From Caldilineaceae bacterium SB0662_bin_25 (GTDB lineage: Bacteria > Chloroflexota > Anaerolineae > Caldilineales > Caldilineaceae): a DNA stretch of 49,212 nucleotides. The notes under the pieces were generated by a model. The model had not been told where the DNA came from. It saw only the letters and a program-made list of their open reading frames with translations, and ran no database searches. The number at the start of each line of letters is the position of its first letter. The first letter of the stretch is position 1. The DNA is taken from contig VXOE01000011.1 of NCBI GenBank assembly GCA_009840225.1, forward strand, positions 1 through 49,212, written 5' to 3'. Shown one piece after another: positions 1 through 49,212 of this stretch. The position numbers were made by a program, and so were the translations under genes.

Positions 1-43
1 TGCGGGGGCGGAGCCCCCGCACAAGGGAGGGCCGAATAGGCCC
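1..43. repeat. Tandem GC-rich hairpins
   Basis: Positions 1-9 and 13-21 form a perfect 9-bp inverted repeat around a 3-base loop. A second 5-bp stem (29-33 with 39-43, 5-base loop) follows directly. No T-run comes after either stem, so a classical intrinsic terminator is not supported. They could be the 3' end structure of a gene left of the window or an extragenic palindromic repeat. Confidence 0.5.
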
Positions 44-324
44 GACCGCCCAGAAGCGAGGAGAGAGCAAAGAGAAGTGAGGAGAGAGAAAAATCCTTCG
101 CCACACGGAATCATGGGCGCCTTTGGGCATGGACTTAGCAGTTACCAACAGAATCTGAACCTTACCCAATATCAGCCCCAATTCAGGCGCCACACCAGAG
201 CGGCCTTCACACTATTTGAATCTTCTGCCGCGCCTACATGGCGCGCCTATGTTAAAATATCTGAAACAATTCTACATTTGGCCGCGGTAACGACTCCAGA
301 GCGGCGGGCAAGAGAACGACAGAG
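44..324. other. Non-coding leader before the E1 beta gene
   Basis: No convincing coding frame. The first half is purine-rich. An 8-bp palindrome (GGCGCGCC, 239-246) lies close to an AT-rich stretch near 250-260 that could hold a -10 element, but I cannot pair it with a good -35. A promoter for the downstream gene is expected here by position only. Confidence 0.3.
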
Positions 325-1311
325 ATGAACAGCACTGAGGAAATGACATACATTGCGGCGATCACAGATGCGCTAGATGTGGAGATGGCGCGCGACCCGG
401 AAGTGATAATTTTCGGCGAAGACGTGGCCGGGCCTTTCGGCGGCGCCTTCAAAGTAACGAAACCGCTGACGGAGAAATACCCGCCCGAGCGCATTTTCAA
501 CACGCCCATGTGCGAGAACGCATTCATCAGCATGGGTACAGGCATGGCGCTGATGGGGATGCGGCCGGTGATAGAGATGCAGTTCGCCGACTTCATTTCC
601 AGCGGTTTTGACAGCATCGTGCAGTTCGCCGCAACCAACCATTACCGCTGGGGGGCGCCGGTTCCCTGGGTGATCCGGGCGCCGAGCGACGGCGGGTTGC
701 GTTCCGGTCCCTTCCACAGTCAGAACCCTGAGGCGTGGTTTACCCACTCACCTGGTCTCAAGGTCGTGGCGCCGGCGACGCCGGCAGATGCCAAGGGTCT
801 GCTGGTGGCAGCGATACGCGACAATAACCCGGTCATATACATGGAGAGCAAGATCCTTTACAGATCGGAGCGCGGGCCTGTGCCGGAAGGCGACTACACG
901 GTTCCGATTGGAGAGGCCCATTTGGCGCGGGAAGGCGCGGATCTGTCAGTCATCACTTATGGAGCTCAAGTGCGGGAAGCCCACGAGGCGGCTTCCCAGC
1001 TGGCAGAGGAAGGCGTTGACGTCGAAATCCTCGATCTGCGCACGCTCAAGCCCCTGGACACCGAAGCAATCCTCGAAAGCGCACGCAAGACGGGCAAAGT
1101 ACTTATCGTCCACAGTGCCACAGGGAACACCGGAGTCGGCGCGGAGGTGGCGGCGCTGATCGCACAGGAGGCGTTTGAGTGGCTGGATGCGCCGATTCAG
1201 CGGTTGACGGGCCTGGACGTGCCTGTTCCCTTCAGCCCTACCTTGGAGGACGCGTACCGTCCTAGCGCGGCGAAGATCTACACAGTTGGCAAGGAGCTGG
1301 CGGCGTTCTGA
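325..1311 (+). CDS. pdhB: 2-oxoacid dehydrogenase E1 component, beta subunit (pyruvate dehydrogenase type)
   Basis: Thiamine-diphosphate-dependent decarboxylase subunit that, with an alpha subunit, oxidatively decarboxylates a 2-oxoacid and passes the acyl group to lipoyl-E2 in the cytoplasm. The 328-residue length is typical. The pyrimidine-binding domain covers about residues 5-185, with GEDVAGPFGG (31-40) and NTPMCENAF (59-67). E64 fits the position of the glutamate that contacts the thiamine aminopyrimidine. GPFHSQNPEAWF and the following PGLKVVAPATP are E1-beta hallmarks. The C-terminal transketolase domain starts near residue 200. The ATG start has only a weak purine-rich ribosome site. 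The substrate (pyruvate, branched-chain 2-oxoacids or acetoin) cannot be told from sequence alone. No alpha-subunit gene is visible immediately upstream, which is unusual. The Nudix gene starts 2 bases after its stop codon. Confidence 0.9.
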   Translation: MNSTEEMTYIAAITDALDVEMARDPEVIIFGEDVAGPFGGAFKVTKPLTEKYPPERIFNTPMCENAFISMGTGMALMGMRPVIEMQFADFISSGFDSIVQFAATNHYRWGAPVPWVIRAPSDGGLRSGPFHSQNPEAWFTHSPGLKVVAPATPADAKGLLVAAIRDNNPVIYMESKILYRSERGPVPEGDYTVPIGEAHLAREGADLSVITYGAQVREAHEAASQLAEEGVDVEILDLRTLKPLDTEAILESARKTGKVLIVHSATGNTGVGAEVAALIAQEAFEWLDAPIQRLTGLDVPVPFSPTLEDAYRPSAAKIYTVGKELAAF

Positions 1312-1313
1312 AC

Positions 1314-1973
1314 ATGGGCAATTTCAACTTAAAACTGGCAACGCTTTGTTATGTGCAGCGGCCCGGTCAGACACTCATGCTGCACAGGGTCAAGCGCGCC
1401 AACGACTACCACGAGGGCAAATGGAACGGTCTTGGCGGGAAGTTTGAGCCAGGGGAATCGCCGGAAGAGTGTGTGGTGCGAGAGGTTTGCGAGGAAAGCG
1501 GGCTTGTTTGCATAGACCCGGCGCTGCGGGGGCAGATCACTTTCCCCAACTTCGATGGCGAGGCAGACTGGTATGTGTGGCTCTTCCTTGCCAAGCACTG
1601 GACGGGGCAGCTACGCGATTCTCTGGAGGGGAGGCTTGCCTGGATCGACAACGACCGTCTGCTGGAGCTGAACCTGTGGCCGGGCGACAGGATGTTTATC
1701 CCGTGGCTATTCGAGGACCGATTCTTTTCGGCGAAGTTTCTGTATGAAGGCGGCGAATTTCAGGGATATGAGGCCACTTTCTACGGGCAGGACGGACGTA
1801 TAGAGCGAGAGAGTTACGTGCATCGAGTCAAAGCCGCGGAGACCGAATTCGTCCCGGTCTACGAGCCGGTGGACGACACTTTCTGCTGGCTGTGCGGTGG
1901 CGAGGTAACCAAACGCCACTGCAAGATCATTTGTACTCAGTGCGGATTCACCCGCGATTGCAGCGACCCCTAA
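1314..1973 (+). CDS. Nudix hydrolase (MutT/8-oxo-dGTPase type) with C-terminal zinc ribbon
   Basis: Predicted pyrophosphohydrolase of a nucleoside diphosphate-X substrate, most like 8-oxo-dGTP diphosphatases. The complete Nudix box runs from G42 to L64 and matches G-x5-E-x7-REUxEExGU exactly (E48, R56 E57, E60 E61, G63). The WPGDRMFIPW segment after the core also resembles MTH1-like enzymes. After a 40-residue connector the protein ends with CWLCGG (191-196), C203 and CTQCGFTRDC (207-216), a probable Cys4 zinc ribbon. At 219 residues it is clearly longer than simple MutT (about 130-150). It starts 2 bases after the E1 beta stop, so the two are probably co-transcribed. The Nudix call is secure; the substrate and the role of the ribbon are inferred. 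Confidence 0.88.
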   Translation: MGNFNLKLATLCYVQRPGQTLMLHRVKRANDYHEGKWNGLGGKFEPGESPEECVVREVCEESGLVCIDPALRGQITFPNFDGEADWYVWLFLAKHWTGQLRDSLEGRLAWIDNDRLLELNLWPGDRMFIPWLFEDRFFSAKFLYEGGEFQGYEATFYGQDGRIERESYVHRVKAAETEFVPVYEPVDDTFCWLCGGEVTKRHCKIICTQCGFTRDCSDP

Positions 1974-2061
1974 AGAACGGCTGTTAATTCTCAATTCTTC
2001 CTAATTCAAGGCGGTAGGGGACGGCCGAGGCCTTGCATCGAGCCTGTGTCTGGCAGTTCCC

Positions 2062-4086
2062 TTACTGCTCAGCCAGGGCTTTCTCCCCGGCGGCGAGGAC
2101 CTCCAGGATGCGGTCCGTGTCGTAGACGCAGCCGGCCCAGGTGCCGCCGCTTACGGCCTGCAATGCCGCCCACAGGCGAGTATCGTCAGGAAGCCTTGGG
2201 TCGGCGGCCAGGTCGGGATGAAGGGAACGTTTGGCCAATAGGTCGGATCCTTCCTCGCGCTGCATCGCGCCTGAACCATTGCCGCCAACACCACTTCCAT
2301 TGCTACTATGTGGGGCCAGGAGATCCAGTCTGCCCTGAAGGTTGACTGTGTCCACTTCAATCTGAACCGTATCCCCTTCCCGAACGCGGCCGATTGCGCC
2401 GCCCGCCAGTGCCTCAGGACCGACGTGGCCGATACATGCCCCCGTGCTGACGCCGGAGAATCGCGCATCGGTGACGAGAGCGACTTGCTTTCCAAAGGGC
2501 AGATAGCGTAGTGCCGAAGTCAGCTGATAGGTCTCTTCCATTCCGCTTCCCATCGGGCCACAACCGATCAGGACGATAACGTCACCCGCCTGGATCGATT
2601 TTTCATGGTTGCCTTTGATGGCGGCAATCGCCTCGCGTTCGCTTGTAAAGACTCTCGCGGGGCCCGTCTTGCGGTAGACGCCGTCCGGGTCAACAACAGA
2701 GGGATCAATAGCCGTGCTTTTGATGACCGATCCCTCGGGAGCCAGGTTGCCGGTGGGGAAGGTAACGGTACTGGTCAGCCCGCGCGTTGACGCGGTCTTT
2801 GGGTCCATGATGACGTCATTGGGATCGACGCCGTCGGCCGAGAATAGGCGTTCACGCAGGCGCTTGCGGCGTTCGCTGTTCTGCCATTCGTCGAGCAGTC
2901 CATCGAGCGGGCGGCCATGGACGGTGAGTGCGTCCAGTTGCAGGAGGTCCAGGTCGCGCAGGTGGAGCATCACCTCGGGCACGCCGCCGGCGAGGAAGGC
3001 CTGGACGGTGGGATGGCCCTTGGGCCCGTTGGGCAGGACGTCGACGAGTCGCGGCACTTCTGCGTTGATGCGCTGCCAGTCGGAGACACTGGGACGTGGC
3101 AGACCGGCAGCGTGGGCGACGGCGGGGATGTGGAGCAGCAGGTTGGTCGAGCCTCCGAAGGCGGCGTGTACGACCATGGCGTTATGGAGGGCATTTTCGG
3201 TGAGAATGTCGGCGCAGGCGACCTCATTTTCGTGTAGTGATACTAAGGCTTGGGCTGACCGATCAGCTGCATCCCTCCATATCGGTTGACCGGAGGGCGC
3301 CAACGCGGCATGCATCAGAGTGAGACCCAGGGCCTCGGCTACAACCTGAGATGTGGCGGCCGTACCGAGGAACTGGCAGCCACCTCCGGGCGAGGCACAG
3401 GCGCGGCAACCCAACTCAGCGGCCTCTTCTATCGTGATTTCGCCGTGGGAGAAGCGGGCGCCGATGGTCTGCACCTTGCCGGCGTCTTCGCCGTCGCTGG
3501 GGGGCAGGGTCACGCCGCCGGGGACGAGTACCACGGGCAGTTCCCGCTGTGCTGCAAGGGCGATCATCATGGCTGGCAGACCCTTGTCGCATGTTGCCAC
3601 GCCCATCACACCCTTTCGCGTAGGCAGCGAGCGGATGAGGCGGCGCAGGACGATTGCAGCGTCGTTGCGGTAGGGCAAGGAGTCCATCATACCGGTCGTG
3701 CCCTGCGAACGTCCGTCGCAAGGGTCTGTGACGAAACCGGCAAAGGGTACCATGCCAAGATCCTTGAGGCGGGCGGCCGCGGCCTCCATCAGCAGTCCGA
3801 CTTCCCAGTGGCCGGTATGGTAGCCGAGGGCGACCGGCGTGCCGTCCGGGGCACGGATACCGCCCTGTGTACTGAGGATGAGAAACTCCGGATTACGCAG
3901 CCGCCGGGGGTTCCAGCCCATGCCGGCGTCCTGTGTGAGCCCGAAGATGTCGCCGCTGGGCGCGTTGCGCAGGAACTCATCGTCCAGAGGCAGGGAGCCA
4001 GTGGGACCGGCGGCATTGGTCTGAACGTCAAAGAGGCTGCTGTCGTGGTTGTCTACCGGGATCGGGCTAGAATTCTTGGCGGCCAT
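2062..4086 (-). CDS. yjhG: YjhG/YagF-family D-xylonate dehydratase (IlvD/Edd superfamily)
   Basis: Predicted Fe-S-dependent sugar-acid dehydratase converting D-xylonate (or a related aldonate) to the 2-keto-3-deoxy acid. The 674-residue protein follows the E. coli YjhG/YagF pattern almost throughout: [16 protein letters not shown] near the start, [48 protein letters not shown] and [20 protein letters not shown]. The cysteines in DPCDG, ATCDKG and GGGCQF are the expected cluster ligands. A Gly/Ser/Asn-rich insert (coded near 2260-2310) before the last 70 residues is not usual in the family. An AAAGGA ribosome site lies 7 bases before the ATG, and a plausible promoter is at 4152-4180. The SMP-30 lactonase and the SDR nearby fit an oxidative pentose or uronate pathway. 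Confidence 0.92.
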
Positions 4087-4151
4087 TGTGTTTTCCTTTA
4101 CAAGAATCGGACCTCTTTATGTCTAACTTTTTCATGGTCGTTTGCTTGCTC

Positions 4152-4180
4152 TTTATAGCACGGGCGTTTAAGATGGACAA
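4152..4180 (-). promoter_or_regulatory. Candidate sigma-70 promoter for the xylonate dehydratase
   Basis: Reading the minus strand, TTGTCC (4175-4180) is followed by a 17-base spacer and TATAAA (4152-4157). This gives 4/6 and 5/6 matches to the consensus. It lies about 65 bases before the ATG at 4086 in the divergent gap between this gene and the methyltransferase. Confidence 0.5.
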
Positions 4181-4225
4181 CCACTGACAGGACCTGATTT
4201 CTTGTAGTCATGTGGAGTACTTTGG

Positions 4226-4960
4226 ATGAACAGCGGACTGAAGCAGGATGCCTTCGGACTTCTCTTGGCCGACCATCTTGCAGGTGAAGACTGCAGTGAG
4301 TTTATCGAGCGGGATGACGGTTATCTCATGGCAACAGACAATCTGCCCGCTTACTTTGCACCCTACAACGATTGGCCTCCGCGTATGCAGCAAGCGATGG
4401 AATTCGTACATGGCCGCGTCCTTGATGTTGGTGTGGGAGCCGGCCGCTTTGCGCTGTATCTGCAGGAAAGAGGCCATGAGGTGGTAGGCATCGATGTGTC
4501 GCCCGGCGCGCTCGAGATCTGTCGAAAGCGGGGCGTTAAGAATGTGAAGCAGTTGCCCTTTCACAGAGTTGACGGATCTCTTGGTACTTTTGATACCGTT
4601 CTGATGATGGGTAACAACTTTGGTCTGTTTGCAAACCCCCGCCGGGCAAAGTGGATGCTCCGGCGGCTCAAGAATTTCACCAGTCAAGATGCTCGCATCG
4701 TGGCTGAGTCGCTCGACATTTATGGAACAGACAAGCCGGAGCATCTTGGCTATCATGATCGAAACCGCCAGAGGGGGCGAATGGCCGGCGAGATTCGCCT
4801 GCGCGTGCGATACCGCCAGTTGATCGGCGACTGGTTCGACTATCTGATGGTCTCTCAAGCGGAGATGCAGAAGATCGTGGAGGGTACCGGTTGGCGCGTT
4901 GCTGAATTCATAGGCGGAACCGGCGGGCAGTACATTGGTGTGATAGGAAAAGTGGGTTGA
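4226..4960 (+). CDS. Class I SAM-dependent methyltransferase
   Basis: A 244-residue predicted cytoplasmic methyltransferase with a Rossmann core. Motif I is VLDVGVGAGRFALYL (about residues 69-83), followed by the acidic motif II VVGIDVSPGALE. FDTVLMMGNNFGLF corresponds to motif IV/post-I. The C-terminal half (residues about 150-235) is a beta-rich cap seen in many Methyltransf_25-type proteins of unknown substrate. The start is supported by GGAG 8 bases before the ATG. It is transcribed divergently from the xylonate dehydratase and precedes the SDR by 54 bases on the same strand, so they may share a transcript. The sequence does not reveal the methyl acceptor. Confidence 0.82.
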   Translation: MNSGLKQDAFGLLLADHLAGEDCSEFIERDDGYLMATDNLPAYFAPYNDWPPRMQQAMEFVHGRVLDVGVGAGRFALYLQERGHEVVGIDVSPGALEICRKRGVKNVKQLPFHRVDGSLGTFDTVLMMGNNFGLFANPRRAKWMLRRLKNFTSQDARIVAESLDIYGTDKPEHLGYHDRNRQRGRMAGEIRLRVRYRQLIGDWFDYLMVSQAEMQKIVEGTGWRVAEFIGGTGGQYIGVIGKVG

Positions 4961-5014
4961 ACCGGCAGGGCGTCGCTGATCGCCCGCCTCTCAGAAGTCA
5001 CATGAGGTCCTTAT

Positions 5015-5752
5015 ATGACTCGGAAAGTATTGCTTACCGGTGCGGCCGGTAAAATTGGCAGTTTTTTCCACAATGCCTATGCAGACTCCTACAGTTTCGT
5101 CCTTACGGATATTGCTGAACCGGAGGATACGAAGGGCGCTCCCTTCACGCTGGCGGATTTGAGCGATTTCGACGCGATTCGATCGCTCTTTGAAGGCGTC
5201 GACACGGTGGTCCACCTGGGGGCGGATCCGAACATGGACGCCTCCTGGGAGAGTCTTCTTCCCAACAATGTAATCGCCACTTACAATGTGTTTGAAGCCG
5301 CCCATCAGGCCGGTTGCCGGCGGGTTGTCTATGCGAGCAGCATCAATGCAGTGTTAGGCTATCCACGCGATCAGCAGGTTCACACCAGCCAACCCGTTTA
5401 TCCCATCAACCTATATGGCGCGACAAAGTGCTGGGGCGAGGCCCTGGCGCGCTATTATTCGGCCGCGCACGGTCTTTCCTCACTATGTCTCCGTTTCGGC
5501 GCCGTACAGGACCGCGACTCGGAATGGATCCACTGGGATCACGAGTATGTAGAGATCATTCAGACATTGGAGGACAATGCTGGCCTGATCGCGGCGGCGG
5601 TCGAGGCGGGCGACGACGTTCTGTTTGGCAACTTTCACGGCATTTCGGACAATCGCTACAAGCGCCTGGACATGACCGACACGAAGGCGGTTCTCAATTA
5701 CACACCGCAGGACGACGCCTTTGAAATGGCGCGGCGCCGGGGGAACCTGTAA
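5015..5752 (+). CDS. NAD-dependent epimerase/dehydratase-family SDR, uronate-dehydrogenase-like
   Basis: Extended short-chain dehydrogenase of 245 residues. The nucleotide-binding motif GAAGKIG occurs at residues 9-15, the acidic residue ending beta-2 is in LTDIAE, and VVHLGA follows. The catalytic Tyr and Lys are in YGATKCWGE, with the Ser in YASSINAVLGY. The overall order matches uronate dehydrogenases (Udh), which oxidise D-galacturonate or D-glucuronate to the aldarolactone with NAD+. Other sugar dehydrogenases or epimerases of the same fold are possible. A lactonase and an aldonate dehydratase encoded within 2 kb on either side support an oxidative sugar role, which is inference. Confidence 0.78.
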   Translation: MTRKVLLTGAAGKIGSFFHNAYADSYSFVLTDIAEPEDTKGAPFTLADLSDFDAIRSLFEGVDTVVHLGADPNMDASWESLLPNNVIATYNVFEAAHQAGCRRVVYASSINAVLGYPRDQQVHTSQPVYPINLYGATKCWGEALARYYSAAHGLSSLCLRFGAVQDRDSEWIHWDHEYVEIIQTLEDNAGLIAAAVEAGDDVLFGNFHGISDNRYKRLDMTDTKAVLNYTPQDDAFEMARRRGNL

Positions 5753-5785
5753 TCTCGCCAGATATTTCGTGGTGGCGCCGACTGC

Positions 5786-6007
5786 TCACCCGAGGGCCTT
5801 CAGTTCGGCGTCAATGGCCTGCAGCTTTTCCTGGGAAAGGCCTGCGTCGACCGCCTCCGGGTAGTAGGAGATTTGCTGCAAGGTCAGATGCATTGCCATA
5901 GGCAGGTCCGGGTGGGATGAGGCGCCTGGCATGTGCTTGTCCAGGATGGCCTTGGCTTGCTCATTGCTCAGAATATCCTGCAGTGTTGAGTGAATGCTGT
6001 AGGACAT
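5786..6007 (-). CDS. Small helical protein of unknown function (73 residues)
   Basis: A short acidic protein, predicted mostly helical, with no membrane segment or signal peptide. The layout is a 'DILSNEQAKAILDKHMPG' segment, a 'LPMAMHLTLQQISYYP' segment and a closing 'LSQEKLQAIDAELKAL' helix. From memory, similar blocks occur as a small C-terminal domain on some secreted sugar-active hydrolases and lactonases; here it stands alone. It is very likely real: AAGGAG lies 7 bases before the ATG, and it sits 27 bases downstream of the SMP-30 lactonase on the same strand. It may be a detached accessory domain of that enzyme. Its function is unknown. Confidence 0.75.
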   Translation of the reverse strand: MSYSIHSTLQDILSNEQAKAILDKHMPGASSHPDLPMAMHLTLQQISYYPEAVDAGLSQEKLQAIDAELKALG

Positions 6008-6034
6008 CTAGAAACTCCTTCTCGTTGATTGAAT

Positions 6035-7015
6035 TTACGGCTGCTGCGCGCCGGTCGTTTCAACGTATACTGAGTAGAGCGACTGGCTTCCCGCCATAAA
6101 CAGCCTGTTCTTCCCCGCTCCGCCAAAACAGAGATTCGCGCAGATTTCGGGCAGATGGATCTGGCCAATTCGGGTACCGTCCGGCGCGTAGCAGTGGGCG
6201 CCGTCGAAGCCTGGGCCGGCCCAACCGGCCGCGGCCCAGAGATTGCCGTCTTCATCGCACCGGATGCCGTCAGCCATGCCGGGGTTCATGTCGACGAAGA
6301 TGCGGCCATTTTCGAGGCGGTTATCGGCGGTGACGTCGAAGACACGGATGTGGGACGGGCCGTCAGGATCGTGCGAGCGTCCTGTATCCACGATGTACAG
6401 GAGGTCCTCGTCGGGCGAGAAGCAGAGTCCGTTCGGGCGCAGAAAGTCGTCGGCTACGATTGTTGCCTCTCGTGTTTCGGGGTCCAGACGATAGACGCGG
6501 GTGGGCAGCTCCGCTTCGGCGACCTTGCCTTCATAGTTGAGCATTATTCCGTAACCGGGGTCGGTGAACCAGACGCTGCCGTCTGAATGAACCACGACAT
6601 CGTTTGGAGAGCTGAGCCTCTTGCCTTCGAAACTGTCCATTAAGACAGTGATCGAGCCGTCGTGCTCGGTGCGGGTTACGCGGCGGCCCGTGTGCTCGCA
6701 GGTTACGAGCCTACCCTGGCGATCGCGGGTATTACCGTTACTGTGATGTGAGGGGCAGCGATAGACGCTTACCTCCTGGCTCTCCTCGGTCCAGCGCAAC
6801 ATTCGATTGTTGGGAATGTCGCTCCAGATCAGACATCGGGCGTCTCCGAACCACACTGGACCTTCGGCCCAGCGGCAACCGGTGAAGAGACGTTCGACGA
6901 CCGCGTTGCCAATCCTGTACTTGCTGAAGCGGTCATCAAGCACTTCGACAGCCGGGTCAGGGTAACGAACGACTCCTCCGCTCCAATCCCTTTCTGCCAA
7001 CGATGAAGTGGACAT
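6035..7015 (-). CDS. SMP-30/gluconolactonase-family lactonase
   Basis: A six-bladed beta-propeller hydrolase of 326 residues, predicted to open sugar-acid lactones to free aldonates using one divalent metal. Family landmarks are visible: the metal-ligand Glu in WAEGPVW (about residue 51), the Asn in SSPNDVVV, FLRPNGLCFSPDE with the third ligand Asn, and the Asp in MADGIRCDEDGNLWAA. HHSNGNTRDRQGRLV is also typical of the gluconolactonase branch. There is no signal peptide, so it should act in the cytoplasm. AAGGAG stands 8 bases before the ATG. The 73-residue gene follows it and probably shares its transcript. With the YjhG-type dehydratase about 2 kb away it would provide the lactonase step of oxidative xylose or uronate breakdown; the true substrate is not proven. 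Confidence 0.9.
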   Translation of the reverse strand: MSTSSLAERDWSGGVVRYPDPAVEVLDDRFSKYRIGNAVVERLFTGCRWAEGPVWFGDARCLIWSDIPNNRMLRWTEESQEVSVYRCPSHHSNGNTRDRQGRLVTCEHTGRRVTRTEHDGSITVLMDSFEGKRLSSPNDVVVHSDGSVWFTDPGYGIMLNYEGKVAEAELPTRVYRLDPETREATIVADDFLRPNGLCFSPDEDLLYIVDTGRSHDPDGPSHIRVFDVTADNRLENGRIFVDMNPGMADGIRCDEDGNLWAAAGWAGPGFDGAHCYAPDGTRIGQIHLPEICANLCFGGAGKNRLFMAGSQSLYSVYVETTGAQQP

Positions 7016-7101
7016 GTAGATTTCTCCTTGCTGAAAGACGGTGAGAGAGCGTTCTGCATCTGCCGGACATTATCGCAGACCAGCCGCCACGGTGCACAGA
7101 A

Positions 7102-9042
7102 TCACAACGGCCAGAAAAGCGGAATCAAGACCGTTGCCAGCGCCCACATGATGACTGTCAGCGGAATGCCGATGCGCAAATAGTCGCCAAATGTGTACCC
7201 ACCAGCGCCTCTCACGATGGCGTTAGTCTGGTACCCCATCGGTGTCATAAAGCTGGCCGAAGCGCCAAAGGCTATCGTCATCAACAGCGGCTGTGGATTC
7301 ACCTGCAGTGTGGCGGCCATTGATAGCGCGATTGGGGTGAGGAGGACGGCAACGGCGTTGTTGCTGATCAGTTGGGTCAGGAGGCTGGTGAAGAGATAGA
7401 AGAGGGAGAGCATGACGACCGGGCTGACCTGGCCGGAGAAGGCAATCAGTTGATCCACGAGCAGCTGGGCAAGCCCGGTTTTCTGCATGGCAATCCCCAT
7501 GGGGATGGTGCCGGCAAGCAGCAAGAGAGTAGCCCCGTCAAGAGACGACATAGCTTCATCGGCGCGCAGACAACGTGTAGCAACCATCAGCGCCGCCCCG
7601 CCCAAAGCCAGCATGACTATCGGGATTCCCGTCAGGCTGGCCAAGAGAATCACCGCGCCCATAATAATGAGAGCCGGTCTATTTTTGGCGCGCCTGACGA
7701 TCGCTGACTCGACGCCTTCGACCAGAAGCAGCTTGAATATCTCGCTCACTGTGTGCAGGTCGGAGCGTGTACCCTGCAGGAGCAGTACGTCCCCGCTATG
7801 GAGGCGTGCGTGTCGAGGGCCGACGCGGCGTTGCCCGCCCCTTCGCTGAAGCCCCAGCACATGGACATGGTGACTATCTTCAAATTCAAGCTGTGCGAGC
7901 TGGCGGCCTATTGCCACTGAGTCCGGCAAAATTACGGCCTCGACGATACGGAGCGCGGGCGAAGCGCCAGACGAACTCTCTGATGGCGGCGGGGCAAACT
8001 GTCCCGGCTCCGAAGAGTATCCCGAGTAGGTGTCGATAAAGCGGGCAATCACCGGTGGCGCGCCGCAGATGACCAGAACGTCGCCTTCCTGGATTCGCAG
8101 TGACTCTGCGTCGTCCGGCTCGAAGCGTCTGACCAAATCCAAGCGTGATGGTTGGGGATGCCGTGCGCGGTGCGGCCTGCCGTCGCGCAGAAGTTCGAGC
8201 AGTTCGATGCGGTCTTGCGCCGCTTCGCCTTTATTGTGCAGGGCACCACGCAAGTGAGTCAAGCGCCGGTGGTGGCGCTCCGATCTGCGCCGCGAGAAAC
8301 GGACCCCGGCGGCCTCGCTGAACAGTTCACCGACGTTCTGGCCGAGCAAGGGGCTCGTCTTTTCGACTATCAGCTCGGCGACGAAAGGGGTGCTCTGGTG
8401 GCGGCCTTCTCCAAGGCTGCCGGCAGGGGATCTGTCAGGCAGCAGTTTCTGGCTTGTCAAGACAACGAAGACTCCGCCTGCAACTGTGAAGATCAGGCCG
8501 AGCGGGGTGAAGGTCAACAGGTTGAAACCGGGCCCACCTGCTGCACGGTAGAGGTCGTCTACCAGGATATTGGTGCTTGTTCCCAGCAAAGTAATGGTAC
8601 CGCCCAACACGGCGAAGTAGCTCAAGGGAATGAGCAGCTTGGAGGGTTGAATTCGGAAGCGCTGGCTAAGTGAGAGCACCACGGGGGCCATCATGACAAC
8701 CACGGGCGTGTTGTTCATGATGGCGCTGGCCAGAGGGATGACACCGCCCAATAGGATCAGTAGCCGGCGTGGACTACCACCAGAAAATCGCGCCAGACCA
8801 ATCGTCACGATCTCCAGCGCGCCCGTGCGAAGCAACCCGCCGCTAATCACAAACATTGCGCCCACAGTAAGAGTGGCGGTGCTGGCGAATCCGGACAAGG
8901 CCTCGCCGGGGTCCAGTATTCCGGTCAGAGCGAGGGAGGTGATGGCAAGAGCTGAAGTCGTCTCAGTCGCCAGCCAGTCCGTCAGATAGAGGTAGGTCGC
9001 CACCACGAGAATGATGACGAGAATCATCATGTCGGTGGTCAT
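7102..9042 (-). CDS. SLC13-family (DASS) anion transporter with central RCK-C/TrkA-C domains
   Basis: A 646-residue polytopic inner-membrane protein. The N-terminal transport half (about 1-205) carries the NNTPVVVM motif after a re-entrant segment. The C-terminal half (about 430-646) repeats it as ISNNAVAVLLTP and ends with more membrane helices. Between them lie two soluble regulatory TrkA-C-like modules, each ending in a 'GDVL' strand (EGDVLVICG and SGDVLLLQG). This is the architecture of bacterial SLC13-type permeases for sulfate, dicarboxylates or similar anions, usually about 590-620 residues. Residues about 235-300 between the RCK modules are Arg/His-rich and less family-like. No good ribosome site precedes the ATG. 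Transported ion unknown. Confidence 0.85.
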   Translation of the reverse strand: MTTDMMILVIILVVATYLYLTDWLATETTSALAITSLALTGILDPGEALSGFASTATLTVGAMFVISGGLLRTGALEIVTIGLARFSGGSPRRLLILLGGVIPLASAIMNNTPVVVMMAPVVLSLSQRFRIQPSKLLIPLSYFAVLGGTITLLGTSTNILVDDLYRAAGGPGFNLLTFTPLGLIFTVAGGVFVVLTSQKLLPDRSPAGSLGEGRHQSTPFVAELIVEKTSPLLGQNVGELFSEAAGVRFSRRRSERHHRRLTHLRGALHNKGEAAQDRIELLELLRDGRPHRARHPQPSRLDLVRRFEPDDAESLRIQEGDVLVICGAPPVIARFIDTYSGYSSEPGQFAPPPSESSSGASPALRIVEAVILPDSVAIGRQLAQLEFEDSHHVHVLGLQRRGGQRRVGPRHARLHSGDVLLLQGTRSDLHTVSEIFKLLLVEGVESAIVRRAKNRPALIIMGAVILLASLTGIPIVMLALGGAALMVATRCLRADEAMSSLDGATLLLLAGTIPMGIAMQKTGLAQLLVDQLIAFSGQVSPVVMLSLFYLFTSLLTQLISNNAVAVLLTPIALSMAATLQVNPQPLLMTIAFGASASFMTPMGYQTNAIVRGAGGYTFGDYLRIGIPLTVIMWALATVLIPLFWPL

Positions 9043-9396
9043 ATGGAGCTAATTCGTGGGGACAAAAGGTAGATTCCTTTGGGCACGGGACCAAGCTGTG
9101 ACGGCTCTCAGCAGGCTGCCAAATTCGCATAGTTGCCGTGCATCAATGCGAAGGGGCAGCTGCAAGTTACAGGCGGGGTCGGTTATCAGGATACTGTCTT
9201 GCCTATACTGAGTCAAGCCTGCGAGCGCCTAGGGTGGAGGTGTAGAATTGCCTGCATCAGCTGATCAGAATACAGGAAGGCGGGTTGACGGTGAAGGTCC
9301 GCCGTGATATTGTTCGTGTAATCAGCCAAGGGTTTTGCCTCCCCGCCAAAGGCCTGAATCTGTCTCACCAGCGTTGGAAATATGGAGGTCCTGTAG
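9043..9396. other. Divergent intergenic region
   Basis: 354 bases between the divergent transporter and sialidase-like genes. No coding frame, strong hairpin or clear promoter pair was recognised. The only functional element I can point to is the GGAGG ribosome site at 9384-9388 for the next gene. Confidence 0.4.
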
Positions 9397-10470
9397 ATGA
9401 GCGATCCCACAGCAGAGCATGACTCAGCTGAACGCTGGATCGATCCGGTATGCAAGCCACTGTCGATTGACGCGAGCCGACCCTTTGTCAGATTGCGGAA
9501 CGGTGGACTCATGGCTGTGGCTGGAAACGCAACCATCGTCAGCACCGATGACGGGACGACCTGGCAAGCCCCGCGTCCGATTTACCGCGGCGACGTGGCC
9601 GGTCTGCCTTCACCAGGTCCCGGCGTACCGCGGAACGCTGGACAGTTGTTGATTACCCGAGGCGGCACGCTGGTTTTCGTCTGGATGGACGAACGAGTCC
9701 TGAATTGGGACGATGCCAGCGGCGAGCCTGGCTCGGATGCCCGCGGTGACCTCTGGGCAATCCGCAGTCTGGATGGCGGGGCGACTTGGGTTGACCGCCA
9801 ACGTCTGTTTCGCGGGGTGTGCGGTCATCCCCCCATCAACATGATTGAAACTGTCAACGGAAGAATTGTGGTAACCAACCAGTTCTACATGCGCCGCCCG
9901 GGAAGAAATGCAATTAGGGTCTACTCCTCGGGCGATGAAGGGAAGAGTTGGCAAGGCAGCAACATTATTGACTTAGGTGGACATGGTCACCATGACGGCG
10001 CGTTCGAGCCGACCTTCATCCAGAGGCGAGACGGTACCCTTTGGATGCTCATTCGCACCAACTGGGATCGATTCTGGGAAGCGATATCCTTTGATGAAGG
10101 CCTGTCGTGGCGTACGATCCGGCCAAGTTCGATCGAAGCAAGTACGTCGCCGGGCTATCTGACTCGACTGGAGAGTGGGCGACTTCTCCTAGCCTGGAAC
10201 CGCCTCTATCCTGAAGGTGCCGAAAGCTATCCCCGGCGCAGCGGCCAACTGTCGGAAGACGAAGCAAGCTGGCACCGGGAGGAGTTGTCCGTTTCCGTAT
10301 CCGAGGATGAAGGGGTCAACTGGTCGGCGCCACGGGTAGTCGCCCGAGAGAAAGATGCCTGGATTTCCTACCCGTATGTTTTTGAGTGGGCTCCGGGCCA
10401 ACTATGGATACTGACTGGCCAAGGTGATCTTCGATTGCGTGTAGCCGAAAGGGATCTGTTTGACAGATAG
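9397..10470 (+). CDS. BNR/Asp-box repeat protein, sialidase-like (GH33-type fold)
   Basis: A 357-residue predicted six-bladed beta-propeller. Five Asp-box motifs (SxDxGxxW) are visible: STDDGTTW (49-56), SLDGGATW, SGDEGKSW, SFDEGLSW and SEDEGVNW. The spacing of about 50-70 residues is regular, as expected at the turn of each blade. VRLRNGGLMA near the start and RRDGTLWMLIRTN are typical of exo-sialidase-like proteins. I did not confirm the complete Arg triad, Tyr/Glu pair and catalytic Asp of true sialidases, so another glycosidase or a non-catalytic lectin-like role is possible. No signal peptide is evident. GGAGG lies 8 bases before the ATG. The adjacent genes suggest a link to carbohydrate use. 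Confidence 0.8.
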   Translation: MSDPTAEHDSAERWIDPVCKPLSIDASRPFVRLRNGGLMAVAGNATIVSTDDGTTWQAPRPIYRGDVAGLPSPGPGVPRNAGQLLITRGGTLVFVWMDERVLNWDDASGEPGSDARGDLWAIRSLDGGATWVDRQRLFRGVCGHPPINMIETVNGRIVVTNQFYMRRPGRNAIRVYSSGDEGKSWQGSNIIDLGGHGHHDGAFEPTFIQRRDGTLWMLIRTNWDRFWEAISFDEGLSWRTIRPSSIEASTSPGYLTRLESGRLLLAWNRLYPEGAESYPRRSGQLSEDEASWHREELSVSVSEDEGVNWSAPRVVAREKDAWISYPYVFEWAPGQLWILTGQGDLRLRVAERDLFDR

Positions 10471-10575
10471 AGCTGTCACTGAGGTGATTCATAAAGTTGC
10501 AGTCAGTGGAAGTGTCGCAGGGCGCGACCGGACCTGCGAGGTGGCGAAGGAGGTCTGCAGACCAAGAAGAAGAGA

Positions 10576-10646
10576 GCGGGCGAACGGACTCGAACCGTCG
10601 ACATTCAGCTTGGGAAGCTGACGTTCTACCACTGAACTACGCCCGC
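10576..10646 (-). tRNA. tRNA-Gly (anticodon CCC)
   Basis: On the minus strand the 71 bases fold into a full cloverleaf: 7-bp acceptor stem (GCGGGCG with CGCCCGC), a D-arm with TAGTTCAGTGGTAGAA, a 5-bp anticodon stem TCAGC/GCTGA around loop TTCCCAA, and a T-arm with GGTTCGAGTCC. The anticodon is CCC, reading GGG. The discriminator base is T, normal for bacterial tRNA-Gly. CCA is not encoded and would be added enzymatically. Confidence 0.96.
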
Positions 10647-10706
10647 AAAACGATAGAATTCTGAGCTTCGCTCGATTGTCAGTAAGGTTGGCGAAACATC
10701 CTTACT

Positions 10707-10735
10707 ATAATACGGGTGCGTACGCGCACTGTCAA
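10707..10735 (-). promoter_or_regulatory. Consensus sigma-70 promoter of tRNA-Gly
   Basis: Minus strand: TTGACA (10730-10735), a 17-base spacer and TATTAT (10707-10712). This is a full match at -35 and 5/6 at -10. It is about 60 bases upstream of the mature tRNA 5' end, so a short leader would be removed by RNase P. Confidence 0.75.
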
Positions 10736-10928
10736 ATCAGCAAAAATGTCGCTTGCGCTATGCATTTGTTTCGTGTAAAACTATGATGTGGAGTCCTACG
10801 CTTTCAGATCAAGAAAGCCCCCTTTCAAACTTCAATAGTCGAGCAGTGCCCCTTCGTGGAAATCGTTCCGGGTATGGCTTACAATTGACAGAAACGACGA
10901 GCGTTTCGAAATAGGAGGAGACGTTAGA

Positions 10929-12005
10929 ATGATTCAGTTTGACTTTGGCCGCCTGGAACAAGTGGAACTGCGCACAGTATGGGTGAGTGAGGACAGCGAC
11001 TTCGCCACTTGGCTGGCGCGCGGCGACAGTCTTGCCCTTCTAGGGGAAGCGCTAAACTTGGACCTTGAGTTGGAAAACATGGAGGGCTGGGTCTCACCTT
11101 ACCCACGAGGCGTGGTCTGCCGTTCTCGAGGCAGTGGCGGCTACGTAGTTATCGAGAACCAACTGGAACATACCGACCAAAGCCACTTAGGGCAGCTTCT
11201 CACCTACGCCGCAGAGTTGAAGGCGGTTACTATGGTGTGGGTGGCTGCTCAGTTTACTCAGGAGGATCGAAACACTCTCGACTGGTTAAACGAGATAACA
11301 AACGATGGCATTCGGTTTTTCGGCCTGGAGGTAGAGTTGTGGCGAATCGGCGAGTCGCCACTTGCGCCGAAGTTCTATCTGGTCAGCAAGCCAGCCGGCT
11401 GGGAAGAAGGCACGGCTTCTTCAGGACGTAGCAAACCCGTCAGCACTGCTAACCCTACTCCGACTCCTGCGCCAACACCTGCCCCGGCCGAAACAGACGA
11501 GACATCCTTAGAGGATCAGCTGCAGCAAGTTGAAAATGAACTGCAACTCGAATACCAACTCGTGGAAAACGAACTTCAAATGGAGTACTGGCAAGCATTA
11601 CGGAAGCATCTTGAGGACAGTGGGAGTTTCATCCGTCCGGGCACGCCTCGTTCACAGAATTGGATGAATTTTGATGTTGGACACTGGCGCCTGCGCATGA
11701 CCGCTTTCAACAATATGCGAGAAGGCGGCATAGGCGTTCAGTTAGTGATTCGCGAAGGGGATGCTGAAGTTTCCTACAATACACTCTATCAACAGCGCGG
11801 GGAGATTGGGGCCGAGATTGGCGACGCATTGGAGTGGCGCGAACTACCAGAACACAAGCAGGGGCAGGTGATGTTGCGCAGGTACAACGCCGACCCGACC
11901 AACAGGTCACAGTGGCCGGACCAGCATTCCTGGTTCAGGCAAAAGTTGGAGGCATTTGACCGAGCATTTCGTCCGCGAATCTCTACGTTCGGCGCCGGCA
12001 ACTAG
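10929..12005 (+). CDS. DUF4268 protein with N-terminal PD-(D/E)XK-like domain, probably inactive
   Basis: A 358-residue soluble protein of a family in which a restriction-nuclease-like domain is joined to DUF4268. The N-terminal part (1-158) shows the family pattern: WLARGDSLALLGEAL, VVIENQLEHTDQSHLGQLLTYAA (IENQ at 75-78), LDWLNEIT and FFGLEVELWRI. Where relatives carry a catalytic Asp in a 'PFxADIL' strand, this protein reads SPYPRGVVC (56-64), with Gly61 at the Asp position. A Pro/Thr linker (about 170-190) and a coiled coil with a tandem VENELQ(L/M)EY duplication (201-220) lead into the DUF4268 domain (about 222-350). AGGAGG precedes the ATG by 10 bases. Relatives may act in DNA processing or defence; the role here is unknown. 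Confidence 0.82.
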   Translation: MIQFDFGRLEQVELRTVWVSEDSDFATWLARGDSLALLGEALNLDLELENMEGWVSPYPRGVVCRSRGSGGYVVIENQLEHTDQSHLGQLLTYAAELKAVTMVWVAAQFTQEDRNTLDWLNEITNDGIRFFGLEVELWRIGESPLAPKFYLVSKPAGWEEGTASSGRSKPVSTANPTPTPAPTPAPAETDETSLEDQLQQVENELQLEYQLVENELQMEYWQALRKHLEDSGSFIRPGTPRSQNWMNFDVGHWRLRMTAFNNMREGGIGVQLVIREGDAEVSYNTLYQQRGEIGAEIGDALEWRELPEHKQGQVMLRRYNADPTNRSQWPDQHSWFRQKLEAFDRAFRPRISTFGAGN

Positions 12006-12062
12006 AGGGGAAGAATCCAGGCACGAATCCCGCTTAAGCCTGTAAGAGCACCATTCTTTCGC

Positions 12063-12112
12063 CGCCCATTCCGGTTACGCCAGTACTGTTCCGGGTGGGC
12101 GATTCCTTTTGT
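12063..12112 (+). terminator. Candidate terminator between convergent genes
   Basis: A stem with a small internal loop pairs 12063-12074 with 12091-12101 (6 + 4 bp, 16-base loop). On the plus strand ATTCCTTTT follows. It lies 57 bases after the DUF4268 gene and just before the end of the convergent aminopeptidase gene. The T-tract is interrupted, so the call is tentative. Confidence 0.4.
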
Positions 12113-12132
12113 GCCAGGACAGGCAATCTGTC

Positions 12133-13188
12133 TCAAAGCTTTTTTGGTGCTTTACCCAGTATTTCTGCAGCGAACTCTCCATCCGACATGATACGTCTTC
12201 CGTCCACGTCGATCGTGCATCGAGTTGGGATGACGTCTACATGGTGGTCGGACTTCCAGTCGGCGCCTGTCTGCTTACCGTAAGGGTCGCCGAAAGCAAC
12301 GTGCACGCCTGGGAACTTCTCGTCCTGTAGCAGATTTCCAACCAGTCCGGTCAGAGCGATGTTGGTGCCTATCGCAAATTCGCCAACCCGATCGGCGTTC
12401 TCAGCGCCGTAGATATAGGACTGAACATCCTTTTCCAGAGATTTGTCTTCACTTATCACGGACCTCACGCGTCCCTCTACAACCTCAAACCTGACCGGAG
12501 ATTCGAGGATTCCGTATCGTTCGCTGAAGTAGTCGCCCAGTTCGTCTACCACCAGCACGCCGTTTGCGTTTCCAGGGGAGGTAAAAGTCTCCCCTTCCGG
12601 CAGGTTGCCCCATTTGCCCGGCTCGTGGTAGAGCCCGTGGCAGGGTATCCAATTGAAATCGGGATTCAGGGCGGCGGTAAAGTCGGTTCCTTTCGGATTC
12701 GTGACGCGAATCTCATTTGCCTGACTCGCTAGCTCGTGGACTCGCATCGTAACGGCGTAGATCTGCTGGTAATCGACTCGCATCCCCTGCATCATCAGGA
12801 GAGGCGTGATGTTGATCATATGGCCGTGGCGGGCGCCGGCAGGATTTGCTTGCATCACAGCAGGCAAATAGGCCATTCGGAATTTCAGTTCGCCCGGGCG
12901 GCTGCTGGCGGTATAGAAGCTGACGTGTGGTTGAAAGCTCTCTAATGCGCTCTGGAGCCTACCCGGAATCTCGGTGATGGGGCGGGTGCCAAGCGATTCC
13001 AGCGTGTGCATTTCTACGGCTTCGGCGAGGGGCCTTGAGGCATCGGCCAGTGCCCTGCTGATCAGCGACGAGCCCTCGTCGCCTAGGATGAACACGCGTT
13101 CGCCGGGCCGTACGCCCATGCAGATTCGCACTGCGACATCAGCGCCAGCCCGCATGTCGTCCAGAGTGAAACTTCCTGTATCAGACAT
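12133..13188 (-). CDS. M29-family aminopeptidase (leucyl aminopeptidase-like)
   Basis: A cytoplasmic dinuclear-metal aminopeptidase of the thermophilic M29 family (PepS/AmpT/ampS type), removing N-terminal residues from peptides. Expected ligand regions occur in order in the C-terminal half: the Glu in LPEGETFTSP, the Glu in VGEFAIGTN, the His in HVAFGDPYG, and the His/Asp of SDHHVDVI. I place the start at the ATG at 13188, giving 351 residues, because GGAGG (13200-13204) lies 11 bases upstream. An in-frame TTG at 13221 would add 11 residues but has no better ribosome site. It is convergent with the DUF4268 gene and lies 86 bases after the Trk gene on the same strand. Confidence 0.87.
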   Translation of the reverse strand: MSDTGSFTLDDMRAGADVAVRICMGVRPGERVFILGDEGSSLISRALADASRPLAEAVEMHTLESLGTRPITEIPGRLQSALESFQPHVSFYTASSRPGELKFRMAYLPAVMQANPAGARHGHMINITPLLMMQGMRVDYQQIYAVTMRVHELASQANEIRVTNPKGTDFTAALNPDFNWIPCHGLYHEPGKWGNLPEGETFTSPGNANGVLVVDELGDYFSERYGILESPVRFEVVEGRVRSVISEDKSLEKDVQSYIYGAENADRVGEFAIGTNIALTGLVGNLLQDEKFPGVHVAFGDPYGKQTGADWKSDHHVDVIPTRCTIDVDGRRIMSDGEFAAEILGKAPKKL

Positions 13189-13274
13189 AGCCAGAAGGAC
13201 CTCCGGAGTACTGTGGTGCAATTTGAGACGGCAATGGGTCGAGAAGGAAGGTCGCCATAACGGGGACTCGACGC

Positions 13275-14801
13275 TTACCCCAAAATGACCGATTCCTCAG
13301 GATATTGGAGAAGCGAAGGGCGCTCACGCTGTGCCAAAGCGATGACGATGGTGAGTGGTCCCAAGCGACCCCAAAACATAGTAAACGCGATCAGCGCCTG
13401 TCCCCAAGCGTTGAGCTTGTGCGTGTGGCCCAAAGAGTAACCTGCATTTGCAAAGGCGCTCACCACCTCGAAGCCAAGTGCAAATATGTCTCCTTGAGTA
13501 AAAAGAGATAAGATGATCGTGACGAGGGCGACCAAAAGCGTGCTGACTGTCATGATCGCGACGGCCTTATTCAGCGTTTCTCTTGGTACTGAGCGGCCAA
13601 ACGCAACGGCCTGATTGTCTCCCCCTTTGGCTGTCGCCAGGGCCGAAATCAGCAGAACGCCAAAGGTGCTGGTTGTCACGCCGCCGGCCATGCTGGCCGG
13701 TGCGCCGCCGACGAACATCCAGAACAGGAGCATGAGCTGTGTACTCTGGCTGAGCTCCTGGAGGGAAAGAATGGTCAGGCCAGCCGTACGAGCGGATATG
13801 ACTGTGAAAAGAGTGATTGCGATCTGTTCACCCACAGAATGGGCAGCCAGAGTAACTTCGTATAGTTGTCGATCGAGGAGCATGACGGCCAGGCCCACGA
13901 CGAGGAGCACAACAGTCAAGCCCAAAGTAATGCGCGTGTTGAGGGCCAGCATGCGATTCCTGAAATAGCTGACCACATCGTACAAAACGGCCACGCCGAC
14001 GCCCCCCAGTACAATCAAGGCCGACATCACCGCGAGCGAGTAGTAGTCGGCACTGAATCCGAACACTGGAGCGTGTTCGCTACCTGCAAAGAGGTCGAAA
14101 CCGGCATTGCAGTAGCTGCTGACGGCGTGGAAGAGCGCCAGCCACAGGGCTTCTCCGTCCGGAAGTTGAGTCCGCCAGCGAAGCCAGAGCAAGAGCGTTC
14201 CAACCGCCTCGATTGAGACGGTTACGATCAGGACATAAAGTGCGAGATTGGCGACGCTGCCGAGACGTCCCCAGTTACCTTTCAGAGTGAACTGTTTTTC
14301 GGCTCCGAGCGACTGCTGTATCAGGAACCGTTCATTCAGGGTTACCCGTCTTCCAACCAGGCGAAAGAGGAGTACGCTAAATGCGATAAAGCCTACGCCT
14401 CCCACCTGAAGGAGGACCAAGATAATGAACTGGCCAAAACGGCTGAAGTCCGTAGCGGTCGTGAGCACTCCCAGGCCGGTAACCGTCACGGCGCTGGTAG
14501 AGGTGAATGCGGCCTCCATCCATGAAATTGACACATCCGAGGTTGCGGCAGCCGGCAACTTGAGGAGGAGCGTTCCCAAGATTATGATGCCGGCAAATCC
14601 AAGAATCAGCAGGCGGGGTGCCTGTGCGCGTGACAAACGAAGGTCTGTGGTCTCCCTTGTACGGACGGCATCGTCTGCCAAACCCGGTCGGTCGGAACCT
14701 TCCCCCTCGCTCAAACGAAGATTTAGCTGGGCCGCATGGGATGCCTCTTCTGCTGAAGCAGGTGGATTCTGGCCTATGGGTTCCTGGGAACGACTTTTCA
14801 T
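13275..14801 (-). CDS. trkH: TrkH/KtrB-type potassium (or sodium/potassium) transporter subunit
   Basis: A polytopic membrane protein of the Trk/Ktr/HKT family that moves K+ into the cell. Four pore-loop repeats are recognisable: TVTGLGVLT, SSYCNAGFD, SARTAGLTI and SAFANAGYS. Each has the selectivity-filter Gly, which fits a K+-selective pore. About 60-70 hydrophilic, acidic and Ser-rich residues precede the first membrane helix. The ATG at 14801 gives 508 residues. An in-frame TTG at 14876 would add 25, and neither start has a clear ribosome site. The partner nucleotide-binding regulator (TrkA/KtrA) is not in the window. I looked for a c-di-AMP riboswitch upstream and did not see one. Confidence 0.87.
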   Translation of the reverse strand: MKSRSQEPIGQNPPASAEEASHAAQLNLRLSEGEGSDRPGLADDAVRTRETTDLRLSRAQAPRLLILGFAGIIILGTLLLKLPAAATSDVSISWMEAAFTSTSAVTVTGLGVLTTATDFSRFGQFIILVLLQVGGVGFIAFSVLLFRLVGRRVTLNERFLIQQSLGAEKQFTLKGNWGRLGSVANLALYVLIVTVSIEAVGTLLLWLRWRTQLPDGEALWLALFHAVSSYCNAGFDLFAGSEHAPVFGFSADYYSLAVMSALIVLGGVGVAVLYDVVSYFRNRMLALNTRITLGLTVVLLVVGLAVMLLDRQLYEVTLAAHSVGEQIAITLFTVISARTAGLTILSLQELSQSTQLMLLFWMFVGGAPASMAGGVTTSTFGVLLISALATAKGGDNQAVAFGRSVPRETLNKAVAIMTVSTLLVALVTIILSLFTQGDIFALGFEVVSAFANAGYSLGHTHKLNAWGQALIAFTMFWGRLGPLTIVIALAQRERPSLLQYPEESVILG

Positions 14802-15261
14802 GACCAGTAGTGGGTACCTGTTACCAGGGCGAATCGGGCTGCGTCCCGAGGGAAAATCGCTCAATCGACTACTCAAATTGTAATGTACACGCGAGCAAGT
14901 TTCCGTCCAAAATGAGGGAGGCAGAAAGCGCTTCCGCGATCACGCGGCGCACCGCGGCGTCGGATCACAAACTACCAGGGCGCAAACAGCACACAGGCTT
15001 CTCTTCAGGGAGAGTCCTGATTCCTGTAGACTGTCGACTTCCAGCAAATCGACCCAAAGGAGGGGCCCCCTCAACACTCCTGAAATTTTACTTGGTATAA
15101 AATTTATTATACGGAATAAAAATCTGAAGATGGTCACCCTCGTCGTTTGCCCCTAAATCTTGCCATATTGTTTATGTTCATGTACTCTCACTCGGAATGC
15201 GCGCTTCAGGTTCTGGACGCGTTCTTGTCCCGGAATGCTCTGTAAGGAGACCTTTCCTTTC
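14802..15261. other. Divergent intergenic region with AT-rich palindrome
   Basis: 460 bases between trkH and the histidine phosphatase gene. No coding frame is supported. The notable element is an AT-rich near-palindrome, GTATAA-6 bases-TTATAC at 15095-15112, in otherwise GC-rich DNA. It carries TATAAT on the minus strand and TATAAA on the plus strand. These may be -10 elements or an operator, but I could not pair either with a convincing -35 box. Confidence 0.4.
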
Positions 15262-15987
15262 ATGATACTTTATCTGATTCGTCACGGTCAGTCATCCAAC
15301 AATCTGCTTGCCGAGCAACTGAAGGATCGTGCAGGTCCATACCCCTTCGAAACTTACATGAAGCAGCGGGTCGCGGAACCGCCGCTGACGAAGCTAGGGG
15401 AGGAACAGGCGGAACGGCTAGGGTCTTACGTCAATGGCATGGCGATTTCCCGCCTCTACTGCAGTCCAATGTTGCGCACTATGCAGACGATCCGGCCACT
15501 TGCAGAGTCCCTTGGCTGCAATCCAGCAGTCTGGATCGATCTGCACGAGCATGGCGGCGTGTTCCACCGGCCAGGTGTTGACGTTGAAGCAGTCGGCCAT
15601 CCTGGCCTCAGCCGTTCAGAAATGAGTGAAATGTTCCCCAACTATCGGTCTGACGTTATTGGGGAAAGCGGCTGGTGGCAAGGAGGCGAAGAAGATCTGG
15701 CCTCTTGTCACGCTCGTGCCGTGAGGGTGGGAGAAGAGCTGCAGCGCATGGCAAGAGAATCAGGGGAGGATGAAAGCATTGCCGCCGTCAGTCACGGCAC
15801 GTTTATGGATAGTCTGCTGAAGGCGCTCCTGGGACGGCTGCCGGGAATTGATTTTTACTTCAACCACCACAATACCGGTGTCACGCGGGTCGACTTTTCT
15901 CCTACCCGAATGCCAGGGAGATTGACGGTAACTGTTCGCTATACGAATAGGGTTGAGCATCTGCCCAATGAACATATGACCTATTGA
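15262..15987 (+). CDS. Histidine phosphatase superfamily protein (phosphoglycerate mutase-like)
   Basis: A 241-residue cytoplasmic phosphatase or mutase of the branch-1 histidine phosphatase fold. The phosphohistidine motif is LIRHGQS at residues 5-11. CSPMLRTMQTIRPL supplies the second Arg region, HEHGGVF the acid/base region and VSHGTFMDSL the second catalytic His. The start at 15262 is chosen because AAGGAG lies 12 bases upstream and the RHG motif then falls at residue 7, as is usual. Longer frames to 15160 add a Cys/Arg-rich stretch with no family similarity. It is followed after 12 bases by the ThrH-like gene, so the two phosphatases are probably co-expressed. The substrate cannot be assigned. 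Confidence 0.87.
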   Translation: MILYLIRHGQSSNNLLAEQLKDRAGPYPFETYMKQRVAEPPLTKLGEEQAERLGSYVNGMAISRLYCSPMLRTMQTIRPLAESLGCNPAVWIDLHEHGGVFHRPGVDVEAVGHPGLSRSEMSEMFPNYRSDVIGESGWWQGGEEDLASCHARAVRVGEELQRMARESGEDESIAAVSHGTFMDSLLKALLGRLPGIDFYFNHHNTGVTRVDFSPTRMPGRLTVTVRYTNRVEHLPNEHMTY

Positions 15988-15999
15988 GAGGAGTCATAA

Positions 16000-16629
16000 T
16001 TGGCTGATTCACGCCCCCGCTTGCTTGCGAGCGATTTGGAAGGTGTACTCGTTCCTGAGATCTGGATTGCGTTTGCCGAGAAGACCGGGATCGAGCAACT
16101 GCGCCTTACTACTCGAGACGTTTCTGATTACGATCAATTGATGCAAATGAGGTTGAATATCCTGAAGGAACGGAATCTTCGCCTTCAGGACATTCAGGAA
16201 GTAATCGCGACCATCTCACCTCTGCCCGGTGCGGGGCAGTTCATAGACTGGATTCGCGAGCGCGCTCAGGTAGTCATCCTGTCCGACACTTTCTACGAGT
16301 TTGCCAAGCCATTGATGGCTCAGCTCGGCTATCCGACTATCTTCTGTCATTCTCTTGAAGTTGATGCAGTCGGGTCCATTACCGGTTATCGACTGCGTCT
16401 CGACGAGTCCAAGCGAAGAGCGATTTCAGCATTTCGCGACCTCAAGTTTCAGACGTTAGCGTTGGGCGATTCTTACAATGACATAGCGATGCTGAAACGG
16501 GCAGACGTGGGGGTCCTTTTCGACCCGCCGGACAACGTAGTTGAGGACCATCCCAACCTACCGGTAGTTCGAAACTATTGTGAAGCCCAGGCGATCATTG
16601 GGGACTGGCTGTTGGATAGAGGAGAGTAG
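16000..16629 (+). CDS. thrH: ThrH-type HAD phosphatase (phosphoserine phosphatase/homoserine phosphotransferase)
   Basis: A 209-residue HAD-superfamily enzyme matching Pseudomonas ThrH nearly end to end. In that protein the activity is phosphoserine dephosphorylation and phosphate transfer to homoserine. Visible motifs: the nucleophile Asp in [20 protein letters not shown] (about residues 10-29), the Ser in [11 protein letters not shown], a Lys near DESKR, and motif IV in [13 protein letters not shown]. The start is a TTG, supported by AGGAG (15989-15993) six bases upstream and by the family N-terminus. It follows the histidine phosphatase by 12 bases. It likely contributes to serine or threonine metabolism. 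Confidence 0.92.
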
Positions 16630-16670
16630 AAAAGAGCTGCGTTTCTTGCATCGCTATTCTGACCGGTTCT

Positions 16671-17177
16671 ATGGCCAGTACTCGGAACGGGCCCAGCCAG
16701 GCGGCGCCAAAGTCCGGCTCGACGGAGTTGGTCTCCATCCTTGGCTACATCTTGACCGTTTCCTATCCCCTACTTGCGCTTTCTACAGGCGTCCGAGCGC
16801 TATTTCAGCTCTTCCTAAAGGAAAGCGTTGTCAACTACCTGGCGCCGTCCCTGAGTTTGTTGGCTGCAGTCTGCTATTTGACCGCGACGATTGGATTTGC
16901 CTATCGCAGGCGATGGGCTTGGCGACTCTCGGTCGGCGTTCTTCTCTTTGAGACTTTCCTCACTCTGGCAGTGGGTTCCCTTAGTCTGACCATACCCGAA
17001 ACGATCGGACGGACTGTTTGGCGCCACTTTGGCGCGGACTACGGCTACTTTCCCCTCTTTCAACCTGCAATTGGCCTTGTCTGGTTGTTCTGGCCATCGA
17101 TTATGCGTCAGTATGGGCTGACCGCAGGCGGCTCCAGAGTAGCACGCAACTCTGCCAATCTTCGGACTGGAAGCTAG
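16671..17177 (+). CDS. Small polytopic membrane protein of unknown function
   Basis: A 168-residue protein with a polar Ser/Pro-rich N-terminus (about 20 residues) and four predicted transmembrane helices (roughly 21-45, 56-76, 83-107 and 125-144). A short soluble loop contains [16 protein letters not shown], which looks conserved in type. The C-terminus is basic and polar. I recognise no family function. The stop codon at 17175-17177 directly abuts the ATG of the ABC permease at 17178, so translation is probably coupled and it may be a membrane partner of that transporter. That link is inference from position only. Confidence 0.72.
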
Positions 17178-18881
17178 ATGAGTAGTGAAAGTAGGTCGCC
17201 AGCGCCATCGAGGAGGAGCATTGCCTTTCAAGTCTTGCGAAAGGCGTACTCGTCTGGTCCGCTCAGTCAGGAAAGTGATGCGGCGCGTGTTACTGTTCAC
17301 CGTTACTTCGGAATTCTGTTCAGGGGGTTGGTCCTTCTAATCGCCCTCTCAATGCTTCTGCCGCTGGCCTATCTTCTTGTCAGGGCTGGAGGCGTTGGGT
17401 GGACTGAGGTCTCAGGCCTGTTGAACCGCACCCGTTTGCTGCCCATCATGTGGAACAGTCTGCTGCTAGTCTGCGGCGTAACTGCGTTGTCACTCGCGCT
17501 TGCACTGCCCTTTGCCTGGCTGACCGAAAGGACTGACCTGCCGGGCTGGAGAATCTGGACAGTGCTGGCGATGTTGCCACTGGTGATCCCAAGCTATGTT
17601 GGTGGATTCACGCTGATTGCCATGTTTGGGCCCCGCGGCGTACTTCAGGAACTTCTGTCCCCCTTCGGAGTGGAACGTCTTCCTTCAATTTACGGCTTCA
17701 CAGGTGCGTTGTGGGTCTTGACGCTCTTTTCCTATCCATATATTTTTTTGAGCATTCGCGCCGCGCTGCACAGGTTCGATCCTTCGGTCGAAGAGGCTGC
17801 ACGGTCGCTTGGCTACAGTGGTTTGCAGACATTTCTGAAAGTGACTTTACCGAATCTGCGACCGGCAATCACTGCGGGCGGGCTGCTGGTGGCCCTTTAT
17901 ACCCTCAGTGATTTCGGCGCTGTCTCGCTTTTGCGCTTCAATAGCTTTACCCGGGCAATCTACGTTCAGTATCTGAGCAGCTTCGACCGCAACGTAGCCT
18001 CACTGCTTTCATTGGCGCTGATCGTGTTTACGATTATACTGTTGCTGCTGGAAAGAAACAGCAGAGGGAGAGGCCGTCCGCGATACTACCGAAGTAGTGC
18101 TGGGGTCGCGGCCCCGCGTAAGCGAGTCGAACTTGCGAGGCGGAAGTGGCTGGCGCTTGCATTCTGTGGAGCTGTTGTAATAGCAGCCCTAATCCTGCCT
18201 ACTGGTGTAATTCTGTATTGGTTGCTAAGAGGCCTGGCATCAGGCGAACCGCTTGCGCCAGTCTGGGCAGCAACGCTTAACAGCTTCCGTGCTGGTGCAT
18301 TGGCCGCGGGCGCCGCGGCAGTTTTGGGATTTCCCATCGCCTTTGCCGCTGTCAGAATAGGTGGAAGGCTCATGTCTTTTGCTGCGAGGGCGGTGTACCT
18401 GGGCTACGGCTTGCCAGGCATCGTGGTCGCGCTCAGCCTGGTCTTTTTCGGGGCGAATTTCGCGCCGCGGCTCTACCAGACGTTGTGGATGCTGGTGTTC
18501 GCCTATGTCGTTCGCTTTTTGCCCCAGGCGATGGGGGCGATGCAGATAAGCCTGCTGCAGATGAATCCCCGTTTGGAAGAAGCAGGACGTAGCTTGGGCT
18601 TGGGTAACCGCGCCGTATTCAGGAGGATAACTGCGCCCATCGTGCGGCCAGGTGTCCTGGCAGGGATGGCTCTTGTTTTTCTGACCACGGTGAAGGAGTT
18701 GCCGGCCACTCTGCTCCTGAGCCCGACGGGCTTCTCGACTTTGGCTACTCAGATTTGGTCGGCTACAGACGAAGCCTTTTTTGCGCGTGCGGCCGCTCCC
18801 GCGCTCGTCCTCTTGGCGATGTCAGCGTTCAGTATTTTTCTTGTCCTCATGCAGGAGGAAAGGGAAGTTGTCAGCAGCTGA
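17178..18881 (+). CDS. Fe3+-type ABC transporter permease (two fused permease domains)
   Basis: An inner-membrane permease of 567 residues with about 12 helices. It is formed by two tandem BPD_transp_1 domains, as in FbpB/AfuB/SfuB. Each half carries an EAA loop contacting the ATPase: EEAARSLGYSG near residue 210 and EEAGRSLGLGN near residue 470. About 50 polar residues precede the first helix. KELPATLLLSPTGF after the second EAA loop is typical of the iron(III) branch; thiamine and spermidine permeases share the layout. The ATPase gene follows at 18920. The periplasmic or lipoprotein binding protein expected for an importer is not in the window. Substrate iron is likely but unproven. Confidence 0.88.
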   Translation: MSSESRSPAPSRRSIAFQVLRKAYSSGPLSQESDAARVTVHRYFGILFRGLVLLIALSMLLPLAYLLVRAGGVGWTEVSGLLNRTRLLPIMWNSLLLVCGVTALSLALALPFAWLTERTDLPGWRIWTVLAMLPLVIPSYVGGFTLIAMFGPRGVLQELLSPFGVERLPSIYGFTGALWVLTLFSYPYIFLSIRAALHRFDPSVEEAARSLGYSGLQTFLKVTLPNLRPAITAGGLLVALYTLSDFGAVSLLRFNSFTRAIYVQYLSSFDRNVASLLSLALIVFTIILLLLERNSRGRGRPRYYRSSAGVAAPRKRVELARRKWLALAFCGAVVIAALILPTGVILYWLLRGLASGEPLAPVWAATLNSFRAGALAAGAAAVLGFPIAFAAVRIGGRLMSFAARAVYLGYGLPGIVVALSLVFFGANFAPRLYQTLWMLVFAYVVRFLPQAMGAMQISLLQMNPRLEEAGRSLGLGNRAVFRRITAPIVRPGVLAGMALVFLTTVKELPATLLLSPTGFSTLATQIWSATDEAFFARAAAPALVLLAMSAFSIFLVLMQEEREVVSS

Positions 18882-18919
18882 AGTAGCTTAGTCGCCGCTG
18901 AACACATTCATATCGAACC

Positions 18920-19987
18920 ATGAGTCGACGGCAAGCGATATCACCAGGTCTTCATTTGAAAGGCGTAACCAAACAGTTTGCCATCGGCGGCGCCTCCGTA
19001 CAGGCCGTAAACTATGCTTCGTTGACGGTTGACCAAGGAGAGTTCATTGCACTCCTTGGACCCTCAGGGTGTGGAAAAACGACAACGTTGCGACTCATTG
19101 CCGGGTTTGAACGAGTAGATGCCGGCGCCATTGAAATTGATGGTGCGTTGGTGGCCAGCAGTTCGATCCACTTGCAGCCCGAAAGGCGCCGCGTCGGTAT
19201 GGTTTTTCAAGAGTACGCGCTTTTCCCCCATGTCAGTGTTTTGGCAAACATCGAGTTTGGGTTGCGCGGCATGAAAGCAGGAGACAAAAGCGCGCGCACA
19301 GGTGAGATTCTGGAACTGACAGGTTTGGCAGGCCTGGAAAGGCGGATGCCGCATGAACTGAGCGGAGGCCAGCAGCAGCGAGTCGCCCTCGCGAGAGCAT
19401 TGGCACCCAACCCTGCTCTAATCTTGCTGGACGAACCGTTCAGTAATCTGGACGCCGGATTGCGCGCACGTGTGCGAGCCGAGGTGGGCGAAATCCTACA
19501 TGCGGCCAAAACTACTGCGATCTTCGTTACGCATGACCAGGAGGAAGCGCTAAGCCTTGTGGATCGGGTCGCGGTCATGCTGAACGGAAATGTCAAGCAG
19601 GTGGCCTCTCCTCAAGAACTGTACACAAATCCTGCCACGCGTTCGGTAGCAGAATTCATCGGGGACGCGAATTTCCTTCCCGGAGTTGGGAAAGGGGACA
19701 CTATTGAGTGTGAATTGGGGGTATTGGCCGCACGCAAGCAGATACGCGGGCCCGTGGATATTCTACTTCGGCCGGAGAATATTGAGCTCGTTGCCGCGCA
19801 GCCCGGTCTGCCCGCCGCCCGGGTAAGGCACTCACTCTTTTTCGGCCACGACCAGCTGATTACGGTGCAACTCCCAACGGGTACATTTCTGTCGGCGCGT
19901 GTGGGCCCATCGGACGCGTACGTATCAGATTTGCCACTGCAGGTTGAAGTACGCTCTCCTGTAGTCGCATATCCACGCAAGAACTGA
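18920..19987 (+). CDS. Fe3+/polyamine-type ABC transporter ATP-binding protein
   Basis: A 355-residue cytoplasmic ATPase energising the preceding permease. The nucleotide-binding domain (about 8-240) has Walker [10 protein letters not shown], a Q-loop in [10 protein letters not shown], the signature [15 protein letters not shown], Walker [13 protein letters not shown] and the switch His in [14 protein letters not shown]-like C-terminal region (about 280-355) begins near [10 protein letters not shown] and may regulate activity. The layout matches FbpC/PotA-type subunits. The gene starts 38 bases after the permease stop on the same strand, so it forms one transport unit with 17178-18881. Confidence 0.9.
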
Positions 19988-20054
19988 AGGTCCGTCGCAT
20001 ATCAGCCGGCCCGAAGGATTGAGCAACAGGCACCAAGTCGAGAGGCGACTGACA

Positions 20055-21686
20055 ATGAGCGAAGGAATCATTCTGGAAGAAGCCCCGGACATCCATGAGC
20101 AGTTTCAGGTTACCTCACCAGCTCTGATGGTCATATTTGGTGCTTCCGGTGACTTGGCTAACCGTAAGCTGTTGCCGGCGATCTACAGGCTTTCTCAACA
20201 GAGGCTTTTGCCGCCCAATTTCATCATTCTTGGATACGCGCGTTCACCCTTGAGTGATGACGAAATGAGACAACGGGCTCGAACCAGTATGCTGGCGAAT
20301 CCTGAAGTCGAGTTCCAGAGTGCGGATTGGGAGGCTTTTGCCCCGCGTCTCTTCTACATATCCGGAGAGTACGACGACGCCGAAGGCTTTCAACGACTGA
20401 GTGAGCGCATCTCGAAGCTGGAGGAGACATGGAACATTGGCGGCAATCGACTTTTCTACCTGTCCACACCGCCATCGGTCTATGAACCCATAATCACCTG
20501 TCTAGGCGCCGCCGGCCTCGTTGAGCCTGCCGGCAGGCAGAATTGGACTCGGGTCGTTATTGAGAAGCCCTTTGGCAGCGATTTGCAAAGTGCTCACAAG
20601 CTCAACGACCATGTTCTGTCGGTTTTTCAGGAAGAGCAAGTCTATCGAATCGATCACTATCTGGGCAAGGAGACGGTCCAGAATGTGCTCGTCTTTCGGT
20701 TCGCCAACGGGATTTTCGAGCCGATCTGGAACCGCAACTACGTTGACAATGTGCAGATCACGGTAGCGGAGAGCATAGGGGTTGAGGGCCGTGGAGGCTA
20801 TTACGAGAAGTCCGGTGCATTGAGGGACATGATGCAGAATCATCTCCTGCAGCTGGTCTCCCTGACAGCGATGGAGCCGCCGATTGCTTTTGACGCCAAG
20901 GCGGTACGCGACCAGAAGGTCAATCTGCTACAAGCAATCCGGCCGTTGCGGCCGGAGGAAGTTCCGGATTACGTAGTCCGCGCCCAGTACGGTGCTGGCA
21001 CTGCCGCCACGCGTCCGGTCCCGGCCTATCTCGACGAGAACGGTGTTGCTTCCGATTCCACAACGGAGACATACGTGGCCTGGCGCCTTGAAATTGATAA
21101 CTGGCGCTGGCAAGGTGTCCCCTTCTATTTGCGTACAGGCAAGGCACTGCCGCGAAAGGCATCCGAAATTTCTGTTACTTTCCGTCGAGCTCCTCATTTG
21201 CTTTTTGACTCCACGGAAGGATTCGAAGGCTCGACCAGTCAGGCCGGCCAGGGTGTCCGAGCTGCACCTCAAGGGGTGAGGCTAAACGGCGACAGTCTGA
21301 GTCGCAATGTCCTGACCATGCGCATCCAGCCGGACGAAGGAATCACGCTCAAGACACTGGCCAAGAGACCGGGCCCTTCAGTGAACCTTACGCCTGTCAA
21401 TCTTGAGTTCACTTACGGCCACAGTTTCGGCGAACCGCCGGACGCGTATCAGCGCCTTCTCCTGGATGTCGTTCTGGGCGACTCCACTCTCTTCACCAGG
21501 CGAGATGAAGTGGAGCTGGCATGGCAGCGGATCACGCAAGTGTTGGATGGATGGCAGATGCAGGAAGAATTGAGGGCGAACGGGAGGACACCATTTCGCC
21601 TGCCGCACTACCCGGCGGGGACCTGGGGTCCCAAAGAGGCCGACACACTGCTGGAAAAGGAGGGGCAACACTGGGTTACCGAGTAG
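20055..21686 (+). CDS. zwf: Glucose-6-phosphate dehydrogenase
   Basis: Catalyses NADP-dependent oxidation of glucose-6-phosphate to 6-phosphogluconolactone, the first step of the oxidative pentose phosphate pathway. Clear markers are the coenzyme motif [15 protein letters not shown] near residue 30, EKPFGSDL, and the substrate/catalytic segment [13 protein letters not shown]. The ATG at 20055 gives 543 residues. An in-frame TTG at 20019 would add 12. The family usually has 480-520 residues. Extra length comes from a tail of about 25 N-terminal residues and a Gly/Ser-rich insert (around residues 391-408, after [10 protein letters not shown]). The pgl and glgP genes follow on the same strand; gnd is not present. 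Confidence 0.95.
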
Positions 21687-22167
21687 ATGATCCACTGTAA
21701 CAACCGCAGAAGCCGCGCAATATCCACGTACTTCACCGCAGCTCTCTTTTGCAATGGCTTCAAGTGTCCGATGTCTAAACTGTGATCGGGAACAGAAAGC
21801 TGAACTCCTTCATGTACAGCAACCCGCCACTATCGGGCTAGAGGTGAAGCCGCTAACCACTCTGCTCTTGCACAACCAAATGAAGACCCTATAGTCTGGA
21901 ATTATTGTAGCCAGATAAGGTGGATGCCATTCAATGGGAAAGATGTATCCTGCCTTAAGGAACACCGGCAGATATGGTTACAAGAAAGGAGCGTTGCTTG
22001 ACAGTGCTTCAGCCATTGCCCGGCGCTGCACGCAGGTCCGTACCAACAGGCACGATACATTGCTGCGATTCCAGTCTTCCAGTGCGTTTGGAATTCAGAT
22101 ACCAGTAACCGGATCTCAAAGTCGCTAAAGTTGTAGTAAAGGGCAGGTTCCTCAAAAAAGGAGTGGA
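21687..22167. other. Intergenic region between zwf and pgl
   Basis: 481 bases with no supported gene or strong structure. A TTGACA hexamer near 22000 lacks a -10 partner at the right spacing. The AAGGAG at 22158-22163 is the ribosome site of pgl. The long gap makes a single zwf-pgl transcript less certain. Confidence 0.4.
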
Positions 22168-23001
22168 ATGACTGATACAGCATTTGAAACGCAGTCAATC
22201 GACCGAGGAAAAGCAAAAGGCAAAGACTTGGACAAGGAGCGGTGTCTCCGTTTCGAAGCCGCCCATAGTCGGTCAGATTGTGTCATTGTCCAACCCAGTC
22301 GCTCCGAATTCGCTCTTGCCGCCTCCGGGATGATTGCGGCCGCCTCGTTGATTTGCATACAGGAGAGGGGCGCCTTCAATCTCGCTCTTGCAGGTGGTTC
22401 CACGCCGGGCCCGGTGTACGAACTCCTGGCTGAAGATCCCGATGTCGACTGGAAGCGAACACGAGTCTTCTGGAGTGACGAACGTTGTGTTCCTCCAGAA
22501 CATAACGACAGCAACTATCGCATGGCACTTGACACATTGCTGGACCGGCTGCCGCAGTCGCCAGGAATTGTGGCGAGAATGCCCGGTGAACTTCCGCCAG
22601 AACAGGCGGCAAGCGCCTACGAAAAGACTATACGAAGATTCGTACCGGCTGACGAGTCAGGCATACCTCGTTTCGATCTGATCCTGCTAGGTATGGGAGA
22701 CGATGGCCACACTGCAAGCCTTTTCCCCGGCTCAGAGGCCCTGAAGGTAACCGACCGGCTTGTGACGGCAGACTATGTCAGCAAATTTAAGGCCTATCGT
22801 CTTACCTTTACCTACTCACTCCTCAATGCTGGTCGTCACCTGCTTATTCTGGTCAGCGGCGCCTCCAAGGCGATCACCTTGAACGCAGTTCTGAAGGGCC
22901 CTCACCGGCCAAACGCACTTCCTGTTCAGGGCGTGCAGCCTGCGACGGGACGGTTGAGATGGCTCGTCGATGCTGATGCCGCCCAATGTATTAAGCAATA
23001 A
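22168..23001 (+). CDS. pgl: 6-phosphogluconolactonase
   Basis: Hydrolyses 6-phosphogluconolactone to 6-phosphogluconate, directly after the Zwf step. This is the DevB/NagB-like type: LALAGGSTPGPVYELL (phosphate-binding loop), FWSDERCVPPEHNDSNYRM, and LLGMGDDGHTASLFPG with the catalytic His region. TGRLRWLVD near the end is also typical. The ATG at 22168 has AAGGAG four bases upstream. The protein has 277 residues, about 30-40 more than usual because of a charged N-terminal extension (about 1-40). The phosphorylase gene begins 33 bases downstream. Confidence 0.94.
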   Translation: MTDTAFETQSIDRGKAKGKDLDKERCLRFEAAHSRSDCVIVQPSRSEFALAASGMIAAASLICIQERGAFNLALAGGSTPGPVYELLAEDPDVDWKRTRVFWSDERCVPPEHNDSNYRMALDTLLDRLPQSPGIVARMPGELPPEQAASAYEKTIRRFVPADESGIPRFDLILLGMGDDGHTASLFPGSEALKVTDRLVTADYVSKFKAYRLTFTYSLLNAGRHLLILVSGASKAITLNAVLKGPHRPNALPVQGVQPATGRLRWLVDADAAQCIKQ

Positions 23002-23034
23002 AGAAGAGCACCATCCTTTCAGGAGCATTTCGCA

Positions 23035-25626
23035 GTGAAAATCGTTGGAAATATTTCGGTTCATCCTCCCCTCCCGCAGACTATCCACCGGCTGCAGGAG
23101 TTGGCGTACAATCTTTGGTGGACCTGGACTCCGGATGCCCAGATACTATATGAATCGATTGACAAAGAGTTGTGGGAGCGGGTCAATGAGAATCCTGTCA
23201 AGTTTCTGCGTACGGTGTCGCTGCAACGTCTGCAGGAGGCTTCACGTGACCAAGACTACCTGCAGAGGTACAGTTCCGTGCTACAGCGGTACGACGCCTA
23301 CATGGAGGTCGACGCCGACACCTGGTTTAAGCGCAACTATCCTGGCAGACAGAACGAGCTGATCGCCTACTTCAGTGCGGAGTTTGGATTGCACGAAGCG
23401 CTGCCCATCTACAGCGGAGGCCTTGGGATCCTCAGCGGCGATCACTGTAAAGAGGCGAGCGACATGGGCTTGCCTCTAGTCGGTGTAGGCTTCCTCTACC
23501 CGCAAGGCTATTTCACTCAACAGATAAACGCCAAGGGGGGCCAGGAGGCGATTTACGAGAAAATTGACTTCTCTGAAGTGCCTGCAACTCAGGCAGTGGA
23601 TACGGAGGGCAATCCGGTTGTCGTCCACGTCGATCTCCCCGGCCGGACAGTCTATGCCAAAGTGTGGAAGATACAGGTCGGTAGGGTGACTCTATATCTG
23701 ATGGATACGGATGTGGAGCAGAACGCTAACCAGGACAGAGAACTCAGTGCAAGGCTCTACGGCGGCGATCGCGAGATGCGTATCAGCCAGGAATACGTGC
23801 TGGGCATTGCAGGTGTACGCACATTGAGAGCCCTCGGCTACCAACCGACTATCTGGCACATGAACGAAGGGCACAGCGCGTTCCTCAGCTTGGAACGTAT
23901 TCGAGAGTTGGTGCAAGGGGGAATGGAGTTCGATGCAGCGGCGGAGATCGTGCGTGCGGGCAACATTTTCACTACGCATACACCGGTGGCCGCCGGTCAT
24001 GACGCGTTTCCTCTGGAGTTAGTCGATAAGTTTTTCTGGCAGTACTGGGGTCAAATGGGCATCGATCGGGAACGCTTCCTGGCGCTGGCCCGTCACGAGC
24101 ATGAGTGGGGAGCAGAGTTCAGCATGACCGTACTGGCTTTTCGCCTGAGCGCCTATCACAACGGTGTAAGCGCGCTTCACGGCAAGGTATCCAGGCGGAT
24201 GTGGGGGATTTTGTGGCCGGGAACGCCAGAAGAGCAGGTACCGATCGGCCACATAACAAACGGCGTGCATACAGAATCATGGTTGGCCCCGGAGAAACGG
24301 TCGCTGTACGAGCGGCATTTCGGGGGAAGCTGGCTCGACGATGTTGACAGCCCCGAGGCTTGGAGAGGAATCAGACTGGTTCCCGACGAGGAGCTCCGGT
24401 CGGCCCACCAGGCGTGCAAGGAGAAGCTGGTCAGATTCCTGCGCATGCGCCTGAAGAGACAGCAGTTACGTCATGGCGAAGGACACTGGAAGCTTGCAAG
24501 AACAGAAAGCGTGTTCGACGCGAAGGCGCTGACGTTGGGATTTGCTCGCCGTTTCGCGACCTATAAGCGTGCAACGCTCGTATTTCATGATAAAGAGCGG
24601 CTCAGGCGAATTCTAAACGATCCCAATCGCCCGGTACAGATTGTGTTCGCCGGCAAAGCCCACCCTGCCGACGAATATGGCAAGGCACTGATCGAACGCA
24701 TCTATCGGTTAAGCCAGGAGCGTGGTTTCTTCGGCAAGATAGCAATTGTCGAGAACTATGACATAAATGTCGCTCGTCACCTGGTCGGCGGTGTCGATGT
24801 CTGGCTGAATACGCCTCGCCGTCCTTTCGAGGGCAGTGGTACAAGTGGTCAGAAGGCGGCGATCAACGGGGCACCCAACTTCAGCATACTCGACGGATGG
24901 TGGCAGGAAGGCCACGATGGCGAGAACGGCTGGGCAATCGGCGAGGAGCGGGAGTACAAGGACGAAGCAACGCAGGACGAGGCCGATGCTCTGAGCCTCT
25001 ATGCGATACTGGAAGAAGAGATTGTGCCTGAGTTTTACGACCATCCTTCGGTCTGGACAGGAAGAATGCGGAAGGCGATAGAATCTTGCGGACCGCAGTT
25101 CAGCATGCGCCGCATGCTGGCTGAGTACACGCACTCCTTTTACGTTCCCGCGATGGAAAGCAGCCACGCCTACCGCGACAAGTGTGGCGAACCGGCGCGC
25201 CAGCTTTCGCAGTGGAAGCAGCATGTCCGCAATGAGTGGCAGACCGTCTACGTGGCCGTACCGGAACTTCCTCCGCAGCAGGCGAAGACGGGGGATCCAA
25301 TTGAGATCGAGGCACAGGTCTGGCCGGGAAGGCTGTCCGTGCATGACATTGCCGTCGAGCTGGTCACGTTCGCCACCCCAGACGGAGGGGAGGCAATCGC
25401 GCCGACCGCTGAGCAACGGCAGCCGGTCGCACTGAGGTCGGTTTGCATGGAGGCGGTCATGCACGCGTACCAGGAGCCCTGGCACGATCCGCATGATGGC
25501 AGTGTGCGGTACCGAGGTGTTTTTGTTCCAGAGGAGACAGGAAAGTACAGTTTCGGCGTCAGAGTTCGTCCCCACCACTCTGCCCTGATTCATCCACTTG
25601 AGTTGGGACTGAGTGCCTGGGCATAG
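23035..25626 (+). CDS. glgP: Alpha-glucan (glycogen) phosphorylase
   Basis: Releases glucose-1-phosphate from glycogen or maltodextrins using pyridoxal phosphate. The 863-residue protein belongs to the branch of short, unregulated GT35 enzymes that begin with a DUF3417-type domain: LQELAYNLWWTWTPDA at residues about 21-36. FSAEFGLHEALPIYSGGLG and WHMNEGHSAFL are family motifs. The cofactor Lys is in GSGTSGQKAAINGAPN, and FARRFATYKRA is another conserved block. About 100 C-terminal residues form a beta-rich addition typical of this branch. Translation starts at GTG 23035 with AGGAG nine bases upstream. Placement after zwf and pgl suggests glycogen-derived hexose phosphate is directed to NADPH production. 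Confidence 0.94.
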   Translation: MKIVGNISVHPPLPQTIHRLQELAYNLWWTWTPDAQILYESIDKELWERVNENPVKFLRTVSLQRLQEASRDQDYLQRYSSVLQRYDAYMEVDADTWFKRNYPGRQNELIAYFSAEFGLHEALPIYSGGLGILSGDHCKEASDMGLPLVGVGFLYPQGYFTQQINAKGGQEAIYEKIDFSEVPATQAVDTEGNPVVVHVDLPGRTVYAKVWKIQVGRVTLYLMDTDVEQNANQDRELSARLYGGDREMRISQEYVLGIAGVRTLRALGYQPTIWHMNEGHSAFLSLERIRELVQGGMEFDAAAEIVRAGNIFTTHTPVAAGHDAFPLELVDKFFWQYWGQMGIDRERFLALARHEHEWGAEFSMTVLAFRLSAYHNGVSALHGKVSRRMWGILWPGTPEEQVPIGHITNGVHTESWLAPEKRSLYERHFGGSWLDDVDSPEAWRGIRLVPDEELRSAHQACKEKLVRFLRMRLKRQQLRHGEGHWKLARTESVFDAKALTLGFARRFATYKRATLVFHDKERLRRILNDPNRPVQIVFAGKAHPADEYGKALIERIYRLSQERGFFGKIAIVENYDINVARHLVGGVDVWLNTPRRPFEGSGTSGQKAAINGAPNFSILDGWWQEGHDGENGWAIGEEREYKDEATQDEADALSLYAILEEEIVPEFYDHPSVWTGRMRKAIESCGPQFSMRRMLAEYTHSFYVPAMESSHAYRDKCGEPARQLSQWKQHVRNEWQTVYVAVPELPPQQAKTGDPIEIEAQVWPGRLSVHDIAVELVTFATPDGGEAIAPTAEQRQPVALRSVCMEAVMHAYQEPWHDPHDGSVRYRGVFVPEETGKYSFGVRVRPHHSALIHPLELGLSAWA

Positions 25627-25699
25627 GTTACAGCCAACGACCTGCGGATTGAAGCACAAGTGAGTGATCAGTGAAGACATGGAGAGCAAGGAGGCTCAA

Positions 25700-26608
25700 A
25701 TGCACGTACTGATTACCGGAGGCACAGGTCTGATCGGATCGGCTCTGGCAAAGAGTCTGATCGAAAGCAAATGCGAAGTTACGATTCTGACAAGGTCTCC
25801 TGACCGCCAACAGTCCTCTGCCTCGGAAGGTGTGCGATTTGAAAAGTGGGACGGGGAGACTGAGACCGGTTGGGGCCACCTGGTCACCGAGGTGGATGCC
25901 ATCGTGAACCTTGCCGGTGCGGGGATTGCCGACGGGCGCTGGACCCGGGCTCGCAAGGAACAGATCAGAGAGAGTCGAGTGAAAGCCGGTCAGGCACTTG
26001 TATCGGCAATCCGCAACGCAGAAGCAGTACCGAAGGTGGTAATTCAGTCTTCCGCCGTAGGGTACTACGGGCCAGGCGATGATCAGATAATGACAGAGGA
26101 GGCCTTGCCAGGGACAGATTTTCTGGCGGGTGTGTGCGTCGATTGGGAGTCATCGACCGAGTCAGTTGAGTCGATGGGTGTACGGCGCGTTGTCATACGG
26201 ACGGGCGTTGTTCTCAGCGCACTAGGCGGTGCTCTACCTCGAATGACGCTGCCTTTCCGACTGTTTGCCGGCGGGCCCCTAGGTAGTGGTAAGCAGTACT
26301 TTCCCTGGATCCACATCGACGACGAAGTGGCGGCCATTCGTTTCCTTTTGGAGAACGAAGATGCGTCAGGCCCATTCAATTTAGCCGCCCCCAACCCGCC
26401 GACCAACAAAGAGTTCGTGCGATACATCGGGAAGGCGATGGGGAGGCCGTCCTTGATGCCCACTCCATCATTGGCGCTGCGTACTCTGTTCGGGGAGATG
26501 TCAACCGTGCTGCTGGATGGGCAGAGGGCAGTTCCAACCCGTCTGCATGAAGCCGGCTTCGAGTTCAGTTTCCCTGATCCTGTTGCTGCACTGCGTGATA
26601 TGCTGTAA
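25700..26608 (+). CDS. TIGR01777/SDR39U1-family epimerase-like protein
   Basis: An NAD(P)-binding atypical SDR of the YfcH/SDR39U1 family, whose exact substrate is unknown. The dinucleotide motif is ITGGTGLIGSAL at residues 4-15. Further markers are VNLAGAGIADGRWT, SSAVGYYGPGDD with the catalytic-type Tyr, and FPWIHIDDEVAAI. The C-terminal DUF1731 segment ends ...EAGFEFSFPDPVAALRDML. The ATG at 25700 has a strong AAGGAGG five bases upstream, so it is preferred over the GTG at 25664. The 303-residue length is normal. It is the first gene of a same-strand run leading through a membrane protein to menA. Confidence 0.9.
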   Translation: MHVLITGGTGLIGSALAKSLIESKCEVTILTRSPDRQQSSASEGVRFEKWDGETETGWGHLVTEVDAIVNLAGAGIADGRWTRARKEQIRESRVKAGQALVSAIRNAEAVPKVVIQSSAVGYYGPGDDQIMTEEALPGTDFLAGVCVDWESSTESVESMGVRRVVIRTGVVLSALGGALPRMTLPFRLFAGGPLGSGKQYFPWIHIDDEVAAIRFLLENEDASGPFNLAAPNPPTNKEFVRYIGKAMGRPSLMPTPSLALRTLFGEMSTVLLDGQRAVPTRLHEAGFEFSFPDPVAALRDML

Positions 26609-26698
26609 GATGCCCTCTTGATGGAAAACTGGATTTCAAGGCTCTCCTTGGGACGACGAGTCCACTTTGATTGCAAGTTCATTGGGAGTTGACACTGC

Positions 26699-27769
26699 AT
26701 GCTGAAACCTGTGGCTGAGCAGCCGGGGCAAGTAAAGAGCTTGGGGAAAGGCAAAGGGGGGAGGTCCAGTTCCAGAGACTCCTCTGGGCTTTCGTCCTCT
26801 ATGGTTCTCTGGGGAGGAATAGCATTCAGTGGGTTATTCACTCTTCTCATCTGGGCGCTGGACTATCGCCTGGCAAGTATCGAGCTTCTGCCGGACACAG
26901 GCTTCTCCTGGTACTATTGGAAGCTTCCCGTCCCAACCTTCTGGTCGCGCGCGACTTCATGGGGATTATACCTTGCCCACCAGCTTGCAATCTGGGTGAT
27001 AATATACTATGCACAGTTTCTTCGTAAACATCGCTATACGAGCGGTCTGCATAGGGTTAATGTTTGGGCACTAGCTGCCAACTCCTTTTTCATCTTCGTT
27101 CACCTTATCCAGACGCACTTCTGGTATGACGGGCTCGCACAGGACACTCCCATTGTCAGCAGCCAGGGCGCGGTCATCGTTATGCTTGTTTGGATCCTGC
27201 TGATGGAGAACAACCGACGAGGCCAGTTCTTCGGCAAAAAGGTTCCCTTTTCTCAGGAAGTCGTTCGCTTTGCCCGCACCTATCACGGTTACTTCTTTGC
27301 CTGGGCAATAATCTACACCTTTTGGTATCACCCCATGGTCTCTACGTCCGGTCACTTGATCGGATTCTTCTACATGTTCCTGCTGTTGCTACAGGGCAGC
27401 CTCTTCTTTACACGCATTCACACAAACCGGTGGTGGACCTTCGCACTGGAGTTTACCGTGCTGGTTCATGGGACTCTTGTTGCCGTCATGCAAGGCAACG
27501 GCCTCTGGCCAATGTTCCTTTTTGGATTTGCAGGCATCCTGGTTGTAACACAGATGTATGGATTGGGTCTGTCTCTGCCGAGTCGTCTTCTCATACTCGG
27601 CTTATTCGTCGGTTCGGCCCTCTTTGTGTACGGCAATGTGGGCTGGCATAGGATCAACGAAATCGTACGGATTCCTCTTATTGAGTATGGTTCGATGTTT
27701 GTTCTGGCAGGTTTGTTCTGGCTGGGATTGAAGATTGCGCGGACGGTCAGGAGCCTGAGGCACGCATAG
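26699..27769 (+). CDS. Polytopic membrane protein of unknown function
   Basis: A 356-residue inner-membrane protein. After a basic, Ser-rich N-terminus of about 35 residues there are roughly nine or ten predicted helices to the end. Polar features within the helices include HQLAIW, VHLIQTHFWYDG, RTYHGYFFAW, FWYHPM and VHGTLVAV. Repeated His residues next to aromatic residues could bind a cofactor or quinone, but I do not recognise the family. It lies 90 bases after the SDR39U1-like gene and 34 bases before menA on the same strand. Membership in a quinone or lipid-related operon is therefore plausible, as an inference from position. Confidence 0.75.
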   Translation: MLKPVAEQPGQVKSLGKGKGGRSSSRDSSGLSSSMVLWGGIAFSGLFTLLIWALDYRLASIELLPDTGFSWYYWKLPVPTFWSRATSWGLYLAHQLAIWVIIYYAQFLRKHRYTSGLHRVNVWALAANSFFIFVHLIQTHFWYDGLAQDTPIVSSQGAVIVMLVWILLMENNRRGQFFGKKVPFSQEVVRFARTYHGYFFAWAIIYTFWYHPMVSTSGHLIGFFYMFLLLLQGSLFFTRIHTNRWWTFALEFTVLVHGTLVAVMQGNGLWPMFLFGFAGILVVTQMYGLGLSLPSRLLILGLFVGSALFVYGNVGWHRINEIVRIPLIEYGSMFVLAGLFWLGLKIARTVRSLRHA

Positions 27770-27803
27770 TGCGACCTTCGAACGCGTAACCGCATTCCCG
27801 AAC

Positions 27804-28760
27804 ATGAGCAACCTTCACGCGGGTCGGTCTACCGCCAGCGGCTCCTCACCCGGACCGACTAGTTCACCCGAATCGGAGGCAGCACGAAGAAGATGGCAGA
27901 TCTGGATGCTGGCCTCCCGCCCGAAAACTCTGCCTGCTGCCATCTCGCCCGTGGTTGTTGGAACTTCGCTCGCCTGGGCTGACGGGCAGTTTTCCCTCGC
28001 GCCGGCGCTGGCGGCTGCCGCCGGTGCCCTTCTCCTACAGATTCTCTCTAATCTTGCCAACGACTACTTTGATTTCGCAAAGGGCGTAGATACGCGGGAA
28101 CGGTTGGGACCAACGCGCGTCATGGCGGCCGGACTCCTTACGGCCAGGGAGGTGCGACTCGGTATAGCGGCTGTGCTGGGTCTGGCAGTTTTGGACGGCA
28201 TCTACCTGATTCTGGTGGGCGGTTGGCCCATCCTGGCTGTAGGTGTGGCGTCAATATTGGCCGCCCTGCTCTACACGGGTGGTCCTCTTCCCTTTGGCTA
28301 TCATGGGTTGGGGGACCTGTTTGTCTTCATCTTTTTCGGACTTGCCGCCGTCTGTGGAACTTACTATGTACAGGTCGGCATGTTTTCAATGGACGTTCTC
28401 GTTACTGCTGTGCCGGTTGGCTTTCTAATCACTGCCATCCTTGTCGTAAACAATTTGCGTGACATCGAGACCGACGCACGGGCAGGCAAGCGGACGCTGG
28501 CGGTTCTAATCGGCGCAGAGAATACGAGACGCCAGTTCCTTGCTTTGCTTGTTCTGGCCTATATGGTCCCTCTCCTCCTCTGGCTGAATTTCGGATTCGG
28601 CCTTGCCGTCCTATTGCCCTTCATCAGCCTCCCGCTGGCCGTTCGCAGGGTCTACACTCTCTATTCCGCCACTGGGAGGGAGTTAAACCCTGTTTTGGCG
28701 GCGACTGCGCAACTGTCTCTGCAGTTCAGTCTGCTGCTGTCGGTCGGGATAGTCCTCTGA
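27804..28760 (+). CDS. menA: 1,4-dihydroxy-2-naphthoate polyprenyltransferase
   Basis: A membrane prenyltransferase that attaches the isoprenoid tail in menaquinone synthesis. The 318-residue UbiA-fold protein has a polar start (about 30 residues), then [17 protein letters not shown], which is characteristic of MenA. The first Asp-rich motif is [12 protein letters not shown] and the second [14 protein letters not shown]; both bind Mg2+-diphosphate. About eight helices follow the usual pattern. The stop codon ends at 28760 and the flavoprotein ATG is at 28763, so the two are probably translated together. The other men genes are not in this window. Confidence 0.92.
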
Positions 28761-28762
28761 AG

Positions 28763-30319
28763 ATGGCTGACTTCGACGTCATCTTTGTTGGTGCGGGCCA
28801 CAACTCTCTGGTCTGCGCAGGGTATCTGGCCAAAGCCGGATTCCGAGTCGGCGTGCTGGAGCGGCGTCCTGTTGTCGGCGGCGCTGTGGTCACGCAGGAG
28901 ATTGTTCCCGGTTACCGGTTCGATCTTGGCGGCAGCGCCCACATTCTGATAAACCACACGCCTATAGTCCGCGACCTTTCCCTGGAAGAGTTCGGGCTAA
29001 GCTATATCGATCTGGATCCCCTCTTTTTTGCGCCGTTTCCTGATGGCGAGCGGATATACGTCTGGAAAGACATTGAACGTACCTGCGAAAGCATCGCCGG
29101 CGTATCTTCTGAAGACGCCGAGAGCTACTTCAGGTTCGTTACCGAGTGGCGGCCGATGGCGGAAGCTATGGTTGAGTCCTTTATGCAGGTCCCGACCCCT
29201 TTCAATGTTGCCAAAAGCCTCATTTTTCATAGCAGTGTACATAAAGACCTGCGCCGGCGCCTGCCGGCAATTCTAGGCAGTTATGGGCATCTACTTCGCA
29301 ATACCTTTGTCTCTCCTCGCGTTCAGGCGGTCATCGGGTGGATGGCCGCACAGTCCGGGCCGCCTCCCACTGAGCGAGTCAGTGCCCCCTTTGCACTTTG
29401 GCACCCCATGTATCACCGCTCCGGAGTCAAGAGGCCCCGGGGAGGATCTGGCATGCTGACGCTGGCGCTGGCGGGCATGATTGAAGCGCACAAAGGGACG
29501 ATCGTCACATCAGTCGCCGTCGAACGGATTATTGTAGAAAACGGAAGGGCGGTCGGCGTTCGCGCGGTAGGCGGCGAGATTTACACCGCCGGGCGCGCTG
29601 TAGTGTCGGGTGCCCACATCCATACAACACTCAAGCTATTGGAGGGGCAAGTCCCACCCGCGGGCGTGGCAGCGGCGCGGAGATCCAAGATCGGAAATGG
29701 GTTCGGCATGATGGTTCGGTGCGCGGTGAGTGAACTGCCCGATTACGACGGCAGTGAACGAAAGGAGAAGAATCTCGCTCTTCCGGAACACCGGGCTCTA
29801 CAGTTTATCTGTCCTGACCTGGATTATCTGGAGCGGGCCTACAGCGATTTTCTGGCGGGCCGACCATCCGCGAATCCAGCCCTGATCGCAATGACGTTTT
29901 CGGCTGTCGACCAATCTCTTGCGCCGCCCGGCAAGCACATCCTCTTTCTGTGGGGACAGTACTTCCCCTATGAACTGGCTTCTGGCGAAAGTTGGGATGA
30001 CATTGGCGACAATGTGGCGGATCGGATGCTGGACAAACTGGCTGAATACGCCCCCAATGTCGCCTCCTCTGTCGTAGGCAGGCTGGTGCAAACGCCGCTT
30101 TGGCTGGAAAGGGAGTTGGGCCTGTTGCGGGGGAACGTCATGCATCTTGAAATGTCGATCAACCAGATGTTCATGTTGAGGCCCTCGCTCCGGATGAGCA
30201 ACTATCGAGGACCGGTAAGAAACCTCTATCTGACAGGAGCGAGTATGCATCCAGGTGGGGGAATAATGGGCGCAGCCGGCAGAAACGCGGCCACAGTACT
30301 CCTCCACGACCTGGACTGA
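28763..30319 (+). CDS. FAD-dependent oxidoreductase, phytoene-dehydrogenase/PYROXD2-like
   Basis: A 518-residue flavoprotein of the CrtI/PYROXD2 type. The N-terminal dinucleotide fold is VIFVGAGHNSLVCAGYLAKAG (residues 6-26, GxGxxN), with the ribose-binding Glu in VLERRPVVGG. The substrate half follows and the FAD-closing motif GASMHPGGGIMGAAGRNAA lies about 20 residues from the end. Members desaturate or isomerise isoprenoids or oxidise other hydrophobic substrates; most bacterial copies are uncharacterised. It starts two bases after menA, which suggests a quinone or isoprenoid substrate. No carotenoid-synthesis gene is nearby, so classical phytoene desaturation is not supported by context. 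Confidence 0.88.
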   Translation: MADFDVIFVGAGHNSLVCAGYLAKAGFRVGVLERRPVVGGAVVTQEIVPGYRFDLGGSAHILINHTPIVRDLSLEEFGLSYIDLDPLFFAPFPDGERIYVWKDIERTCESIAGVSSEDAESYFRFVTEWRPMAEAMVESFMQVPTPFNVAKSLIFHSSVHKDLRRRLPAILGSYGHLLRNTFVSPRVQAVIGWMAAQSGPPPTERVSAPFALWHPMYHRSGVKRPRGGSGMLTLALAGMIEAHKGTIVTSVAVERIIVENGRAVGVRAVGGEIYTAGRAVVSGAHIHTTLKLLEGQVPPAGVAAARRSKIGNGFGMMVRCAVSELPDYDGSERKEKNLALPEHRALQFICPDLDYLERAYSDFLAGRPSANPALIAMTFSAVDQSLAPPGKHILFLWGQYFPYELASGESWDDIGDNVADRMLDKLAEYAPNVASSVVGRLVQTPLWLERELGLLRGNVMHLEMSINQMFMLRPSLRMSNYRGPVRNLYLTGASMHPGGGIMGAAGRNAATVLLHDLD

Positions 30320-30435
30320 TAACCTCGATTTCCATGGAGGTGAGAGACGCGACTCTACTACCAGAATCACTTGTTTCTCCTCTTGCGCAAGCCCAATTCA
30401 TTGTTAACGATCAACCTAAATGATAGAATCTGACC

Positions 30436-30864
30436 ATGGATTCCCAACTGGCATCAGAAGAGCAACGCACCATGATCTATCGAAACCGCAGCAGCGGCGA
30501 GGACGCTGTTGGATATGTATGTGGGGAAGAGATCTTCCGCTTACGCTGGGGAACGGGCGTGAAAATTGGGCGAAGTGAACAAGATGAGGCCGGTTGGCGG
30601 ATTCTCCGTTCCACGCGATTCGACGAAAAGGAACTGGGAAGGATTACGACGGACGGCGTGATCCACAGCCACGGCCTTTTCCAAGGGGGCAGTTTGGGCT
30701 GGCTTGAACCGGACGGCACGGTGATACAGGGAGGACTCATCTTCTCCGAAGAGGACGTAGGACGTGTTGACGGTCCCCAGCTGCAGATTGCAGCTGCAGC
30801 TTTGCTCTTGATTTTTGTTCCGGAAGAGGATGAAGGGAGCAGGGAGATGGTGAGGCGAGGTTGA
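30436..30864 (+). CDS. Hypothetical beta-rich protein
   Basis: A 142-residue soluble protein without a family I recognise. The middle (about 13-115) reads as short beta strands joined by Gly turns: YVCGEEIFRLRWG, ELGRITTDGVIHSHGLF, QGGSLGWLEPDGTVIQGG, and IFSEEDVGRVDGP. These give two or three loosely repeated units of 'lGri-dGvI-s-G'. The end is hydrophobic (IAAAALLLIF) and then acidic. The ATG at 30436 has no good ribosome site; the ATG at 30472 is another option. It sits between the flavoprotein and an alpha/beta hydrolase on the same strand, with gaps of 116 and 56 bases. Function unknown. Confidence 0.65.
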   Translation: MDSQLASEEQRTMIYRNRSSGEDAVGYVCGEEIFRLRWGTGVKIGRSEQDEAGWRILRSTRFDEKELGRITTDGVIHSHGLFQGGSLGWLEPDGTVIQGGLIFSEEDVGRVDGPQLQIAAAALLLIFVPEEDEGSREMVRRG

Positions 30865-30920
30865 GTATTTTTGGATTGAAATGGGAGTTTTGGATTTAGT
30901 TTGACTATGCGAGCTCACAA

Positions 30921-31799
30921 ATGGCTGTAGTTCAGACGTCGCGATTGCATTTCCATGTCCGCGAGTCCGGGAGTCCGGACGGCGTTCCTCTTTTGTTACT
31001 TCACGGCTCGCACGCGACCAGTCGTTGGTGGGAGCCCTTTTTGGCGATCCTACCGGATTCCATCCGAGCGGTCGCCCCTGATCTGCGGGGCTGCGGACAT
31101 AGCACGCGCACGAAGGACGGATATGAAATCAAAGAACAGGCTGAAGATATTGCCGAACTGGTTCGCGCACTTGCATTGTCAGATTTTGACCTTGTGGGGC
31201 ACGGAAGCGGTGGGGCCATCGCCATCGAGTTCGCTCTCGGCCATCCCCAAGCGTTGCGCAGCCTGATTCTTGTTGACAGCGCGCCGATCGAAGGCGCATT
31301 TACGCCGTTGCAGGGGCTGCAGTTACTTTCTCAGATGCGAGAGGACCGCTCTCTCTTGCGGCAGGGCCTCTCTGCGCTGCTTCCAACAGCTCCCCCTCCT
31401 ACGATGACCCTTCCGGAATTTGAAAGCTTTTTCGAGCAGTTGGTCGACGACGCTGCTGCCATGGCGCCCGCTGCGTTTACGGCGGTGGCTGAGGCGTTGG
31501 GACGGTGGAATCGACTTGAGGACGCGCACAGACTGACATTGCCGACACTCTTGCTACAGGGGTCGGAAGATATCATCGTTGAAAGGGACGAAGCCACAGG
31601 TTCCCTTCTCGCAATTCCCGGTGCGTCCAATCTCGAAATACTTAGAGGCGTCGGCCACAGCCCCATGATTGAATCACCGGTAGTCCTTGCCGAAAGGATA
31701 ATAGATTTTATCACCGAGGACTTTGAAGGTTTTGAGGAAGCCAGAGACTATGCGCAAGAAAACGCGGCATCTGCCGACAATTCAAGGAGCCATGAGTGA
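30921..31799 (+). CDS. Alpha/beta hydrolase
   Basis: A 292-residue predicted serine hydrolase with the alpha/beta fold. The oxyanion region is LLLHGSHATSRWW, followed by APDLRGCGHS. The nucleophile elbow is VGHGSGGAIA, with the Ser near residue 98. The acid is likely the Asp in LLQGSEDIIVE and the catalytic His is in GVGHSPMIES. The spacing fits haloperoxidase, esterase or C-C hydrolase-like enzymes, and the substrate cannot be named. About 25 Ala/Glu-rich residues at the C-terminus extend beyond the fold. The methyltransferase gene begins 56 bases later on the same strand. Confidence 0.87.
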   Translation: MAVVQTSRLHFHVRESGSPDGVPLLLLHGSHATSRWWEPFLAILPDSIRAVAPDLRGCGHSTRTKDGYEIKEQAEDIAELVRALALSDFDLVGHGSGGAIAIEFALGHPQALRSLILVDSAPIEGAFTPLQGLQLLSQMREDRSLLRQGLSALLPTAPPPTMTLPEFESFFEQLVDDAAAMAPAAFTAVAEALGRWNRLEDAHRLTLPTLLLQGSEDIIVERDEATGSLLAIPGASNLEILRGVGHSPMIESPVVLAERIIDFITEDFEGFEEARDYAQENAASADNSRSHE

Positions 31800-31855
31800 T
31801 CCGGCCCTTTCTTGGAGGAACCTTCTGCAGTTGGGAGCAGTGACTGGAGAGACAC

Positions 31856-32491
31856 ATGCACTCTGAAAGTCAGCAGGAGTTGCGATCCCACTGGGACGGA
31901 CGCTACCGCAGTGGGCAGACACCCTGGGATACTGGAATTACTCCACCGGAAGTTCAGGCGTTCTGGAAGGAGCAGCCCAAGCCCGCACCTGGGTCTTTCG
32001 CGCTCGACATTGGGTGCGGCACAGGTCTTAACACGCTGTATCTGGCGAGGCAGGGCCTTTGCGCCATCGGGTTCGATCTCTCGGGGCAGGCGCTGCAGTT
32101 GGCGCTGCAAAGGCGAGAAGCCATCAGCCGTGATGAGAAACTCCGATTGGGGGGAAAGGCCATGTTCGTGCAGGGGGACGTCAGCATGCTGCCTGTAGAC
32201 AGGCTGGGTGCGGTGTATGCCCTGGACATCGGTTGCCTTCACAGCTTGCCCGACGAACTTCGTCCCGCATACGCAGAGGGAGTACACAAGTCCCTGAAGG
32301 AGGGAGGGCATTTCCACTTGTACGTGTTCGACAGGAGCAGTTCGGACGGTCCCGGCGCCAGGGGAATGCGTGAGGGCGAGGTAGCAGAACTTTTCTGCAG
32401 TAAACTGGAGATTGTAACTGAGGAGATTGGTGTCTCTTCCACCCTGGCCTCTCGCCCTTCACGTTGGTTTCTTCTCAGAGAGACCCCCTGA
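31856..32491 (+). CDS. Class I SAM-dependent methyltransferase (tellurite/thiopurine-like)
   Basis: A 211-residue cytoplasmic methyltransferase. The N-terminal segment WDGRYRSGQTPWDTGITPPE resembles TehB and thiopurine-methyltransferase relatives. Motif I is ALDIGCGTGLNTLYLA, the acidic motif II is IGFDLSGQALQ and motif IV is VYALDIGCLHSLP. A C-terminal strand region (FHLYVFDRS ... RWFLLRE) closes the Rossmann fold. The acceptor is unknown. It converges on the LCP gene, whose end lies 69 bases away. Confidence 0.85.
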   Translation: MHSESQQELRSHWDGRYRSGQTPWDTGITPPEVQAFWKEQPKPAPGSFALDIGCGTGLNTLYLARQGLCAIGFDLSGQALQLALQRREAISRDEKLRLGGKAMFVQGDVSMLPVDRLGAVYALDIGCLHSLPDELRPAYAEGVHKSLKEGGHFHLYVFDRSSSDGPGARGMREGEVAELFCSKLEIVTEEIGVSSTLASRPSRWFLLRETP

Positions 32492-32560
32492 TTCCGTAGA
32501 CAGGATAAAGCGCCAGTTGCGAGCGGATTCGAACCAGAGTCATTCTGAGGGCAGAACCAT

Positions 32561-33820
32561 TCAGGGACACTCGGTCCTCTCAATTGGAGCAGACCCCCCT
32601 CCATCGTTCGGCTGTGGGTTCTCCGGACTGAAGGAGGTGTTTGTGTCAATCAGAGGCGGCCGGTCGAAGATGCGCCTGAGCTCCTCAGCGACGTAGTCCC
32701 AGTCGACAATGAACACGGACATTTCCTGCCGCCAGCCAGGCCTCATTGCATCAGGTGGTCTCAGCACCAGTCCCTTTATGTCGGCCTCCCCAAGAGAAAG
32801 ACCAAACCGAGCGTAAGACAGCGTATCCCACTTGCTCACATCCGTGTCGACAGAGTAGCGGAGAGCATCATACAGTGCCAGCGCACGGGGCAGCAGATTC
32901 TGTTCAACGAGCTGTTTTCGTAACGCCCACACTACACGCTGTTGACGCCGTGCACGTTCCAGATCTCCACCGCCGGAACGGCGGCTGCGGACATAGCTAA
33001 GGGCCTGTTCACCGTTCAACAGATGCTCGCCTGGCGGCAGGTTCAGATAGATGTTTTCTTCAGGATATACCTCGTAGAGGTAGCAGTCTACATGAATCTT
33101 GAGTCCGCCCAGGGCATTTATCAGGTTTACGAAGCCTTCGAAGCGAAACCGGATAAAGTTGTCAATCGTGATACCAAGGCGGTCTTCAAGAATTCTAATA
33201 AGCAACCTGGGACCGCCTCCGCCAGGCGCGTCCATTTCACCCAAATAGTCTATGACGTTTATCCGGTTCGGGAGATGCCCGGGAATCGGGTCGATGTACA
33301 TATCCCGGGGGAAAGAGACGATAGCTGCCTCTCCCAGGTCGGGGTTCATCATGAGCAGAATGATTACGTCTGTTCGCCAGTTGGGCTGGTCCAGCCTCTG
33401 GTCGCTGCCGAGGATCAGCACGTTGGTGGTTCTGTCCAATTCGGAGACTGTCGGAATCGGTTGCGGAGTTGGCGTGGCCGTGGGTGTAGAAGTTGGCACT
33501 ATGGTCGCCGTGGTCGTGGCGGTAGGGGGATCCTGCTGTGCCGACTGCAGCCCCTGTTGTTGCGGGGTGGGTATGTTTCCCTCAAGCTCTCGAGAGTTGC
33601 TGCCAGCAGGGGGTCCGTCCGACTGAGCCTCGCGAGATTGGGCGTTCTCGATCGGTTCAGCGTCTACAGAGTCGCTCTCGTAGTTGACGATGAAGAAGCT
33701 GAGCAGAATGGCGCTGCCAAGAATCAGCAGCAGGTACGGCCGGACAAATGCGGGCAGACTTCGTCTGATTGTAGTGCGCGTTTGATTCAGGGGAGCTGGG
33801 AGATTACGCCGCAGTCTCAT
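32561..33820 (-). CDS. LCP (LytR-CpsA-Psr) family cell-envelope glycopolymer ligase
   Basis: A membrane-anchored enzyme predicted to transfer lipid-linked glycopolymers to the cell wall or envelope. It has 419 residues: a basic cytoplasmic N-terminus, one membrane helix (about 30-46), a long low-complexity extracellular linker rich in Thr and Pro (about 90-135), then the LCP domain (about 145-330). LILGSDQR, RTDVIILL, SFPRDMYID, LPNRINVIDY and ALSYVRSRRSGGGDLERARRQQ carry the Arg and Asp residues that bind the pyrophosphate-lipid. About 40 Pro/Asn/Ser-rich residues end the protein. The ATG at 33820 has no clear ribosome site. The Thr/Pro linker is typical of Chloroflexota exported proteins. 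Confidence 0.9.
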   Translation of the reverse strand: MRLRRNLPAPLNQTRTTIRRSLPAFVRPYLLLILGSAILLSFFIVNYESDSVDAEPIENAQSREAQSDGPPAGSNSRELEGNIPTPQQQGLQSAQQDPPTATTTATIVPTSTPTATPTPQPIPTVSELDRTTNVLILGSDQRLDQPNWRTDVIILLMMNPDLGEAAIVSFPRDMYIDPIPGHLPNRINVIDYLGEMDAPGGGGPRLLIRILEDRLGITIDNFIRFRFEGFVNLINALGGLKIHVDCYLYEVYPEENIYLNLPPGEHLLNGEQALSYVRSRRSGGGDLERARRQQRVVWALRKQLVEQNLLPRALALYDALRYSVDTDVSKWDTLSYARFGLSLGEADIKGLVLRPPDAMRPGWRQEMSVFIVDWDYVAEELRRIFDRPPLIDTNTSFSPENPQPNDGGGSAPIERTECP

Positions 33821-33983
33821 AGATGGAAAGTTGGTCGCAAGAACAGGTTGGACTGCAGGCGTCTCGCCCTAATCCTATTTCAGAAACGTAAGGGGTAATG
33901 AATCGGCGGAAAGTGAGGAATCGGAAGCCAGACCGGTTCTATCTCCCCCTTTCATATTCAACTACCGTTGAACAGCCAAAAGA

Positions 33984-35237
33984 CTATACTTCCAGATTGA
34001 GAAGGATACGACGAAGTATGTCCATGGCGCGATTACCTACCCAGGCATTAGTCAGGCGGTCCGCCCCACCGAATGGAAAGCGGGCCACTTCGGTACGTTC
34101 AGGTCCGGCGCAGCCAATCCAGGTCTCTCCACCCTGATTTGAATGGAAAGTCTCATCCGGCCGGCCGCTGGTGATCACGGCCAGACCGTGGGACACATTG
34201 CACTCTTTGCGCAGTTGCAGGGCCAGGTCACGGGCGACATCGCTCTGCGGCGGCTGGTCAAGCAGCTGCCGAAAGGAGGCATTTTCCTGGTCGGCTTCCT
34301 GGATGCGGACGGCACTGTCTGCGCTGAATCCGTTCTTCATCCTTTTGGCGATCGCCCCTCCTGAAACCGTTTCCAGCAGCGCGACGCTGGCATCGGCCTC
34401 TCGCAACAGGCGAGCCAGGACAGACTCGACGGTTTCGTCCGGTGTCGTACTGTAAATGTAACTGCCGATCACAGCGCGCACCTTTGCCTCCATCTGGTCG
34501 AGGAGCTGCTCTGCCTCGTCGGCGCTGGGGGCCCTTGCTGCAATGCGTACGTCGGCTTGGCCCAGATGCGCGGCGAGACCCATGGTCGGGTTATTGCTAT
34601 CCATGAGATCTCCCAACTCGGCGTCAAGGCTGCTTTCTCCGATACCGACAGTTCGCAAAATGCGCCGGCGGATGACTCCAACTCCACCAGTCAGGTCCTG
34701 CAGAAACGGGAGCACGAGGTCGGCCATCATGCGCTTCATTTCACGGGGAACGCCCGGCATGGCGATAACCTTCCCGCTTCGGCCGTGCCGTCGATCATAG
34801 GTGATGAATCCTGGCGCCGTTCCAACCGGGTTTTCCAACACGGTTGCTGCTTCGGGTATCTGTGCCTGACGGAGGTTGTTCTCGCTCATGCGCCGGTAGC
34901 CCCAGCGGGAGAATCGCTCTCTAAGGTTCTCTTCAATGTCGGGATGGCGTTCCAGTGGACATCCCGTGGCATTTGAAATTGCGTCGCGCGTAATGTCATC
35001 AGCAGTCGGGCCAAGGCCGCCAGTCACAATGACTACATCGCTGCGGGCCAAGGCCATCTCCAACACACCGCGCAGACGCGGCTCGTTGTCGCCTACTGTA
35101 GTCTTGTAGTAAAGATTAACGCCAATCTCCCTGAGTTGCTGAGCGATCCAGGCGGCGTTTGTGTCGACTATGTCACCCAGTAGAATCTCAGTACCAGAAG
35201 TTACCAGTTCGCACGAAACGCTCTTGGAGTCTGTCAT
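33984..35237 (-). CDS. cinA: CinA-like protein with intact COG1058 domain and degenerate amidase domain
   Basis: CinA proteins combine a molybdopterin-binding-fold domain (ADP-ribose pyrophosphatase activity in studied members) with a PncC nicotinamide-nucleotide amidase domain. The N-terminal domain here is well kept: SGTEILLGDIVDTNAAW (14-30), VTGGLGPTADDIT (71-83) and MPGVPREMKRM (160-170). In the C-terminal domain the usual ESCTGG nucleophile motif reads ETVSGG (289-294). The GIAGPxGG region is replaced by SGRPDETFHSNQGG, and no equivalent of the catalytic Lys is obvious. The amidase is probably inactive or altered. I use the ATG at 35237 (417 residues, normal length) rather than the in-frame TTG at 35279. 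It lies between the LCP and CpXC genes on the minus strand. Confidence 0.87.
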   Translation of the reverse strand: MTDSKSVSCELVTSGTEILLGDIVDTNAAWIAQQLREIGVNLYYKTTVGDNEPRLRGVLEMALARSDVVIVTGGLGPTADDITRDAISNATGCPLERHPDIEENLRERFSRWGYRRMSENNLRQAQIPEAATVLENPVGTAPGFITYDRRHGRSGKVIAMPGVPREMKRMMADLVLPFLQDLTGGVGVIRRRILRTVGIGESSLDAELGDLMDSNNPTMGLAAHLGQADVRIAARAPSADEAEQLLDQMEAKVRAVIGSYIYSTTPDETVESVLARLLREADASVALLETVSGGAIAKRMKNGFSADSAVRIQEADQENASFRQLLDQPPQSDVARDLALQLRKECNVSHGLAVITSGRPDETFHSNQGGETWIGCAGPERTEVARFPFGGADRLTNAWVGNRAMDILRRILLNLEV

Positions 35238-35316
35238 GGCTTTATTCCGTACTTGACTCAGTACTTCCCAAACTGCCAATTTGGTTCAAACTCAGGACTA
35301 TCCACCTTCTGTTCAG

Positions 35317-36900
35317 CTATAGCAAGAGAGCGGCCTGACCTCTGATGCTCCTGACGCGGCTTGCCAGGGCGCTATTTCCTTCGCGACTGAAGCGTTCTTC
35401 CAGCGATTTCATCGCGTCTACGAACTCTCTAGAGAGGTCGGAGCGATTTTCCTGAAGCAGGCGGCGCATCGCACCTTCATCCGGGGCCGAGAGAAGGCGA
35501 TTGAGGAGCCTCATTTCGGGCGGCATTTGCTCTTCGAGCATTGCCACCGCCTTCTCGTAGATGGTTCGCAGCCTCTGCGCGGCGAAGGCAGCCTTGTTCT
35601 GTTCAGCCTGTCTGATGTTGGAAGCAAGAACCGTAAGAAACATCTCGTTGATGTGTTCAGCGTTTTCCTTGAGGGCGGCTTCGGTATCCGGCGCCTGCAA
35701 CACTTCCTGCAGTACAGCCTGCACCTGCTGTGCCGCCATCTGCTGGCTCTGGCTGCGTTGCTCGCCGATTTCGACTATCCGCTCTCGCATCGCGATCAAT
35801 GCCGCCCGCTCCTCCGGGTCGGTGGAGTTTTCCAAGCGGTCGGCAAGTCCGAGAAGGAAATGGTAATCGGTGAGACCAGCCGCGGCGTTCAGAACTGCGG
35901 TGGCAACTGCCTCGCCATTCTCTCCCTCTTTCCAATAGTCCAGCAGCTGAGAAAGCAGTTCTTCGCGGGTCGTACTGGGCCCGATCCTGGACAGTGCGTC
36001 CTGGACGCGTTCCTCCAGTGCCTTGAGTTCCTGACCGGCTTCAGTGGAATCAAGAAGAGAGCTTCGCAAGTTAATCAGCGCTTCATGCTGCTCAGACTCG
36101 CCTTCAGCGGCAACGGCATTGATGACCTGGCCCAGGAGTACAAAGAAACTTGAATCAATCAGAGCCTTGTTTCTGTCGACGACCATCTTCATAGCGCCTT
36201 CGTCGCTGCCCAAGCGGACGAGATTGCTGATAAGGTCTGTTTGCTCGCGCCGCCGGCGCAGCATTTCCGGTGTGACACCTTCGAACCCCCACAGCTTTTC
36301 GATGAGAGAGTCCCACTCGAAGAATTGCTGCGCCTGAAACATGTAGCCCTTGCGCTGGTCGGATGGGAGCCGGGCCATCAACGCCTGGCTCATTTCGCCG
36401 ATCATTTTCTGCGTTTGCATGTCGTCCAGTCTGGCTTGGCCGGGAACGACGACCCCCAGGAACTCATGTTCGGGCTCATGGACCATCAGCGGAACACTGA
36501 GAGGACCGCCTGCACCACAGGCATTGCAGACAGCCGTATTGATTTGCCCGGCCAGAAGCAGTCCTTTCAGCTCCGGATTTGCACCCAGGTCCACAATCGA
36601 AAAGACGGCGGCCGTGTAGGCTGCACCGCAACTTGGACAGGTGACTTGTGCGCCGGTCGGTGGAAACAGCAGGTCAATTTCCGGTCGTTGACCCTCGGCG
36701 GCTTCTGACGCGCCTACCTCCTGGGCCGCCTGTGTTTCGCCTTCCGGGCTAGCGACTTGCTCGTCGGCTGTTGACTCTTCAGCGCCCGAGTCAGACGGAC
36801 TCTGCTCATCCCGTCTGGAAGTGGCAAACCCTTTGGGAAGTTCGATTCCGCCTGACGATTGGGATGGAGGTGGGCTGCCCGGTGTCCAGATTTCACTCAT
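35317..36900 (-). CDS. CpXC-domain protein with long helical C-terminal region
   Basis: A 527-residue soluble protein. Residues 1-75 are acidic and Pro/Ser/Glu-rich, probably disordered. A CpXC domain follows, with two CxxC pairs (C88/C91 and C125/C128) that likely bind zinc. WGFEGVTPEMLRRRRE and repeated Leu/Glu/Gln-rich helices occupy the remaining 350 residues (possible coiled coils around QRSQSQQMAAQQVQAVLQEV). CpXC proteins have no established biochemical role. The gene starts five bases after the TPR-like gene, so the two form a tight pair. It may be a scaffold or regulator; I cannot assign a function. Confidence 0.8.
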   Translation of the reverse strand: MSEIWTPGSPPPSQSSGGIELPKGFATSRRDEQSPSDSGAEESTADEQVASPEGETQAAQEVGASEAAEGQRPEIDLLFPPTGAQVTCPSCGAAYTAAVFSIVDLGANPELKGLLLAGQINTAVCNACGAGGPLSVPLMVHEPEHEFLGVVVPGQARLDDMQTQKMIGEMSQALMARLPSDQRKGYMFQAQQFFEWDSLIEKLWGFEGVTPEMLRRRREQTDLISNLVRLGSDEGAMKMVVDRNKALIDSSFFVLLGQVINAVAAEGESEQHEALINLRSSLLDSTEAGQELKALEERVQDALSRIGPSTTREELLSQLLDYWKEGENGEAVATAVLNAAAGLTDYHFLLGLADRLENSTDPEERAALIAMRERIVEIGEQRSQSQQMAAQQVQAVLQEVLQAPDTEAALKENAEHINEMFLTVLASNIRQAEQNKAAFAAQRLRTIYEKAVAMLEEQMPPEMRLLNRLLSAPDEGAMRRLLQENRSDLSREFVDAMKSLEERFSREGNSALASRVRSIRGQAALLL

Positions 36901-36905
36901 GGTAT

Positions 36906-37640
36906 TCAGTCCAGTTCCTCATGAAAGCTCAGTTTTGTCTGTAATGCTTCCTTAACCAGGGCAGCCAATCCCCAGCGCTGTTTCGTCAGTGCGTCAACAG
37001 CCCATGCCTGGTGCGTAGACCGCGCCGCCAGCTGGCGTCGTTTCGGGTCGGACAGATTCTGCTCCTCGGCCATCACGCCAAGCGGCGCCAATACGCCAGC
37101 CACTGAGGCGGCCAAATCGGCGAATTCACGCAGATCAGGCATCTGTTCGGCGGCGGGATTCTCCACTGCCCGGGCAAGCGCCGCGCCCAACGGAAGCAGG
37201 GCGGAAAGTTGGTCAGCTTCGACCAGGTGTCTGACTGCCGGTATGACCTGGTCGAGCGTCGTCAGCACCAGCCTGCCGTCCAGCTGTATCGACAAGCTCA
37301 GCGCCTTGGCGAAACTATGGGCCGCAGCCGTGTGATTTCTTTGACGGACGTGCAGGAACGCGTCAACACGAAAAGATTGAACCAGCCCAGGGCCGTCCCC
37401 AATGGCGAGGAATATATCCTGGGCTGATCTATTGTATTCGGATGCCTTCGCCACCTCGCCGCGAGACTCTTCCAACGCAGCCAGTTGCGCCAGGGCCCGT
37501 CCGCGTCCCGCGTCGTCCTTGCCCTTTGCCGCGGTTTCAGCAGCGTTGGCAATGATAGAGGCGGCCTTGCCCAACTCGCTCCTCTTGAGGCAAGCAGCAC
37601 CCTCCTCCAGCATGCGGGACACCGTATCTGAGGGCTGCAA
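36906..37640 (-). CDS. TPR-like helical repeat protein
   Basis: A 244-residue, mostly helical protein without membrane segments. Ala-rich helix pairs of about 34 residues resemble TPR units: EEGAACLKRSELGKAASIIANAA, RALAQLAALEESRGEVAKASEYN and AAAHSFAKALSLSIQLDGR. They suggest a protein-binding scaffold. The C-terminal 100 residues are helical but less repeat-like. The start is uncertain: TTG 37640 is the first canonical start in a frame that stays open further upstream, and ATG 37613 is an alternative. It ends five bases before the CpXC gene on the same strand, so a shared job is likely. Function unknown. Confidence 0.72.
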   Translation of the reverse strand: MQPSDTVSRMLEEGAACLKRSELGKAASIIANAAETAAKGKDDAGRGRALAQLAALEESRGEVAKASEYNRSAQDIFLAIGDGPGLVQSFRVDAFLHVRQRNHTAAAHSFAKALSLSIQLDGRLVLTTLDQVIPAVRHLVEADQLSALLPLGAALARAVENPAAEQMPDLREFADLAASVAGVLAPLGVMAEEQNLSDPKRRQLAARSTHQAWAVDALTKQRWGLAALVKEALQTKLSFHEELD

Positions 37641-37791
37641 AGTCAGACGTTCGCCCTCAGTCAGCGACGTGTTTTGTATGATATTCCGAGATTCGATTGC
37701 CAGCCCTTTGAATTCTATCGAATGAGGTCAAATTGGCCTATTCTGATTCTTCGCGCGCGCAGACGAGTCCAGGACTCTGAATTCGCTGATT

Positions 37792-40897
<3,106 letters not shown>

Positions 40898-40901
<4 letters not shown>

Positions 40902-42733
40902 TTTGGGCCCCTCCCGGTTTTATTTCGCTTCAGCAATGCCAGCAGCTCATCCAGAGGCCTGGCATTGAGGATATCTTCGGTGCGCAGCCAGGCGCGGCGG
41001 GCGGTATGAACGCCATATCGCATCAGCTCGAGCTGTTCGATGCTGTGCGCGTCGCTGTTGATGACAAGAGTACAACCCTGGCCAACGGCGAGGCGAGCAT
41101 GATCGGCGGAAAGGTCCAGGCGTTCGGGATTGGCGTTAATTTCGACGGCCGTACCGGTTTCAGCGCAGGCCATTAGTACCTGATCCAGATCCAGGTCTGA
41201 AGGCGCACGCCTACCCAAGAGTCTGCCAGTCGGGTGCCCCAGAATGTCGACGTAGGGGTTGTGGACTGCCTTGAGGCAGCGTTCGGTGATGCGCTGGCGA
41301 TCCTGACGCAGGCCGCTGTGTATGCTGGCCACGACCACGTCAAGCGAGGCAAGGACCTCGTCAGACAGACCCAGTTCGCCGTCGCCCAACACCTCAACCT
41401 CGGTGCCCTGAATCAGCCGGAAGTCGATGCCCAGGGCGGAGTAGTTTTGGTTGACTGCATCGATCTCGCGGCGCTGCTCAAGGAGCGCTTCCGCGTCAAC
41501 GCCGCGGGTCACTCCCAGGCCGACACTGTGATCGGTAACCGCCCAGTAGCGATAGCCGCGGCTGCGGGCGGCTTCGGCCATCTCGGCGACGGATGACTTT
41601 CCGTCGCTCCAGGTGGTGTGGCCGTGGACTTCGCCGAGTATCTCCTTGCCGGCTATCAAATTCGGAAGCTGGCGACCTGAAGCAGCCTCTATCTCTCCAT
41701 CGCCTTCCCGCAGCTCCGGCGGTATGCACTGCAGTCCGATGAAATCGTAGAGTGCTTCTTCACAGTCGAAAACCCTTATCCCGTCGTGTCCATCGGCTCT
41801 ACCGAGGGAGCCATTGGCCGTTCCGGCATTCGCATCAATGGCAGTTAGCCCGCTCTCGTCAATTTGCCAACCAATTGCCTGAGCAATCTCTTCAACAGCT
41901 GTGAGGTGGCCCTGGCTGCCTGTCGCAAGGAGGAGGGCGGTTCCCCAACTTTCTCCTTCAACCAGCCGGAGAGCCGCGTGAGGTCCATCAACGAGCGACA
42001 CGGTCACCGCGTCGGGCTCACTTTGTACAACCTCCGCTACCTGCGGTAAACCCTTGAACAGATTCAAGGTTTGTTCCGGGGAGCTACTGACGGCCAGAAG
42101 TTTGACTTCGCCGGTCGTCTCTCGCCAGCGACGGAGACTTCCGACTATTGAGATACGCTCAACGGCTCCCCCTCCGTTCTCTGCTCTCAACCCAGTCAAG
42201 AGACTTTCTGCAAGCGGCAGAGAACTGCCGATTGGCGTGCGGTCGTCGGACCGGCGGCTAAGCAGCTCTATGCTTTTCAGAATCCGCTTTTCGGTCTTGG
42301 CTCCAAAACCCTTGAGACGGCGTAGCCTGCCTTCCTCAGCCGACTTTTTCAGGGCATCGACACTGGTGATATCGAGTTCTCGCCAAAGGCGCTGCACGGT
42401 TTTGGGTCCTACGTCGGGCACCTGCAGCATGGCGACAACGCCAGCGGGAACCTGTTCGGCGAGCGCGTCATAGTATGGCAGGGTGCCCGTATCGAGCAGT
42501 GTCTGAATCTTCTCAGCGATCGCTTCGCCGACTCTGGGAAGATCCCGCAGTGCGCCGGCCGATGCGATTTCATTGATATCCTGCTCGAGGCCGTCGATGG
42601 TCCGGGCTGCGTTTGTATAGGCCATTACGACGAATCGGCTTTCTCCCAAAATCTGCAGCAGGTCACCGGTCGCCTTGAACACTCCGGCTACCTGCTTGTT
42701 GCTCATGCGGGGTCGCTTTGTTGCTTCTGCCAC
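40898..42733 (-). CDS. polX: PolX-like protein: degenerate X-family polymerase core plus intact PHP nuclease domain
   Basis: Bacterial PolX combines an 8-kDa/HhH domain, an X-family polymerase palm and a PHP metallo-nuclease for base-excision-type repair. Here the HhH segments are clear (LPRVGEAIAEKI 65-76, VPDVGPKTVQRL 105-116, KGFGAKTEKRIL 141-152). The palm motif normally reading GS-x-RR ... GDIDIL is GSLRRWRETTGEVKLLA (198-214), with E209 and K211 at the Asp positions. The third Asp (vDLR) is Ala254. The polymerase should be inactive. The PHP domain (about 366-575) keeps EVHGHTTWSDG, VTDHS, GTEVEV, SIHSG, LGHPTGR, EINANP and NSDAHS, so 3'-5' exonuclease or AP-site cleavage is likely retained. 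The GTG start at 42733 has AGAGGG eight bases upstream; an ATG at 42706 is the alternative. It is the first gene of the polX-SH3-ligA operon. Confidence 0.9.
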
Positions 42734-43881
42734 TGGTTCAGCCCTCTAAACGGAGTCGTCCGGAGTCAAAATTTCGTCGCAACTTTCAGGTTACACTGAT
42801 CATCTGGATCAACGCAAATGAAGTATATAATTCAGGGCAAACGCGTCTCAATCTGATTTCCGATTCCGTTGAAATCATGTTGAGTGCAGAGCGCGAGCAG
42901 GTGAAAACCGTCTTCCGCATGCGTATTCACCTATAGAAGACGCGGCAGCAAGGCCCACAGGCGTGGATATCAATCTGAAATTCTGCCAACGTGCCATCAT
43001 TCGTGTACATCTCTATGTCTTACCCCGTCCCGGAGCGGAATCCGGCGGCACCCCGACATCTTGACCCAATCTGGACGCGATGGTCCTGGTGCATGAGAGT
43101 GTTCTAGAGGGTCTGGGAGTGTTTGGGAGGGTGATTTCCCTTTTTCCCGGGACTCATGTGCTTAACTACGCAGACGGTAGTTCGCCGCGATTCAAGTAGC
43201 CACCCGATGATCTGCTTCATTTGGTTGCATTTTGCCTTGGGCAAAGTTGTGTCAGGCCGATCCATGTCGATACTGGTCGAGGGATTTACCCTTTTCTTCG
43301 TTTGCCTGCCTGGGCCGGCAGACGATTGCACATTGATTTGCTGGGGGGCCGTCGAGCCGCCCCTTGAGGCAGGCGATCTGCAAGAGGCAGTATATCACGG
43401 AATTGGCGGGTTTTGCGGGTGAATTGGGAGAAATTCGATTGTATTCATTGCATTGCCAGGGGAGGCGTAAACGGTCTTGTCACGAGTTTCCTCGATATTC
43501 ACGTGGTGAACACACTCCCATCTCAGCTTCTTCATCTGTCGGCCCTTGACCACATTCCAGTCCAATTCAGGTGCAGCCGCTCTAAACTCATAGTACTGCA
43601 GAAAGGTCAGCGTGACTCTGGCGACGTGCAGACAGTCGGAACTGAAGCGCGTTCAACATTGCAACCTACTTGTTGGGTGTTTCTCATCTCATATTGTGCA
43701 AAGGCGAACACAGAATGTGTGATGGCGAAGATTCACGTTTGCAGCCTCGTTCGCACATTCCTGCTTTCGCTTGTAGAATGGCCGCAGAACAGGTACCGCG
43801 AGTAGATTCCGGCTGGTCGTGCTGACGGCGGGGGCAGCCCTCTGCAATCTCGACGCCCGAGCAACAGAAGCAGGAAAAGTC
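42734..43881. other. Large intergenic region, mostly empty
   Basis: 1148 bases between the divergent PolX-like gene and the ATPase gene. I see no confident gene, tRNA or known structured RNA. AT-rich DNA near 42820 (AAGTATATAATTCAGG) could hold a promoter. One minus-strand frame (43652 down to 43395, first ATG at 43535, 46 residues) has a protein-like composition in its middle, but no family match, ribosome site or good start. It may be a decayed gene. Confidence 0.35.
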
Positions 43882-45099
43882 TTGGCTACCATTCGATTGA
43901 GCAAAGTTTCCAAGGAATTCGGCGTTCAGTTCGGTTCTTCGCGCGGGTCGGCCATTCCCTGGATGCGCAGTTCCGGACCGGAAGTGCGGGAAGGGGAAGA
44001 CGAGGCAGCTGACCGCGTGCAAGCGTTGGACCAGGTGGACCTGACGGTACCCGACGGACGGACGATGGCGGTGTTGGGGCCGTCGGGTTGCGGCAAGAGT
44101 ACGCTGCTGCGGGTAGTTTCGGGGCTGGAGCCGGACTACAGCGGCGAGCTGTACTACGACGACCAGAATATGATGGACGTGCCGCCGAGAGACCGCTATA
44201 TCGGCATGGTCTTTCAGAACTATGCACTTTATCCACACTTTGAGGGCCACGGCAACCTTTCATTCTTCTTCCGAATGCGCAAAGCGCCGGACGAGGAGAC
44301 GGAGGAGCGGATACGGGTCACTTCGGAGATCATGGGGATTGGCTTCAACTCGCTGCTGCAACGCAAGCCGGGCACGTTGTCAGGAGGGCAGCAACAGCGG
44401 GTCGCGATTGCGCGGGCTATCGTGCGCAGGCCGCGTGTTTTTCTCTTCGACGAGCCGCTGTCCAATCTGGATGCAAAGCTGCGTTCGCAGACACGGGTTG
44501 AAATCAAGCGGCTCCTGCGCAGGTTCTCCATCACCGCCCTGTACGTTACACACGATCAGACGGAGGCTATGGCACTAGGCGATCTTGTGGCGGTGATGCG
44601 GGCAGGGCGGATCGAACAGGTCGGCCCGTTTGAAGAGGTGCGGAGGCAGCCGGCCAACACGTTTGTTGCGGGTTTTCTGGGCATCCCGCCGATGAGTTTG
44701 CTACACGGCGCGGCAGTGGAAGATGGCGGGATCGTCGCAGGCCAGGGAATGAGGCTCGTTCCGCAGAGTTCGCAGCTGCAGGCGCTCAAGTCCGGACAGA
44801 AGGTGACGATCGGGATCCCGGCCGAGTCGGCGAAGGTAAAGGTCAATGAAGAGGGACCCACGTTGGAGGTAGAAGGCGGGACGGGGATACCAGCCAACTC
44901 CTGGCAGGGAACGGTGGAGTCTGTGGAACCGGACTATGGCAGGCAGGTGCAGTTCATCAGTTTCCGGTCTGGGGCGCATCGCCTTCTGGGCCAAGCAGAT
45001 GTGCGGGAACGGATTGCCCTCGGCGAGCAAATTGTGACGCAGTTTGAGGATTCGGGACTCTACTTCTTTGACGATGAGAGCGGGGAGCGCATCGCCTGA
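43882..45099 (+). CDS. MalK/UgpC-type sugar ABC transporter ATP-binding protein
   Basis: A 405-residue ATPase of carbohydrate importers. Walker A is GPSGCGKST (66-74). The Q-loop is VFQNYALYPH, the signature [15 protein letters not shown], Walker B VFLFDEPLSNLD and the switch His is in VTHDQTEAM. A C-terminal TOBE/OB regulatory region (about 275-400) follows. About 30 extra residues (15-46, polar and acidic) separate the first strand (TIRLSKVSKEFG) from ALDQVDLTV; relatives have a few only. I start at TTG 43882 because AGGA lies six bases upstream and the protein then begins with the usual M-A-T-I-R-L; a GTG at 43819 would add 21 residues. No permease or binding-protein genes adjoin it, so it may serve permeases encoded elsewhere. 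Confidence 0.87.
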   Translation: MATIRLSKVSKEFGVQFGSSRGSAIPWMRSSGPEVREGEDEAADRVQALDQVDLTVPDGRTMAVLGPSGCGKSTLLRVVSGLEPDYSGELYYDDQNMMDVPPRDRYIGMVFQNYALYPHFEGHGNLSFFFRMRKAPDEETEERIRVTSEIMGIGFNSLLQRKPGTLSGGQQQRVAIARAIVRRPRVFLFDEPLSNLDAKLRSQTRVEIKRLLRRFSITALYVTHDQTEAMALGDLVAVMRAGRIEQVGPFEEVRRQPANTFVAGFLGIPPMSLLHGAAVEDGGIVAGQGMRLVPQSSQLQALKSGQKVTIGIPAESAKVKVNEEGPTLEVEGGTGIPANSWQGTVESVEPDYGRQVQFISFRSGAHRLLGQADVRERIALGEQIVTQFEDSGLYFFDDESGERIA

Positions 45100-45107
45100 G
45101 ATCCGGC

Positions 45108-47051
45108 TCAGCCCGCTTCCTGACCTTCGGGAACCGGCTGCGCACCTTTGACGCGCATGTACTGGCTCGTATAGAGGTCGTGGTAGAAGCCCTTCATGGC
45201 CAAGAGCTCCTCGTGGGAGCCGCGCTCGATAATGCGGTGATCGTTTACGACCAGGACTTCATCGGCATTGCGGATTGTGCTGAGGCGGTGGGCGATAACG
45301 AAGGCTGTGCGGCCTTCCAACAACCGGAGCAGCGCCTGCTGGAGCTGGACTTCGGTACGGGTGTCCACGCTGCTGGTCGCTTCGTCGAGGATGAGAATGC
45401 GAGGATCGGCGAGGATGGCGCGGGCGATGGCAATTAGCTGGCGCTGTCCCTCACTGAAGTTGTTCCCCTGCTCTGAGACCTGTGAGTTGTAACCCCCAGG
45501 AAGCAGTCGAATAAAACTGTCGGCGTTAGCCAGTTCCGCCGCGGCGACGACCTCTTCGTCGGTGGCGTCGAGACGGCCGTAGCGGATATTTTCGCGCACG
45601 GTTCCGGAGAAGAGGAAGGTGTCCTGCAGGACGATGCCGAGCTGCTTGCGCAGGGACCCCTGCTGGATGTCACGAATGTCGTGACCGTCGACGCGAATGC
45701 TGCCCTCGTCAACGTCGTAGAAGCGGCTCAGCAGACTGATGATCGTCGTCTTGCCGGCGCCGGTGGGGCCGACCAGAGCGATGGTGGCGCCGGGCCTGGC
45801 ATGGAGACTGATGTTTTCCAGGACTCGTTCGGGTTCCGGCTCATCCTTGAGATCCGGGGGCGCGGCCGCTCCCGGGAGGCGGCCGTTTCCGCGTCCGTTG
45901 GAGACGGGGACTGCAGGCGGCTCCGCATCATAGCTGAAGCTCACATTATCGAATTCGACTTCGCCCTCTATCTCTTCGAGGGGGGGCGCACCCGGCCGAT
46001 CGGTCACTGTGGGCTTCACGTCCAGGGTTTGGAAGATACGCTCTGCGCCAGCCAGTGCGGACTGGAGCTGGTTGTAGAGCATGGCAATGCCGCGCATGGG
46101 GCGGAAGAAGTTCATTATGTAGATAATGAAGGCCGCCAACACGCCGACTTCGAGTGTGCCGTTGATGGCCAGCCAGCCGCCAAGGAGGGCGGCGACGGCG
46201 ACGGTGATGGTCATCATGGTTGTGAACATGGGGCCCAAAGCGGCGGTGATGATGTCTGCGGTCATACCGGCTTTGCGGTACCTGGAGTTGACGTCGTGGA
46301 AGGTTGCGTAAACCTCTTTTTCGCGGGCGAAGGCCTGTACGACGCGAGCGCCGGTAATGTTCTCCTCCATGACTGCGTTGAGGGCACCGAGGTTGTGCTG
46401 GACGGTGCGGAAGGCGGCGCGGCTGCGGCGGGTTACCTCGCCGGTGATAATCAGCATAAGGGGCATGATGACGGTCATGGCCAGGGCAAGCTGCCAGTTG
46501 AGAAGGAACATGGCGACGAAGGTGCCGCCCAAGAGGAGTATGTTGGAGGTGAATTCGATCAGGCCGTTGGAAAGGGTGCGGTTTATCGCTTCTGAGTCAT
46601 TGGTGATACGACTCATCAGATCGCCGACCTGGTTGCGGTCGTGGAATGCCATCGACATTTCCTGCAGATGGGTGAAGAGGCCGGCGCGAATATCGGACAC
46701 GAATCGCTGGCCGAGGACGACCATGATGAGGCCCTGGACGGCGGAGGCGCCGGCGGCGCCGACATAGACAGCGACGATCTGATTCACCAGGGTACGGAGT
46801 CCTACAATGTCACCGGTTACGATATAAAGATCGATTGCGCGGCCAAGCAGCATCGGACCGATAAGCCTGAGGACCGTACTGATGGTGACAAAGAAGGCAA
46901 CAATCAGAAGTTGAAGGCGGTAGGGCCGCAGGTAGGCGGCCATGCGCAAGAGCGTGTGGCGCGTGTTGCCGGCGGCTTCTCCGGTGAGCATGCCACCGCC
47001 GCCAAAGCCGAGGCGCATTGGCTGTCGTTGGGGAGGTCGGGAAGCAGTCAT
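45108..47051 (-). CDS. ABC exporter half-transporter, subunit with consensus catalytic Glu
   Basis: A 647-residue MsbA/BmrC-type exporter subunit: a cytoplasmic N-terminus of about 40 residues, six helices (about 45-340) and a nucleotide-binding domain (about 363-610). Walker A is GPTGAGKTT (428-436), Walker B LILDEA (D556, E557). The signature is NFSEGQ (531-536) instead of LSGGQ. A low-complexity insert (about 376-408, containing NGRGNGRLPGAA) separates SFSYD from VLENISL. The partner gene ends 53 bases upstream on the same strand and has the opposite deviations, so the pair should form a heterodimer. Cargo (drug, lipid or peptide) unknown. Confidence 0.92.
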   Translation of the reverse strand: MTASRPPQRQPMRLGFGGGGMLTGEAAGNTRHTLLRMAAYLRPYRLQLLIVAFFVTISTVLRLIGPMLLGRAIDLYIVTGDIVGLRTLVNQIVAVYVGAAGASAVQGLIMVVLGQRFVSDIRAGLFTHLQEMSMAFHDRNQVGDLMSRITNDSEAINRTLSNGLIEFTSNILLLGGTFVAMFLLNWQLALAMTVIMPLMLIITGEVTRRSRAAFRTVQHNLGALNAVMEENITGARVVQAFAREKEVYATFHDVNSRYRKAGMTADIITAALGPMFTTMMTITVAVAALLGGWLAINGTLEVGVLAAFIIYIMNFFRPMRGIAMLYNQLQSALAGAERIFQTLDVKPTVTDRPGAPPLEEIEGEVEFDNVSFSYDAEPPAVPVSNGRGNGRLPGAAAPPDLKDEPEPERVLENISLHARPGATIALVGPTGAGKTTIISLLSRFYDVDEGSIRVDGHDIRDIQQGSLRKQLGIVLQDTFLFSGTVRENIRYGRLDATDEEVVAAAELANADSFIRLLPGGYNSQVSEQGNNFSEGQRQLIAIARAILADPRILILDEATSSVDTRTEVQLQQALLRLLEGRTAFVIAHRLSTIRNADEVLVVNDHRIIERGSHEELLAMKGFYHDLYTSQYMRVKGAQPVPEGQEAG

Positions 47052-47103
47052 AGTAATTAGATTGGCGCAGTTCTATTGGCGAGGCGGTCAGGTATTACCG
47101 GTC

Positions 47104-48963
47104 TCAGGCCTCTTCAAACTGGGAGTAGTAGATCTCCTGGTAGATTTCGCTGCCGGCCAGAAGCTCTTCGTGCGTGCCCTGGGCAGCGATCTTGCCGTCG
47201 TCGAGGACGAGGATGAGATCAGCGTCGACGACGCTGCTAATCCGCTGTGCGACGATGAAGGTCGTGGTGCCTTCCATTTTTTCGGCGAGGGCCTCCTGCA
47301 GTCTCAACTCGGTATCGAGGTCGACCGAGCTGGTCGAGTCGTCGAGAATGAGGACGGATGGTCTTGTCAGCAGGGCGCGGGCGATGGCGATGCGTTGCTT
47401 CTGACCGCCAGAGAGGTTGGCGCCGCGGGCCTCGACCATGCTCTCGTACTGGTCCGGCATCTGCATGATGAAGTCGTGGGCCTGGGCGGCTTGCGCCGCG
47501 TTGACGACCTCTTCTATTGAGGCATCGGGGCGGCCATAGGCAATGTTTTCGCGCACTGTTCCCGCGAATAGGGTCGTCTGTTGCAGGACGACGCCTATTT
47601 CCTGGCGCAGCTGGACCGGCTCCCAATCGCGTACGTCCACGCCATCGATCTTAACAACACCGCCTTCGGTGTCGTAGAAGCGAGGGATGAGGTTGACGAG
47701 TGTGCTCTTGCCGGAACCGGTTGCACCCATCAGGGCGACTTTCTGTCCTGCGGCGGCGTGCAGCGAGATTCCATCCAGCACTTCTTCGCCGATGGGACGG
47801 ACGTTGCCGTTTCTTGTGCGAGTCAGCATCTGCCCGTTCGCAGGCGCGGCGTCGGGCATGCCGCCCTGGGCAGGAGCCCGGCCATTGCCGGAGCCATCGG
47901 ATTCCAGGCCTCTTCTGATTCGAGAACCGGAATAGTGAAAAGAGACGTTTTCGAAGGAGATTTCCCCGGCAGGTTCGGTGATGACGGCCGGCGTTGGAGG
48001 CGGTTGGATGGCGGGCTCCGTATCCAGGACTTCGACGACGCGTTTTGACGAGGCTTCGGCGCGGGAGATCATGGAAAGGATGTTGCTCAGAAGCAGCAGG
48101 GGCGACATACCGATCAGCATGTAGTTGCTAAAGGCGACGAGCTCGCCGATGGTAAGACGCCCGCCGATGACGTCGATACCGCCCCGCCAGATGGCGATCG
48201 TCGCGCCCAGATTTGTGAGGACAAGGAGCACCGGCATCACCAGGGCGAGGTACCTGCCCACCTTGATGTTCTGCTCCATATAGTCGACGTTGTCGCGGTC
48301 AAAGTTTTCAATCTCGTATTGCTCGCGCACAAAGGCCTTGACTACGTGCACGCCGGCAAGGTTCTCCTGGACAAGGGTATTCAGCTTGCCCAGCTTCTGC
48401 TGCACGATAGAAAACAGAGGGCCGACGACGCGGAGGAACCAGAAGATAACGGAACCCGAGATGATGAGCATCGCAACCATGATGAGGCCGAGCCGCCAGT
48501 CAATGACGAGCATCATGGCGAGACTGCCGATGACCATAAGGAGCGTACGCAGCAGCAACGCCATACCGGCGCTGAGGAACATGCGGGCAACGTCGACGTC
48601 GCTGGAGACGCGGGTCATGAGCTGGCCGGTCTGCATGCGGTCGAGGTTGGCGAAGGAGAAGCGCTGGATGTGACGGAACAGGTCGTTACGCAGGTCGAAG
48701 GCGATGCCCTGCGAGATCTGGGCGCGGGCGATGCCCTGGCCGATGGTGGTGCCGGCGCCGAGAATGGCGGCGAGCAGCATGATGCCGCTGCCTTGCCAGA
48801 CGGCGGTCATGTCTCCGGCGCGAATGCCCTGGTCGATGATGAACTGGACCATGCGCGGGGTCACGAGCTCCATGAGCACGGGCAGGATGGTGGTGACGAT
48901 GCCCAGCACGGTCATCCATGCATAGGGGCGCAGGTAGCGAATTACTCTGGCTAATCCACTCAT
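47104..48963 (-). CDS. ABC exporter half-transporter, subunit with degenerate Walker B
   Basis: A 619-residue exporter subunit with six helices (about 12-305) and a C-terminal nucleotide-binding domain (335-595). Walker A is GATGSGKST (413-421) and the signature is the consensus LSGGQ (517-521). Walker B is LILDDS (D541, D542), where the catalytic Glu is replaced by Asp, as in the degenerate site of TM287/288-type heterodimers. A Gly/Asn/Ala-rich insert (about 345-393) lies between SFHYSG and VLDGISL. It is the first gene of the pair. The ATG at 48963 lacks a strong ribosome site. Confidence 0.92.
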   Translation of the reverse strand: MSGLARVIRYLRPYAWMTVLGIVTTILPVLMELVTPRMVQFIIDQGIRAGDMTAVWQGSGIMLLAAILGAGTTIGQGIARAQISQGIAFDLRNDLFRHIQRFSFANLDRMQTGQLMTRVSSDVDVARMFLSAGMALLLRTLLMVIGSLAMMLVIDWRLGLIMVAMLIISGSVIFWFLRVVGPLFSIVQQKLGKLNTLVQENLAGVHVVKAFVREQYEIENFDRDNVDYMEQNIKVGRYLALVMPVLLVLTNLGATIAIWRGGIDVIGGRLTIGELVAFSNYMLIGMSPLLLLSNILSMISRAEASSKRVVEVLDTEPAIQPPPTPAVITEPAGEISFENVSFHYSGSRIRRGLESDGSGNGRAPAQGGMPDAAPANGQMLTRTRNGNVRPIGEEVLDGISLHAAAGQKVALMGATGSGKSTLVNLIPRFYDTEGGVVKIDGVDVRDWEPVQLRQEIGVVLQQTTLFAGTVRENIAYGRPDASIEEVVNAAQAAQAHDFIMQMPDQYESMVEARGANLSGGQKQRIAIARALLTRPSVLILDDSTSSVDLDTELRLQEALAEKMEGTTTFIVAQRISSVVDADLILVLDDGKIAAQGTHEELLAGSEIYQEIYYSQFEEA

Positions 48964-49071
48964 AGGCAGAAGGTTTCAGGAGTTTCAGAGGGGCTGGCGG
49001 CGACGGAAGTGGCGCCAGCCTACTAAAGCGGTTTCGTAAGTATAGCTTGAAGTGTTGAAGGGGTGCAAATG

Positions 49072-49113
49072 TCCGAATCAGGATTTGCTGGATTTATTGG
49101 ATTTTCAGGATGG
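49072..49113. repeat. GGATTT-type intergenic repeat, copy 1
   Basis: A 42-base unit with GAATCAGGATTTGCTGGATT and a GGATTTTCAGGAT end, itself made of GGATTT blocks spaced 8-9 bases apart. It matches copy 2 at 39 of 42 positions. It lies upstream of the ABC exporter operon. Confidence 0.8.
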
Positions 49114-49165
49114 CGGGTGTCTGGCAGGCGGGGGAGGATAGATGCGGGTGTTGGACGAGAGATTG

Positions 49166-49207
49166 TCTGAATCAGGATTTGCTGGATTTATAGGATTTTC
49201 GGGATGG
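49166..49207. repeat. GGATTT-type intergenic repeat, copy 2
   Basis: Direct repeat of 49072-49113 with three substitutions, 94 bases downstream start to start. The DNA between the copies is G-rich and carries no gene. Such GAATCAGGATTT elements are seen between genes in several bacterial phyla; more copies may continue beyond the window. Confidence 0.8.
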
Positions 49208-49212
49208 GGGTG

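What the first reader, a model, noticed from the sequence alone, without database searches (positions are those of the whole stretch)
10929..12005. DUF4268 nuclease-like protein missing its catalytic Asp
Aligned by eye to remembered family members without gaps, the strand that normally reads 'ADIL' is RGVV, with Gly61 (codon at 11109-11111) in place of the PD-type Asp, while IENQ is kept. This suggests a binding-only or regulatory derivative.
Basis: partly seen in the sequence, partly recalled or inferred. Interest (0 to 1): 0.5.

Follow-up and report, generated by a model that had tools for sequence, protein, structure and literature searches.

The report
Genus-wide inactivated defence-type nuclease protein
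A protein that looks like a single-gene anti-phage nuclease has lost the key metal-binding residue of its cutting site, yet all examined species of one bacterial genus keep it and change it very little, so it has probably been turned from a DNA cutter into a binding or regulatory protein.

Summary
Confirmed and extended. The 358-aa protein at 10929-12005 has an N-terminal NucS/EndoMS-like PD-(D/E)XK fold (ExQ variant) and a C-terminal DUF4268 domain; PADLOC files the family as phage-defence candidate PDC-S11. Of 148 non-orthologous family ORFs, 137 have Asp where this protein has Gly61; the rest are 6 Ser (one other genus), 1 Gly (a wholly degenerate copy) and 4 unreadable. All 17 orthologues, one per held genome of this Caldilineaceae genus, have Gly; four have also lost the second acid (Glu76). 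No acid lies in residues 53-75 of the window protein. The gene is largely syntenic and under strong purifying selection (median dN/dS 0.042 in the N-domain, 0.017 in the C-domain; four neighbours 0.055-0.098). In Asp-retaining relatives the C-domain evolves faster than the N-domain; here this is reversed. Another genus (6 of 6 genomes) is fixed for a different Asp-less member; whether the losses are independent is not settled. Best reading: a catalytically dead, vertically inherited derivative of a candidate defence nuclease that now works by binding a fixed partner. Loss of the site is shown; inactivity, partner and function are inferred. A conserved RNA stem around the start codon hints at controlled translation.

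The parts
10929..12005 (+). Asp-less PDC-S11/DUF4268 protein, 358 aa (P0001)
10929..11408 (+). N-terminal domain, residues 1-160: PD-(D/E)XK-like fold, closest to EndoMS/NucS; keeps E21, E52, E76, Q78, Q89, Y93, lacks the Asp
11109..11111 (+). Gly61 codon (GGC) in place of the family Asp
11154..11162 (+). E76-N77-Q78 (ENQ; aligned with ExK of NucS_C proteins); Glu lost in 4 of 17 orthologues
11409..11567 (+). Variable P/T-rich linker (residues 161-213), running into a helix with an 11-residue repeat (residues 199-220) that is kept across the orthologues
11568..11978 (+). C-terminal DUF4268 domain (residues 214-350), fold like YbjN and type III secretion chaperones
10753..10781 (+). Conserved promoter-like element TTGCGC-17-TAAAAC, possible promoter of this gene
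   Evidence: alignment of 17 upstream regions; hexamers recognised by eye, not listed by the scan
10865..10880 (+). Conserved leader box, 5' arm of a stem
10947..10959 (+). 3' arm of the stem, inside the first codons, synonymously conserved

Best explanation
A catalytically inactive, vertically inherited derivative of the PDC-S11/DUF4268 candidate defence nuclease. Shown here: a NucS-like PD-(D/E)XK fold without the aligned metal-binding Asp (and without the second acid in four of 17 orthologues), kept by all held genomes of the genus under strong purifying selection, with the normally faster C-terminal domain almost frozen. Inferred: it no longer cuts nucleic acid; the C-terminal chaperone-like domain, probably with the repeat helix, binds one fixed partner of the host cell; the N-terminal domain is kept as a nucleic-acid- or protein-binding platform; the protein acts as a regulator or scaffold, and its translation may be controlled through a conserved stem around the start codon.
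For: Asp in 137 of 148 non-orthologous ORFs; Gly in 17 of 17 orthologues, Glu76 lost in 4 of 17, Tyr93 to Phe in 3 of 17. Profile alignment of the relatives' N-domain puts this Asp on the Asp of the DLL strand, ENQ on ELK and Q-xxx-Y on Q-xxx-Y of NucS_C-domain proteins (prob 96.5, E 7.9e-10). EndoMS/NucS lead the structural matches of the N-domain (Z 10.3 for P0001, 10.8 for a relative). Present in 16 of 16 other genomes of the genus. M29-like and TrkH genes lie downstream in 14 of 14 loci whose contigs reach them; the symporter lies upstream in 15 of 16. In two genera with Asp-retaining members the best such gene is found in 9 of 13 and 4 of 6 genomes at E<=1e-30. Median dN/dS N 0.042, C 0.017 against 0.055-0.098 for four neighbours. 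C-domain identity is at least the N-domain's in 115 of 120 pairs; in Asp-retaining groups N exceeds C in 46 of 47 pairs.
Against: No activity or binding was measured. The window protein keeps E21, E52, E76, Q78, Q89 and Y93, so residual or altered metal binding cannot be excluded. I know of no assay of any family member, and the whole family has Gln instead of Lys in ExK. Model coordinates could not be measured, so the distance of other acids (for example D113, new in this clade) to the pocket is unknown. Residues 54-58 are of low confidence in the model. In another genome an Asp-less copy sits directly beside an Asp-retaining one (L205), which fits a partner role there. The upstream synteny fails in L041.
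Confidence: 0.7

Rival explanations
1. Still an active nuclease with a rearranged site, using E52, E76 or another acid in place of the Asp.
For: E21, E52 and E76 are retained in the window protein; PD-(D/E)XK enzymes can relocate acids (recalled).
Against: No acid in residues 53-75; E76 itself is replaced by Ala or Gln in four orthologues; E21 and E52 are conserved across the family (108 of 108 each), so they are not newly recruited.
Confidence: 0.1
2. A non-cutting partner or inhibitor of Asp-retaining PDC-S11 paralogues, pairing through the C-domain.
For: Such paralogues exist in several of these genomes, for example C96 and C291 of this genome. In genome G170 a degenerate copy lies directly beside an Asp-retaining copy on the same strand (L205: 1460-2803 and 482-1456).
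Against: 6 of 16 other genus genomes show no other family member at E<=0.001, and one more (G007) only a 125-residue ORF; the genomes are mostly drafts. Paralogues are divergent (32-45% in the N-domain) and vary from genome to genome; none lies beside this gene.
Confidence: 0.13
3. Still a defence protein: a non-cutting sensor that triggers another effector.
For: The family is a PADLOC phage-defence candidate; in two of three plasmid records looked at, relatives lie near hsdM or type I RM genes (not).
Against: No defence gene recognised beside it (ORFs, 8000-16000, read by eye) and no constant operon partner: the nearest downstream genes are on the other strand and the BNR gene upstream is absent from 5 of 16 sister loci. 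Genus-wide retention with a frozen C-domain is unlike the Asp-retaining members.
Confidence: 0.1
4. A decaying pseudogene or annotation artefact.
For: Loss of catalytic residues.
Against: dN/dS of 0.02-0.04 and no stop inside any of the 17 orthologues, one of which is cut by a contig end.
Confidence: 0.01

Closest known systems
PDC-S11 (PADLOC phage-defence candidate, DUF4268 proteins)
   Same: Homology along both domains, HMM E 5.7e-94; two-domain layout; 148/352 identical to an Asp-retaining viral-contig member
   Different: Asp61 lost; present in all held genomes of a genus; frozen C-domain; longer P/T linker and repeat helix
NucS/EndoMS mismatch endonuclease (2vld, 5gkj, 5gke)
   Same: N-domain fold (Z 9.6-10.3) and the aligned positions of E, D, ExK, Q-xxx-Y
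   Different: Gln for Lys in the PDC-S11 family, Gly for Asp here; no N-terminal DNA-binding domain ahead of the core; a different C-terminal domain
Shedu nuclease SduA (DUF4263)
   Same: Defence-linked PD-(D/E)XK core combined with other domains (8ti9, Z 7.9)
   Different: DUF4263 not listed by Pfam for P0001; different accessory domain
YbjN/AmyR and type III secretion chaperones (6vu7, 2bsj, 3kxy)
   Same: Fold of the C-terminal DUF4268 domain, Z about 8.5
   Different: Identity around 10%; matches of this size can be a shared arrangement only; no secretion system implied

Membership tests
PDC-S11 / DUF4268 proteins | Match to family HMMs | tested here: met
   PF14088 81.8 bits over a 27 cut-off; PDLC04911 E 5.7e-94
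PDC-S11 / DUF4268 proteins | Anti-phage function | not testable with these tools
   Candidate status only; in PMC10855318 (passages read) 90% of 10 P. aeruginosa strains encoding PDC-S11 were phage-resistant, a correlation
Active PD-(D/E)XK nuclease | PD-(D/E)XK core fold | tested here: met
   EndoMS Z 10.3, rmsd 2.5 over 100 residues; profile match of the relatives' N-domain to NucS_C proteins, prob 96.5
Active PD-(D/E)XK nuclease | Metal-binding Asp on the second strand | tested here: not met
   Gly61, 17 of 17 orthologues
Active PD-(D/E)XK nuclease | (D/E)-x-K motif | tested here: not met
   E76-N-Q78: Glu present in the window protein, lost in 4 of 17 orthologues; Gln for Lys in nearly the whole family. 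ExQ is known from BglII (recalled), so this alone does not show inactivity
NucS/EndoMS | N-terminal DNA-binding domain before the nuclease core | tested here: not met
   The matched core starts at residue ~20 and Pfam lists no such domain
Type III secretion chaperone / YbjN | Fold of the C-domain | tested here: inconclusive
   Z about 8.5, a level at which unrelated arrangements can appear; similar matches with the Asp-retaining relative
Shedu SduA | DUF4263 nuclease domain | tested here: inconclusive
   Structural match Z 7.9; no DUF4263 in the Pfam scan

The most novel reading that the evidence does not exclude
A mobile immune nuclease was captured, at least once and perhaps independently in two Chloroflexota genera, stripped of its catalytic site, and turned into a core cellular regulator. 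Its former fast-evolving target-recognition domain became fixed on one host ligand, and its translation is controlled through a conserved stem that encloses the ribosome-binding site, possibly by the protein itself.
Probability: 0.3. Interest if true: 0.72.

Novelty: new variant of a known kind. Interest (0 to 1): 0.5.

Why it matters
Domestication of defence nucleases into non-cutting host proteins has few clear bacterial examples (recalled). This one can be followed through 17 genomes, with Asp-retaining relatives as controls. The reversal of constraint, with the C-domain slower than the N-domain, points to DUF4268 as the recognition module and offers a route to the function of a domain of unknown function that also occurs in GmrSD-type restriction proteins.

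Tried and rejected
Sequence search of the PDB gave no meaningful relative. NCBIfam gave nothing; PHROGs gave only families of unknown function. Foldseek alone gave no match under E 0.001 for P0001, though 2vld at 3.2e-4 for the Asp-retaining relative. A family absent from the structure lists is not excluded.

Independent loss in the two genera: the tree is open at the backbone (129 of 133 rows), and on 50 of 133 rows with five pocket columns blanked the AU test does not reject one common clade (p 0.476). So 'twice' is only suggested by the different residue patterns.

This added a third Asp-less case (L205) beside an Asp-retaining copy, and two odd copies: L211, which keeps the Asp but has Asn for Glu52 and Cys for Tyr93, and L212, divergent. 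For that reason I raised the partner rival from 0.10 to 0.13 and lowered the best explanation from 0.72 to 0.70. The tree, the profile and one search do not include these rows.

Leader box as a regulon signal: an identical 16-mer elsewhere in the genome (C275) and a looser one (C249) overlap protein-coding ORFs, so I set them aside as chance or unrelated. The leader stem has no double-sided covariation, the shuffle control equals the observation because most columns are invariant, and the region is no more stable than shuffles. Rfam lists only a tRNA there.

Literature: DUF4268 in 2 papers and PDC-S11 in 2 papers of the held library. Passages read in PMC4619093, PMC10855318, PMC12813430, PMC5290159 and PMC12137116. 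Searches on pseudonuclease or inactive-fold terms showed nothing on this family among the rows listed (12 of 133 and 10 of 56 papers). I claim no wider absence from print.

Full report
What was checked. The ORF is there, 358 aa, and codon 11109-11111 is GGC. Pfam places DUF4268 at residues 216-350; PADLOC matches the protein to PDC-S11, a phage-defence candidate. The window is contig C349 of a 5.6-Mb draft genome; the named records that hold the orthologue are Caldilineaceae MAGs, 16 of 16.

Is the Asp really a family feature? I collected relatives from this genome and its relatives, from 400 genomes of the phylum (57 with a match; 30 loci fetched there, the remaining N-domain places), from viral contigs (63 loci), from three of 61 matching plasmid records and one of four phage records. 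The first alignment held 133 distinct ORFs out of 158 (ORFs under 100 aa not considered, identical ones dropped). Outside the 17 orthologues the column is Asp in 108 of 116, Ser in 6 and a gap in 2 fragments. The added 32 ORFs give Asp in 29, Gly in 1 and two unreadable (there ORFs from 60 aa were considered, and the new rows were added to the old alignment). Together: Asp 137 of 148. The viral loci were found by patterns that include IENQ or HLG(Q/K), so the Glu count is biased there; the Asp is in neither pattern. The genome loci were found with an HMM of the family, which favours typical members. In the first set, outside the two Asp-less clades, Glu21, Glu52 and Asp61 are each 108 of 108 and Glu76 is 109 of 109; in the added set there are single exceptions at each of these positions (L205, L211, L212). 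A gapless BLASTP stretch with a relative sets Gly61 on its Asp60.

Is that Asp catalytic? I know of no assay of any family member. The N-domain profile of alignment A3 (53 rows, five of them from the P0001 clade) aligns with NucS_C-domain proteins from the same phylum (probability 96.5, E 7.9e-10). Ten of the twelve loci fetched with PF01939 were used, and single templates scored from 1.4 to 83.7. The alignment puts the Asp on the Asp of the DLL strand, ENQ on ELK, and Q-xxx-Y on Q-xxx-Y. Predicted models of P0001 (pLDDT 84.8) and of an Asp-retaining relative (92.1) have EndoMS/NucS at the head of the N-domain matches: Z 10.3, 9.8 and 9.6 for P0001, 10.8, 10.8 and 9.5 for the relative. So the missing residue corresponds to the metal-binding Asp of RecB-like nucleases (that role recalled; PMC5290159, passages read, names a RecB-like nuclease domain in NucS). 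The family carries Gln in place of the Lys; BglII-type enzymes show that ExQ can be active (recalled).

Are sister proteins intact? Within the orthologue clade, Gly is found in 17 of 17; Glu76 is E in 13, A in 2 and Q in 2; Tyr93 is Y in 14 and F in 3. Gly is written with four different codons. The Ala and Gln changes are separate events, each shared by a pair of close species. Paralogues in the same genus keep the Asp and the Glu wherever the columns are readable. No acid lies in residues 53-75 of the window protein; one orthologue has a Glu at 66.

How is it kept? Of 150 relatives searched, all 16 of the same genus have the orthologue, one cut by a contig end. Of the 46 genomes of the family, 17 are of this genus; 3 of the other 29 have a match, none of it the orthologue. 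In 16 sister loci the M29-like peptidase and TrkH lie downstream in 14 of 14 whose contigs reach them (L041 and L048 end earlier). The symporter lies upstream in 15 of 16; L041 has neither symporter nor BNR gene in 6 kb upstream, and the BNR gene is missing in five (L035, L041, L043, L044, L045). These gene names are my reading of the translations, not a family search. Median dN/dS over usable pairs is 0.042 for residues 1-160 (87 of 120 pairs), 0.017 for 214-350 (66 of 120) and 0.156 for the linker (56 of 120); many dS values are saturated. Neighbours measured the same way give 0.098, 0.065, 0.055 and 0.064 (11 to 15 sequences each).

Reversal of constraint. In five Asp-retaining groups of three or more members, plus one pair, N-domain identity exceeds C-domain identity in 46 of 47 pairs. 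In the P0001 clade this is so in only 5 of 120 pairs; the C-domain averages 94.9% and the N-domain 89.1%. In the second Asp-less clade both domains are frozen (98.8 and 97.5%, five sequences). I chose the groups from the loci at hand.

Further Asp-less members. Six of six genomes of another genus carry one such protein with Asp to Ser, Glu21 to Ala, Glu52 to Asn and Tyr93 to Thr, keeping Glu76. In two genera with Asp-retaining members, 9 of 13 and 4 of 6 genomes match at E<=1e-30 (several drafts). Residue patterns differ from P0001's, which suggests separate losses, but the tree does not reject a single clade (p 0.476). A third case, L205 in genome G170, has lost Glu21, Asp61, Glu76 and Gln78 and sits directly beside an Asp-retaining copy on the same strand. 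That arrangement points to a partner role there and is not seen at the P0001 locus.

The C-terminal domain. Its fold resembles YbjN, DR_1245 and type III secretion chaperones (Z about 8.5; similar in the relative). Matches of this size can be a shared arrangement only. If the resemblance holds, DUF4268 is a protein- or peptide-binding domain (inference). DUF4268 also occurs in GmrSD-type restriction proteins (PMC4619093, passage read).

Expression signals. Upstream of the gene, the 17 orthologues share a promoter-like element (10753-10781, by eye), a box at 10865-10880 and, in most, an AGGAGG-type ribosome site. The box pairs with codons 7-11 (10947-10959), enclosing the ribosome site and the start. 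RNAalifold finds this stem unprompted. 220 of 221 cells pair, 13 of them with pair-preserving one-sided changes, and sliding the partner drops pairing to 24-53%. The first codons are the least variable synonymous stretch of the gene (5 of 10 codons identical against 7 of 212, 16 sequences). Against it: no double-sided change, an uninformative shuffle control, and no unusual stability (z 0.65). Low synonymous variation at gene starts is common (recalled).

Mechanism. Most likely the protein no longer cuts. It holds its NucS-like fold as a platform, and through the frozen C-domain and the repeat helix it binds one host partner, acting as a regulator or scaffold. Steps shown: residue loss, fold, selection, retention, constraint reversal. 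Steps inferred: inactivity, partner, regulation. A partner or inhibitor of Asp-retaining paralogues is less likely as the general role, since 6 of 16 sister genomes show no other family member (mostly drafts), but the L205 tandem keeps it open. A pseudogene is excluded by selection.

Verdict. It is a new, well-bounded variant of a known family rather than a new kind of system.

Noticed in passing
window 10865-10880 with 10947-10959: Conserved 13-pair stem between a leader box and the first codons, enclosing ribosome site and start codon; possible translational control.
   Followed up: partly
window 10574-10646 (-): tRNA-Gly (ccc) in the upstream intergenic region, with a near-consensus promoter on the minus strand at 10735-10707.
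   Followed up: no
L086-L090, L092-L097: A second genus (6 of 6 genomes) fixed for a family member lacking four of the conserved pocket residues (Glu21, Glu52, Asp61, Tyr93).
   Followed up: partly
L205:1460-2803 (-) and L205:482-1456 (-): Tandem pair in genome G170: a family member with a wholly degenerate motif directly beside an Asp-retaining one.
   Followed up: partly
L054 (G014:C144:91051-91998): Paralogue interrupted by an in-frame TAG in one sister genome.
   Followed up: no
G000:C136:1798-2007: This genome also encodes a protein with a NucS_C-type domain (E 4.0e-8), separate from the PDC-S11 members.
   Followed up: no
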